A DNA stretch of 46,836 nt from Anaerolineales bacterium (GTDB lineage: Bacteria; Chloroflexota; Anaerolineae; Anaerolineales; Villigracilaceae), in contig JACZJC010000058.1 in assembly GCA_014860745.1 (NCBI GenBank), forward strand, positions 1 to 46,836, written 5' to 3'. The notes beneath the pieces were generated by a model. It did no database searches. It was not told the origin of the DNA and was given only the letters and a program-made list of their open reading frames with translations. The translations under genes were made by a program, and so were the position numbers. This document shows positions 1 to 46,836 of the stretch, piece after piece. Within the stretch, counting starts at the first letter, position 1, and each line of letters opens with the position of its first letter.

Positions 1-46
1 ATCCTCCCTCCCGCGTGGACTCCCCCCACCCAAAGCGGACATCCAT
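1..46. repeat. Copy 1 of a ~45 bp direct repeat
   Basis: This segment matches 644-688 with only a few substitutions and one gap; the last 15 bases (AAAGCGGACATCCAT) are identical. The two copies flank the YkvA-like gene. Seen directly. It could be a dispersed intergenic repeat; the left end is cut by the window. Confidence 0.6.
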
Positions 47-128
47 GCCGCAAATTCAAGTTCATGAACTGCTGAGGACGCAAAGCAAAAGAACTTAGCG
101 CCCTTCGCATGCTTCGCAGTTCAATCTT

Positions 129-512
129 TTACACCTGACCCTGTTTCCAATCCTTATACTTGTGCAGATCCTGCTCGACCAGGATCAGACACGCGCCCAT
201 GACCGCGACATCATCCAATTGACCGATGACGGGCAGCATATCAGGCATCAGGTCGAATGGATTGAGCACATAGATCAGCGTGAAGACGATCGAAGCGAGG
301 ACGCCATAAGGGATCTGGCGATACACCCCAGCCCGGTAATCCTTGACGATGGCGATCAGCAGTTTTCCATCCTCGATGAACCGCGCCAACGGACCTTTGG
401 CGCTGAATTTCTTCTGGATCTCATCAGACTTGTTGATTACCTTTTCAACGTCTTTTTCAGTGACGTTTTGCGCCCCGTCTTTTACAAACTCTTCGCTCGG
501 CTTGTTCGACAT
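129..512 (-). CDS. YkvA family (DUF1232) small membrane protein
   Basis: A 127-residue protein. The N-terminal ~45 residues are charged and probably cytoplasmic. The C-terminal half holds the DUF1232 core: a hydrophobic segment at about residues 68-85 leading into NPFDLMPD (about 84-91), then a Gly-Leu-Asp-Asp stretch and a second hydrophobic helix. The NPxDxxPD-type motif is the hallmark of this family, whose biochemical role is not established. The gene stands alone, about 370 bp from the nearest tRNA, and is flanked by two copies of a ~45 bp repeat. The start follows an AAGGAG-like site. Confidence 0.8.
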   Translation of the reverse strand: MSNKPSEEFVKDGAQNVTEKDVEKVINKSDEIQKKFSAKGPLARFIEDGKLLIAIVKDYRAGVYRQIPYGVLASIVFTLIYVLNPFDLMPDMLPVIGQLDDVAVMGACLILVEQDLHKYKDWKQGQV

Positions 513-834
513 CGGATTTGCTCCTTTTCATTCTACGGAGGAGATGAGAGTGTTGTGATTTCATTGTATCAAATTCCACTCCTCCGCCCGCGAGTCCGCG
601 ACGTAGTCCGTTGACCCAAATCCCCCGCGCCATTCCATTGACCATCCTCCCTCCCGCATGGACTCTCCCTTCCAAAGCGGACATCCATTCCTGTCCGCGG
701 GTCCAGGATAAAATCCACGGCGCGAAGCGCGTATCGCTTTGAGGTTGGCCGGCGGGCTTATGATGGATCGTGCAGGCTTATTCAAATTGCCAATGCAAGG
801 AAGCGACTCCATGATTTTCGTTCGATCGACGAAT
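513..834. other. Gene-free intergenic stretch with repeat copy and hairpin
   Basis: No convincing gene is seen on either strand. It contains the second copy of the ~45 bp repeat (644-688) and a 7-bp inverted repeat, GCGGACA at 677-683 with TGTCCGC at 692-698. Short open frames here have no recognisable domain or ribosome binding site. Confidence 0.5.
644..688. repeat. Copy 2 of the ~45 bp direct repeat
   Basis: Same orientation as 1-46 and about 643 bp away. It overlaps a small inverted repeat (677-698), so the unit may fold in RNA. No function can be assigned. Confidence 0.6.
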
Positions 835-867
835 TAAACAAAAACACCCTGAACAATCAGAGTGTTT
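835..867 (-). terminator. Rho-independent terminator after tRNA-Asp
   Basis: On the minus strand an 11-bp stem (857-867 with 842-852, one G-U pair) with a 4-nt loop is followed by a T-rich run (GTTTTTGTTT). It lies about 17 nt past the 3' end of tRNA-Asp. Confidence 0.75.
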
Positions 868-883
868 CTTGCATTACACAGTG

Positions 884-957
884 CGGTCCCGACGGGATTC
901 GAACCCGCGATCTCGGCCTTGACAGGGCCGCATGTTAGGCCGCTACACCACGGGACC
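884..957 (-). tRNA. tRNA-Asp (anticodon GTC)
   Basis: A 74-nt cloverleaf read on the minus strand. The acceptor stem GGTCCCG pairs with CGGGACC, the anticodon stem CGGCC/GGCCG closes a loop with anticodon GTC, and the T arm carries GGTTCGAATCC. CCA is not encoded. A near-consensus promoter lies 20 bp upstream. Confidence 0.95.
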
Positions 958-976
958 AACTCACTAAGCGGGCGAT

Positions 977-1005
977 AGTTTACCATGAGGGTAGGGGAGT
1001 GTCAA
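977..1005 (-). promoter_or_regulatory. Sigma-70-type promoter of tRNA-Asp
   Basis: On the minus strand, TTGACA (1000-1005) is separated by exactly 17 bp from TAAACT (977-982). The tRNA begins 20 bp downstream. Confidence 0.75.
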
Positions 1006-1022
1006 TACAAATCTTTTGTATT
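1004..1022. repeat. Hairpin between tRNA-Arg and tRNA-Asp
   Basis: A perfect 8-bp inverted repeat, AATACAAA (1004-1011) and TTTGTATT (1015-1022), with a 3-nt loop. It lies downstream of tRNA-Arg and overlaps the -35 box of the tRNA-Asp promoter. It may end tRNA-Arg transcription, but there is no clean T-run. Confidence 0.5.
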
Positions 1023-1054
1023 TTGATTTGACACCTTCTCTAAGAACAAAAAGG

Positions 1055-1127
1055 CGCCCCAGCCAGGGGTCGAACCCGGAACCTCTTGATCCGAAGTCAA
1101 GCGCTCTATCCATTGAGCTACTGAGGC
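1055..1127 (-). tRNA. tRNA-Arg (anticodon TCG)
   Basis: A 73-nt cloverleaf on the minus strand. The acceptor stem GCCTCAG pairs with CTGGGGC (with G-U and one C-G), the anticodon stem CTTGA/TCAAG has loop CTTCGGA giving anticodon TCG, and the T arm carries GGTTCGACCC. CCA is not encoded. Confidence 0.95.
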
Positions 1128-1136
1128 GTAGCCAAA

Positions 1137-1171
1137 ATTATACACGATTTGCCCACAATGCAAATCGTGTA
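1137..1171 (-). promoter_or_regulatory. tRNA-Arg promoter region overlapped by an 11-bp palindrome
   Basis: On the minus strand a TATAAT box (1137-1142) lies 10 bp before the tRNA, with TTTGCA as a possible -35 box 16 bp upstream. A perfect inverted repeat (1141-1151 with 1161-1171, 9-nt loop) covers the promoter spacer, as an operator or stem-loop would. The promoter call is inference; the palindrome is seen directly. Confidence 0.5.
1148..1163. repeat. Left copy of a 16-bp near-direct repeat (att-like)
   Basis: TTTGCCCACAATGCAA here matches TTTGCCCACAACGCAA at 2549-2564 in 15 of 16 bases. The two copies bracket the AT-rich segment carrying an unknown membrane gene and an integrase remnant, which suggests attachment-site halves. 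Confidence 0.4.
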
Positions 1172-1373
1172 ATGTATGAATTGAACGCGCCCTAAATTGT
1201 GCCTGTTATAGGGTGCGAGAATATATCTTCTAAAGACCAATTAGTTTATACTATGGCAAAATGGAATATAGACCTATATATCTCCCACATCCCACGAAAG
1301 GTGGATACAGCAAGTCGTAATCCAAGTTAAGACAATAAACCAAAAATAAATATTCATTGGAAAGGATACCAAA

Positions 1374-2201
1374 GTGGACACAACTCGACAAATTTTACGA
1401 TGGAGCATACCAGGATGGGTGTTTTCGTTCATGCTGTTTTTGTTCTGGTTGATTATGGCGCGGACAATCGATGCTATTCATTTGAATGACCTAATATCTG
1501 CAATAGCAACTCATGATTATGGATTACAAGGTGCTGCGGTTCTTGCTGCTACTGGTATTCCACTCGGATATTTCATTTACCAAATATACTTTTATTTATA
1601 TGCTGGTGTCTTGCCGTTTGATATTGTTAGTTCAGATAGAGGGCTTGATGTCTTGTTCAAACTTCCATCAATTGTACGGAAACGAATAATGAAAGAGTTA
1701 AATGTAATAATTCCTGAACAAGAAATGTCAGAGCTTGCCCAAATTAAATCGATAAATTTAGGGATATATAGGTTAAAAAAGCAACATCGCAATTTTAGGA
1801 GTAGACAAGTATTCAAGAAGTCGTTACGGGAGCATTGGGAAATAATTCGATACTGTTTGACCCAAATTTCCATAAAAACTAAAAGTGAATTTGTCAATAA
1901 AGAGGTAACCACTCTTACCGATATTTATCATTCGCTTGGAGCTAGCAGGGTTGCATTATTTTTAGCTTATTTTTTGTGGATTACTTTTATTGCTATAAGA
2001 ATAACTTCGGACGCAAATTCAGTCTGGGCGCAAGAATTACCAAATACAATATTGGGAGCGGCCTATACCACCCTCTTTTTTGTCTTGCTTTATATTGTTC
2101 TCACTACAAACCGTAATAACGCACTTATCAGCGTACAGAAGTTTCTCGAGCACAGTTTTTACTCTTTCTTCAGAAGTAAACTTAGCGGCGGCAATAAGTA
2201 A
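1374..2201 (+). CDS. Unrecognised four-helix membrane protein
   Basis: A 275-residue protein of no family I recognise. It starts with GTG, preceded by AAAGGA at a good distance. Hydrophobic segments at about residues 12-30, 50-75, 195-212 and 222-246 suggest four membrane helices. The central ~110 residues form a Lys/Arg-rich soluble region containing KLPSIVRKRIMKEL. The gene is clearly richer in A+T than the flanking operons and uses AT-rich codons. It is followed by a hairpin terminator and a recombinase remnant, which supports recent acquisition. It stands alone, so context gives no function. Confidence 0.7.
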   Translation: MDTTRQILRWSIPGWVFSFMLFLFWLIMARTIDAIHLNDLISAIATHDYGLQGAAVLAATGIPLGYFIYQIYFYLYAGVLPFDIVSSDRGLDVLFKLPSIVRKRIMKELNVIIPEQEMSELAQIKSINLGIYRLKKQHRNFRSRQVFKKSLREHWEIIRYCLTQISIKTKSEFVNKEVTTLTDIYHSLGASRVALFLAYFLWITFIAIRITSDANSVWAQELPNTILGAAYTTLFFVLLYIVLTTNRNNALISVQKFLEHSFYSFFRSKLSGGNK

Positions 2202-2268
2202 ATTCCTCTTTGATGCGGCTTAAAGGTGTAAGGTAAAGGTGGGGGTATAAAAAATTAGCGACTAAGAA

Positions 2269-2300
2269 CAGGGTAAGCAACTAGCTTGCCCTGAATATTT
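2269..2300 (+). terminator. Hairpin terminator after the AT-rich membrane gene
   Basis: A 10-bp stem, CAGGGTAAGC (2269-2278) with GCTTGCCCTG (2284-2293), one mismatch and a 5-nt loop, followed by AATATTTTT. Confidence 0.6.
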
Positions 2301-2350
2301 TTAAACAATATTGACATTCAAATGACTAACCAAAAAGGAAAAGATAAATT

Positions 2351-2509
2351 ATGAACAAAATAACTTTAAAAAATAAAGACTTGGCACGGCTTGACCAAAA
2401 TGTGGTGGCAATTTATTTGACTTCGCTGAATAGCGAAACGGGACGGCGAACCATGCGGCATACATTGAACATTTGCACTGGCTTGCTGTATGATAATGCA
2501 GACTCGTAA
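2351..2509 (+). pseudogene. Remnant of a tyrosine recombinase/integrase N-terminus
   Basis: A 52-codon frame opens with ATG and ends at TAA 2507-2509. Its residues 15-45 (containing VVAIYLTSLNSETGRRTMRH) resemble the N-terminal SAM-like DNA-binding domain of XerC/D-type or phage integrases, where AxYLxSLxxxSRRTMRxxL is common. The catalytic Arg-His-Arg-Tyr domain is absent; MoxR begins 100 bp downstream. I infer a truncated integrase left by a mobile element. Family resemblance is from memory and was not tested by a search. Confidence 0.55.
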
Positions 2510-2548
2510 AAAGCCCACTTGCTCTGTGTGTCTTGTGAAAACACAGAA

Positions 2549-2564
2549 TTTGCCCACAACGCAA
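2549..2564. repeat. Right copy of the 16-bp near-direct repeat (att-like)
   Basis: Matches 1148-1163 in 15 of 16 bases. It marks the point where sequence returns to the GC-rich style of the chromosome, just before the MoxR gene. Confidence 0.4.
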
Positions 2565-2609
2565 GCCGCATGATAGAATCCCAGCATCTCTTCCGAAAGG
2601 ATTCAAGCA

Positions 2610-3584
2610 ATGGCAAATATAAAGGAATTTGGCGAAAGCGTGGTCGGGAACCTCGAGAAGGTGATCGTGGGGAAACGGCAGTCTATCGAACTGATCGTGA
2701 TTGGCCTGCTATGCCAGGGACATGTACTGATCGAGGATGTACCGGGCGTTGGAAAGACCATGCTCGCGCGGAGTCTGGCGCGCTCACTGGATTGTGTTTT
2801 TAATCGTATTCAGTTCACCCCGGATATGCTCCCAAGTGATGTGACCGGGGTTTCGATATACAACCAGCAAAAGAATAAGTTCGAGTTTCGCCCGGGGCCG
2901 ATCATCGGTCAGATCATCCTTGCGGATGAGATCAATCGCGCCACACCCAAGACCCAGGCGGCTCTCCTCGAAGCAATGGAAGAACGGCAGGTGACAGTGG
3001 ATGGCACAACTCACTCCCTGCCAAAGCCATTCATGGTGCTTGCCACACAGAATCCGATCGAGTACGAAGGCACATTCCCGCTTCCCGAGGCACAATTGGA
3101 CCGCTTCCTTCTCCGCCTGCGGCTGGGATACCCAAGCATTGCTGACGAAATCCGTGTGATCGACGACCAGCAATTAAGGCATCCACTGGAATCCTTGAAG
3201 TCCGTTGTAAAGTTGAAGGAAATACAGCAGGCTATTGACGATGTCAAACGGATTTATATCTCCCCCCTTGTCAAAAAATATATTGTCGATTTAACAACCC
3301 GTACCCGCCAGAGCGCAGATGTGTACCTTGGTGCCAGCCCGCGTGGAAGTTTATCCCTCGCCCGTGCGGGTCAGGCGCGTGCCGCCCTGTTGGGGCGTGA
3401 TCATGTTTTGCCGGATGATATCAAAGCTCTGGCGGTAGCCGTTCTTGCACATCGAATCATTGTCAGCCCTGCGGCGCGTTTGCGTGACCTCAGCTCGGAC
3501 CGCATAATGCAGGAGATTGTCCATGCCGCCCCTGTGCCGGGCGGTGATTTCTCCTCCGGCATCGCACGAAAGAAAACAAAATGA
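2610..3584 (+). CDS. MoxR-type AAA+ ATPase
   Basis: A 324-residue MoxR ATPase, a chaperone-like AAA+ protein thought to assist assembly or activation of partner proteins, often with DUF58/VWA proteins. Walker A is DVPGVGKT (residues 43-50), Walker B ILADEIN (102-108), followed by sensor-1 type ATQNPIE and a C-terminal lid domain. Length is normal for the family. The start is ATG after GAAAGG. Its stop overlaps the start of the DUF58 gene by 4 nt (ATGA), so the two are translationally coupled, the classical MoxR-DUF58 pairing. Confidence 0.93.
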   Translation: MANIKEFGESVVGNLEKVIVGKRQSIELIVIGLLCQGHVLIEDVPGVGKTMLARSLARSLDCVFNRIQFTPDMLPSDVTGVSIYNQQKNKFEFRPGPIIGQIILADEINRATPKTQAALLEAMEERQVTVDGTTHSLPKPFMVLATQNPIEYEGTFPLPEAQLDRFLLRLRLGYPSIADEIRVIDDQQLRHPLESLKSVVKLKEIQQAIDDVKRIYISPLVKKYIVDLTTRTRQSADVYLGASPRGSLSLARAGQARAALLGRDHVLPDDIKALAVAVLAHRIIVSPAARLRDLSSDRIMQEIVHAAPVPGGDFSSGIARKKTK

Positions 3585-4900
3585 AAGCCAGCAGGATACT
3601 GCTCGCCTTGATATTTACGGTGGGCTTGTTAGGCGCTGTGTTCAACGGCGCCATCATATACACGCGCTTTTTTCTGATCAGCGCGTTGATCGCAGTATTA
3701 AGCTGGGTGTGGACTCAATGGTCGGCGGTTGGAATGAGCCTGGTACGCGGTTCACGCGTGCTGCGCGCGAATGTGGGGGATGTGTTCGAGGAGAATTATG
3801 AGTTGGGAAACAATAGCCGCGTCCCTGCTGCATGGATGGAAATTCTCAATCGATCCACACTGCCGCATGCTGCCGGTTCGCGATTGTTTACCTTTGTGCT
3901 TGGGCGCCAGAAACGGAGCTATCTTGCCCGCACATGGCTCACACGGCGCGGCGGGTTTCAGCTTGGTCCCACAAAAATTTCAACTGGTGATCCGTTTGGT
4001 TTGTTCAGCGCTAGTAAAACGATCGCATCCCAAAAGACCCTCATTGTTTTCCCGGTCATCCATGATATTCAATCCTTTCCTTATCCACCGGGGATGCTGC
4101 CCGGCGGGCAGGTGATTCGCAGAAAGTCGCACGACATCACCCCTCACGCGGCGGGCGTCCGTGAATATGTGCATGGCGATGCGATGAAGCGCATCCATTG
4201 GCCCACCACGGCACGGCGCGGCCAATTGATGGTGAAAGAATTCGAGCAGGATCCCCAGGCAGAGATCTGGCTGTACCTCGATTCTCAACAAGCCATCCAT
4301 TACGAAAAACCCTTTCAGCAGGAGGAGCTTCCGCTGGACTCGATGATGTTCGTAAAACGACCCAAGTTCAAACTGCCGCCTTCCACACTCGAATATTCCG
4401 TCAGCATTGCGGCTTCGCTGGCACATTATTTCATTGGCCAGAACCGCTCCCTTGGTTACGTCAGCGCGGGGCAGACTTTCACTGTCCATCCCGCAGAAAG
4501 AAGTGAAAGACAGGAGGCGAAAATTTTGGAAACTCTGGCTTTTGTGGAGGCCAATGGCGCCCTTTCGATTGCCGCGCTTGTTACGGCGCAGTCTTCGCAG
4601 CTTCCGCAAGGTTCGAGCGTAATCCTCATCACCCCAACCGTCCGCCCGGATATCGTTCATGCAGTGGACGACCTGCTCATGCGATACCTTCGTCCCGTGG
4701 TTGTGCTGCTCGATACCCAAACCTTCGGCGGCCCGCGCGGCACTGAAACGCTGATAAATTCCCTGCGCGAGCGGCGCGTGCCCGTCACTGTTATTCGTTG
4801 CGATGACGACCTCTCGCAGGCGCTTTCGGAAATCCCATTCAACTTTAAGACCCAGGATTTGCGTGCATGGCAAACACCCGTATTCACACCCTCGACCTGA
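3581..4900 (+). CDS. DUF58 domain-containing membrane protein
   Basis: A 439-residue protein with two N-terminal membrane helices (about residues 5-24 and 27-45), a beta-rich middle, and the DUF58 core at about 185-240 (YVHGDAMKRIHWPTTARRGQ), a fold related to von Willebrand factor A domains. The partner is the MoxR ATPase encoded immediately upstream with a 4-nt overlap. The pair is widespread but its substrate is unknown; cell-envelope roles are proposed. The 3' end overlaps the start of the metallo-hydrolase gene by 34 nt. Confidence 0.9.
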   Translation: MKASRILLALIFTVGLLGAVFNGAIIYTRFFLISALIAVLSWVWTQWSAVGMSLVRGSRVLRANVGDVFEENYELGNNSRVPAAWMEILNRSTLPHAAGSRLFTFVLGRQKRSYLARTWLTRRGGFQLGPTKISTGDPFGLFSASKTIASQKTLIVFPVIHDIQSFPYPPGMLPGGQVIRRKSHDITPHAAGVREYVHGDAMKRIHWPTTARRGQLMVKEFEQDPQAEIWLYLDSQQAIHYEKPFQQEELPLDSMMFVKRPKFKLPPSTLEYSVSIAASLAHYFIGQNRSLGYVSAGQTFTVHPAERSERQEAKILETLAFVEANGALSIAALVTAQSSQLPQGSSVILITPTVRPDIVHAVDDLLMRYLRPVVVLLDTQTFGGPRGTETLINSLRERRVPVTVIRCDDDLSQALSEIPFNFKTQDLRAWQTPVFTPST

Positions 4901-5769
4901 ACTTTCAGAATAAGACCCACGCCATCGCATCTTATTTAATTCGACACAGCGATGGGGCGGTCTTGATCGAAAGCGGACCGGGATCGACTCTTTCCGCGCT
5001 GGAAGCTGCACTAGCCAGGCAGCATTTAACTCCCCGGGACGTTACCCACGTCCTGCTGACACATATTCACCTTGACCATGCCGGGGCGGCAGGCTGGTTT
5101 TCAAAGCAGGGCGCGGAGATATACGTCCACCCGAACGGCGCGGCGCACATGCTCAATCCTGAAAAACTCCTTGCCAGTGCAACTCGCATTTATGGTGATC
5201 GGATGAATCAGCTTTGGGGTGAGTTTCTGCCCGTTGAGCAGAATCAACTCAAAGTTCCGCAAGATGCAGAAGAAATCGTCATTGGCAGCCTGCGGTTTAC
5301 AGCCATCAATACACCCGGCCATGCCGAACATCATTATTCTTATCTTTTTGAAGATGTATGTTTCAGCGGAGATGTAGGCGGTGTGCGGATTCCCGGCTTT
5401 CCGTATTTGCGGGCGCCCATGCCGCCGCCGGAACTGCATTTTGAGCGCTGGCTTGAGTCAATTGCGCGTTTGCGGAAGGAGAAATTTTCCCGCATCGCTC
5501 CGACTCATTTTGGGATCTACGATGATGCGGAATGGCACTTGAATGAATTGGAAAAAAATTTGGTCGCAACCGAAAAGTGGCTGCAGGAAGTGATGGCAGC
5601 CGAGCCGCCAATCGAAACGCTTCGTGAAAAATTCGAAGCATGGATGAATGAGCAAAGCCGCGAACAGAATTTGAGCGACGATGTGGTTCAAGCCTACACA
5701 TTGGCAAACCCCATTGGCATGAGCGCGGACGGCTTGATGCGCTACTGGAAAAAATTCAGGAGTGCGTAA
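4867..5769 (+). CDS. Metallo-beta-lactamase fold hydrolase
   Basis: A 300-residue MBL-fold enzyme. The metal-binding motif THIHLDHAG gives His66, His68, Asp70 and His71; later ligands fit the His in TPGHAEHH and the Asp in FSGDVGG. The C-terminal ~100 residues are a helical extension seen in glyoxalase II-like family members. Substrate unknown. The ATG start lies inside the end of the DUF58 gene (34-nt overlap); a match starting right at the first beta strand supports this start. Confidence 0.85.
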   Translation: MANTRIHTLDLNFQNKTHAIASYLIRHSDGAVLIESGPGSTLSALEAALARQHLTPRDVTHVLLTHIHLDHAGAAGWFSKQGAEIYVHPNGAAHMLNPEKLLASATRIYGDRMNQLWGEFLPVEQNQLKVPQDAEEIVIGSLRFTAINTPGHAEHHYSYLFEDVCFSGDVGGVRIPGFPYLRAPMPPPELHFERWLESIARLRKEKFSRIAPTHFGIYDDAEWHLNELEKNLVATEKWLQEVMAAEPPIETLREKFEAWMNEQSREQNLSDDVVQAYTLANPIGMSADGLMRYWKKFRSA

Positions 5770-5848
5770 TTTGTCATGCTGAATGCGTGATGCATGAAAC
5801 ATGGCAAAATGGAGCAATAAAGATATACTTTCAACTCAAGGAGATGTT

Positions 5849-6775
5849 ATGAAGGATTTTCTCGCGATCTCCGATTATTCATCGGATGAAATTCAAGACC
5901 TGCTCGACCTGGCCCAGAAATTAAAGAAGGAATATTTCGCAAAAGGGAACAAGTCCATTTTCAAGGGCAAGGTACTGGGAATGATCTTCCAGAAACCCAG
6001 CCTGCGGACCCGCATTTCATTTGACATGGCCATGCGTCATTGCGGCGGCGACGCGCTTTACCTCTCGCCGAATGAGATCGGCTTGGGCAAGCGCGAATCG
6101 ATCGCGGATGTAGCCCGGGTGCTCTCCGGATATGTGCAGGCCTTGATGGCGCGCGTCTTTGAGCACGAGCATGTGTTGGAACTGGCAAAGTGGTCGGATA
6201 TCCCCGTGGTGAACGGCTTGAGCGATTACAACCATCCCTGCCAGGGTATGGCGGATGCGTTGACGATCATCGAAAAATTTGGCAAAAAATCAAAGGGGTT
6301 GAATATCAGCTATGTGGGGGATGGCAATAATGTCACCGTTTCGCTGATTCATGTTTCGGCTCTGCTGGGCTGGAATGTAACGGTCGGCACCCCGGAAGGC
6401 TACGATGTGAATCCAAAGGCCGTTGAAATAGCGCGCAATATCGCGAAGCAAACCGGCAGTAAATTAACCTTTGTGCGCGACGTGCACGAAGCGGTGAAGG
6501 GCGCGCATGTGATCTACACCGACACCTGGACAAGTATGGGGCAGGAGGAGGAAGCCGCCAAACGCGAGAAAGTCTTCCCGCCTTATCAGGTCAATGCGAA
6601 ACTGGTCAGTGAAGCGGATAAGGATGTGATCGTGATGCACTGCCTGCCCGCGCACCGCAACCATGAATTGACCGATGAGGTGGCTGACGGCGAACACTCG
6701 GTTATTTTCCAGCAGGCGCATAATCGCCTGCATGCGCAGAAGGCGATTCTGGCCCGCTTGTTCAATGCAGCCTGA
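5849..6775 (+). CDS. argF: Ornithine carbamoyltransferase
   Basis: A 308-residue enzyme that transfers the carbamoyl group of carbamoyl phosphate to ornithine, giving citrulline (or runs in reverse in arginine catabolism). SLRTR (51-55) binds carbamoyl phosphate, HPCQ is at 129-132, the ornithine loop DTWTSMG at 225-231, and HCLPAHR at 264-270, diagnostic for ornithine over aspartate transcarbamylases. I chose the ATG at 5849 because AAGGAG precedes it and the family begins there; an upstream ATG at 5801 would add 16 unrelated residues. The next gene makes ornithine aminotransferase, so both act on ornithine. Confidence 0.93.
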   Translation: MKDFLAISDYSSDEIQDLLDLAQKLKKEYFAKGNKSIFKGKVLGMIFQKPSLRTRISFDMAMRHCGGDALYLSPNEIGLGKRESIADVARVLSGYVQALMARVFEHEHVLELAKWSDIPVVNGLSDYNHPCQGMADALTIIEKFGKKSKGLNISYVGDGNNVTVSLIHVSALLGWNVTVGTPEGYDVNPKAVEIARNIAKQTGSKLTFVRDVHEAVKGAHVIYTDTWTSMGQEEEAAKREKVFPPYQVNAKLVSEADKDVIVMHCLPAHRNHELTDEVADGEHSVIFQQAHNRLHAQKAILARLFNAA

Positions 6776-6833
6776 TAAAGAAATATAATATTTGAATACC
6801 AAACCATAAAATATTTACAGGACTAAACGATCA

Positions 6834-8036
6834 ATGAAAACCCAAGATTTTATCAAAATGGAAGAACAGTATGGCGCGCATAATTACCATCCCTTGGATG
6901 TGGTCATCGAAAAAGCCGAGGGCGTTTGGGTGTACGATGTGGATGGGAAAAAATACCTCGATTGTCTTTCGGCATATTCCGCTGTCAATCAGGGACACGT
7001 TCACCCCGAAATATTGAAAGCCCTGCTGGAACAGGCAAAGAATGTCACACTCACTTCGCGCGCGTTCCGCAATAATCAATTGCCGCTCCTTTACAAAGAA
7101 CTCTCCGAGATGACGGGTTATGAAATGTCCCTGCCGATGAATTCCGGGGCAGAGGCTGTCGAAACTGCCGTAAAACTTGCCCGCAAATGGGCGTACGTGG
7201 TGAAGAAGGTTCCGCGTCATCAGGCGGAGATCATTGTGGCCGGGAATAATTTCCACGGGCGCACGGTCACCATCATCTCATTTTCCACCGAACCCTCCTA
7301 TCGCGACGACTTCGGCCCCTTCACACCGGGCTTTGTCGTGGTGGAATATGGTAATGCCGATGCGCTTGAAAATGCCATTACGCCTAATACGGCTGCTGTG
7401 ATGTTGGAACCGATTCAAGGCGAAGCCGGTGTGATTATTCCGCCCGCTGGATATTTGAAGAAGGTTGCGGAGATCTGCAAGAAGAACAATGTTCTCTTCG
7501 TTGCGGATGAAATACAAACCGGCCTCGGGCGCACCGGAAAACTGTTTGCTGCCCACCATGAGAATGTCCGCGCGGATATTACAGTTGTCGGGAAAGCCCT
7601 TTCAGGCGGGTTCTATCCCGTCTCTGCGGTGCTGGCAGACAAAGCCATCCTCGGCTTGTTCCAGCCGGGGGAGCATGGTTCCACATTTGGCGGAAATCCG
7701 CTGGCTGCGGCGGTTGCGCGTGCTTCGCTGCGGGTTATCCGTGATGAAAAACTATCCGAACGAGCACAGCAGTTGGGCGAATATTTTGTAGAGCAGTTAA
7801 GCGAGATTACCAGCCCGCATGTGAAGGAAGTACGCGGCAAGGGATTATTGATCGGTGTGGAGCTCAAGCCCGAAGCAAAAGGAGCCCGTCGTTTTTGTGA
7901 AGCACTGCAGAAGAAAGGCATCCTTGCAAAGGAGACGCATGATAACGTCATCCGCTTTGCGCCGCCGCTGGTCATCGATAAGGAAACGATCGATTGGGCG
8001 CTTCCGTCCATTAGGGAAGTGCTTAATATAAAATAA
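6834..8036 (+). CDS. rocD: Ornithine aminotransferase (class III, PLP)
   Basis: A 400-residue class III aminotransferase, best match ornithine-oxo-acid transaminase: ornithine + 2-oxoglutarate to glutamate semialdehyde + glutamate. The PLP lysine is Lys254 in VVGKALSGG, with Asp225 (VADEIQTG) contacting the ring nitrogen, and the phosphate site NSGAEAVE is at 103-110. [11 protein letters not shown] is typical of RocD. It sits 58 bp downstream of argF in the same direction, so ornithine is channelled either to citrulline or to glutamate. A strong terminator follows. Acetylornithine aminotransferase is the main alternative. Confidence 0.88.
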
Positions 8037-8042
8037 TATTTC

Positions 8043-8078
8043 AAACCCTAAAGGTGATGAAAACCTTTAGGGTTTTTT
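8043..8078 (+). terminator. Terminator after ornithine aminotransferase
   Basis: A perfect 13-bp stem (8043-8055 with 8063-8075), 7-nt loop, then a T-run. Its CCCTAAAGGT/ACCTTTAGGG arms recur in the hairpin at 13139-13169. Confidence 0.9.
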
Positions 8079-8091
8079 ATCTGGAGGACCT

Positions 8092-9171
8092 ATGAATATT
8101 GGAATACCAAAAGAAAGCAGACCTTTTGAATATCGAGTGGGAGTATCGCCCGCCGGGGTTGAGATTCTGTGCCAGAACGGGCATCAGGTTTTCGTCGAGC
8201 ATGAGGCGGGTGTGACGGCCGGCTTCAGTGACGAGGATTACGAGAAGTCCGGCGCGCGTCTCGTTTACTCATCCAGTGAAGCTCTCGGACGGGCAGATTT
8301 GTTGTTGAAAGTGGCCCGTCCCACCCAGGAGGAAATGAACTGGCTGCGGCCCGGTACGATCCTGGCTGGTTTCCTGCATCTCGCATCGACCCAGCAGGAT
8401 AAGATCGACATCCTGCTCGAAAAGAAGATCACATCGATCGCGTTTGAACAGATCCAGGCGCCGGATGGTTCGCTTCCGGTGCTGCGGCCGTTCAGCCAGA
8501 TCGGCGGAGCGATGGCGGCACAGATCGCGGCGCGCCTGCTCCAGAATAATTGGGGCGGCAAAGGGATTTTAATGGGCGGGATGCCGGGTGTCCCGCCTGC
8601 AGAGGCGGTTATCCTTGGCGCTGGTGTGGTTGGAACGTATGCCACACAAATGTTCCTCGGCATGGGCGCACATGTGACTGTCATTGACCATAACCTTTCG
8701 GCGCTCCAACGTCTTTGGGATCGTTTCCCGAATATCGTTACAAAAATGTCCACCAGGCGGAATATCGAGCGATCGGTAACTTATGCAGATGTAGTTGTCG
8801 GCGCTGTGCTGTCACCCGGGCAGCGCGCCCCAATTTTGGTGACGCGCGAAATGGTGCGCTCGATGAAACCCCGCTCCGTGATTATGGATGTCAGTATCGA
8901 CGAGGGTGGCTGCATCGAAACCTCGCGGCCGACCACCCATGAACATCCTGTATTTATCGAGGAGGGAATTCTGCATTATTGCGTACCGAACATACCCGGC
9001 GCCGTGGCGCGCACAGCCACTCATGCTTTCGTCAATTCGGCCATGCCATACATTACAGAAATTGCCGAGCTTGGAACCGACGCGATCCTAAGCAACCCCT
9101 CCATCGAGCCCGCTGTCAACACACACAACGGGAAGCTTCATCATCTTGCGCGTTTAAGTGCGAGGGAGTAA
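8092..9171 (+). CDS. ald: Alanine dehydrogenase
   Basis: A 359-residue NAD-dependent enzyme: L-alanine + NAD+ + H2O to pyruvate + ammonia + NADH. Substrate residues Lys73 and His96 are in the expected places (LLKVARP, FLHLAS). The nucleotide-binding GAGVVG is at 176-181, after the family-typical MGGMPGVPPA. N-terminal GIPKESRPFEYRVG is characteristic. GGAGG precedes the ATG. It is separated by 3 bp from the CoA-transferase gene, so the two are probably co-transcribed, linking alanine/pyruvate to acyl-CoA metabolism. Confidence 0.93.
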   Translation: MNIGIPKESRPFEYRVGVSPAGVEILCQNGHQVFVEHEAGVTAGFSDEDYEKSGARLVYSSSEALGRADLLLKVARPTQEEMNWLRPGTILAGFLHLASTQQDKIDILLEKKITSIAFEQIQAPDGSLPVLRPFSQIGGAMAAQIAARLLQNNWGGKGILMGGMPGVPPAEAVILGAGVVGTYATQMFLGMGAHVTVIDHNLSALQRLWDRFPNIVTKMSTRRNIERSVTYADVVVGAVLSPGQRAPILVTREMVRSMKPRSVIMDVSIDEGGCIETSRPTTHEHPVFIEEGILHYCVPNIPGAVARTATHAFVNSAMPYITEIAELGTDAILSNPSIEPAVNTHNGKLHHLARLSARE

Positions 9172-9174
9172 CCC

Positions 9175-10485
9175 ATGGCAGCGACGAGTATTTATCAATC
9201 GAGGGTGACGACTGCCGAGGAGGCGGTGAAGGTCATCAAATCAGGGGATCGCGTCTTTCTGACGGGAAATGTGTCCGTGCCTCAGAAGCTTTTGGCTGCG
9301 CTGGTAAAGTTTGCTCCCAACCTCCGCGATGTGGAGATCTGCCAGGCGCTGACGGTGGGTTCGGCCGATTATGTCGGCCCTGCAATGGAAGGCCACCTGC
9401 GGGTGAATTCCATGTTCATCAGCGCCAATATTCGCAAAGCAGTACAGGAAGGCCGCGCGGATTTTACACCGGTGCTTCTCTCTGAGTTTCCGCTTTTGTT
9501 CAAGCATGGGATTCTACCCATCGATGTGGCGGTGATCCATGTTTCCACGCCCGACGAACACGGTTTTTGTAGTCTGGGAGTCGAAGTCGGGCTGACCAAG
9601 TCCGCGGCAGAATCTGCGAAGGTGATCATTGCTGAAGTGAACGAGCAGATGCCGCGCACCCTCGGCGATTCTTTCATCCATGTCAGCCGCCTGACGCACA
9701 TTGTCCCCGTAAATTACCCGATCCCCGAGCATAGTATGACGGAAGAGGGCAGTTCGGATATTGTTCAAAAGATCGCCGGTCATGTCGCTTCGTTGATCCC
9801 CGACGGCGCAACCATGCAATTGGGCATCGGGTCGATCCCCGATGCGGTTCTGAAATTCCTTTCCGATAAAAAGGATCTGGGAATTCACACCGAATTATTT
9901 TCCGACGGTGTGATCGAGTTGGTAAACGCCGGTGTATTGACCAATGCGCGCAAGTCTTTACACCCGGGCAAGATCGTGGCTGGATTCATCCTGGGCACAA
10001 AACGCCTGTACGATTGGGTGGATGACAATCCCCTGATCGAATTGCACCGTACTGAATATGTAAACGATCCCTTCGTCATTGCGCAGAACGACCGTATGGT
10101 GGCGGTCAACTCGGCCATCGAGGTGGACCTCACCGGCCAGGTCTGCGCCGATAGCATCGGTCCCAAACTGTATAGCGGTGTCGGTGGACAGCTGGATTTT
10201 ATTTATGGCGCTTCCCGCTCCAAAGGCGGTGTCCCAATCATCGCGCTGCCCAGCGTGGCAACCCTCCGCGACGGAACGCAAATCAGCAAGATTGCGGCGA
10301 TGTTGAAACAAGGCGCAGGTGTGGTGACAACCCGAAACCACGTCCGCTTTGTGGTCACTGAACACGGCGTTGCTGATCTATACGGCAAAACCATCCGTCA
10401 GCGAGCGCTATCGCTCATACAAGTGGCAGATCCGCAATTCCGGGACGAGTTGCAAAAACAGGCGAAGGAACTCCATTACACGTAA
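9175..10485 (+). CDS. Acetyl-CoA hydrolase/transferase family (4-hydroxybutyrate CoA-transferase-like)
   Basis: A 436-residue CoA-transferase. The GIHTELFSDG segment supplies the probable catalytic Glu240, matching the active-site glutamate of 4-hydroxybutyrate and butyryl-CoA:acetate CoA-transferases. C-terminal VVTEHGVADLYGK is a family signature. Substrate cannot be told from sequence; acetate, butyrate or 4-hydroxybutyrate are possible. It begins 3 bp after alanine dehydrogenase, so it probably works in the same fermentation route, and is closed by a strong terminator. Confidence 0.87.
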   Translation: MAATSIYQSRVTTAEEAVKVIKSGDRVFLTGNVSVPQKLLAALVKFAPNLRDVEICQALTVGSADYVGPAMEGHLRVNSMFISANIRKAVQEGRADFTPVLLSEFPLLFKHGILPIDVAVIHVSTPDEHGFCSLGVEVGLTKSAAESAKVIIAEVNEQMPRTLGDSFIHVSRLTHIVPVNYPIPEHSMTEEGSSDIVQKIAGHVASLIPDGATMQLGIGSIPDAVLKFLSDKKDLGIHTELFSDGVIELVNAGVLTNARKSLHPGKIVAGFILGTKRLYDWVDDNPLIELHRTEYVNDPFVIAQNDRMVAVNSAIEVDLTGQVCADSIGPKLYSGVGGQLDFIYGASRSKGGVPIIALPSVATLRDGTQISKIAAMLKQGAGVVTTRNHVRFVVTEHGVADLYGKTIRQRALSLIQVADPQFRDELQKQAKELHYT

Positions 10486-10504
10486 ATCGGAATGATATTC
10501 CCGG

Positions 10505-10533
10505 GCCGGGGAGCGCAACTCCCCGGCTTTTTT
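10505..10533 (+). terminator. Terminator after the CoA-transferase gene
   Basis: A perfect 9-bp GC-rich stem, GCCGGGGAG (10505-10513) with CTCCCCGGC (10519-10527), loop CGCAA, then six T. Confidence 0.93.
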
Positions 10534-10562
10534 GTTGTTAACCTGATAATAACTTTTTCACC

Positions 10563-10591
10563 TTGACACGATACCATTTTATACCTATTAT
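10563..10591 (+). promoter_or_regulatory. Sigma-70-type promoter of pyruvate kinase
   Basis: TTGACA (10563-10568), exactly 17 bp, then TATTAT (10586-10591). It lies between the CoA-transferase terminator and the pyk start, giving a leader of about 65 nt. Confidence 0.75.
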
Positions 10592-10664
10592 GAATATAGT
10601 ATGGATTGAAGCCGTTAGGGAGTGGGGAGGCTTTATCTAATTTAGATGCGTGAAGGAAAAAATA

Positions 10665-12152
10665 ATGCGTAGAGCAAAGATTGTTGCAACCATTGGACCG
10701 GCGTCGGATTCTGAACAGGCGCTTGAGTCCCTAATAAAAGCAGGGATGAATGTCGCCCGGCTGAATTTTTCGCATGGCACTCATGAGCAGCACGCCTTGC
10801 GCGTAGCCACTATTCGTGCAGTCGCCGATAAACTTGGAGTGCCGGTTGGCATTTTACAGGATCTGCAGGGACCAAAGATACGAGTCGGCAAACTGGCTGT
10901 GCCTCTTCAACTTTCCACCGGGGAGCAAATTTGTTTGTATGCCACTCAGGACAAAGCCCCGAAAACAGACAATCAGCTTTTGCCCGTGGATTTTCGCGAA
11001 CTTTTCGATGCCGTTCAGGCAGGGGATCGGCTGTTGCTGGATGATGGGCGCCTGGCGCTTGAAGTCGGTTCAGTAAAAGGACGAGTTGTAGATGCCAAGG
11101 TTCTGGTGGGCGGGGCGTTATCCTCCCACAAGGGAATTAATCTGCCGGGGGTCAAACTTCGCATTGCCGGCTTCACTGAAAAAGATAAAGCCGACCTTGC
11201 CTTCGGCATTTCACAGGGTGTGGATGCGGTCGCCATTTCCTTTGTCCGCAGTGCGGAGGATGTGAAGGCGGTGCGGGCCGCCATCGAGGAATTTTCAAAA
11301 GGGAAACGCACCCCCATGCTGATCGCCAAACTGGAAAAACCGGAAGCCATGAACGAACTGGAGGCCATCCTCGATGTTGTGGATGGAGTCATGGTTGCTC
11401 GCGGCGACCTGGGTGTGGAATTGCCGCCGGAGCGCGTGCCATCCCTGCAAAAAATGATCATCCATGCGGCGAATGCGCGCGCAAAACTGGTTATTACCGC
11501 CACTCAAATGCTCGAGTCCATGATTCAGAATCCCCTGCCCACACGCGCGGAAGCATCGGATGTTGCCAACGCCATCTTCGACGGCACGGATGCCGTCATG
11601 CTTTCAGCAGAAACGGCTTCCGGCGAATACCCGAGTGAAGCGGTTGCCATGATGTCTCGCATTGTGCTGGAAGCGGAGTCGCATTTTATCGAGTGGGGAA
11701 GCCGTCAGGACAGCCGCGCAGGTTTGGGTGAGAGCGATGCGGCGTCGATGGCACGCGCGGCAAACGCGTTGGCAAAGGATCCCGAAGTGCGTGCGGTTTC
11801 CGTCTTTACCATGCAGGGACGCTCCGCCTGGTTGATGTCGAAGGCGCGGCCCGTGAAGCAGATTCTTGCCTTCACACCGGAGCCTGCGACCTATAATCAA
11901 CTGGCCTTCCTGTGGGGTGTGCAGCCTCATCTCGCGAAATATGCAGTGACACTTGACGATATGCTTTCCGGTGTGGATGCGGCATTGTTGAAATCCGGCA
12001 TCCAGCCCGGGCAGCAGGTTGTGTTGATTTGCGGATATCCGATCGGTGAAATGCGGCCGCCCAACATGGCTCTGCTTCACACTGTTGGCAGTGATGCGAC
12101 GGTAAAGCTGGCACGCAAGCTGGCTGAAAACAACGTCAAGAAGGAAAATTAA
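10665..12152 (+). CDS. pyk: Pyruvate kinase
   Basis: A 495-residue glycolytic enzyme: phosphoenolpyruvate + ADP to pyruvate + ATP. N-terminal KIVATIGPAS, MNVARLNFSHG, the metal/substrate region MVARGDLGVE, and ITATQMLESM ahead of TRAEASDVANAIFDGTDA are all classical. The C-terminal domain is complete. I place the start at the ATG 10665 because GAAGGA precedes it and RRAKIVATIGP is where the family begins; a GTG at 10650 is an alternative. It is a single-gene transcript with its own promoter and terminator. Confidence 0.96.
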   Translation: MRRAKIVATIGPASDSEQALESLIKAGMNVARLNFSHGTHEQHALRVATIRAVADKLGVPVGILQDLQGPKIRVGKLAVPLQLSTGEQICLYATQDKAPKTDNQLLPVDFRELFDAVQAGDRLLLDDGRLALEVGSVKGRVVDAKVLVGGALSSHKGINLPGVKLRIAGFTEKDKADLAFGISQGVDAVAISFVRSAEDVKAVRAAIEEFSKGKRTPMLIAKLEKPEAMNELEAILDVVDGVMVARGDLGVELPPERVPSLQKMIIHAANARAKLVITATQMLESMIQNPLPTRAEASDVANAIFDGTDAVMLSAETASGEYPSEAVAMMSRIVLEAESHFIEWGSRQDSRAGLGESDAASMARAANALAKDPEVRAVSVFTMQGRSAWLMSKARPVKQILAFTPEPATYNQLAFLWGVQPHLAKYAVTLDDMLSGVDAALLKSGIQPGQQVVLICGYPIGEMRPPNMALLHTVGSDATVKLARKLAENNVKKEN

Positions 12153-12190
12153 CCCGCTTCATTCTTGCTGATAGATGATTCTGGTTTCGA

Positions 12191-12227
12191 TGTGCGAGCT
12201 GCTATTAAAGCAGCTCGCACATTTTTT
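12191..12227 (+). terminator. Terminator after pyruvate kinase
   Basis: A perfect 12-bp stem (12191-12202 with 12210-12221), 7-nt loop, then T-run 12222-12227. Its end touches the stop codon of the convergent EamA gene. Confidence 0.93.
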
Positions 12228-13116
12228 ACTCCCTTGTCGCGATCAAAATCCCAATCCCGATTAACACGCCGCCAGCGAGAAACAGCGGCGTGATTTTTTC
12301 GGCGAGGAAAAACCACCCAAGCAGGGTGCCAACCACCGGCTGGGCAAAGAACGTCAACGAGGCGATGGCGGCGGGTAATTCAGCGAAGGCATAATTCCAA
12401 AGGAACATCGCCATTGCCGTGGAGATGATTCCCAAAAATAATAAACCGCCGATAATGCCCGGGGTGATTACGCCTATACTTTGCGTTTTGATTTCCCAAA
12501 TACTGAACACAATACTGGATGGCAAACCACCCAGCAGCATGATTGTGCTGGACGTAAGCAAATCCATGGATTTAGTGACCTTGCGCACCAGCACGGAATA
12601 CAATGCCCAGGTGAGCGCTGCCGCCAGCAGACTCATGTTGCCCCAAAACAGAGACGGGGAAAGTTCTGCGTTGCGCGGGTCAATGACGGCCAGCACGCCG
12701 AGAGTGGATATTACCAACGCGGAGATATGACGCGGCGTGGATTTTTCGCCGAGCAGGAATGGCGCGAATAATAAAACGAAAGCCGGTGTGGCGGATGTGA
12801 CCAGCGACCCGTTGGACGCCGTGGAAAGTTTCGTACCGACGAATTGAAAGGCGAGTGAAACTCCATACCCTACAAAACCGACGAGAAAGCTCTGCCAAAA
12901 GAATTCTCTCGTGACAATTTGTTTCGGGTTTGATTTTCTGCTGCGGAAATAAAAAACAATTCCCAACGTGGCCGCGCCCATGATGAGACGCAGGGTGAGC
13001 AATGAAAAAGGCGGGATCACTTCCAATACCACCTTGCTGACTACATACATCCCTCCCCATATCGATGCCGCTGCCAGCCCGGAAATTATCCCGGCGAATG
13101 TGTGATGTTTATGCAT
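12226..13116 (-). CDS. EamA/DMT family transporter
   Basis: A 296-residue protein with about ten hydrophobic helices in two EamA repeats (roughly residues 8-140 and 150-293), typical of the drug/metabolite transporter superfamily. The first repeat starts with GLAASIWGGMYVVSKV; the second with GNMSLLAAALTWALYSVLVRK. Substrate not predictable; exporters of amino acids or metabolites are common in this family. It lies downstream of glnS in the same direction, behind a hairpin. Confidence 0.88.
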   Translation of the reverse strand: MHKHHTFAGIISGLAAASIWGGMYVVSKVVLEVIPPFSLLTLRLIMGAATLGIVFYFRSRKSNPKQIVTREFFWQSFLVGFVGYGVSLAFQFVGTKLSTASNGSLVTSATPAFVLLFAPFLLGEKSTPRHISALVISTLGVLAVIDPRNAELSPSLFWGNMSLLAAALTWALYSVLVRKVTKSMDLLTSSTIMLLGGLPSSIVFSIWEIKTQSIGVITPGIIGGLLFLGIISTAMAMFLWNYAFAELPAAIASLTFFAQPVVGTLLGWFFLAEKITPLFLAGGVLIGIGILIATRE

Positions 13117-13138
13117 GGATTCCCTGAATAAAGAAATA

Positions 13139-13169
13139 GACCCTAAAGGTTTACAAAACCTTTAGGGTC
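13139..13169 (-). terminator. Hairpin between glnS and the EamA gene
   Basis: A perfect 14-bp stem (13139-13152 with 13156-13169) and a 3-nt loop. It sits just past the glnS stop. The following run on the minus strand (TCTATTTCTTT) is only partly T-rich. The stem shares its core with the terminator at 8043-8078. Confidence 0.75.
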
Positions 13170-13185
13170 TTGTTTTATCGAGATT

Positions 13186-14862
13186 CTACTTTCCGCCCTT
13201 TTTCTCCAACTTGGCCCACGCGTCCTTCAAATTCACCGTCAAATTGAAGACGGGTTTTTCAGACGTTGAGTCTGGGTCAGCGCAGAAGTAGCCGAGGCGC
13301 TCAAACTGGTAACGTGAACCAGCTTCGGGCGTGGAAAGATGCGGTTCTACATATCCAGTGAGAATCTGTAATGAGTTCGGGTTGATGCAGGCAAGGAATC
13401 CCTCATCACCTTCTTCGGGGTCCTCTTTGGTGAAGAGACGGTCGTACATGCGAATTTCAGCTTCTTTGGCATGTGCCGCAGAGACCCAATGAATCGTGGA
13501 TTTGACCTTGCGCCCATCGGCAGAATCGCCGCCTCTTGTGGTGGGATCGTACGTCGCATGGACTTCGATCACCTCGCCCTTGTCATCCTTCACCACATGC
13601 GTGCATTTGATGAAGTACGCATACCGCAAACGGACTTCGTTGCCGGGGAAGAGACGATAATATTTCGGCGGCGGCGTCTCGCGGAAATCATCCTGCTCGA
13701 TGTAAATGACTTTCGAGAACGTAACCTTGCGCGTTCCCGCGTTCGGGTCTTCGGGATTGTTGACCGCGTCCATCTCTTCGACGAGATCATCAGGGTAATT
13801 GTCGATCACAACTTTCAACGGTTTGATGACCGCCATGCGGCGCGGCGAAGTTTTGTTGAGGTCTTCGCGCACGCATGCTTCCAGCAGCGAGACATCGCTG
13901 ATACTGTAATTTTTTGCCACACCCACGCGGCGTATAAAATCATGGATCGCTTCGGCGGTGTATCCTCGACGGCGCATGGCGCGCAGGGTGGGCATGCGCG
14001 GGTCGTCCCAGCCGTTGACGTGTTTCTTTTCCACCAGGCGGCGTAATTTGCGTTTGCTCATCACCGTGTAAGAAAGATTCAAACGTGCAAACTCGATCTG
14101 ACGCGGTTTGAACACACCCAGCTGCTCGGGAAACCATTCATATAGTGGGCGGTGGTTTTCATATTCCAGTGAGCACAACGAATGAGTGATGCCTTCCATC
14201 GAGTCGTTCTGTCCGTGCGCCCAATCGTACATCGGGTAAATCTTCCACTTGCTGCCCGTGCGGTGATGCGGCGGTTCATGGATGATGCGATACATGGCGG
14301 GGTCGCGCATGTTGATGTTCGGGTGCGCCATGTCGATCTTCGCGCGCAGAATGCGCGTGCCGTCGGGGAATTCGCCATTCTTCATGCGTTCCAGCAAGTC
14401 CAAATTCTCTTCCATGGAACGGTCACGGAACGGAGAATTTTTTCCAGGCTCGGTCAATGTGCCGCGGTTGGCGCTCACTTCCTCTGGAGTCTGATCGTCC
14501 ACATACGCCTTGCCCATCATCACGAGTTTTTTTGCCCACTCATACAGCTCATCAAAATAATCGGAGGCGTAGGTCACCTTCACCCATTCGATGCCAAGCC
14601 AGCGTGCATCGTCCATGATGGCGTCCACGAATTCAGTTTCTTCCTTGGTCGGGTTCGTGTCGTCGAAGCGCAGGATCAACTCGCCGTTATTTTCCTTAGC
14701 GATGAGGTAATCGATCATGAAGGCTTTGACGTGCCCGATGTGTAAATATCCGTTCGGCTCGGGAGGCAGGCGTGTGCGGACGGTTTTGAAGCGTCCGCTC
14801 TTCAAATCTTCCGCAACGGCTTCGCGGATGAAATCGGTTGGCTTAATATCTTCGGGACTCAT
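13186..14862 (-). CDS. glnS: Glutamine--tRNA ligase
   Basis: A 558-residue class I synthetase that charges tRNA-Gln with glutamine. HIGH is intact at 41-44 ([13 protein letters not shown]), the KMSKS-type loop is VMSKRKL (267-273), and the C-terminal anticodon-binding beta barrels are present. The HIGH context with [11 protein letters not shown] separates GlnRS from GluRS. Having GlnRS means the organism may charge tRNA-Gln directly rather than relying only on the GatCAB route. A tRNA-Gln gene lies 0.56 kb upstream on the other strand. Confidence 0.96.
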
Positions 14863-14952
14863 GGATTTGCCTTAATGCTGAATTTCAGGAGACAGGGAAC
14901 CGCCTCTTTTCCGGCTACTAGCCTGCCCCGCTAAAGAGACGCATTCCCCGCC

Positions 14953-14980
14953 CTGATAGAATATAGATTAATTGCGTCAA
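14953..14980 (-). promoter_or_regulatory. Possible glnS promoter
   Basis: On the minus strand TTGACG (14975-14980), 16 bp, TATCAG (14953-14958), giving a GC-rich leader of about 85 nt before glnS. The -10 box is weak. No T-box signature is visible in the leader. Confidence 0.4.
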
Positions 14981-15023
14981 TTATAACAAACTTGATTCAT
15001 GTATAATTCACCGCGGAGGAACC

Positions 15024-15365
15024 ATGACCGAATCAACCGAAAATCGCACCAACTTTTTAGCCACCTACTTCGACCGTGACGCCGTCATCAAATTTTCGCG
15101 CATGGCAGGCATCCTTGCCTGGGTCGTTCTTGGCATCTATCTCTTCACTTCCTTGAACTCCTTTGGCCAGTTCATGGTCCAGTTTGCAACGGGTGTTTTC
15201 TACCAAAAAGGGATGCTGGCCTTCGATGTGATCGGCTACTTCAGCCCGTTTCTGCTGATGCCCATGCCCGGCCTCGCCTATTTTGCGGGGCTGAAATTCG
15301 TGCAGCAGACCCTGCTGATCCTGTTGGATGTGGAAGACAACACCCGCCGCGCCGCTCGCAAATGA
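15024..15365 (+). CDS. Unrecognised small membrane protein
   Basis: A 113-residue protein with two hydrophobic segments (about residues 27-52 and 68-97) and a basic C-terminus (DNTRRAARK). GGAGGAA precedes the ATG at good spacing; a TATAAT box at 15002-15007 suggests a very short leader. No family recognised. It lies between divergent glnS and a tRNA-Gln gene. Confidence 0.7.
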   Translation: MTESTENRTNFLATYFDRDAVIKFSRMAGILAWVVLGIYLFTSLNSFGQFMVQFATGVFYQKGMLAFDVIGYFSPFLLMPMPGLAYFAGLKFVQQTLLILLDVEDNTRRAARK

Positions 15366-15367
15366 CC

Positions 15368-15396
15368 TTGCCTCCTCCCTGCTGGCGTGATAAAAT
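15368..15396 (+). promoter_or_regulatory. Promoter of tRNA-Gln
   Basis: TTGCCT (15368-15373), exactly 17 bp, TAAAAT (15391-15396). The tRNA begins 21 bp downstream. Confidence 0.7.
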
Positions 15397-15417
15397 ACCG
15401 CCCGCTGGAAAAAGCAT

Positions 15418-15488
15418 TGGGGACTCGTCTAATGGCAGGACAATTGCCTCTGGAGCAATTAGTAGTGGTTCGAATCCATTGTCCCCAG
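15418..15488 (+). tRNA. tRNA-Gln (anticodon CTG)
   Basis: A 71-nt cloverleaf. The acceptor stem TGGGGAC pairs with GTCCCCA, including the weak U1-A72 pair typical of bacterial tRNA-Gln. The anticodon stem ATTGC/GCAAT closes CTCTGGA with anticodon CTG, reading CAG. CCA is not encoded. Confidence 0.95.
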
Positions 15489-15490
15489 CT

Positions 15491-15528
15491 AAGAAAGAGA
15501 CTCCCAAATTGGGAGTCTCTTTCTTTTT
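15491..15528 (+). terminator. Terminator after tRNA-Gln
   Basis: A 17-bp perfect inverted repeat (15491-15507 with 15509-15525) followed by T. Both arms have A/T-rich outer ends, so it could act on both strands, also for the convergent glycosyltransferase gene. Confidence 0.9.
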
Positions 15529-15549
15529 AATCGAATATTCACGGTTGGT

Positions 15550-16638
15550 TTATAGTGTATTTTCCAGGTAATTTGAAAACGCTTTCCTAAATCTTTCGGA
15601 TGAAAAGCGGGCTGCGTTCTTTGACGCGGCCTTGCTATTAAATTTCAGACCTTGAAACCGTAGTACCGCCTCGCTCAAACTTTGGGAAGTCTGCTTGCTG
15701 AACAACAGGCCTGTTTCTCCTTCAAGAATGACCTCTGCTGCGCCGCCCTCTTCGAACGCGATGACAGGACAGCCCGCCGCCTGCGCCTCGACCATGGCAA
15801 TTCCAAAATCCTCGGTTGCCATATTCACAAAGGCTTTGGCGCGGTTAAGCAGGTTCGCAAGGACTTCATCGGGTTGATATCCAAGGAGTCTGACGTTTTC
15901 CCTCGCTAGCTTTTGCAGGTGCGGCATTTCAGGTCCGTCGCCAACGATGAGCAGAGGAAGCTTCAACTCGTTAAACGCCTTGACGATCTCAGCGGTCATT
16001 TTGTACGGCACGAGCCGCGAGACATGAATAAAATAATTGTCGCGTTTTTTGGCGGGTGAAAACCGCTGCACATCCACAGGAGGGTATATGACGTGAGACT
16101 CCCTGTCCCAGGCTTGCTTGATTTTTTGTGAAGTCCATTGCGAGATGGCAAGCAGGTGATCTGCCCGGGCGGCAGAGACTCTGTCCCAATAACGGAGCAG
16201 ACTCAGGGTCAGGCGGGCGGCGGCTCCGATCAAGGGTTTGTCCAAATGGTGCAGATGTAAATAATCGTCCTGCAGGTGCCAGGCATAGCGCATCGGCGTG
16301 CAGACATAGGAAACATGGGTTTGATCCTTTCTTGTTCTTACGCCATGCGCCACCGCGTGCGAAATGGAGACGATCACATCGTAATCTCGGAGGTTCATAC
16401 TTTCGATGGCAAGCGGCATGAAGGGCAGTAGTCCGCGATACAGATGCTCGACGCGTGGAATTATTTGCAGAAATGAAGTTTTGACGTGGCGGCCCGCAAG
16501 CGGAGTGTCCATGAGATTCTTCTTGTTATGAATAAGCGCATGAAGCTGGGCTTGCGGATGAAGTTTCAACACCTCCGCCAGCAGCCTCTCGGACCCGCCG
16601 TATATGTTCAGCCATTCATGGACAATCGCCAGCTTCAT
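15550..16638 (-). CDS. Glycosyltransferase family 4
   Basis: A 362-residue GT-B fold enzyme, likely cytoplasmic or membrane-peripheral, adding a sugar to a lipid-linked glycan. The N-terminal domain begins HEWLNIYGGSERLL (acceptor side). The C-terminal donor domain has FIHVSRLVPYK, LLIVGDGPE, and the E-x7-E type segment EDFGIAMVEAQAAGCPVIA. Sugar donor unknown. Its start overlaps the stop of the upstream GT4 gene by 4 nt, so the two are one operon, divergent from the rest of the cluster. Confidence 0.92.
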   Translation of the reverse strand: MKLAIVHEWLNIYGGSERLLAEVLKLHPQAQLHALIHNKKNLMDTPLAGRHVKTSFLQIIPRVEHLYRGLLPFMPLAIESMNLRDYDVIVSISHAVAHGVRTRKDQTHVSYVCTPMRYAWHLQDDYLHLHHLDKPLIGAAARLTLSLLRYWDRVSAARADHLLAISQWTSQKIKQAWDRESHVIYPPVDVQRFSPAKKRDNYFIHVSRLVPYKMTAEIVKAFNELKLPLLIVGDGPEMPHLQKLARENVRLLGYQPDEVLANLLNRAKAFVNMATEDFGIAMVEAQAAGCPVIAFEEGGAAEVILEGETGLLFSKQTSQSLSEAVLRFQGLKFNSKAASKNAARFSSERFRKAFSNYLENTL

Positions 16639-17642
16639 GCAGCCATGCCTTTGAAGATGGATTCTATTTTCGCCGCCGATTTTTCCCAGGAAAGGCTGCT
16701 GGCTTTTTTCAATCCCCGTTCGCGTAATGTCGAGACGAGTGATTTATTTTCGATGATCTCTTGCATGGCAAGGGCAGTCTCTTCTGGGTTGGCAGGGTCG
16801 ATCAGTAAAGCGGCGTCGCCAAAAATTTCTGGAAATGCTGAAGTTTTGGATGTGATGACTGGAACTCCGCAGGCCATGGCTTCCAGCACGGGTAGGCCGA
16901 AGCCTTCATACAAAGATGGGAAGACAAAAGCTGCAGCACCCGAATACAAAGCAGGCAGGTCTTCATCCGCGATATAAATCGATCGGATCATTGGGCTCGT
17001 TGCTGAAAAAACCCGCCCGATTGAGCCTGCTAAAAAAAGTTCATGAGATTTTGAGTTAAACCGTTGCCATGCCTCCAGTAGAACCTTCAGGTTTTTCCTC
17101 GGTTCCATTGTTCCGACAAAAAGAAAATAGGGTTTCTTGATTCCATATTTTTCTTTCACAGCTTTCATCTTCCTGGGGGATTGCTGCTCGAACGGCGTTG
17201 AAACTCCGTTGTAAACCACATGGATTTTTTCATCCGTCAGGCGGAGATGAAGTTTCAGGCGATGCTTCGAAAATTCCGAAACCGTGAGGATTGCCCGTGC
17301 CCGCCTTGCGAGAATTTTCCATGAAAGCCTCGTCCATGCGGCAAAAGTGGGATTGAACCATTCGGGGTGGTCAAATACACTGGCATCATGCAGGGTGACT
17401 ACCTGGTTCCGCACCAGCCAGGGTCCCGCATTGGCCGGTGACCAGAGAAATTCCCCTTTTTGGATTTTTGCAGGCAGGATGATTTGTTCCCAAAGATGGC
17501 CGCCAACCCGACCCGGCAAATATTCTGGTTTGATGAAGCGCTTTTCCAACGTCAATCGTTTGGATATTTCATGGGCGTACCGTTCCACACCGGTGATGCG
17601 CCGCTGCGCATAGCGCGCATCGATGGCAAGTTTCAGGGTCAT
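16635..17642 (-). CDS. Glycosyltransferase family 4
   Basis: A 335-residue GT-B enzyme. The donor domain shows FLFVGTMEPRKNLKVLLEAW and SLYEGFGLPVLEAMACGVPV, the classical GT4 motifs of mannosyltransferase-like enzymes. The N-terminal domain includes DARYAQRRITGVERYA. It is the first gene of a two-gene minus-strand operon and is divergent from the O-antigen-ligase-like gene, with only 45 bp between starts. Confidence 0.92.
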   Translation of the reverse strand: MTLKLAIDARYAQRRITGVERYAHEISKRLTLEKRFIKPEYLPGRVGGHLWEQIILPAKIQKGEFLWSPANAGPWLVRNQVVTLHDASVFDHPEWFNPTFAAWTRLSWKILARRARAILTVSEFSKHRLKLHLRLTDEKIHVVYNGVSTPFEQQSPRKMKAVKEKYGIKKPYFLFVGTMEPRKNLKVLLEAWQRFNSKSHELFLAGSIGRVFSATSPMIRSIYIADEDLPALYSGAAAFVFPSLYEGFGLPVLEAMACGVPVITSKTSAFPEIFGDAALLIDPANPEETALAMQEIIENKSLVSTLRERGLKKASSLSWEKSAAKIESIFKGMAA

Positions 17643-17687
17643 TCAGAGATTATAATTACAAACAGGATTATTATGGTCTGATTAATA

Positions 17688-19019
17688 ATGGATTCATCCT
17701 TTCAAGGCCGCCTCTCCCGTTTTTTTATATTCAGCGCGCGTTTGTTTTTCGCGTTGACGATTTTTTTCATCCCGTTCCGCTGGCGGTGGATGGTGTGGCA
17801 GCGTCCATTTTTTCCGATTTATGCGGATTACACCGATTTTCTACTTTTTATATCAGACCTCTCCATGCTGTACATGCTTATGTTCTGGGCTTGTTCGTTG
17901 CTACTTTTCCCCCGCAAGCTCAAAGCAGGCCCTGCCTTGATGTGGCTCAGCCTCGTCGGCTTGACGATTGCCGCATGGGTTTCCGTCCTTGGAAGTGTGG
18001 ATGGGATTTTCTCCCGTTATCAGGCGGTTCGGTTTATTCTGCTGCTTATGTTTTATTTATTCATAGTCAATGAGGTTAAATCCGCGGGCTGGGTCATCGT
18101 CCCGGTGGCTGCGCAAATTTTATTTCAATCAGGAATTGCTGTTTCACAGGTGATGGCTCAAAGCTCATTGGGATTGCAGCGTCTGGGAGAGCTGCAACTT
18201 AACCCGGCGGATTCCGGGGTGAGCATCGTTCTCGGGGAGGGAATCCGCTTCTTGCGCGGCTATGGCCTGAGCGACCACCCGAACATTCTCGGCGGCTGCA
18301 TCGCCTTTGGACTCGTCCTTTTGCTGGCAGTCTCTATGTTTGGGGAAGGCCGCCAGCCTTTGCTTGCTTCCATGGTTTTTTTGATAGCCTTCCCGGCTTT
18401 GGTGATGACCTTCTCCCGGTCAGCGTGGTTAAGCCTGTTCGTGGCTGGCAGTTTCATGGTCGGGATCGAGGCGTTTGCCCGCAAATGGGATTCGGTCAAA
18501 CGCGCGCTTCTGCTTGGGGTGTTGAGTCTGCTCGCCGTCATGCCGTTCATCCAGAAATATGATTTTCTTTTTATCTCGCGAGTGAATTCAGGCAGCGTCG
18601 CGCAGGATGATCCGATGAAGGAGCGCGCGTTTTTATTGGAGGCCGGTAATACGTTGTTCGTGGAACATTCGGCGATTGGGATTGGCTTGGGCGCGGCGCC
18701 GCTCGCGATGAAGGAACGCTTTGTCGATTTCCCTTTGAATTTTCAGCCGCCTCATTATGCGATTTTGGTCGCGGCCATGGAGACGGGCGTGCTGGGCGGA
18801 ATTTTTTATTTCCTCCTGCTGGTCATTCCAATCCTGACCGTTTTTTTTCGTTGGGATGAACTCTCTCGTTGGCCTGCGCTTGCTGGCGCTTTTGGGCTTT
18901 TACTCGCACTCACGGTGGTCGGATTCTTTGATTACTATACCTGGTTTTATTCGTACGGGCAGGCCTGGCAATGGCTTGGCTGGGGGTTGTATTCCGCGGC
19001 CATGGAGACGACGGCATAG
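17688..19019 (+). CDS. O-antigen ligase/polymerase-like membrane protein
   Basis: A 443-residue polytopic protein with about eleven to twelve hydrophobic helices. The RGYGLSDHPNILGG region with a following large loop fits the Wzy_C/WaaL-like family that polymerises or ligates lipid-linked glycans outside the membrane. It is directly followed (no spacer) by a GT2 gene. The Shine-Dalgarno signal is weak. Polymerase versus ligase activity cannot be separated from sequence. Confidence 0.85.
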   Translation: MDSSFQGRLSRFFIFSARLFFALTIFFIPFRWRWMVWQRPFFPIYADYTDFLLFISDLSMLYMLMFWACSLLLFPRKLKAGPALMWLSLVGLTIAAWVSVLGSVDGIFSRYQAVRFILLLMFYLFIVNEVKSAGWVIVPVAAQILFQSGIAVSQVMAQSSLGLQRLGELQLNPADSGVSIVLGEGIRFLRGYGLSDHPNILGGCIAFGLVLLLAVSMFGEGRQPLLASMVFLIAFPALVMTFSRSAWLSLFVAGSFMVGIEAFARKWDSVKRALLLGVLSLLAVMPFIQKYDFLFISRVNSGSVAQDDPMKERAFLLEAGNTLFVEHSAIGIGLGAAPLAMKERFVDFPLNFQPPHYAILVAAMETGVLGGIFYFLLLVIPILTVFFRWDELSRWPALAGAFGLLLALTVVGFFDYYTWFYSYGQAWQWLGWGLYSAAMETTA

Positions 19020-20522
19020 ATGGATATTCTTCAAGTCATCCTTGCGCCTGTACTGATCGCCTATTCGCTTGTCATGGCCGCACTTCTGGTTTATATCTCC
19101 AATATGGTGTTTCTCGCTTGGACGGGATTGAAGGAACAGAAAAAATTATCACGCCCAATGCCCGTGTCTCTGAACGAATGGCCCCGCGTTACTGTGCAAT
19201 TGCCGATCTATAATGAATGGTATGTTGCCGAGCGGCTGATCGAATCTGTGGCTGCGCTGGAGTATCCGCGGCACCTGTTGGAAATTCAAGTCCTGGATGA
19301 TTCGACGGATGAAACGGTTTCGCTTGTGGCGAAAAAAGTTAAAGAATTGCGTTCGCAGGGCGTGGATGTCGTTCACATCCATCGCGAGAACCGGGATGGA
19401 TTCAAAGCCGGTGCGCTTGGGCATGGGCTTGAAAGGTCGAAGGGAGATTTCCTTGCCATCTTCGACGCAGATTTTCTTCCCAACCCAGATTTTCTCCGCC
19501 TTATTTTGCCCCGTTTTGACCATGATCGGATTGCCTTCGTCCAGGCTCGTTGGGGACATTTGAACCGTGATTATTCCCTTCTCACTTTGCTTCAATCTCT
19601 TTCGCTCGACGCGCATTTTGCCATCGACCAGCTCGCCCGCTCCAGTTCCAATTATGTTTTTAATTTCAACGGCACAGCGGGAGTATGGCGTAAAACTGCA
19701 ATTATAGATGCGGGCGGCTGGAAAGCAGATACACTTACAGAGGATATGGACCTCTCCTATCGCGCCTTCCTGCACGGCTGGTCTGCACGCTACGCCGGTG
19801 ACGTGGAAGCGCCCGCCGAATTGCCCGTCAGTTTTACAGCATATCGCCGCCAGCAATATCGCTGGGCGCGAGGCAGTTTGGAATGCGCCATTCGTTACAT
19901 TCCCGTTATTTGGAATTCCGATTTTCGGTTCGCGCGGAAATTTCAGGCAACCCTGCACCTGACAGGATATGCCCTGCATTTGCTCACATTTATCCTTGTC
20001 ATTCTTTATCCATTGCTGCTTTTGTTTGCCGCCAAATATCCAACTCTGCTCGCCCCCATTGGGGCCGGATTGATTATGAACTTTCTGGTTTTTGCGCCCG
20101 CAACATATTTTGCCGTCGCACAGCAGCTTCTCCGCAGGCGCTGGTTCTTCTCCCTGCCATTGTTCTTCCTCATATCCATTTTTTCTTCGGGATTGATTCT
20201 GAACACCTTGCGCGCTGCGCTGCAGATTCTGCAAAAACGCGTTGTGCCATTCGAGCGCACGCCAAAATTCGCCATCACCCGCCGCTCCCAGCCATGGGTT
20301 TCGAATCGATACCAGGTCAGGGTTGATATTCTCGTTTTTTACGAGATCCTGCTGGCTTTATTCAACCTTTGGGTTTCTTGGTTTGCATGGAGCACAAACC
20401 ACTTTTTGATTATGACCTATGCATTTCTGTTCGCGGTTGGTTTATTTTTCGCATCCGGGTTGACTCTCCTGCAAACTCTCTCCTCCCGCTTCGCCCCTGA
20501 CCTTGACTCTGCTTCTGATTAA
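19020..20522 (+). CDS. Membrane glycosyltransferase family 2 (cellulose synthase-like)
   Basis: A 500-residue processive-type GT2. One N-terminal helix (about 8-33) is followed by the catalytic domain with VLDDS (DDS 93-95), DAD (149-151), TED (240-242) and the product-binding QQYRW (278-282), then about four C-terminal helices. This is the full D, DxD, TED, QxxRW set of active polysaccharide synthases. Its ATG immediately follows the stop of the ligase-like gene. It may build the main chain of the surface glycan. Confidence 0.93.
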   Translation: MDILQVILAPVLIAYSLVMAALLVYISNMVFLAWTGLKEQKKLSRPMPVSLNEWPRVTVQLPIYNEWYVAERLIESVAALEYPRHLLEIQVLDDSTDETVSLVAKKVKELRSQGVDVVHIHRENRDGFKAGALGHGLERSKGDFLAIFDADFLPNPDFLRLILPRFDHDRIAFVQARWGHLNRDYSLLTLLQSLSLDAHFAIDQLARSSSNYVFNFNGTAGVWRKTAIIDAGGWKADTLTEDMDLSYRAFLHGWSARYAGDVEAPAELPVSFTAYRRQQYRWARGSLECAIRYIPVIWNSDFRFARKFQATLHLTGYALHLLTFILVILYPLLLLFAAKYPTLLAPIGAGLIMNFLVFAPATYFAVAQQLLRRRWFFSLPLFFLISIFSSGLILNTLRAALQILQKRVVPFERTPKFAITRRSQPWVSNRYQVRVDILVFYEILLALFNLWVSWFAWSTNHFLIMTYAFLFAVGLFFASGLTLLQTLSSRFAPDLDSASD

Positions 20523-20533
20523 AGGAAATTCCC

Positions 20534-21484
20534 TTGGCTCTGGCACTCGGCACCCAACCTGTTCCTGTCAACACACCTAGCCTCGAACGAGCGGTTCTTG
20601 AAACGCTGGCATATTCAGATATTTTCGACCATCCGTTGACACTCGATGAATTGCATCGCTTCCTTACGGTTTCCGCCTCGAAGGAAGAAGTCCGCGTATG
20701 CGTCGCGAAAATGGACTGTGTTGTTTCGCGCCACGATGTTTATTTCCTGGCTGATCGATCGGATATTCTTGAAATCCGCGGGCGGCGTGTGGAAAATTCA
20801 AGGCCTGCCTTCAACCGCGCTTATTTCTACGGACGCATCATCGGCAGACTGCCTTTCATCCGCATGGTGGCATTGACGGGTTCCCTCGCCATGCTCAATC
20901 TCTCCAAAAACAGAGACATGGATTACATGCTGGTCGCCAAACCAGGTCGCGTATGGACGGCGCGGGCATTCGCTTTGCTTTTTGGCAGGCTGGCGCTTAT
21001 GTTTGGCGATGTCATCTGCCCGAATGTCATCATCTCAGAACAGGCGCTCGAATGGCGTGCGAGAAATATCTACACCGCCCGGGAATTTGCCCAGATGGTC
21101 CCGATCAGCGGGCTGGATATTTTTGACCAACTGTGCACAGCCAATTTGTGGGTCAAAGATTTTTTACCGAACCTGCCTATGGACCCCGACAATCCGCTGT
21201 CGAAAAGAAAAGAAGGCGCCTCTGTTTTTCAAAAACTCATCGAATACCTGCTTGGCCGCAATCTCGGCGACATGTTTGAATCCTGGGAAATGTCTCGCAA
21301 GATCGCCCGCTTCAAAAAGCAAAAAGGCTACGGCGTCGAAACCAACTTCTCTGCCGACGTTTGCCAGGGAAATTTCGATCATCACGGCTCATGGACGTTG
21401 AAGTCATTTGAAGAACGATTAAAGGCACTCTCCTCGTGGGACAACGTACCCGAAAGGGTGGAGGGTTGGGTGAGGGTTAAATGA
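20534..21484 (+). CDS. Nucleotidyltransferase-fold protein with winged-helix-like N-terminus
   Basis: A 316-residue protein. Residues 1-85 look like a winged helix (ETLAYSDIFDHPLTLDEL). Residues 113-133 carry the Pol-beta nucleotidyltransferase signature: Gly116-Ser117 in TGSLAM followed by Asp128 and Asp130 in KNRDMDYMLV. The rest is helical. The start is TTG, chosen because AAAGGA precedes it by 8 nt. The 3' end (from 21448) is made of a repetitive G-rich element and overlaps the radical SAM gene by 4 nt. Function unknown; its position suggests nucleotidyl transfer in glycan synthesis. Confidence 0.7.
   Translation: MALALGTQPVPVNTPSLERAVLETLAYSDIFDHPLTLDELHRFLTVSASKEEVRVCVAKMDCVVSRHDVYFLADRSDILEIRGRRVENSRPAFNRAYFYGRIIGRLPFIRMVALTGSLAMLNLSKNRDMDYMLVAKPGRVWTARAFALLFGRLALMFGDVICPNVIISEQALEWRARNIYTAREFAQMVPISGLDIFDQLCTANLWVKDFLPNLPMDPDNPLSKRKEGASVFQKLIEYLLGRNLGDMFESWEMSRKIARFKKQKGYGVETNFSADVCQGNFDHHGSWTLKSFEERLKALSSWDNVPERVEGWVRVK
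21448..21480 (+). repeat. G-rich repetitive element forming the C-terminus of the nucleotidyltransferase gene
   Basis: A run built from GGGTGGAGGGTTGGGTGAGG-type units encodes the last residues (PERVEGWVRVK). It looks like a dispersed repeat that replaced the native 3' end. Confidence 0.45.
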
Positions 21485-22884
21485 CTCAAATCCTCTTTGG
21501 CCAATCTTATTACCTGCGCTTCGACCCAAAGCTATGGGATGCGATGATGCCCTATCCGCCGCTTGGAACAATGTATGCGGCGGCATACATCCGCGAAAAA
21601 GGATACGATGTGGCATTGTTCGATGCGATGCTGGCGGATTCGGAAGATGAGTGGGCAAAGTCACTTGATGAACACAATCCGCAATATGCAATCATCTTTG
21701 AAGATAACTTCAACTACCTTTCCAAGATGTGCCTGCTGCGGATGCGCGAAGCGGCTTTCACCATGGTTCGCATGGCGAAGCAGCGTGGTTGTATTGTCAT
21801 CCTTTGCGGTGCGGATGCGACTGATCATTATCCTGAATACTTGGAACAAGGCGCTGATTATATTTTGCTAGGCGAAGGCGAAGAAACTCTCGCAGAATTG
21901 CTGAGTCAGTTGTCAGCTGGGAAGGATGCGGGGCAAGTCGTCGGACTGGCTTCACGTTTCACGCTTCACCCTTTACGTCGGCCTGATATTTCCAATTTAG
22001 ATTCTTTGCCATTCCCAGCATGGGATTTGGTGGACATTCAAAAATATAAAAAACTTTGGCGTGAACATCATGGACATTATTCGATGAACATGGTCACCAC
22101 GCGCGGATGTCCATATCACTGTAATTGGTGCGCCAAGCCCATCTGGGGACAGCGCTATAACTCGCGCTCGCCCGAAAATGTGGCCGCAGAAATGAAATGG
22201 TTAAAGGTAAATTTCGCGCCGGATCACATCTGGTTTGCAGATGATATCTTTGGGTTGAAACCAAATTGGGTAGAACGATTTGCAGAGTTGCTGCGCGAGA
22301 ATGATGCGGTGATTCCGTTCAAGTGTTTGAAACGCGCCGACTTGGTGACGGAAAAGACAGCGCGCGCGCTCGCCGATGCGGGCTGTAAAACCGTCTGGCT
22401 CGGCGCGGAATCAGGCTCGCAGAAAATTTTGGATGCAATGGACAAGGGCGATAAAGTTGAGGATATTTACAATGCCGCCATGTTGCTGCATAAAAATGGA
22501 ATCGAGGTTGGATTCTTTTTACAGTTCGGTTACCCCGGCGAGCAATGGGACGATGTGCAAATGACTTTGAAAATGGTGCGTGAGTGCGTGCCCGATGATA
22601 TCGGCATTTCCGTCTCCTATCCGCTGCCTGGCACGAAATTCTTTGAGCGTGTGAAACTCGAAATGGGCGAAAAACAAAATTGGGTCGATTCTGATGACCT
22701 TGCCATGCTTTACCGCGGACCTTTTCCGCAGGAGTTTTATCGCATTTTGCATGGGCGAGTCCATCACGAATTCCGTCTGCGCCGCGCATGGAAGAAGCGC
22801 GATGCCCGCGGCCTGGTCCGTGCGCCATATTATTTGTTTGGCATGCTGCGAAGCGAAATGCGACTGCGTTCATTTGTGCGATAA
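21481..22884 (+). CDS. B12-binding-domain radical SAM protein
   Basis: A 467-residue radical SAM enzyme. The CxxxCxxC cluster is Cys210, Cys214, Cys217 (RGCPYHCNWC). The N-terminal ~140 residues have the Rossmann-like cobalamin-binding layout, but I see no DxHxxG motif, so tight B12 binding is doubtful. FADDIFGLKPNW and QFGYPGE are family-typical. A repetitive insert is read in frame at residues 157-170. It overlaps the nucleotidyltransferase gene by 4 nt. It may modify a sugar or lipid of the glycan; the reaction is unknown. Confidence 0.87.
   Translation: MTQILFGQSYYLRFDPKLWDAMMPYPPLGTMYAAAYIREKGYDVALFDAMLADSEDEWAKSLDEHNPQYAIIFEDNFNYLSKMCLLRMREAAFTMVRMAKQRGCIVILCGADATDHYPEYLEQGADYILLGEGEETLAELLSQLSAGKDAGQVVGLASRFTLHPLRRPDISNLDSLPFPAWDLVDIQKYKKLWREHHGHYSMNMVTTRGCPYHCNWCAKPIWGQRYNSRSPENVAAEMKWLKVNFAPDHIWFADDIFGLKPNWVERFAELLRENDAVIPFKCLKRADLVTEKTARALADAGCKTVWLGAESGSQKILDAMDKGDKVEDIYNAAMLLHKNGIEVGFFLQFGYPGEQWDDVQMTLKMVRECVPDDIGISVSYPLPGTKFFERVKLEMGEKQNWVDSDDLAMLYRGPFPQEFYRILHGRVHHEFRLRRAWKKRDARGLVRAPYYLFGMLRSEMRLRSFVR
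21951..21979 (+). repeat. In-frame TTCACG-type repetitive insert in the radical SAM gene
   Basis: Near-repeats of TTCACGTTTCACGCTTCACC are read through as ASRFTLHPLRRPD, in the linker between the B12-like domain and the radical SAM domain. Confidence 0.4.
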
Positions 22885-22887
22885 TGT

Positions 22888-24075
22888 ATGCGCTTGGTAA
22901 AAAACATCTCCTGGACGGTTCTTTCCCGTTTTGGCACGCAGGGATTTGCGGTGATTTCGAATGTACTGCTTGCGCGCCATCTTGGGAGGGAGGGATTCGG
23001 TGAATATGCTTTTATCTCATCCGTGGTATTGATCGGCAACGCCTTCACTACCTTTGGGACAGATATGGTCCTTATTCGCAGGCTGGCTGCGGAGGATGGG
23101 AAATCCCTATTAGCGGATGGTCTCTCCCTGCAATTACTTTTTTCCCTGGTTTATATTGCCGGAGTGTTCGCGACAGGCATCTTTATAACAATTCCCGCCT
23201 CACTGGAAATTTATATATTTTCACTTCTCCCGCTTTCGTTTTACTCCATTTTCACCATATTCCTGCGCAGCTTTCGGGAAATGAGGGTATTTTCCATCTA
23301 TCAAGTCTTCGCCGCATTTCTGCAATTCCTTGTCGTGATCGCTGCATGGTTAATCAATGCGGAAATAACCACACTGGCCGCTCTGTTGCTGGCCGTACAT
23401 TTTTTGCTTGCATTTATTGCCTTCAATTCTCAATCGCTTCAAATTGGATTTGCACATATCTCCCTCCCCCGGACCCTGACCCTGCTAAAGGAATGTGCCC
23501 CCATGGCGGCAATTGGGACGGTACGGCTTCTGTATGAGAAAATTACCATTACACTTTTACCCGGCCTGGCAGGCCTTTCCTTGACGGGCATTTTCTCCGC
23601 ATCTTTACGCGTGATGGAGGCGGGAAAATTGGGTCATCTTTCTGCATTTACGGCCATTTACCCAGAAATGACGAGGGATGGTGATTTTGGCAGGCGTTTG
23701 AAGGGTCTCCGCCCTTTGATGATACTGGCGGGGCTGATTTCACTTACTCTCTCCATCTTCGCTGGTCCCATCGTTCGCATATTGTTTGGCGTGGAATTCC
23801 TGCCGTCTATTTTCCCGTTGCAGATTTTGGCCTGGGTGATTTTGCCGTATGTGCTTGTCACTTATACTTCGCTTGGTTTGGTTGCGGCAGGGGCGGAAAA
23901 ACTTGTATTATTTCCACTGCTGATAAGCCTGACCGTCCTGCTGTTTTTATTTTATGTACTAACGCCTTTGTTCGGGCTTACGGGGTCCGCGATCGCAATT
24001 CTCTTCGCGGAAACCATCCACGCGGCCCTGTTGTGGCGTCAATGGAGATTTCATGCCCTTTCCAAACTTCCCTGA
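22888..24075 (+). CDS. Polysaccharide flippase (MOP/Wzx-like)
   Basis: A 395-residue protein with about twelve hydrophobic helices. The N-terminus, KNISWTVLSRFGTQGFAVIS, and LGREGFGEYAF are typical of the polysaccharide transport (PST/Wzx) branch of the MOP superfamily, which flips lipid-linked glycans. It starts 3 bp after the radical SAM gene and overlaps the next gene by 23 nt. Confidence 0.9.
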   Translation: MRLVKNISWTVLSRFGTQGFAVISNVLLARHLGREGFGEYAFISSVVLIGNAFTTFGTDMVLIRRLAAEDGKSLLADGLSLQLLFSLVYIAGVFATGIFITIPASLEIYIFSLLPLSFYSIFTIFLRSFREMRVFSIYQVFAAFLQFLVVIAAWLINAEITTLAALLLAVHFLLAFIAFNSQSLQIGFAHISLPRTLTLLKECAPMAAIGTVRLLYEKITITLLPGLAGLSLTGIFSASLRVMEAGKLGHLSAFTAIYPEMTRDGDFGRRLKGLRPLMILAGLISLTLSIFAGPIVRILFGVEFLPSIFPLQILAWVILPYVLVTYTSLGLVAAGAEKLVLFPLLISLTVLLFLFYVLTPLFGLTGSAIAILFAETIHAALLWRQWRFHALSKLP

Positions 24076-24820
24076 AAAGTATCGCGGCTTCCCCGTCATG
24101 CGTCCCGAAGATACAATAGCCATGCGCAGGCGTTTCGGTGATTTTCCCAAAGTGCCTCCGCCTGAAGGATTGATCCTTTGCCTGAAAACCGATTTGCCGC
24201 ATCGACTGCGCTGGAGTATACCCGTCAAAAAAGCGGGGCGAATCATGGGTGATTTTTATCTGGTCAAGTCCACTCGTGGACAGGTTGGTGTACTTTCTAA
24301 TTTTGGCATCGGTGCGCCAGTGATCGCCTCGCTGGCCGAAGAGATGATTGCATGGGGAGTGAAGCGGTTTGTGATCCTTTCCTGGGGCGGGGCGCTGCAG
24401 CCCAATTTGAATTCAGGGGATATTGTTATCGTAGATAAAGCCATCCGCGACGAAGGGGTGTCGCATCATTATTTCCCTTCTGGAAAATTTATACATGCGG
24501 ATCCCTCTCTCACACAAAAGTTACAATCGCTCCTCGCTTCCGCGACCATCGGCGCGACCTGGACGACGGATGCTCCCTACCGTGAAACGCGCGAGGAAAT
24601 TTTGAAATATCAATCCGAAGGTGTCCAAACCGTGGAGATGGAAATTGCGGCATTGTTTGCCGTGGCTGGGCTCCGAGGGGTCCAGTCCGCAGCGGTGATT
24701 ATTATGGCAGACAGGCTGGCAAATTTAAAATGGGAATCGCCGTCTGATATGGGTGTCATCAATCGTTCTTTTAAGGTTGCTTACTCCGCGGTTATACAGG
24801 CCTTGGGGGAGGGAAAATGA
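24053..24820 (+). CDS. Nucleoside phosphorylase family protein
   Basis: A 255-residue PNP/UDP phosphorylase-fold protein. NFGIGAPVIASLAEEMIAWG, FVILSWGGALQP and VQTVEMEIAALFAVAG (phosphate, base and ribose sites) fit uridine phosphorylase-type enzymes: nucleoside + phosphate to base + ribose-1-phosphate. It overlaps the flippase gene by 23 nt and the methyltransferase gene by 4 nt, so it is firmly part of the glycan operon, which is unusual for a salvage enzyme. Substrate not determined. Confidence 0.83.
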   Translation: MPFPNFPEKYRGFPVMRPEDTIAMRRRFGDFPKVPPPEGLILCLKTDLPHRLRWSIPVKKAGRIMGDFYLVKSTRGQVGVLSNFGIGAPVIASLAEEMIAWGVKRFVILSWGGALQPNLNSGDIVIVDKAIRDEGVSHHYFPSGKFIHADPSLTQKLQSLLASATIGATWTTDAPYRETREEILKYQSEGVQTVEMEIAALFAVAGLRGVQSAAVIIMADRLANLKWESPSDMGVINRSFKVAYSAVIQALGEGK

Positions 24821-25704
24821 ACTTTGTTTGCCCGCGCTGTCAGGCCAGCTTAATTCAAATCGCGCCGGATCAGCTTCGGTGCGGGAATGATGCGTTAACT
24901 TTCTTTCAAGTGGATGGGATCTGGCGGTTTCTCCTGCCCGAACGTGAGTCTCATTATCAACGCTTCATCGCGGACTACGAAACTGTTCGGCGCTCCGAAG
25001 GCAGGTTTTCCACTGATGATTCTTTTTATAGAGCGCTGCCATTTAAAGATTTATCCGGACGCTTCGCGGAAGATTGGAAAATTCGTGCGGCGAGCTACCG
25101 CGCATTGTTGAAGCTGCTTGGGGCGAAGTCGAATGTTTTGGATATGGGAGCAGGCAACGGCTGGTTGTCGAACCGTCTCTCAGCGGGCGGCCATCGAGTC
25201 TGTGCTGTGGATCTGCTTGTCAACGCGGAGGACGGCTTGGGCGCCTGGAAATATTATGAAACGGAATTTACAGCCATTCAAGCCGAATTTGTTCATTTAC
25301 CCATCCCAAGTGCCGCGATGGATGCGGTGGTCTTTAATGCTTCATTCCATTATTCTGAAAATTATGAGATGACCCTGGCTGAATCACTGCGTACCCTCCA
25401 GCCGAATGGATGGGTCATCATCATGGATTCGCCAGTTTACCGGTATGCCGCTTCAGGCGAGCAAATGGTGGCGGAGAGGAAAGCCGCCTTCATTTCGCGT
25501 TTCGGGTTTGCATCAGACTCGGTCAAGAGCGAAAATTATCTTACCCTCCAGCGGATCGACGAGCTCGGAGTAATGCTTGGCATTCGTTGGCAGCGCATCC
25601 GTCCATATTATGGGCTTCGCTGGGTTGTTCGCCCGCTTTGGGCCGGTATGCGGGGCAGGCGGGAACCCGCAGATTTTGGCCTGTGGGTGGGGACGCGTGG
25701 TTGA
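24817..25704 (+). CDS. Class I SAM-dependent methyltransferase with N-terminal zinc ribbon
   Basis: A 295-residue protein. Residues 1-35 form a zinc-ribbon-like segment (CPRCQ, Cys22) as in Trm112-like heads. The Rossmann domain starts at about 95 with NVLDMGAGNGWLSNRL (SAM motif I), and the HFxxS-like position is NASFHYSEN. Substrate unknown; position as last gene of the cluster suggests methylation of a glycan or lipid. Start overlaps the preceding stop by 4 nt. Confidence 0.87.
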   Translation: MNFVCPRCQASLIQIAPDQLRCGNDALTFFQVDGIWRFLLPERESHYQRFIADYETVRRSEGRFSTDDSFYRALPFKDLSGRFAEDWKIRAASYRALLKLLGAKSNVLDMGAGNGWLSNRLSAGGHRVCAVDLLVNAEDGLGAWKYYETEFTAIQAEFVHLPIPSAAMDAVVFNASFHYSENYEMTLAESLRTLQPNGWVIIMDSPVYRYAASGEQMVAERKAAFISRFGFASDSVKSENYLTLQRIDELGVMLGIRWQRIRPYYGLRWVVRPLWAGMRGRREPADFGLWVGTRG

Positions 25705-25802
25705 AACCTGCCCTGCGCTTTGGCGTATATCCTAGCGGGCTTTGAATTTATTCAAAAACGTTATAAACTACTATTTAAATCAACATCACAGGAGAATGAA
25801 AT

Positions 25803-26333
25803 ATGAACAAACAAGGTCGTTCCCAGCTTGCCCTCGGCGTCATTTTGATCCTGCTTGGCGCATGGTTCCTCTTGGACAAAACCGTCCCCGCCTTTCACAG
25901 TTTCTTCGACCGATACACCGAATGGCCCACGAATATGCTGTTGATCGGCGCTGGGATATTTGTTGTCGGGCTTGTGCTTGGCTCGCCCGGGCTTTCCGTG
26001 CCGGCCGCCATTGTGGCGGGGCTGGGTGGAATTTTCTACTATCAGGAAACCACCGGCAACTATGAATCGTGGTCTTACATGTGGGCGCTCATCCCCGGTT
26101 TTGTAGGCGTGGGGATGATCCTGCAGGGTTTGCTCGGCGAGAACACCGCCCACAACCTCAAGCGCGGACTTAACCTCATGGTGATCAGCGCAGTCCTGTT
26201 CCTCGTCTTTTCTTCCTTCCTCGGCGGATGGGAAATTCTCGGCAATTTTGGCCCCGCCGTCCTGCTAATTTTGCTTGGGCTTTGGGTGCTTGGCAGCGGA
26301 CTGTACCACACGTTCCGCAACAAAGGAGAATAA
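25803..26333 (+). CDS. LiaI-like multi-helix membrane protein
   Basis: A 176-residue protein with about six hydrophobic helices, opening with a QLALGVILILLGAWFLLDK segment typical of LiaI/LiaF-type (DUF5668-like) envelope-stress membrane proteins. GGAG precedes the ATG. It is the first of three genes with this architecture; the next gene starts 1 bp past its stop. Function unknown; envelope stress sensing is an analogy only. Confidence 0.7.
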   Translation: MNKQGRSQLALGVILILLGAWFLLDKTVPAFHSFFDRYTEWPTNMLLIGAGIFVVGLVLGSPGLSVPAAIVAGLGGIFYYQETTGNYESWSYMWALIPGFVGVGMILQGLLGENTAHNLKRGLNLMVISAVLFLVFSSFLGGWEILGNFGPAVLLILLGLWVLGSGLYHTFRNKGE

Positions 26334-26334
26334 C

Positions 26335-27132
26335 ATGCGCCGCAATCAATTGTTTTGGGGGATCATCCTGCTTCTGGCCGGCGGGTTGCTGCTTGCCGGC
26401 GAAATGGGAATCCGTCTGCCCAACGGCAATTCCCTTTTGAGTCTTTTCTGGCCTGTGGTATTGATCTTTGCGGGCATATTGGTTTTGTTCAGTATTTTCC
26501 TGCGCGGGTCAAACGAGACAGAAAACGTATCCATTGATCTGCAAGGTGCACAGCAAGCCAGCCTCAAGTTGAATCACGGTGCCGGCGAATTCAAAGTCCA
26601 CAGCGGCGCAGGGATGAACGAAATGGTTCACGCCACTGTCACGGGAGGAGTGGAGCAAAAGGTCAATCGAAACGGAGACAGGCTCGAGGTCAAATTGCGA
26701 CCCGCTCATGATTTTTTGAGCATCCCCTTCATCGGTCCATCCAATCAACTGAACTGGGATGTTGCGATTAATCCAAATGTCCCTACTTCTTTACGGATGA
26801 ACCTTGGTGCAAACAAATCCGAGATCGACCTGCACGACATGAACATCACCGACTTGAAATTGGAAACCGGCGCCAGCGATACCATGCTGACTCTCCCCGC
26901 CAGGGGCCGCTTCCTTGCTGACCTCGATCTTGGTGCGGCCTCATTGACCTTGATCATCCCAGACGGACTTTCTGCTCGAATCCGCGCCTCGCTCGGCGCG
27001 GCGGATATGAAAGTAGACTCGTCGCGTTTCCCGCGCAACGGCGGATATTACCAATCGCCTGATTACGAAACCGCCGCCAACGCTGCAGATGTCACTATCG
27101 ATGCCGGGGCGGCTTCGATCCGGATTAAGTAA
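26335..27132 (+). CDS. LiaF-like protein with toastrack-type C-terminal domain
   Basis: A 265-residue protein. Residues 4-22 and 36-58 are membrane helices of the DUF5668/LiaI-LiaF type. From about 70 a beta-repeat domain follows (LNHGAGEFKVHSGAG, LRMNLGANKSEIDLHDMNI, LDLGAASLTLIIP, IDAGAASIRIK), the pattern of LiaF/toastrack domains that sit outside the membrane in Gram-positive-type envelope stress systems. I start at ATG 26335, which has AAAGGAG just upstream; an earlier ATG at 26275 would lie inside the previous gene. Confidence 0.8.
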   Translation: MRRNQLFWGIILLLAGGLLLAGEMGIRLPNGNSLLSLFWPVVLIFAGILVLFSIFLRGSNETENVSIDLQGAQQASLKLNHGAGEFKVHSGAGMNEMVHATVTGGVEQKVNRNGDRLEVKLRPAHDFLSIPFIGPSNQLNWDVAINPNVPTSLRMNLGANKSEIDLHDMNITDLKLETGASDTMLTLPARGRFLADLDLGAASLTLIIPDGLSARIRASLGAADMKVDSSRFPRNGGYYQSPDYETAANAADVTIDAGAASIRIK

Positions 27133-27146
27133 AGAAAGGAAATAGA

Positions 27147-27911
27147 ATGAAACGCATCGACCTGCGGATTATGTTTGGCATCATGTTGATCCTGGGGGGC
27201 GCCCTGGCATTGTTGGAGACTATGGGCTATCTGAAAAATGCCTCGGATATATTCTGGGGCGGTGTGTTCGTTGTGGCTGGGCTGCTTTTTCTTTCGCTCC
27301 TTTTTGCCGGTCACTGGTGGAGTGCATTCCCCGGGTTTACGCTTCTCGCCCTTGGCACGCTCATTTTTCTTCCCGAATCCCTTGATGGTTTTGGAGGCGC
27401 GGTTTTTCTCGGCGGCATCGCGCTTTCTTTTTGGTATGTCTACTTCTTGAGCCGCACAGACCGCTGGTGGGCGCTTATCCCTGCCGGGGTATTGACTGCG
27501 CTTGCGCTCGTGGTCATCGCCTCCGAGAGATTTGAAGAATATTCAGGCGCGGTATTTCTCGGCGGGATTGGGCTGGCGTTTTTCCTGGTTTATTTTACGA
27601 ACATGACCGAACGCTGGTGGGCGTTAATTCCCGGCGGGGTGCTTTCCACGCTGGCGGGAGTCACCATTGCTGCTGAACGCTTTGGCGAGTTTCAAACCGC
27701 CGGTTTCTTCTTTTTTGGGCTTGCCATTACATTTTTACTGGTGGCTTTGCTGGCAAAAATGAATTGGGCTTACTGGCCGGCTCTGGTTTTGGGAATCATG
27801 GGTTTCCTGGGTATTGCCTCGCTTCTCGATTTTGCGAATTATGTCTGGGCCATCGCATTGATCGCGGCGGGTGGTTTCATCCTGATACGGTTCTTCACAA
27901 CCAGCAGGTAG
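27147..27911 (+). CDS. Repetitive multi-helix membrane protein (DUF5668-like)
   Basis: A 254-residue protein with about nine hydrophobic helices. The middle is built of repeats of about 50 residues: GGAVFLGGIALSFWYVYFLS then RWWALIPAGVLTALALVVIA, followed by SGAVFLGGIGLAFFLVYF and RWWALIPGGVLSTLAGVTIA, and a third diverged copy. It follows the LiaF-like gene by 14 bp with GAAAGGAA before the ATG. Function unknown. Confidence 0.7.
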   Translation: MKRIDLRIMFGIMLILGGALALLETMGYLKNASDIFWGGVFVVAGLLFLSLLFAGHWWSAFPGFTLLALGTLIFLPESLDGFGGAVFLGGIALSFWYVYFLSRTDRWWALIPAGVLTALALVVIASERFEEYSGAVFLGGIGLAFFLVYFTNMTERWWALIPGGVLSTLAGVTIAAERFGEFQTAGFFFFGLAITFLLVALLAKMNWAYWPALVLGIMGFLGIASLLDFANYVWAIALIAAGGFILIRFFTTSR

Positions 27912-27920
27912 CGTTGAACA

Positions 27921-27960
27921 AGAATCAATATCCCCGCCAAAAGGCGGGGATTTTGATTCT
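27921..27960. terminator. Bidirectional terminator after the LiaF-like operon
   Basis: A 9-bp GC-rich core (27930-27938 with 27943-27951, loop AAAA) is extended by an outer 8-bp arm pair (27921-27928 with 27953-27960). It lies between the plus-strand membrane operon and the convergent NifU-like gene. Confidence 0.85.
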
Positions 27961-27983
27961 AAATACCTGCCCTCGGTATTTTT

Positions 27984-28229
27984 TTATTTTGCCTCCACTA
28001 CATTCACACCCGGGAAGAATTGATGCACTGTCCCTGCCACCCAACCATGCAGGGTGGACGGCAGCAGCGGACAATTCAAGCACGCGCCTCCTAATTTGAC
28101 TTCAAGTGTATCGTCATGGAATGATACAAACTCAACGGTGCCTCCATGGTATTGCTCGATGTAGGCATTCAAGTTTTCGATCAGGTGCCGCAGTTGAGCT
28201 TCCTGGCTGGGAGTTTCCACAGCGTTCAT
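27984..28229 (-). CDS. NifU-like C-terminal domain protein
   Basis: An 81-residue single-domain protein with the NifU/NFU motif GGACLNCP (Cys50, Cys53), which binds an Fe-S cluster for delivery to target proteins. The length matches stand-alone Nfu domains. Its start overlaps the stop of the cNMP-binding gene by 4 nt, so they share a transcript. Confidence 0.82.
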   Translation of the reverse strand: MNAVETPSQEAQLRHLIENLNAYIEQYHGGTVEFVSFHDDTLEVKLGGACLNCPLLPSTLHGWVAGTVHQFFPGVNVVEAK

Positions 28230-28702
28230 TTGTTTTTTCCTTTCAAATCTTCACGTCTCGAATCGAAAAGCGCTTGGATCTGGGAATGGGCATTTTCCCA
28301 GCGGGGGGAAACGATCAGCGCGAGGCGGTTGATGATGGTTTTACCGATCTCAGGATGATCACTGGCCAATGCCCAAAGATGATCTCCCCGAATGCGTATC
28401 GCTTCGATTTGAGATTCACTGAAAATGGATGAGGTGTATTTGGTGCTGCCGATCACCGCCGACCAGCCGAAAACATCCCCGCTGCGCAGGCGGGTCAAGG
28501 TCAAGGAGGGGCCGTCATAGGGTTTAAAATGGATGGCGACCTCCCCTTTGATAATCAGATATATATATTTCGCAAGGTCGCCCTGTTCGAAAATCACGGT
28601 ATTTGCGGAGCAAACATACTCCTCAAAAAGTGGTTTTATGATTTCAATTTGAAGAGTATTGAAGCCTTGAAAAAGAGGGATATAGGGCAGCGCATCCAGC
28701 AT
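28226..28702 (-). CDS. Cyclic nucleotide-binding domain protein without DNA-binding domain
   Basis: A 158-residue protein: a CRP-type beta roll (about residues 10-120, with VIFEQGDLAKYIYLIIKGEV and RSGDVFGWSAVI) plus a short C-terminal helix tail. A helix-turn-helix is missing, so it is not a complete CRP/FNR regulator. I use ATG 28702; a TTG at 28723 would add 7 residues and neither has a good ribosome binding site. It is coupled to a NifU-like gene. Confidence 0.8.
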   Translation of the reverse strand: MLDALPYIPLFQGFNTLQIEIIKPLFEEYVCSANTVIFEQGDLAKYIYLIIKGEVAIHFKPYDGPSLTLTRLRSGDVFGWSAVIGSTKYTSSIFSESQIEAIRIRGDHLWALASDHPEIGKTIINRLALIVSPRWENAHSQIQALFDSRREDLKGKNK

Positions 28703-28858
28703 ATTAATTTTTATGGTAACCAACGTCTGGACAAGTTGCCAGTATCATTTTTCCTCATGTGGATGACATTTGTCCTTGAAATGCTGGTGAATTTTATTCC
28801 CCGGTTATACTTTGTGAAAGAAGTAATTATTTTCGTACACAAACCTTCTTACTCTTGA

Positions 28859-29065
28859 ATGACACAAACCAAAAACCTTTCCTCGCTTGAAAAACTACTC
28901 CTTGGAATTGACCTGCCTGAAACCCCCGAAACGGTCAGCTTGCATCACCGGGGCGAACTTTGCCCCAAATGCGGGCAGGCGATTTTAGATTACAACGGTC
29001 TGCTCCAGTTGGAGTGCTCCGCCTGCGAATTTACAGAAGGCAGCGAAGGAGTGGGCTGCACCTGA
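28859..29065 (+). CDS. Small zinc-ribbon protein
   Basis: A 68-residue protein with two knuckles, CPKC (about 35-38) and CSAC (about 53-56), a likely zinc ribbon. No other domain. It is the first of three plus-strand genes leading into TlpA and OsmC genes. Family not recognised. Confidence 0.6.
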   Translation: MTQTKNLSSLEKLLLGIDLPETPETVSLHHRGELCPKCGQAILDYNGLLQLECSACEFTEGSEGVGCT

Positions 29066-29068
29066 TAA

Positions 29069-29097
29069 AGCCATCCATCCCGTGTGGATGATGGCTT
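29069..29097 (+). promoter_or_regulatory. Hairpin between zinc-ribbon gene and tlpA-like gene
   Basis: A 12-bp stem with one bulge (29069-29080 with 29086-29097) and no T-run follows. It ends 8 bp before the thioredoxin gene start, so it could affect translation or partial termination. Confidence 0.4.
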
Positions 29098-29105
29098 GGA
29101 AATGA

Positions 29106-29672
29106 ATGATGAAAAAACGTATCTCTTCCTCCCGAATACGCGTGATTGCATTGATGACGACCGGACTTGGATTGCTTGCCATCGGTGTTATGTTTTTGAT
29201 GCTTTTCGATCAATATCCCGCTTCCACCCAGGACTTTTCAACTGTTCCTGCAAAAGTGAATTTTCCCGCCCCCGAACTGATTCTGAAAGATATTTTCGGT
29301 CGGCAGGTCTCGCTGGCGGATTATCGCGGCAGCGTTGTATTGGTCAACCTTTGGGCCACCTGGTGTCCGCCATGCAGGGAGGAGATGCCCACCCTGCAAG
29401 CGTTCTACCAAAAATATAAGGAAAAAGGATTTGTCCTGGTTGGCATCGACCAGGAGGAATCTCTTGACGTTGTTCTGCCCTTTGTGGATGAATTCGGCTT
29501 GACCTTTCCTGTCTGGATGGATGAGAAATATGAAGCCCAGCAGAAGTTCAACACCATGAATTTGCCAAGTTCCTACGTCATCGACCGCGGGGGTCAGGTC
29601 CGCCTGATGTGGATTGGCGGCATCTCGAAAAAGAACCTCGAAAAATTTGTACCCGATATCATCCTGGAGTAA
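29106..29672 (+). CDS. TlpA/ResA-type thioredoxin-like protein
   Basis: A 188-residue membrane-anchored redoxin. A signal anchor is at about residues 12-34; the AhpC/TSA-Redoxin domain begins at about 52 and has the active-site WCPPC (Cys87, Cys90) in ATWCPPCREEMP. The cis-Pro region is MNLPSSYVID. It acts outside the membrane as a disulfide reductant, for example in cytochrome c maturation. The OsmC gene begins 2 bp after its stop. Confidence 0.9.
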   Translation: MMKKRISSSRIRVIALMTTGLGLLAIGVMFLMLFDQYPASTQDFSTVPAKVNFPAPELILKDIFGRQVSLADYRGSVVLVNLWATWCPPCREEMPTLQAFYQKYKEKGFVLVGIDQEESLDVVLPFVDEFGLTFPVWMDEKYEAQQKFNTMNLPSSYVIDRGGQVRLMWIGGISKKNLEKFVPDIILE

Positions 29673-29674
29673 AA

Positions 29675-30133
29675 ATGAAGGTGAGTATTAATTGGCTTGG
29701 GAAAATGGCATTTGAAGGTGCGGGGAACTCCGGATTCATTCAAAAAATGGATACGGATGTTTCGGTCGGTGGGGAAGATAACGCCGCCCGCCCAATGGAG
29801 TTCATTGCGCTTGGGCTGGCCGGCTGTACCGCGATGGACGTGATTTCCATTTTGGAGAAGAAGAAGCAACCGGTTGCGGGGTTTCAGGTCAAAGTGGATG
29901 CGAGGCGGGCGGAGGAACACCCAAAAGTGTTCACCGAGGCTGTGATCGAATATCAGGTGACAGGCCGGGGGGTGGATGAGGCGGCACTCCTGCGGGCGAT
30001 CGAACTTTCAGTGGAGAAATATTGTCCCGCGCAGGCAATGCTTGTCAAAGCGTACCCGATGCGTTACTACTATAAAATATTGGATGAAGATTCGAAGGTG
30101 ATCTTGAAGGAAGGCGAATATCGAAGTGGATGA
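29675..30133 (+). CDS. OsmC family peroxiredoxin-like protein
   Basis: A 152-residue OsmC/YhfA-type protein. The two conserved cysteines are Cys51 (GLAGCTAMD) and Cys117 (KYCPAQ), which reduce organic hydroperoxides in the family. I start at ATG 29675, preceded by GGAG, because the family begins at KVSINWLGK; an upstream frame extension overlaps the redoxin gene. Coupled to the TlpA-like gene. Confidence 0.88.
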   Translation: MKVSINWLGKMAFEGAGNSGFIQKMDTDVSVGGEDNAARPMEFIALGLAGCTAMDVISILEKKKQPVAGFQVKVDARRAEEHPKVFTEAVIEYQVTGRGVDEAALLRAIELSVEKYCPAQAMLVKAYPMRYYYKILDEDSKVILKEGEYRSG

Positions 30134-30177
30134 ATTTTATATCCGCCTGCAACGCGGCAGATTCGAAATTCATTCGT

Positions 30178-31674
30178 TTATGGATAGCTTCCGCTGATTG
30201 AGGTGAAGGCATCGCCGCAATCGCAGGCGGTCACTACCGAACTGCCTTTTGTCAAAGTCCCAAGATATTCCCGTGTTCCATTATGCACGGCCCAGCCGTT
30301 CATGGTGAGCGGGATGACACTATCAGCCAGCATCCATTCGCCGTTGTACTTTCGGGCAATGTGAACGTGAGTCCCAGTGGCGTGCCCGCCCACGCAGGAC
30401 GGGTAACCGATCATATCGCCCGCCTTCATGTCTGTGCCGAGCGGGGCGCGTTGTTCCCCGGCAAGATGGAGATAGAAAATTACCCATCCAGTATGTTCAT
30501 TGCCGTCTTTATCGAGGTCGAGGGCTACACCCTCTACGCCGGAACGCACCACCAATCCATCCGCCATGGCAGTGACAAAGTTCTCGGGCTTCACACTTAC
30601 GCAGCCTGATTTTTCGCTGGGCGGGGCAAAGTCGATTGCAGCAAGAGGTTCCCCAGTGCCCCAGCCGGTGTGAGGTCCGCCTGTAAAGGACCAGACCTGG
30701 TCATATTGAAAGGGAAGCATAAATTCCGGCTGCTGCAAACTGCCGGGAATATGGATAAATGAATCGCTCCATGGGTCGCCAAACAGGGTTTTGTAGGTCT
30801 TAAACAAACCATCGGGTCCGGTCGCGAGCGTAAATTCCTCCCCTGAAAGAATATTCGAGAAATAATATTGTATGGCAACAGAGCCCGGGTTTTGCCAGGG
30901 ATCGGGGCGGATTAGAATACTATCGACATTTTCAAATTCGAGGAGTTTTCCGATCCTCCAGCCATAATATCCATTGTTCAGGAGGTTGGCGGCGAGGACG
31001 AGTTGGAGGTAGGGGGTTTCCCAAAATTTTCGGGAAAGTCCCAGTAATTTTTTCTTGTCAGGCGCATTGGGTTGGGAAAGGGCGCCGGTCTGGTATTCAA
31101 GGATAGCCAGAAGCAGGCGTGGGTTGATGCTGTAATTGACCGCCACGTAATCCACAATTTCAGCGCCAGTGCGCCATTTACCGCCAGAGTAGGCGCGGTA
31201 ATTTTTCAGCCAGCCGGGTTGAATTTCGACAAACGCAGCTGTATTAAAGCCGATGCTTGTCGGCCCGTAAACGAAGGCATGGTCTGGGATAATCTGGAAG
31301 GGACTTGCCCACAAAGCGAGATAGTAGATGGGAATTTTCATTGGCATTCCCGGCGGCATGGTGGTTGCATCGCGGGGAATCTGTGGGTTGGCGAGCAAAA
31401 TTTCCTCTGTGCTGGTGTTGAAACGCAGAGCCAATGTCGGGAGCGAGTCTCCAGCCTGAGCTGTGTAATCCACCAATTCACCCGGTGTAAATGTCTTACG
31501 TGTGGGCAGAGGGGTCGGCCTCGCTGTATTTATCAACGGATCAACCGCTGCTCCTGAGGCCGGAGTGGATGCTGCGCTTGAGTCAGGGGCTGATAAGTTA
31601 CAAGAGACGATCAGCAGAACACAACTTGCAAGCACAGTCAAGATTTGCCTGATAGATTTCCTGGGTTTATTCAT
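30178..31674 (-). CDS. LysM-M23 peptidase lipoprotein (paralog 1)
   Basis: A 498-residue predicted lipoprotein: basic N-terminus, hydrophobic stretch and lipobox LIVSC, a Ser/Thr/Pro linker, a LysM domain (YTAQAGDSLPTLALRF), a helical middle domain, and a C-terminal M23-like domain with GGPHTGWG...IDFAPP and the GTHVHIARKYNGEW histidine pair. Such proteins bind and hydrolyse peptidoglycan outside the cell. The start ATG overlaps the previous stop as ATGAATAA. The first metal-ligand motif is spaced more widely than the usual HxxxD. Confidence 0.82.
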   Translation of the reverse strand: MNKPRKSIRQILTVLASCVLLIVSCNLSAPDSSAASTPASGAAVDPLINTARPTPLPTRKTFTPGELVDYTAQAGDSLPTLALRFNTSTEEILLANPQIPRDATTMPPGMPMKIPIYYLALWASPFQIIPDHAFVYGPTSIGFNTAAFVEIQPGWLKNYRAYSGGKWRTGAEIVDYVAVNYSINPRLLLAILEYQTGALSQPNAPDKKKLLGLSRKFWETPYLQLVLAANLLNNGYYGWRIGKLLEFENVDSILIRPDPWQNPGSVAIQYYFSNILSGEEFTLATGPDGLFKTYKTLFGDPWSDSFIHIPGSLQQPEFMLPFQYDQVWSFTGGPHTGWGTGEPLAAIDFAPPSEKSGCVSVKPENFVTAMADGLVVRSGVEGVALDLDKDGNEHTGWVIFYLHLAGEQRAPLGTDMKAGDMIGYPSCVGGHATGTHVHIARKYNGEWMLADSVIPLTMNGWAVHNGTREYLGTLTKGSSVVTACDCGDAFTSISGSYP

Positions 31675-33280
31675 TGCCATCGCGGATGATGCTTGACCAG
31701 CTTTGTCCGAGCAGGTCTGCGATGACAACTTCATCGCCTCGGACTAGTTTGCCTTTGTAAGCCGCCTCGCCGGCGACGACCCGCCATCCGTCCATAACAA
31801 AGGGGATGGGACCGTCAGCAGTTACCCATTCGCCGTTATATTTCCTTGCAAAATGCAGGTGGGTTCCCGTGGAAACACCGCCTTCACACGAGGCATGTCC
31901 AATGCGGTCATTTAACTCCAGCCAGGTTCCCACAGCCACACGGTCTTTTGTAGCCAGATGCATATACAGCAGGTTCCAGCCTGTTTGCTCGTAACCGTCC
32001 CCGTCCAGGTCAACCATGACGGCAGCATTTTCAGAGCGCACAACAAGGCCTGGAGCAGCGGCCACCACCCAGGTGTCTGTGTTATCGCAGCCGCCTTTTT
32101 TTGTGGGCGGGGCAAAATCAATGGCTGCGAATACGCTGTGGGATTGGCCGTAAATATTCGGGTTAAGTTGTCCCCAGCCATTGTGTGGACCGCCGGTGAG
32201 ATTCCATTGAACATTAGGTTCAAATGGAAGGGTGATCGGCGGTTGGGTAAGTGCGGGCGGAAATAATGGATTCACTTCGTCGGCGCGTGTCCACGGGTCG
32301 CCGAACATCTCCTTGTACATGGCGGGGAAACCGGAATCGGGCTGAATGATCTGCGCCCATTTGGCCTGATTGTAAAGCCGCGAAAAGAGATATTGAATAG
32401 CGACGGTGCCGGCGTTCAGGCGCGGGTCAATTCGCAGTTTCGTTCCATCGGGAAAATCAAGGTGGGTAATTGTCCCGGCCCGCCAACCGTAATATGCAAT
32501 CGACATATTGTTGATTGCCCAGACCATTTGCACGGACATGCCCTTGTAATGATAGTCATTGAATCCCATGGGGAATTCGGTGTGCAGCAGGTCGATGGGT
32601 TGTCCGCTGACCCAACGGCTCTCATATTCGAGCAGGCCAAGGATCATGCGGGGATTGATGGAGTTCTCAACTGCAAGGCGTTTGATGGCATCGTGGCCTT
32701 TGATCCAGCCGGTGGAGCCAAGATAATCCCTAAAACTGGCTAGGTAGCCCCCTTGCTCTTTGATGAAACCTTCAATGTCGAAGTCTGCGGCTGTGACGGA
32801 AAAGACGATTTCCGCGTCCGGCATGATCTGTATATTTGGCGTTGTAGGTTCGTTGATGTTGTTGGGAATAACAAGCAGAGTGCCGGGGTCAATCAGGGTT
32901 GTCTTCGTCAGGTCCGCATCCGATGTAATTTCGGATTCTTCGACTCCAAAACGGTTTGCGACAGCGGAAAGCATGTCACCGCTTTGGGCGTAATAAAGAT
33001 AAGGCGCTGCATCGGAGGATTGGGTGTAGGTGGGTACAATCAGCGGGGATGCGCCGTTCGGCGTTGGAGTTTCAGAGATGCTGGCTTGAATCAATTGCGG
33101 AGGTGTGGAGGTGGGGAAAATAATCGGGTCGTCTTGAACAGCAAACGGGTCGAAAAGAGGCGAGGTGGGACCTGTCAAAACAGGGGTGGGTGTTTGGGCG
33201 ATTCCCCAGATTGAAGGAGAAGATCCGCAGGCTGATAATACCGATGAAAGCAGAATAAGAAGTACAGAGGCGCGATGCAT
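31667..33280 (-). CDS. LysM-M23 peptidase lipoprotein (paralog 2)
   Basis: A 537-residue lipoprotein with lipobox LSAC (signal residues 1-18), Thr/Pro-rich linker, one LysM domain (YYAQSGDMLSAVANRFG), the shared helical middle, and an M23-like C-terminus with GGPHNGWG and GTHLHFARKYNGEW. It aligns along its length with the neighbours on both sides, so the three arose by tandem duplication. It overlaps the downstream paralog by 8 nt. Confidence 0.87.
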   Translation of the reverse strand: MHRASVLLILLSSVLSACGSSPSIWGIAQTPTPVLTGPTSPLFDPFAVQDDPIIFPTSTPPQLIQASISETPTPNGASPLIVPTYTQSSDAAPYLYYAQSGDMLSAVANRFGVEESEITSDADLTKTTLIDPGTLLVIPNNINEPTTPNIQIMPDAEIVFSVTAADFDIEGFIKEQGGYLASFRDYLGSTGWIKGHDAIKRLAVENSINPRMILGLLEYESRWVSGQPIDLLHTEFPMGFNDYHYKGMSVQMVWAINNMSIAYYGWRAGTITHLDFPDGTKLRIDPRLNAGTVAIQYLFSRLYNQAKWAQIIQPDSGFPAMYKEMFGDPWTRADEVNPLFPPALTQPPITLPFEPNVQWNLTGGPHNGWGQLNPNIYGQSHSVFAAIDFAPPTKKGGCDNTDTWVVAAAPGLVVRSENAAVMVDLDGDGYEQTGWNLLYMHLATKDRVAVGTWLELNDRIGHASCEGGVSTGTHLHFARKYNGEWVTADGPIPFVMDGWRVVAGEAAYKGKLVRGDEVVIADLLGQSWSSIIRDGNE

Positions 33281-33321
33281 GATTGAACGAATTATATCCG
33301 CTTAGATTAAGAGTGGATGAA

Positions 33322-34911
33322 TTAGCGCGAGATCAGATTATGATCGTTCGCGCTGTCCAGGGCTTCGATCACACGGGAGCCCCGCGAAAGGAATCCGTTG
33401 TATTCGTTTCCATCGCCGCTGGAAATCCAACCGTTCAAGTTGAAAGGGATCAAGCCGTCTGCTGCAATCCATTCGCCGTTAAACCTGCGGGCAATGTGGA
33501 CGTGAGTGGCGTTCGAAACTCCGCCTTCGCAAGATGGATGGCCAACGGATTCGCCTGCGAAGAGATATTCTCCCGCCGTGACTCTTTCTTCGGCAGCAAT
33601 ATGCATATACAGAATCACCCATCCCGTTTGTTCGTACCCATCGTTATCCAAATCCTGAATCACAGCGCCATCTGAGGCACGCGTGATCACACCGTCCGCC
33701 ATGGCAGTAACCCATAACGGGCTTGTTGAGCAAGTCCCATTTTCGCCGGGCGGAGCAAAATCGAGCGCGGCCCACGCCGAACCCGAATCCCAGCCGCCAT
33801 GCGGACCGCCGGTGAAATACCATGCTTCGGACGGGCCAAAGGGCAGGTTCATTGCCGGTTGGGAAAGCGTGGCGGGAACCAACGGCTCAATGGATAAAAG
33901 AAATGGATTTCCAAAAAATACAAAATAAGTCACCATGACGCCGGTTTCGTTTACATCCTTTTCCCAGGTAGGGCGGTCGTCGAATTTGGAAAAAAAATAT
34001 TGGATGGCGGCCGTTCCCGCATTAATGGTCGGGTCGATGGGGATGACCGTTCCATCATTCAGCACCCAGGTGGAAAGTGCGTTTGCTTTCCAAAGATAAT
34101 AGCCGCGGTTCAGGGTATCTGCCGTCCATGCGAGTTGGCGGTACAGCCCGTAGCGGTTGTCATCAGCCAAACCCATCGGAAAGGATATGTTGATGGGAGC
34201 AGGGTTGGTCACCCATCCGCTTTGGTATTCCAGCAGCGCCAAAAGGAGGCGCGGATTGACAGAATAATTTTGCGAAACCAGTTGAACGATTTCCGCTCCT
34301 GTTAAAAATCCGCTGTTGACTTCCTCCGCATATTCGGCGAGATATCCGTTTTGGCTTTGGATGAATGTTTCAATATCGAAGAACGCGCTTGCCGGCCCGT
34401 AGACCAGCTCTGAGTCGGGAATCATTTTGAGAGCCGAGCCCGCATCACCGGGATTTGGCGCGGGGATATTCAAAACCATGCCGACATCCAACAAGTTTGG
34501 GTCGCTGATGTTATTGGCGAGCATTAAATCCTGGACGCTGATGCCGTAGCGCTGGGCAATATCTCCAAGCGTGTCTCCGGCTTGGACCATGTATTGGTCG
34601 GCGTTCTGACGCGGTGTAGGCAGGATGCGAGCGGTGTCCGGCGTGGGAGAGCCGAGAATCTGATTAGCGATTCCCGCCATCAAAGGCGAAATGGTGAGAG
34701 GCACTCTTGAGGGAGTCGGTTGGCGGGTGGCGGTGGGAGCTTGCGGAGAATTTGTTACCGCCGAAGTTGGCAGCCCGGTAGACGACTGATCTTGAATGGG
34801 TAAAAAAGGATCGTAGGTGGGGAAGACCACTTGTGTGGCATCCCCAGGCCCACAAGAGGAGAGCAATGCTGTAAATAGCAAAACTATTGGAAGGATATTT
34901 TTCAATGGCAT
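33322..34911 (-). CDS. LysM-M23 peptidase lipoprotein (paralog 3)
   Basis: A 529-residue lipoprotein with lipobox LSSC, a Thr/Pro-rich linker, LysM (YMVQAGDTLGDIAQRYGIS), the same middle domain (SQNYSVNPRLLLALLEYQSG), and C-terminal M23-like region ending GGVSNATHVHIARRFNGEW. It is the first gene of the tandem set on the minus strand. A cell-wall hydrolase or remodelling role follows from the family; whether all three are catalytically active is not clear. Confidence 0.87.
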   Translation of the reverse strand: MPLKNILPIVLLFTALLSSCGPGDATQVVFPTYDPFLPIQDQSSTGLPTSAVTNSPQAPTATRQPTPSRVPLTISPLMAGIANQILGSPTPDTARILPTPRQNADQYMVQAGDTLGDIAQRYGISVQDLMLANNISDPNLLDVGMVLNIPAPNPGDAGSALKMIPDSELVYGPASAFFDIETFIQSQNGYLAEYAEEVNSGFLTGAEIVQLVSQNYSVNPRLLLALLEYQSGWVTNPAPINISFPMGLADDNRYGLYRQLAWTADTLNRGYYLWKANALSTWVLNDGTVIPIDPTINAGTAAIQYFFSKFDDRPTWEKDVNETGVMVTYFVFFGNPFLLSIEPLVPATLSQPAMNLPFGPSEAWYFTGGPHGGWDSGSAWAALDFAPPGENGTCSTSPLWVTAMADGVITRASDGAVIQDLDNDGYEQTGWVILYMHIAAEERVTAGEYLFAGESVGHPSCEGGVSNATHVHIARRFNGEWIAADGLIPFNLNGWISSGDGNEYNGFLSRGSRVIEALDSANDHNLISR

Positions 34912-34966
34912 GCGGGCGATTTTACCAGCAGAAATGGATTCATTTTGATTTGTGATAGGGATGCAA

Positions 34967-35001
34967 TAAAAAGGACACGCGCCGAAAAGGCGGTGTCCTT
35001 T
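34967..35001 (-). terminator. Terminator after the CBS gene
   Basis: On the minus strand a stem of AAAGGACAC (complement of 34993-35001) with 34970-34978, extended by a GC inner part with one bulge, loop about 5 nt, then a T-rich run. Confidence 0.8.
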
Positions 35002-35020
35002 CCCGGGCTGTGAATCTATG

Positions 35021-35467
35021 CTAGGACTGGAATCCCGAACCCATGATGTAATTTTCCAACCCGCGGATTTCGCTCTCCCGGTTTTCGATGGCAGCCAGCA
35101 TCACATCGCGCATCGAAACGAGGCCGACAAGCTGGTCATTTTCAACAACCGGCAGATGGCGGATGCGATATTGTTTCATCAGTGCCATGCATTGATCCAC
35201 GGTTGTATCGTTGGTCACGGTGATCATTTGCGGGATCATCACATCCTTGATCTTTGTGTTTTTTGCGCTGCGGCCTTCCAGTTCGCCTTTATAGAGATAA
35301 TCCCGTTCGGTGTAGATGCCGATGATCTTGTCGTTCTCGGTCACCAGGATCGCTCCGATTTGCGCTTCCGCCATTACCTTGAGCGCATCCAGCACGGTTT
35401 GAGTCGCTTCCACCGAAAAATTCGTGGCAGATTCTTTCACTTCAAGAAGTTTTCGAACAGTAGTCAT
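35021..35467 (-). CDS. CBS-domain-pair protein
   Basis: A 148-residue protein consisting only of two CBS domains (about 8-65 and 77-135), e.g. ILVTENDKIIGIYTERDYLY and LPVVENDQLVGLVSMRDVM. CBS pairs bind adenine nucleotides and act as energy sensors, often for a partner. AAAGGAG precedes the ATG. It lies downstream of the formate dehydrogenase operon, about 120 bp beyond its stop. Confidence 0.9.
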   Translation of the reverse strand: MTTVRKLLEVKESATNFSVEATQTVLDALKVMAEAQIGAILVTENDKIIGIYTERDYLYKGELEGRSAKNTKIKDVMIPQMITVTNDTTVDQCMALMKQYRIRHLPVVENDQLVGLVSMRDVMLAAIENRESEIRGLENYIMGSGFQS

Positions 35468-35590
35468 AAGTCATCTCCTTTGGTATGTTTTATCATATTG
35501 AAAACAAAAGCACACGAGGGAATTTCCTTTCTCCCACGACTTTTATCTTTGATTGGATGCGGAGGCACTCGCGCACCTCCGCATTTTAAT

Positions 35591-38473
35591 TTACACCAAC
35601 TCCACCCTGACAGCCGTCACCTTGTACGATGGGATCTTTGACACAGGGTCGAGTGAGGCGTGCGTCAGTTCATTCGCTGAAGCCTCAGGGAAGTGGAAGT
35701 TCGCATAAACCATGCCGGGCGGCACACGGTCTGTCACCCAGGCCTGGGCTTCGATGCTTCCCCGCCGCGAGGTGATACGCAGGATGTTCCTGCCGTTCAC
35801 TCCAAGCTTTTCAGCATCGTCGGGGTTCAATTCCACAAGCGCCTCGCCGTACACCTGCATGATACCCTCCGCGCGGCGCGTCATCTGCCCGCCATGCCAG
35901 TGATACAACACGCGTCCCGTGCTCATTACCATCGGGTACTCATCATCGGGTCGTTCGGCAGGCGGCACATGGTCAATCGGCATGAATTTGCCCTTGCCGC
36001 GCGTAAATTGCTTGGTATGCAAGATTGGCGTACCGGGGTGGTCGGCTGTTGGGCAGGGCCATTGCAATCGCTCGCCTGCTTCCAACCGTGCGTGGGTGAT
36101 ACCGCCATAGGATGGTGTCAAAGCGTTTATCTCGGACATGATCTCGGAGGTGTTGGAATACTCCCAGCCCGCATGCGGCGCATCTTTCCGGACCCGGTCA
36201 CTGATTCGGGCCAACAACTTTTTCGCCAACTGCGAGAGGATCCACCAATCGGGTTTCGAGTCGCCGAGCGGCTCAATGGCTTGACGTACTATCTGCACGC
36301 GGCGTTCGGTGTTGGTAAATGTGCCCGTCTTCTCTGCAAAGGATGAACCGGGCAGCAAAACATCTGCGTATGCGGCAGTTTCCGACGGGAAGATTTCCTG
36401 CAAAACGAGAAAATCCACCGACGACAGGCACTTACGGATGTGGTTCGTGTCAGGGTCAGACATCACCGGGTCTTCACCAATAATATATAACGATTTGATC
36501 TTGCCATCAAGAATGCCGGGTATCATTTCGGTAACCGTCAAACCGACCTTGTCGGAAAGGATGAAGGATGAAGGAGAAAGGCTGAATTCTTCATCTTTCA
36601 TCCTTCCTAATTCATCCTTTGTTCTCAGACCCCATGCCTTTGCAAATTTCTCGCGGGCTTCTTCGCTTGTCACAGGCTGATATGCCGTGTACACATTTGG
36701 CAGGCCGCCCATATCACAAGCACCTTGCACGTTGTTCTGTCCACGCAGTGGGTTGACTCCGCCACCGGGTTTGCCCATGTTGCCCAACAGCATTTGCAGG
36801 TTGGCGAGATCCATCACGTTGCGAACCCCGACAATATGCTGGGTGATGCCCATCGCCCACAGAACAGCCGTCGGCTTGGAAGAGGCGATGATCTCTGCCG
36901 CTTCGTAAAGCTGTTCCACGGGGATGTTCGTGGTCTCCGATACTTTATCTGGCGGATATTGCATCACGGTGGCTTTGAACTCATCAAAGTTTTCTGTGCG
37001 TTCGTCAATGAAGGATTGATCCTGCCATCCTTTTTCGAGGATTATGTACATCAGGCCGTTGAGCAGGGAGATATCCGTGCCGGGGCGGTGACGGAGATGC
37101 AGGGTTGCGATTTCAGTAATATCTATTTTGCGCGGGTCTGCCACCACCAGCTTCGCACTGCGATACCTTACTGCGCGCCTCAGCATTGTCCCAAAGACCG
37201 GATGCTGCTCGGTGGTATTCGAACCGATGATGAAAAACGCTTTTGCTTCGTTTGCCACATCGTCCATTGAATTGGACATTGCTCCAGAACCGAAGGAGGC
37301 GGCCAGACCGGCCACCGTGCTGGAGTGTCAGAGACGGGCGCAGTGGTCGATGTTGTTCGTTCCTATGACCTGCCGCGCCAGTTTGTTCATCAAATAATTT
37401 TCTTCATTCAGGCATTTTGCCGAAGTCAGGAAACCCATCGTGTCCGCGCCGAAATTGGTTCGGGTGTCTGTTAATTTATCCGCGATGATGTCGAGGGCTT
37501 TGTCCCATTCGGTTTCGACCCAATCCCAAGGAGAACCGAAATTCGATAATTCGACCTTCGACTTTTGACTGTCGACTATCGAATTTCGAATATCGCTTTT
37601 CTTTTTTCCTTCCAACAAATATCGTCTCACCTTTGGCTTTGTGAGCCTGTCGGGATGATGAATGAAATCGTAACCGTAGCGTCCTTTCACGCACAAAGCC
37701 ATCCCATTCACCGGTGCGTCCGGGTTGGATGATACGCCGATGACTTTGTTATTTTTCACCAGCAAGTCAAACTGACAACCCACACCGCAGTACGAGCATG
37801 TTGTGGTAACTTTTTTAACCTGATGTGCCCGCCCCATGCCGTAATTCATCTTGTTGGATAGTGCGCCTGTCGGACAGTACGCCACACATTGCCCGCAGGA
37901 CTCGCACCTCGCCTCTAACAATGGGACGCCTGCTCCCGCCACGATGACTTCTTCAAACCCGCGCTTTGCCACGCCCCAGACATCGCGGCCCTGAATCTCC
38001 GCACAGGCTAATTCGCAGCGGCGGCACAGGATGCATTTGTTCATGTCCACGCGGATAAAGGGATTGGGATCACTGTCAACCGGGTAGCGCGTACCTTTCG
38101 CGCCCCAGTCTGGTACCTTGGCCTGATATTCATATGCCAGGTCCTGCAATTCACACTCCCCCGACACATCACAGATCAGGCAGTCTACCGGGTGGTTTGC
38201 CAGCATGAGCTCGAGAGTCAGCTTACGATCTTTCATCACCTTTTCGCTGGATGTTTCAATTTCCATTCCCTCCCAAACCGGAGTGACACACGCCGCCTGA
38301 AGGAAGCGCCCGCCCTTTACTTCCACAATACACATACGGCAATTTCCAGTGGGGTTCAAATCCTTGTGATAACAAAGCGTTGGAATGTGAATATCGTGTT
38401 CCTTCGCAACTTGCAAAACAGTTTTGCCTGATTCTGCCTGTATCTCTTTACCGTTGATCTTTAGGTTAATCAT
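35591..38473 (-). CDS. Selenocysteine-containing NAD-type formate dehydrogenase, catalytic subunit
   Basis: A 960-residue molybdenum/tungsten enzyme, formate to CO2. Order: [2Fe-2S] ferredoxin-like N-terminus (Cys35, 45, 48), NuoG-type His/Cys Fe-S region (HPVDCLICD), two [4Fe-4S] clusters (CILCRRCELAC, CESCGQCVAYC), a third near CSYCGVGC, then the molybdopterin domains to the end. Sec382 is encoded by TGA 37328-37330 in HCARL-U-HSSTVAGLA, the formate dehydrogenase active site. Two in-frame repeat inserts lie at residues ~291-313 and ~618-641. It follows the NuoEF-like subunit by 17 bp. Reading it as a broken gene is the alternative, and less likely. Confidence 0.9.
36556..36620 (-). repeat. 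In-frame palindromic element (GGATGAA type) in the formate dehydrogenase gene
   Basis: Terminal 10-bp perfect inverted repeats (36556-36565 with 36611-36620) bound GGATGAA-type units. The element is translated as part of GRMKDEEFSLSPSSFILS, an extra peptide between AWGLR and KVGLTVTEM, where relatives run straight on. Confidence 0.6.
37282..37330 (-). promoter_or_regulatory. Selenocysteine codon and SECIS-like hairpin
   Basis: After TGA (37328-37330) the mRNA folds with an outer stem 37320-37325 to 37282-37287 and an apical stem 37310-37316 to 37298-37304 closed by a GGUCU loop. The GGUC comes 18 nt after the UGA. As I recall, the Escherichia coli fdhF SECIS has the same GGUCU apex at the same spacing. 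Confidence 0.8.
37537..37588 (-). repeat. In-frame palindromic element (TCGAATTTCG type) in the formate dehydrogenase gene
   Basis: A perfect 12-bp inverted repeat, CGAAATTCGATA (37537-37548) with TATCGAATTTCG (37577-37588), encloses GTCGA/TCGAC-rich sequence. It is translated as NSIVDSQKSKVELSNFG in a linker of the catalytic subunit. Confidence 0.6.
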
Positions 38474-38483
38474 TGGTCACCTC

Positions 38484-38502
38484 AAAACGTTTAACGTTGA
38501 AC
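38484..38502 (-). repeat. AACGTT-type repeat at the 3' end of the NuoEF-like gene
   Basis: AAAACGTTTAACGTTGAAC supplies the last codons (NVQR, stop) of the beta subunit and the start of the intergenic gap; it looks like a short dispersed repeat. Confidence 0.35.
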
Positions 38503-40245
38503 ATTATTTTCCGCTTTCGTAAATTCCGCGCCAAAATGAGTCAACGCTGATTTCATGGGGATCGCCACGCTTTGACCCAGCCCGCAGAAGGAAGAATCCT
38601 GCATCAATTCGGCCAGAGTTTTCAATTCGTCCAAATCGCCTTTTTGCCCTTTTCCAGCTGCCAGGTGTTTTAGGGTTTCAAGTGAGCGCCATGTGCCGAC
38701 ACGGCAGGGAGTGCATTTTCCACAGGACTCAATCGCAAAGAAATGCAAAAGTTCGCGCAGCATGGTGACAGGGGAAACACTTTGGTCGCAGATCAGGAAG
38801 GAGCCTGCGCCGAGTGAAATTCCTTTTTGCCCCGACGAAAAATCGATTGGCACATCCAGCAGGGATTCATCCACGATCGTTCCTGCCGCGCCGCCGCACA
38901 ACGCGAATTTGAACGCCGAGTCATCCGCCATCCCACCGCCAAATTCCTCGATGATCTGGCGCAAGGTCAAGCCAAACGGCGCTTCGAACAAGCCTGGATT
39001 TTTTACATGCCCCAGCACCATGTACATTTTTGTGCCGGGTGTTGCATAGGTTGAAAGCGACTTCCACCACTCCGCGCCGTTTTTCAGAATATGCGGAACG
39101 GCGCAGAATGACTCAACATTGTTCACTGTGGTGGGCTGCCCGCGGAATCCATAGGTAGGCGGGTAGGGCGGACGCAGCCTCGGCTCGCCGCGTTTGCCTT
39201 CCAGCGACTCGATCAATGCCGTCTCTTCGCCGCAGATGTACGCCCCCGCGCCGCGATGGACATGGATATTGAAAGAAAAATCTGTTCCAGAAATATTTTC
39301 ACCCAAAAGGTGTTTTGCTTTCGCCTGCTCGATGGCTTTTTCCAGCCGCCGCGCTTGATATTCATATTCCCCGCGGATGTAGATCCACGCTTCGGACGCG
39401 CCGCAAGCGTATCCTGCAATCGTCATGCCTTCAATCAGCTGATGCGGATTCGTATCGATCAACACGCGGTCCTTGAAAATGAGCGGCTCGGATTCGTCCG
39501 CATTGCAGATAATGTAACGGGGAGTCCGTTTTTCGCTGGCAACGAAGCGCCATTTTCTGCCGACGGGAAATCCCGCGCCGCCGCGTCCCTGCAAGCCGGA
39601 AGATTCCACTTCGGAGAGAACAGTTCCGGGGTCGGTTTGAAGCGCTTTTTTTAATCCGTCGTACACGCCGTTCGCGAGTGCGTCCTCAATCGAGTCGGGA
39701 TCGATCTTTCCAATCAGCGATGTCATCACGCGGACTTCACCTTTGCGGACTTCGCTGAAATCCGTCTGCACGCCGCGCCAGCCTTCGCAAACTTTGTTCG
39801 CTTCGTTCGCTTCCACAGGACCCGCCTGTTCATCCTCCACCAGAACTGCGGGAGCGCGGTCGCACAATCCCAAACATGAAGTTCGTTCTACACTGAACTC
39901 ACCGCCAATTTTATTTTGCCATTCACTGACCAACTGGTCACTGTTCACTGGTGACTGTCCATTGGCTCTCTTCAACCAGCACACGGGACCATCGCACACG
40001 CGCAGGACTTTTTTACGCTCCTCGAGCGAGAGCATGGAATAAAACGTTGCCATGCCATACAATTGATGGGGAGGGAGTTTGAGCGCGCGGGCGGCGTCAG
40101 TGATGGAGGTGGGTGTCAGCACCGAGTGATGCGTTTGGATCTCCTTCAACAACTCCAGTGCGGCTTCCGGTTCGTTGCCGTGTTCCCGTGCAAGCTCTTC
40201 GATCTCAGGTGAAATGGGACGGTATATGATTTTTTTATTGGTCAT
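38491..40245 (-). CDS. Formate dehydrogenase NADH-binding subunit (NuoE-NuoF fusion)
   Basis: A 584-residue fusion. Residues 1-~150 are NuoE-like with [2Fe-2S] ligands CDGPVC and CLGLC. The rest is NuoF-like: GRGGAGFPVGRKW (NADH), ICNADESEP (FMN), HRGAGAYICGEETALIESLEG, and C-terminal ESCGKCTPCRVGT for a [4Fe-4S] cluster. It passes electrons from the catalytic subunit to NAD+. I start at ATG 40245 with GGAG upstream; TTG 40263 is an alternative. A repeat-derived insert (ANGQSPVNSDQLVSEWQ) interrupts the NuoE-like part between its two Cys pairs. Confidence 0.9.
   Translation of the reverse strand: MTNKKIIYRPISPEIEELAREHGNEPEAALELLKEIQTHHSVLTPTSITDAARALKLPPHQLYGMATFYSMLSLEERKKVLRVCDGPVCWLKRANGQSPVNSDQLVSEWQNKIGGEFSVERTSCLGLCDRAPAVLVEDEQAGPVEANEANKVCEGWRGVQTDFSEVRKGEVRVMTSLIGKIDPDSIEDALANGVYDGLKKALQTDPGTVLSEVESSGLQGRGGAGFPVGRKWRFVASEKRTPRYIICNADESEPLIFKDRVLIDTNPHQLIEGMTIAGYACGASEAWIYIRGEYEYQARRLEKAIEQAKAKHLLGENISGTDFSFNIHVHRGAGAYICGEETALIESLEGKRGEPRLRPPYPPTYGFRGQPTTVNNVESFCAVPHILKNGAEWWKSLSTYATPGTKMYMVLGHVKNPGLFEAPFGLTLRQIIEEFGGGMADDSAFKFALCGGAAGTIVDESLLDVPIDFSSGQKGISLGAGSFLICDQSVSPVTMLRELLHFFAIESCGKCTPCRVGTWRSLETLKHLAAGKGQKGDLDELKTLAELMQDSSFCGLGQSVAIPMKSALTHFGAEFTKAENNVQR
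39919..39965 (-). repeat. In-frame repetitive insert (CAGTGA type) in the NuoEF-like gene
   Basis: Units of CAGTGAACAGTGACCAGT-type sequence are read in frame between CWLKR and NKIGGEF, in the NuoE-like part. Composition and position resemble the two inserts in the neighbouring catalytic-subunit gene. Confidence 0.5.
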
Positions 40246-40335
40246 ACTTTTGCTCCATTGCAATTATTCCTTATTGTGTGAATTTTGGTAAGTTTCATTG
40301 CTCATGCTTTGATGGGATGATTATCCCTGTATTTA

Positions 40336-40351
40336 GTGACAAATTTCACAA
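40336..40351 (-). promoter_or_regulatory. Possible CRP/FNR-family binding site upstream of the fdh operon
   Basis: On the minus strand, TGTGA-AATTTG-TCACT closely matches the CRP consensus TGTGA-N6-TCACA. It lies about 90 bp before the beta-subunit start and after the fdhD terminator, near a possible GATAAT -10 box (40321-40326). Confidence 0.45.
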
Positions 40352-40364
40352 TCAAGTATAACAG

Positions 40365-40401
40365 AAAAAAGTGGTGGCAGCATTCAAAGCTGCCACCACT
40401 A
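40365..40401 (-). terminator. Terminator after fdhD
   Basis: On the minus strand a perfect 12-bp stem (40390-40401 with 40371-40382), 7-nt loop, then TTTTTT. It separates the fdhD transcript from the fdh operon. Confidence 0.93.
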
Positions 40402-40409
40402 ATAAAATT

Positions 40410-41183
40410 TTATAATCCCACTCTTTTTCCATTTGAATACACATTGAAGCGGTGCTTCCTCGCATAACCGATCAACGTTATTCCATATCGCTCCGCCATC
40501 TCGATCGAAAGCGATGATGGGGAGGTGCGTGAGATCAAAATGGGTGCGTTCAACGCGGCGGCTTTTTGCAGCATCTCGGAGCTGATGCGCCCCGTAGTGA
40601 TGAGAATGCGATTTTCAGGCCAGATATTTTTCATCAAACACAAGCCCGCAATTTTATCGAGTGTGTTGTGGCGGCCAATATCATCCGCGGCGACCAACAC
40701 TTTTTCACCATCACTCAAGGCAGAAGTATGCACTCCGCCCGTATCGCGATAAAGTTCCTGTGACTCGAATAACTTGTCGACCAGTTCCATAATCGCCTCA
40801 GGCTGGACCTGGAGCCTGTTCTCTCCAAAATTAACATTCGGCTTCGCGAGCAGGTCAACTGCTGTCACGCCGCCCGTGCAACCCGATGTCCTACGCCAGT
40901 TCATCGGCTGCTCCACATCGTGATCCAGCCACACATCCACATTATCGCCGTGCTCGCAGACTCGCACATCTGCGACTTCATCCATGCTTCGGATGATGCC
41001 TTCATTAAACAGGAATCCCACAGACAAGGCCTCCAAATGGATGGGCGTGCACATGAACGTGATCCACACGCTGCCATTCACGGTCAGCGAAACGGGAGTC
41101 TCGACGATGGTTTCAGCGTCGTGATGTTCCCATTTCTTAAATTCATATCTATCATATTCGATTATTTTTCGCGGAGAGATCAT
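40410..41183 (-). CDS. fdhD: Formate dehydrogenase accessory sulfurtransferase
   Basis: A 257-residue FdhD, which carries sulfur to the molybdenum cofactor of formate dehydrogenase, needed for activity. VGFLFNEGII, DIGRHNTLDK and LITTGRISSEM are family signatures. The usual CxxC of the Escherichia coli protein is here SGCTGG, with one cysteine only (Cys102). I start at ATG 41183 with AGAGG upstream. It is encoded just upstream of its client operon but ends in its own terminator. Confidence 0.93.
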   Translation of the reverse strand: MISPRKIIEYDRYEFKKWEHHDAETIVETPVSLTVNGSVWITFMCTPIHLEALSVGFLFNEGIIRSMDEVADVRVCEHGDNVDVWLDHDVEQPMNWRRTSGCTGGVTAVDLLAKPNVNFGENRLQVQPEAIMELVDKLFESQELYRDTGGVHTSALSDGEKVLVAADDIGRHNTLDKIAGLCLMKNIWPENRILITTGRISSEMLQKAAALNAPILISRTSPSSLSIEMAERYGITLIGYARKHRFNVYSNGKRVGL

Positions 41184-41212
41184 TTCAACCTCTAAGTGAG
41201 AGTATCTGAAAA

Positions 41213-41272
41213 GTAGGGACACAGCGGGTACTTTTGGGATTTTGACGATAGTTTGTCATGCTGTGTCCCTAC
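41213..41272. repeat. 13-bp inverted repeat with 34-bp spacer upstream of fdhD
   Basis: GTAGGGACACAGC (41213-41225) and GCTGTGTCCCTAC (41260-41272) are perfect inverted copies. It lies between the DUF402 stop and the fdhD start, so it may end the former transcript or be a small mobile repeat. Confidence 0.65.
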
Positions 41273-41307
41273 GGCTAATCAAGGTGACGGAGTGTTTCAA
41301 ACCCTTT

Positions 41308-41928
41308 CTAAATCTCTTCCCAATTTGCCGGTAATTTGGGAAGTGTCCAGTTTGGGTCTGGCCGCCAGTTCAGCCAGGAATTATCAAATGGATATTCGCG
41401 CCTTTCAAGTCTATCAAGGATTTCGCTTTTTGCGGTTTCGATTTCATTCACCCATTCTGGCAGGATGACCCCTGTTTCAATGCCCTTTTCGTAATCGTCC
41501 AAATCCTTCCACTCGAAGGAAAAATCGGGATTGACAATAATATCCAGGTCCAAATCCAAAGTGTCAACACTGCAATGGTTTCGCTTGAACGGAAGCTGGA
41601 AGTTTATGTAATAGCACAGGAATTCATTGCGGGCATCGTTCCAGAAAAATATCGGCGAATAGAATTTTTTAGGTTCAAGGATGATTAGAAGACGGTTGGT
41701 ATGCCAGGTAAAATTTTCGAGTTTCCAGTCCTCTGTTTGGTAATCCCAGCGGCGTTTGCCATTCTTCTTGCCTTTTGGATATTGCTCTTCCACCATACAT
41801 TCGGCCCCGGGGAAAATTGCCAATATAGTTTCCTGTGGTGCATCTTTTACAACTATGGTTGACATGGCGTGCCAGATGCGTTCTCTATAAATGCCCCTCC
41901 ATGTAACGATCTCACCGGGTTTCCACAT
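41308..41928 (-). CDS. DUF402 domain protein
   Basis: A 206-residue protein with the DUF402 pattern: WYINFQLPFKR-like strand (CYYINFQLPFKRN), then DTLDLDLDIIVNPD and WKDLDDYEKGIETGVI. Related proteins hydrolyse nucleoside di/triphosphates with a metal bound by such acidic residues; the substrate here is unknown. It is the last gene of an overlapping four-gene operon; its start lies within the end of the YHS-like gene (17-nt overlap). Confidence 0.85.
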   Translation of the reverse strand: MWKPGEIVTWRGIYRERIWHAMSTIVVKDAPQETILAIFPGAECMVEEQYPKGKKNGKRRWDYQTEDWKLENFTWHTNRLLIILEPKKFYSPIFFWNDARNEFLCYYINFQLPFKRNHCSVDTLDLDLDIIVNPDFSFEWKDLDDYEKGIETGVILPEWVNEIETAKSEILDRLERREYPFDNSWLNWRPDPNWTLPKLPANWEEI

Positions 41929-42139
41929 GTGCTTTAGGTTTCTCCGAATTTCGATGCACTTTGCAAAAAAGATCAGTGTCGGCTAAAAAAGCGCCCAAGC
42001 AGGCATCCGTGCAAAGGATAATCCTCCGCCCACGATATTCGGCAGACGGAAAATACTGCGGGTCGGCGTTGCGGAAGATGCGTCCGCATAGTGTGGCGAA
42101 TACCCTTGGCCTTGGTTTTACGGCTGGAATTTTATTCAT
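41912..42139 (-). CDS. Small YHS/TRASH-like metal-binding protein
   Basis: A 75-residue protein. Cys18, then after 24 residues Cys43 and Cys47 (IILCTDACLGAFLADTDLF), resemble YHS/TRASH domains, where a Cys pair after an aromatic strand binds metal and xxCLxAFxADPxxF follows. The start ATG overlaps the cytochrome b5-like stop as ATGAATAA, and its end overlaps the DUF402 start, so coupling on both sides supports a real gene. Short and not confirmed by search. Confidence 0.6.
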   Translation of the reverse strand: MNKIPAVKPRPRVFATLCGRIFRNADPQYFPSAEYRGRRIILCTDACLGAFLADTDLFCKVHRNSEKPKAHVETR

Positions 42140-42383
42140 TAACCAACCTGCCGACAATTTTTACACAATCGTGGTTGAAAACTTCTTCATGGTGCGGAGC
42201 CTCGGGCAGTTCGGTGGTCAGATCCTGCCCGGGAAAATGCAGGTTTTCATGCAAGTCCAGCCGCCATTTTGGGCAGTCGGTAACATCGTATACGATGCCG
42301 TTGAAGGCGACAAATTTTCGCGCGCCACGCTCGCCTGTGCTGCGTTTAAGCTCCGCTGCGGTGACAGTTCTTTTGGAAATCAT
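42132..42383 (-). CDS. Cytochrome b5-like heme-binding domain protein
   Basis: An 83-residue single-domain protein. FVAFNGIVYDVTDCPKWRLDLHENLHFPGQDLT is the layout of bacterial stand-alone b5 domains, broken here for length: FNGIVYDVTDC, then HENLHFPGQDL with the first candidate heme His, and PEAPHHEEVF with the second. The standard HPGG is replaced by HFPG. Its start overlaps the membrane-protein stop by 4 nt (ATGA). Confidence 0.82.
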   Translation of the reverse strand: MISKRTVTAAELKRSTGERGARKFVAFNGIVYDVTDCPKWRLDLHENLHFPGQDLTTELPEAPHHEEVFNHDCVKIVGRLVNE

Positions 42384-43111
42384 GATGCTTTTAGCGTAAG
42401 TCCTTCGGGAAGATAGTGCTTGATATATTCCAACAGGGAATAAATGATCAGAGAGCAGCCGAACATCTCTACTGATTCTTCGAGACTGGCAACGACGGCG
42501 TAGGTATAGTTCTTCTGCCCAAGGTTGGCGGCGAAATATCCGCTGACCATTTCGCCGCCAATCACGCCGCTGATGTAAACGGCAAGGGAAACGAAAAAGA
42601 GAACTTTGAACTTTCTATCGAGGTGGAGGAAGAACATCAGAAAGATCAGCCCGAAGAGCGCAACGGCGATCATTCCGGGGATGACCCATGCAAAATGGAA
42701 CACACCGCCCGCATCCACGAAATTGCGCATGGGCTTGATCAGCCGTTCATGCAGGACGGCGGCTTCATCGAAGGAAAGGAGGAGGAAGATCAGAGCCAGC
42801 CCGACCCAGTGGAAGCGGAATTTATCCATGATGGTGTTTTTCCATGCGCCGATGAAGAAAAGAAGAAGCGCAGGAATGAATAACAGCAGCGCATTTGCGA
42901 ATGTGGGGATGTTGCCTTCCGCATCAAGATAGAAAGCCGATATGAGCAGGTCGAGCAGGAATTCGTGCCAGTATCCGCGGATATCGGCCACACCGAAAAA
43001 CCTGACCTTTTGCCCATAAATACTCAACCCGACCAGCGCCGCAACGATTGCAAGCAGGAAGAGCAGGATATATTTTGAGTTAAGTTTGATAGTGATGTTT
43101 TTATTTTCCAT
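42380..43111 (-). CDS. Unrecognised six-helix membrane protein with conserved-looking acidic/His motifs
   Basis: A 243-residue protein with about six hydrophobic helices. SFDEAAVLHERL (about 119-130) and ASLEESVEMFG near the last helix put Glu, Asp and His in or beside membranes, as in metal- or heme-linked proteins. I do not recognise the family. It heads an overlapping operon with a b5-like protein, a YHS-like protein and DUF402, so a heme or redox role is a reasonable guess, no more. Confidence 0.7.
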   Translation of the reverse strand: MENKNITIKLNSKYILLFLLAIVAALVGLSIYGQKVRFFGVADIRGYWHEFLLDLLISAFYLDAEGNIPTFANALLLFIPALLLFFIGAWKNTIMDKFRFHWVGLALIFLLLSFDEAAVLHERLIKPMRNFVDAGGVFHFAWVIPGMIAVALFGLIFLMFFLHLDRKFKVLFFVSLAVYISGVIGGEMVSGYFAANLGQKNYTYAVVASLEESVEMFGCSLIIYSLLEYIKHYLPEGLTLKAS

Positions 43112-43197
43112 GACAATGCCTTCAAGAGGGATTATATCCTCGAAATAGATTCAAGCTTCGGCGGGGGATATTTTTTTTCGGAAGGGGATTGTACAGG

Positions 43198-43707
43198 TTA
43201 AAGTTCACAAGAAAACAATTTGAGTTCGATATCATCTTCGGAGAGTTTAATCATTTTCTCGAAGGTCATGCCGATTTTTTCGATCACGCGGATCGAACCC
43301 TGGTTCGCCGGGTCAATGATGGCGACGAGGCGCCTTAGCCCGACCTCGTTCTTTGCGTACTCCTTCACCGCCAAAGCCGACTCGACCGCATATCCCCTCG
43401 ACCAGTAGCGGGGCAGGAAGGCGTAACCGACATCCACATCCTCCAATTCATTCCGTTTGATCAAACCGCATATCCCGATGGATTCACCCGTTTCCTTGAG
43501 GCTGACCAGGCCCAGGCCAAACCCATTTTTGGCGTAGCTTGCTGCAGGTCCATTTAGAATATAGGCGCGTGCATTTTCCACGGTGCGGACCTTTCTATCC
43601 CCGATGTTCTGAATGAAGGATGGGTCATTCAATAATTCGACGATAAAACCTGCATCGTCAACGGTGAGTTGACGGATGAAGAGCCGATCTGTTTCGATGA
43701 TTTTCAT
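43198..43707 (-). CDS. GNAT family N-acetyltransferase (RimJ/RimL-like)
   Basis: A 169-residue acetyltransferase. It opens with IIETDRLFIRQLTVDDA and has GICGLIKRNELEDVDVGYAFLP, YWSRGYAVESALAVKEYA (acetyl-CoA loop) and VIEKIGMTFEKM, typical of the RimJ/RimL GNAT subfamily. Acceptor unknown. ATG 43707 is used because the family starts there and GAAGAAGA precedes it. Confidence 0.9.
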   Translation of the reverse strand: MKIIETDRLFIRQLTVDDAGFIVELLNDPSFIQNIGDRKVRTVENARAYILNGPAASYAKNGFGLGLVSLKETGESIGICGLIKRNELEDVDVGYAFLPRYWSRGYAVESALAVKEYAKNEVGLRRLVAIIDPANQGSIRVIEKIGMTFEKMIKLSEDDIELKLFSCEL

Positions 43708-43770
43708 GATGGTGTCTTCTTCTTGAAACTGCGAAGAGAAGCGGGGATTATACATGAAATCCAAAAACAA

Positions 43771-43795
43771 AAATCCCCCGGACTTAAGGGGATTT
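43771..43795 (-). terminator. Terminator after the STAS gene
   Basis: On the minus strand AAATCCCC pairs with GGGGATTT (43788-43795 with 43771-43778), followed by TTTGTTTTTGG. Confidence 0.8.
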
Positions 43796-43820
43796 GATCG
43801 AATTGAAGTTCACTTCGTAC

Positions 43821-44126
43821 TCAGAGGATGGTAAACATTCTATCGAAACCGCTGATCGAAAATATCTCACGGATGCGCTCATTGCAGTTCAACAGGGTGA
43901 CGGATTTATCGCCTTCGCTTGCCTGTTTTTGAAGAGCCAGCAGCGCGCGGATTCCAGAAGAATCCAAAAAAGTGACCGCCGCCAGGTTGACGTGAATCTC
44001 TTTGATGTGGTCGCCCGCCAGCGCTCTGCTGTTTTCCTTCCGAATTTCATCCTGGATCGAATAATCGATATCTCCAGACAGGGTAATTCGGGCAGTGCTT
44101 CCTTCGAATTCGACTGCAATGGACAT
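43821..44126 (-). CDS. STAS-domain anti-anti-sigma factor-like protein
   Basis: A 101-residue single STAS domain. The phosphorylation site region is FLDSSGIRALL (Ser56/Ser57), as in SpoIIAA/RsbV-type antagonists, which are switched by an anti-sigma kinase. No kinase or sigma factor is encoded nearby in the window, so its partner is elsewhere. ATG 44126 follows GAAAGAGG; a longer frame start at 44207 adds an atypical tail. Confidence 0.87.
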   Translation of the reverse strand: MSIAVEFEGSTARITLSGDIDYSIQDEIRKENSRALAGDHIKEIHVNLAAVTFLDSSGIRALLALQKQASEGDKSVTLLNCNERIREIFSISGFDRMFTIL

Positions 44127-44234
44127 GACGTACCTCTTTCTTGTGAACTCGATTCTACCACTCAAAAAATCCTCCAGGCGATTAAGCGTGGAAGATTTTA
44201 TGGTCAAAGATTCGGTTTTTTGCTTTTGGAAAAG

Positions 44235-44531
44235 CTAGTTAGGGTAATGGCGCAAACGTTGGAGTCCCACCCATAATGTCACAATGAGAAAACCGAACCC
44301 AACCAAAAGTAAAATGATGCCTGTTGACAAGACCAGTTTCCCATTCGGCCCGCTTTGAGCCGACTCGGGCTGTATGGGAATGGAACTCCGATCCGCACCT
44401 ATCCCATTCTCGCTCAATGGCAGGTTTTGCCGCTGCATCAAAATCCCGCCGAACGCGGTGACGAGTATCCCGGCCAAAACCACAATGATAACAAGGTTGA
44501 ACATTTTCAGGTTTTTATTATCAATATTCAT
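44235..44531 (-). CDS. Unrecognised small membrane protein
   Basis: A 98-residue protein with hydrophobic segments at about 9-30 and 66-86 and a polar Ser/Pro/Gln loop between. AAGGAG precedes the ATG at 44531; the stop is about 110 bp before the STAS gene in the same direction. No family recognised. Confidence 0.65.
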   Translation of the reverse strand: MNIDNKNLKMFNLVIIVVLAGILVTAFGGILMQRQNLPLSENGIGADRSSIPIQPESAQSGPNGKLVLSTGIILLLVGFGFLIVTLWVGLQRLRHYPN

Positions 44532-44887
44532 TGCTTTTTCTCCTTGACCGCGATTACTAAGCACAGTTGCGGGTGACCTTACAGACTGGTTCCTGGCTGG
44601 ATGCAGACCATTAACCCATCATACGATAAAGACTCCCAAACCGCTTCCATCAGTCAGGGAGTCTTTATCTCCGCCACTTGGGGGAGAGGAATTGGCTTTT
44701 TATTGAAAAAAGCGCTATTGACCATCAACTGTCCAGGTCATATCCCCCTGGAGGTGATCGTCATAACCAGATTTCAAATTAAAATATTCACGGCTGTACT
44801 ATCCCAACACCCCTTATAATTGACCTTGCCAGTCGTAAACTTATCCAGCGGCTGTCGAAATATCCAAAACCCTAAATCGAGCCTCTT
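44532..44887. other. Gene-free intergenic stretch with a 13-bp inverted repeat
   Basis: No convincing gene. It holds the inverted repeat 44625-44669 and a TATAAT box (44815-44820) that may serve the formimidotransferase gene, though without a clear -35 box. Confidence 0.5.
44625..44669. repeat. 13-bp perfect inverted repeat in an intergenic region
   Basis: GATAAAGACTCCC (44625-44637) pairs with GGGAGTCTTTATC (44657-44669) around a 19-nt loop. It is not next to the end of any called gene, so it may mark the end of an unannotated small transcript. Confidence 0.6.
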
Positions 44888-46450
44888 ATGTCTCAACTCA
44901 TCGAATGCATCCCCAACTTCTCAGAAGCGCGGCGACCTGAAGTAATAGATCAGATCATCGCCGCCATCCAATCAGTCAGCGAAGTGAAACTGCTCGACCG
45001 CTCCTCCGACATTGACCACAACCGCACCGTCCTTACTTTTGCAGGATCAATTGTCGGTGTGGAAGAGGCGGCCTTCCGCGCCATCAAAACTGCTGCCGAA
45101 CTCATCGATCTCGACAAGCACTCAGGCGCACATCCCCGCATCGGTGCAACAGATGTAGTTCCCTTTGTCCCGCTCAGCGGTGCCAGCATGGATGAATGTA
45201 TTGCCATTGCCCAAAGGCTGGGTCAACGCGTTGGAAGCGAACTCAGCATCCCAGTCTATTTGTATGAGGCGGCGGCCTCCCGGCCCGAACGCGCCAATCT
45301 CGAGAACATCCGCAGGGGACAGTATGAAGGTCTGAAAAAAGAAATCGAGTCCGACCCCAGCCGCAAGCCTGATTTCGGTCCCGCTAAACTTCCCAAGGCA
45401 GGCGCAACGGTCATCGGCGCGCGTGCACCGCTCATTGCTTTCAACGTTTATCTCACCACCGACGATGTCGGCATTGCAAAAAAGATCGCCAAAGCGGTCC
45501 GCCAGTCATCGGGCGGATTCCGCTATGTGAAGGGCCTTGGTTTGCTTGTGGATGGCCGCGCGCAAATTTCGATGAACCTCACCAACTTTCATGAAACGTC
45601 CATCGCCCGCGTGGTCGAATTCATTCGCCGCGAAGCCCAACGGTACGGCGCCGGCATTCATCACAGCGAACTCGTTGGGTTGATTCCGCAAGAGGCATTG
45701 GTGGATGCGGCGGTCTGGTACACCCAGTTGGATCAATTCGATAAAGAACAGATTTTGGAATCGAGACTTTTTTCGGTTGACGGGGGGCGAAGCAGCAATG
45801 ATCAAACATCTTCTGGCCCCGGTTCTTCCGCGCCGATGCCTGCTTCTTTCATCGAACAACTAGCCTCCCCGACGCCGACTCCGGGCGGCGGCTCTGCCGG
45901 CGCGTATGCCGGGGCGATGGCTGCGGCTCTCGTTGCCATGGTGGCGGGTCTTACCATCGGCAAGAAGAAATATGCCGAAGTGGAAGCGGAAATGCAGGCC
46001 ATCCGGGTCGTTGCCGAAAACCTCCGCGTGGAATTAACCCAGGCTGTTGATGACGACTCGTCCGCATTTGAAGTCTTGATGGCGAAATTCAAGATGCCGA
46101 AGGAAACCGAAGAGGAAAAAAATGTGCGGAATGCGGCCATCCTGCAGGCCACGCTTAACGCAGCACACATCCCACTGCATGTCGCGGAAGATGCCGTCAA
46201 AGTGATGGAACTGGCCCTGAAATGCGCCAGGCATGGCAACGCAAACGCCCTCAGCGACTCTATGTCTGGTTTCGCCATGGCGCGCGCCTCGCTTACGGCT
46301 GCAAGCTGCAATGTGCGGATTAATATCAACTCTCTCGAGGACAAATCCACGGGCGGGAAGATGCTCAACGAGCTAGCTCAATTGGAAAAGGAAGCCGATA
46401 AATTGGAAAAAGAAATCCGCAGCGTGGTGAGTGAGCGTGGTGGAATTTAG
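44888..46450 (+). CDS. ftcD: Glutamate formimidoyltransferase-cyclodeaminase fusion
   Basis: A 520-residue bifunctional enzyme of histidine degradation. The formimidoyltransferase part (about 1-300: LIECIPNFSEARRPE, GAHPRIGATDVVPF, HHSELVGLIPQEAL) moves the formimino group of formiminoglutamate to tetrahydrofolate. The cyclodeaminase part (about 318-510: TPTPGGGSAGAYAGAMAAAL) then makes methenyl-tetrahydrofolate and ammonia. The two are joined in one chain, as in animals and some bacteria. It fits the amino-acid-degrading profile of the window. No other hut genes are visible. Confidence 0.94.
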   Translation: MSQLIECIPNFSEARRPEVIDQIIAAIQSVSEVKLLDRSSDIDHNRTVLTFAGSIVGVEEAAFRAIKTAAELIDLDKHSGAHPRIGATDVVPFVPLSGASMDECIAIAQRLGQRVGSELSIPVYLYEAAASRPERANLENIRRGQYEGLKKEIESDPSRKPDFGPAKLPKAGATVIGARAPLIAFNVYLTTDDVGIAKKIAKAVRQSSGGFRYVKGLGLLVDGRAQISMNLTNFHETSIARVVEFIRREAQRYGAGIHHSELVGLIPQEALVDAAVWYTQLDQFDKEQILESRLFSVDGGRSSNDQTSSGPGSSAPMPASFIEQLASPTPTPGGGSAGAYAGAMAAALVAMVAGLTIGKKKYAEVEAEMQAIRVVAENLRVELTQAVDDDSSAFEVLMAKFKMPKETEEEKNVRNAAILQATLNAAHIPLHVAEDAVKVMELALKCARHGNANALSDSMSGFAMARASLTAASCNVRININSLEDKSTGGKMLNELAQLEKEADKLEKEIRSVVSERGGI

Positions 46451-46489
46451 GGTTGTTCTTGAATTCACTGAATCGGGTCGCCATCATCG

Positions 46490-46836
46490 ATGAAGCAAAT
46501 CGCAATCTGTTTTTCCTTCGGGATATTCCTTATCTCGTCTTGCTTGCCAGTCCCCCCTAAAGAAGGCTTGCCGGTTCCAACCTATAGCCTTGTTCCGTAT
46601 AAAACTCAGCCCGCAACCGAATCCAGACCAACCGCAACTTCAATTCCATGCGATCCTCGCCTGGTTGAATTCTGCATCGTGGAAGGGAACTTTATCTTCC
46701 AAAACCCGCTTGGGGTGGATTCCCCGCTCAAAATTGCCAGTAGTTATCCATATGGTTCCACAGAAAACGGCAAACGAGATCCCCACCGCGGCGTGGACCT
46801 TGAAAGCAGGGAAGGCGCGCCCGTTTATGCTGCCGC
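46490..46836 (+). CDS. Partial M23-type lipoprotein (window end)
   Basis: An open frame from ATG 46490 runs off the window edge after 115 codons. The N-terminus is a signal peptide with lipobox-like LISSC (residues 14-18), then a Pro/Thr-rich linker, and at the edge HRGVDLESREGAPVYAA, which is the first metal-binding motif (HxGxD) of M23 peptidases. A stop codon in frame at 46469-46471 rules out an upstream extension. Unlike the three paralogs at 30-35 kb it has no LysM domain before the M23 motif. Confidence 0.75.
   Translation, partial: MKQIAICFSFGIFLISSCLPVPPKEGLPVPTYSLVPYKTQPATESRPTATSIPCDPRLVEFCIVEGNFIFQNPLGVDSPLKIASSYPYGSTENGKRDPHRGVDLESREGAPVYAA

Follow-up and report, generated by a model that had tools for sequence, protein, structure and literature searches.

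Four overlapping genes upstream of fdhD in an Anaerolineales genome: probably one version of an older neighbourhood beside the formate dehydrogenase locus

On the minus strand of a 46,836-nucleotide contig from an Anaerolineales bacterium, hereinafter called the window over its whole length, a membrane protein gene, a cytochrome b5-like gene, a YHS-like gene and a DUF402 gene run into one another. Do the four products work as one machine, or is the row a local form of something wider? A first-pass annotation had assumed the former and proposed a heme- or metal-linked membrane redox module. Our analysis favours the latter. Specifically, the four genes are probably one genome's version of an older neighbourhood beside the formate dehydrogenase locus, with translation-coupled pairs and no four-part machine. 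As a four-part machine, the finding would be ordinary.

Coordinates, junctions and constraint

The four genes, from the first to the last, are as follows.

42380..43111, minus strand: membrane protein gene, 243 residues; first of the four genes
42132..42383, minus strand: cytochrome b5-like gene, 83 residues; soluble, without HPGG, matching 6nzx and 6vz6
41912..42139, minus strand: YHS-like Cys protein gene, 75 residues; conserved, under purifying selection
41308..41928, minus strand: DUF402 gene, 206 residues; candidate FomD/SC4828-like hydrolase, Pfam 39 bits

The overlaps in the window are those annotated previously, namely 4 nt (membrane/b5), 8 nt (b5/YHS) and 17 nt (YHS/DUF402). The additional statement that all four start codons lie inside the preceding gene is true of three; the membrane gene is the first in the row. 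The 4-nt membrane/b5 junction is kept in all 14 loci of the overlap comparison, which represent 13 distinct loci because L073 is the same contig as L061. It is likewise kept in all 16 fdhD loci that carry both genes, a set that overlaps the former, and reads ATGA in 15 of them and TTGA in one (G061). The 17-nt YHS/DUF402 junction is kept in six of eight loci, while the 8-nt b5/YHS junction is present in the window and L063 only and is not conserved.

All four genes are under purifying selection, with dN of 0.11–0.33 and dS ranging from 0.97 to saturated in 25 comparisons of the window with relatives (seven relatives for the membrane, b5 and YHS genes, four for the DUF402 gene). A simple gene caller made no call for the 75-residue ORF. 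Its dN is 0.13–0.30 between the window and relatives, far below dS, and we therefore reject the possibility that it is spurious; it is conserved among relatives and constrained at the protein level, as the first-pass annotation required. The close relatives belong to Chloroflexota, four of eight being named Anaerolineales. That the four-gene locus is an accident of a single genome was also rejected, because the locus is common to relatives.

Predicted properties of the four proteins

The b5-like protein matches 6nzx (E 5.8e-13) and 6vz6 (E 1.5e-9) in the PDB. Three histidines, H45, H49 and H64, are invariant among 15 sequences, and all three align with His in both structures. 6NZX is described as the 8.6 kDa soluble domain of a cytochrome b5 of a Hadesarchaea archaeon (PMC7096707). 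The HPGG motif is absent, as had been claimed. Because the matching proteins 6nzx and 6vz6 lack HPGG as well, its absence does not argue against heme, and heme binding is plausible by analogy with relatives of solved structure. The protein falls just below the gathering score of Pfam Cyt-b5 (23.0 vs 23.7 bits), and the Pfam Cyt-b5 model run against the whole genome gave no match at E 0.001. Homologues in other families have other neighbours: across 18 b5 regions from outside the host family, not one gave a match to the profiles of the other genes. In five regions outside the host family (L250, L254, L255, L256 and L262), the b5-like gene lies between DUF1786-like and DUF554-like genes, which were assigned by reading and checked against Pfam in L250.

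The YHS-like protein itself is far below the cut-off of Pfam YHS (PF04945; 13.2 vs 30.3 bits). It is homologous (E 2.8e-9) to C30, another protein of the window's genome, which is encoded at L058 and passes Pfam YHS; the paralogues at L058 and L054 score 33.1 and 29.3 bits, respectively, against the cut-off of 30.3. C18, C43 and C47 are invariant among 18 sequences, and a helix follows the Cys pattern in the predicted model (pLDDT 72.1). A fold search with this model returned nothing at E 0.001 or better, and the family profile gave weak matches only among PDB sequences. Judged by its sequence, the protein is a divergent YHS relative.

The paralogues have a setting of their own. By eye, seven of 12 YHS paralogue loci have cupredoxin-type gene neighbours, including that of the window's genome (L058). 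A recurring cassette with variable parts, consisting of a P-type ATPase fragment, methyltransferase, cupredoxin, small membrane protein, YHS and DoxX, was recognized by reading at L049, L050, L054, L055, L056, L057 and L058; Pfam checks in two of these confirmed cupredoxin and DoxX for L054, and for L058 a YHS score above the cut-off. Because the paralogues sit in such cupredoxin strings, copper would be the first candidate metal for the fdhD-linked protein by kinship. Together with the conserved Cys residues, this setting makes metal binding plausible by analogy. Papers that mention YHS along with formate dehydrogenase count YHS proteins among the selenoprotein families.

The DUF402 protein is over the Pfam cut-off (39 vs 23.9 bits). 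Residues 2–204 match 3cbt, the phosphatase SC4828, with E 9e-20, and the protein also matches 5zdm (FomD) with E 1e-12. It is below the NCBIfam equivalog cut-offs for FomD (104.4 vs 320) and NtdP (34.1 vs 280).

The membrane protein is predicted by AlphaFold2 (pLDDT 68.6, weak at residues 120–145) and by hydropathy to contain six long hydrophobic helices, with a further helix that is short. E116, H121, E211, E212 and E215 are invariant among 19 sequences with identities down to 27%, and E65, D115 and E187 are conserved at 90% or more. All of these residues except E65 are within predicted helices; a buried site for a metal or for protons may reasonably be supposed. No Pfam or NCBIfam family is over its cut-off, with one sub-threshold match per scan, and the same scans of all 19 sequences gave weak single-member matches, nothing more. 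The family profile found weak matches only among PDB sequences, and Foldseek returned no match to the model at E 0.001 or better. Rhodopsins top the VIA fold list, with Z up to 9.3, a range common for helical bundles. In microbial rhodopsins, the Lys that binds retinal is located halfway along the last helix. The last helix of the membrane protein (202–233) has no mid-helix Lys; its sole Lys, K231, is near the end and not conserved. By sequence criteria, the protein represents a family not described before, in which Glu, Asp and His residues are conserved. With eight invariant or near-invariant acidic or His residues and no Pfam or NCBIfam family over cut-off, this family deserves a name.

The membrane gene adjoins b5 in 19 of the 32 host-family genomes that have it (presence at E 1e-10, adjacency counted by eye), and all 19 are in the window's genus. 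It was therefore rejected as a defining part of any unit. In 20 class-level membrane-gene regions, among which G019 is represented twice and G350 three times, tblastn at E 1e-3 did not find b5, YHS, DUF402 or FdhD of the window; in one of the regions, L107, it did not re-find the membrane gene itself. By eye, no neighbour is constant among the membrane homologues. Tandem pairs of the family lie away from b5 in two genomes of the genus (L074 6160-7625 and L075 5669-7208). G408, which belongs to another genus, has a membrane-gene fragment of 50 residues directly upstream of fdhD, at the end of a contig and with no b5.

The formate dehydrogenase locus and gene order in the host family

Downstream of the four genes are the following features.

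41213..41272, no strand assigned: 13-bp inverted repeat between the DUF402 gene and fdhD; TTTT after it on the minus strand
40410..41222, minus strand: fdhD, PF02634 with 242.5 bits, for an accessory protein in maturation of the formate dehydrogenase cofactor; the start may be the ATG at 41183
38491..40263, minus strand: NuoE/NuoF-like subunit gene, by reading presumably of an NAD-linked formate dehydrogenase; homologues also stand beside fdhD elsewhere
35591..38473, minus strand: gene that we take, by reading, to be fdhA, formate dehydrogenase alpha; one in-frame TGA, residue 382, CARL-U-HSS

The TGA of fdhA is at the selenocysteine position, and the gene appears as two ORFs when read with table 11. 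A SECIS_3 candidate at 37275-37333 covers this TGA but reaches 32.3 bits where the gathering score is 63. The genome contains a tRNA-Sec with 68.5 bits against a cut-off of 47; the same search also exceeded the cut-off in five of 14 control genomes and fell short of it in the others. Among the fdhD loci of the host family, the selenocysteine motif was found in 39 of 92, with TGA in 36, the window being one of these, and TGC in three. The 13-bp repeat is perfect and occurs three times in exact form across the genome; it could thus be either a terminator or a dispersed repeat.

We surveyed 5 kb upstream of fdhD, on the same strand, at 92 loci from 91 host-family genomes; G490 and G445, in which fdhD is fragmentary, were left out, and G462 contributes two loci. 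Upstream sequence extends to at least 3.5 kb in 69 of the 92 loci and is shorter in the rest. The b5 gene is upstream of fdhD at 55 loci, YHS at 53 (five of a distant type), a GH13 sugar hydrolase gene at 37, and the membrane gene at 17. DUF402 is patchy, with 17 loci as well. None of the five is upstream at 25 loci. All four genes of the window occur together at five loci (G000, which is the window, G327, G382, G493 and G486), four of which have GH13 too, and the set is contiguous in the window only. The first-pass condition that the genes adjoin one another elsewhere is thus borne out in part, but the four genes are not the lasting unit. Away from the surveyed fdhD loci, all four also occur at L070 (G345) and L062, with GH13 between. 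The membrane gene, b5 and YHS occur without GH13 and DUF402 at seven more fdhD loci. Where both b5 and YHS are present, GH13 lies between them in 26 of 45 fdhD loci, with fdhD next. The GH13 protein is alpha-glucosidase-like (Pfam Alpha-amylase, 425.6 bits for one sequence), and the best match in the window's genome is 52% over 206 residues, not a close copy.

Presence across 130 genomes of the host family agrees with a b5–YHS association. An fdhD match is present in 93 genomes (92 over the cut-off), b5 in 86, the membrane gene in 32 and the close YHS type in 54, the close type being cut at 92.9 bits or more, because the next score down is 76.6 bits. Seventy-four genomes have both b5 and fdhD, 12 have b5 without fdhD and 19 have fdhD without b5; b5 is at most 5 kb upstream of fdhD in 56, and 12 of the 37 genomes without fdhD retain it. 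The close YHS type occurs in 54 of 93 genomes with an fdhD match vs none of 37 without one, a comparison for which Fisher values ignore kinship. One of the 54 is G445, whose fdhD fragment is below the cut-off and is counted among the 93. Close YHS is just upstream of fdhD in 49 of its 54 genomes and has b5 at most 3 kb upstream in 51. Co-occurrence, which had been suggested as a check on the four families, is seen for b5 and close YHS; the membrane/b5 join is confined to one genus, and DUF402 is patchy.

The pair can also stand apart from fdhD. In G345 and G481, where the sole fdhD belongs to a very distant type and is located elsewhere, the membrane gene, b5 and YHS are still together; these cases indicate that the b5–YHS pair is not bound to a local fdhD. 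In G495 the pair is also apart from its fdhD. G314 lacks both fdhD and YHS, and b5 adjoins DUF402, which lies between b5 and hypA. At L263 4015-5190, in a genome without an fdhD match, b5, DUF402 and the nickel-insertion gene hypA are in a row. These separations weigh against the explanation favoured here, as do the 12 genomes that have b5 but no fdhD, the sub-threshold fdhD of G445 and the membrane-gene fragment of G408.

Alternative readings, proposed explanation and known systems

The explanations considered here overlap in part, and their probabilities do not add to one. In a tree of 92 fdhD sequences, whose deep branches have low support in part, the arrangement is found mostly in one broad clade. 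Adjacency of b5 is also found on a separate branch (G430/G462/G436), and adjacency of the distant-type YHS on another (G407/G412/G423). The deep linkage looks old, yet alone it cannot prove a shared job, because GH13 adjacency to fdhD is as deep in the tree as b5/YHS adjacency. It is quite conceivable, if not our expectation, that an ancestral gene order has survived by chance among genes with no shared job. GH13, without an evident link to formate dehydrogenase, is linked to fdhD equally well, so shared inheritance could suffice, and the changing neighbours of b5 homologues in other families and of membrane homologues (the latter by eye) are consistent with this. Chance survival accounts less well for the confinement of close YHS to genomes with an fdhD match (54 of 54, 51 of them beside b5), the retention of the 4-nt and 17-nt overlaps, and the persistence of the b5–YHS pair away from fdhD (G345, G481 and G495).

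Persistence of the pair without a local fdhD, and the cupredoxin-type neighbours at seven of 12 paralogue loci, some with a P-type ATPase fragment or DoxX, would also suit a small metal or heme unit formed by b5 and YHS themselves, for example to handle copper or oxygen, with no dependence on formate dehydrogenase. We consider such independence unlikely, as none of the 37 genomes that lack an fdhD match has close YHS. That all four proteins make up a dedicated membrane redox module, linked to heme or metal, is improbable: the genes do overlap, with 4 nt between membrane gene and b5 in 16 of 16 fdhD loci with both, and acidic and His residues are conserved in predicted helices of the membrane protein, but all four genes are together at five of 92 fdhD loci and contiguous at one, the membrane gene is missing at 39 of 55 b5 loci and 38 of 53 YHS loci, and 20 class-level membrane-gene regions are without a partner by tblastn. 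Because the four genes are so rarely together, and the class-level membrane regions and the outside b5 regions lack partners, a four-part membrane redox complex is unlikely. What survives of the redox module of the first-pass annotation is that the b5-like and YHS-like proteins travel together; as a dedicated four-protein module it is weakly supported at best.

We therefore return to an older neighbourhood beside the formate dehydrogenase locus. The window probably contains the upstream end of an Anaerolineales fdhD/formate dehydrogenase locus, with b5-like, GH13, YHS-like and fdhD as the ancestral order in the family. The YHS gene would have gained a DUF402 gene as neighbour, and b5, within a single genus, the membrane gene via the 4-nt overlap. 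GH13 was most likely lost in the window, a presumed rather than reconstructed loss that would have left the four genes contiguous. The overlaps would couple translation in pairs, membrane with b5 and YHS with DUF402. Judging from relatives of solved structure, the b5-like protein is most likely a soluble bis-His heme electron carrier; from its paralogues in cupredoxin cassettes, the YHS-like protein is most likely a small Cys metal binder for copper or zinc; and from FomD/SC4828, the DUF402 protein is most likely a metal-dependent hydrolase of nucleotides or nucleotide conjugates.

Because b5 and YHS are the genes most lastingly tied to each other and to fdhD, any job they share would be that of accessories in formate dehydrogenase maturation or protection. 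The cofactor of formate dehydrogenase receives sulfur from FdhD. The heme protein and the Cys protein, both conserved and encoded beside fdhD, are direct candidates for helping or protecting this step. One report ties the active-site sulfido ligand to activity and oxygen sensitivity (PMC12140954). A role of b5 and YHS in maturation is possible, and the sugar hydrolase is equally linked. A specific form of this role is a long shot, namely that b5 and YHS are undescribed maturation or guard factors for a selenium-molybdenum formate dehydrogenase: YHS would keep copper or another thiophilic metal from the FdhD-bound cofactor sulfur, or deliver metal to it, b5 would supply or remove an electron, and a new family of membrane proteins, carrying a buried acidic/His site, would be coupled to them within a single genus. 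In PubMed Central we found no paper that brings together any two of YHS domain, cytochrome b5 and DUF402, none that treats Anaerolineae with formate dehydrogenase and fdhD, and none on the present combination of genes.

Several parts of the locus have described counterparts. The DUF402 protein shares Pfam DUF402 and the 3cbt match with the FomD/SC4828/NtdP hydrolases, but it is under the NCBIfam equivalog cut-offs for FomD and NtdP. With the YHS domain (PF04945), the YHS-like protein has in common the C-x24-C-x3-C pattern, the following helix and a paralogue that passes Pfam, although its own score is far under the cut-off. The b5-like protein resembles the HPGG-less soluble cytochromes b5 6NZX and 6VZ6 in length, in sequence and in the three His positions; unlike theirs, its gene stands beside fdhD. 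Lastly, the window has the same fdhD, NuoEF-like gene, fdhA and selenocysteine TGA as FdhD-linked formate dehydrogenase loci, to which it adds the b5, YHS, DUF402 and membrane genes upstream, and its relatives GH13 as well.
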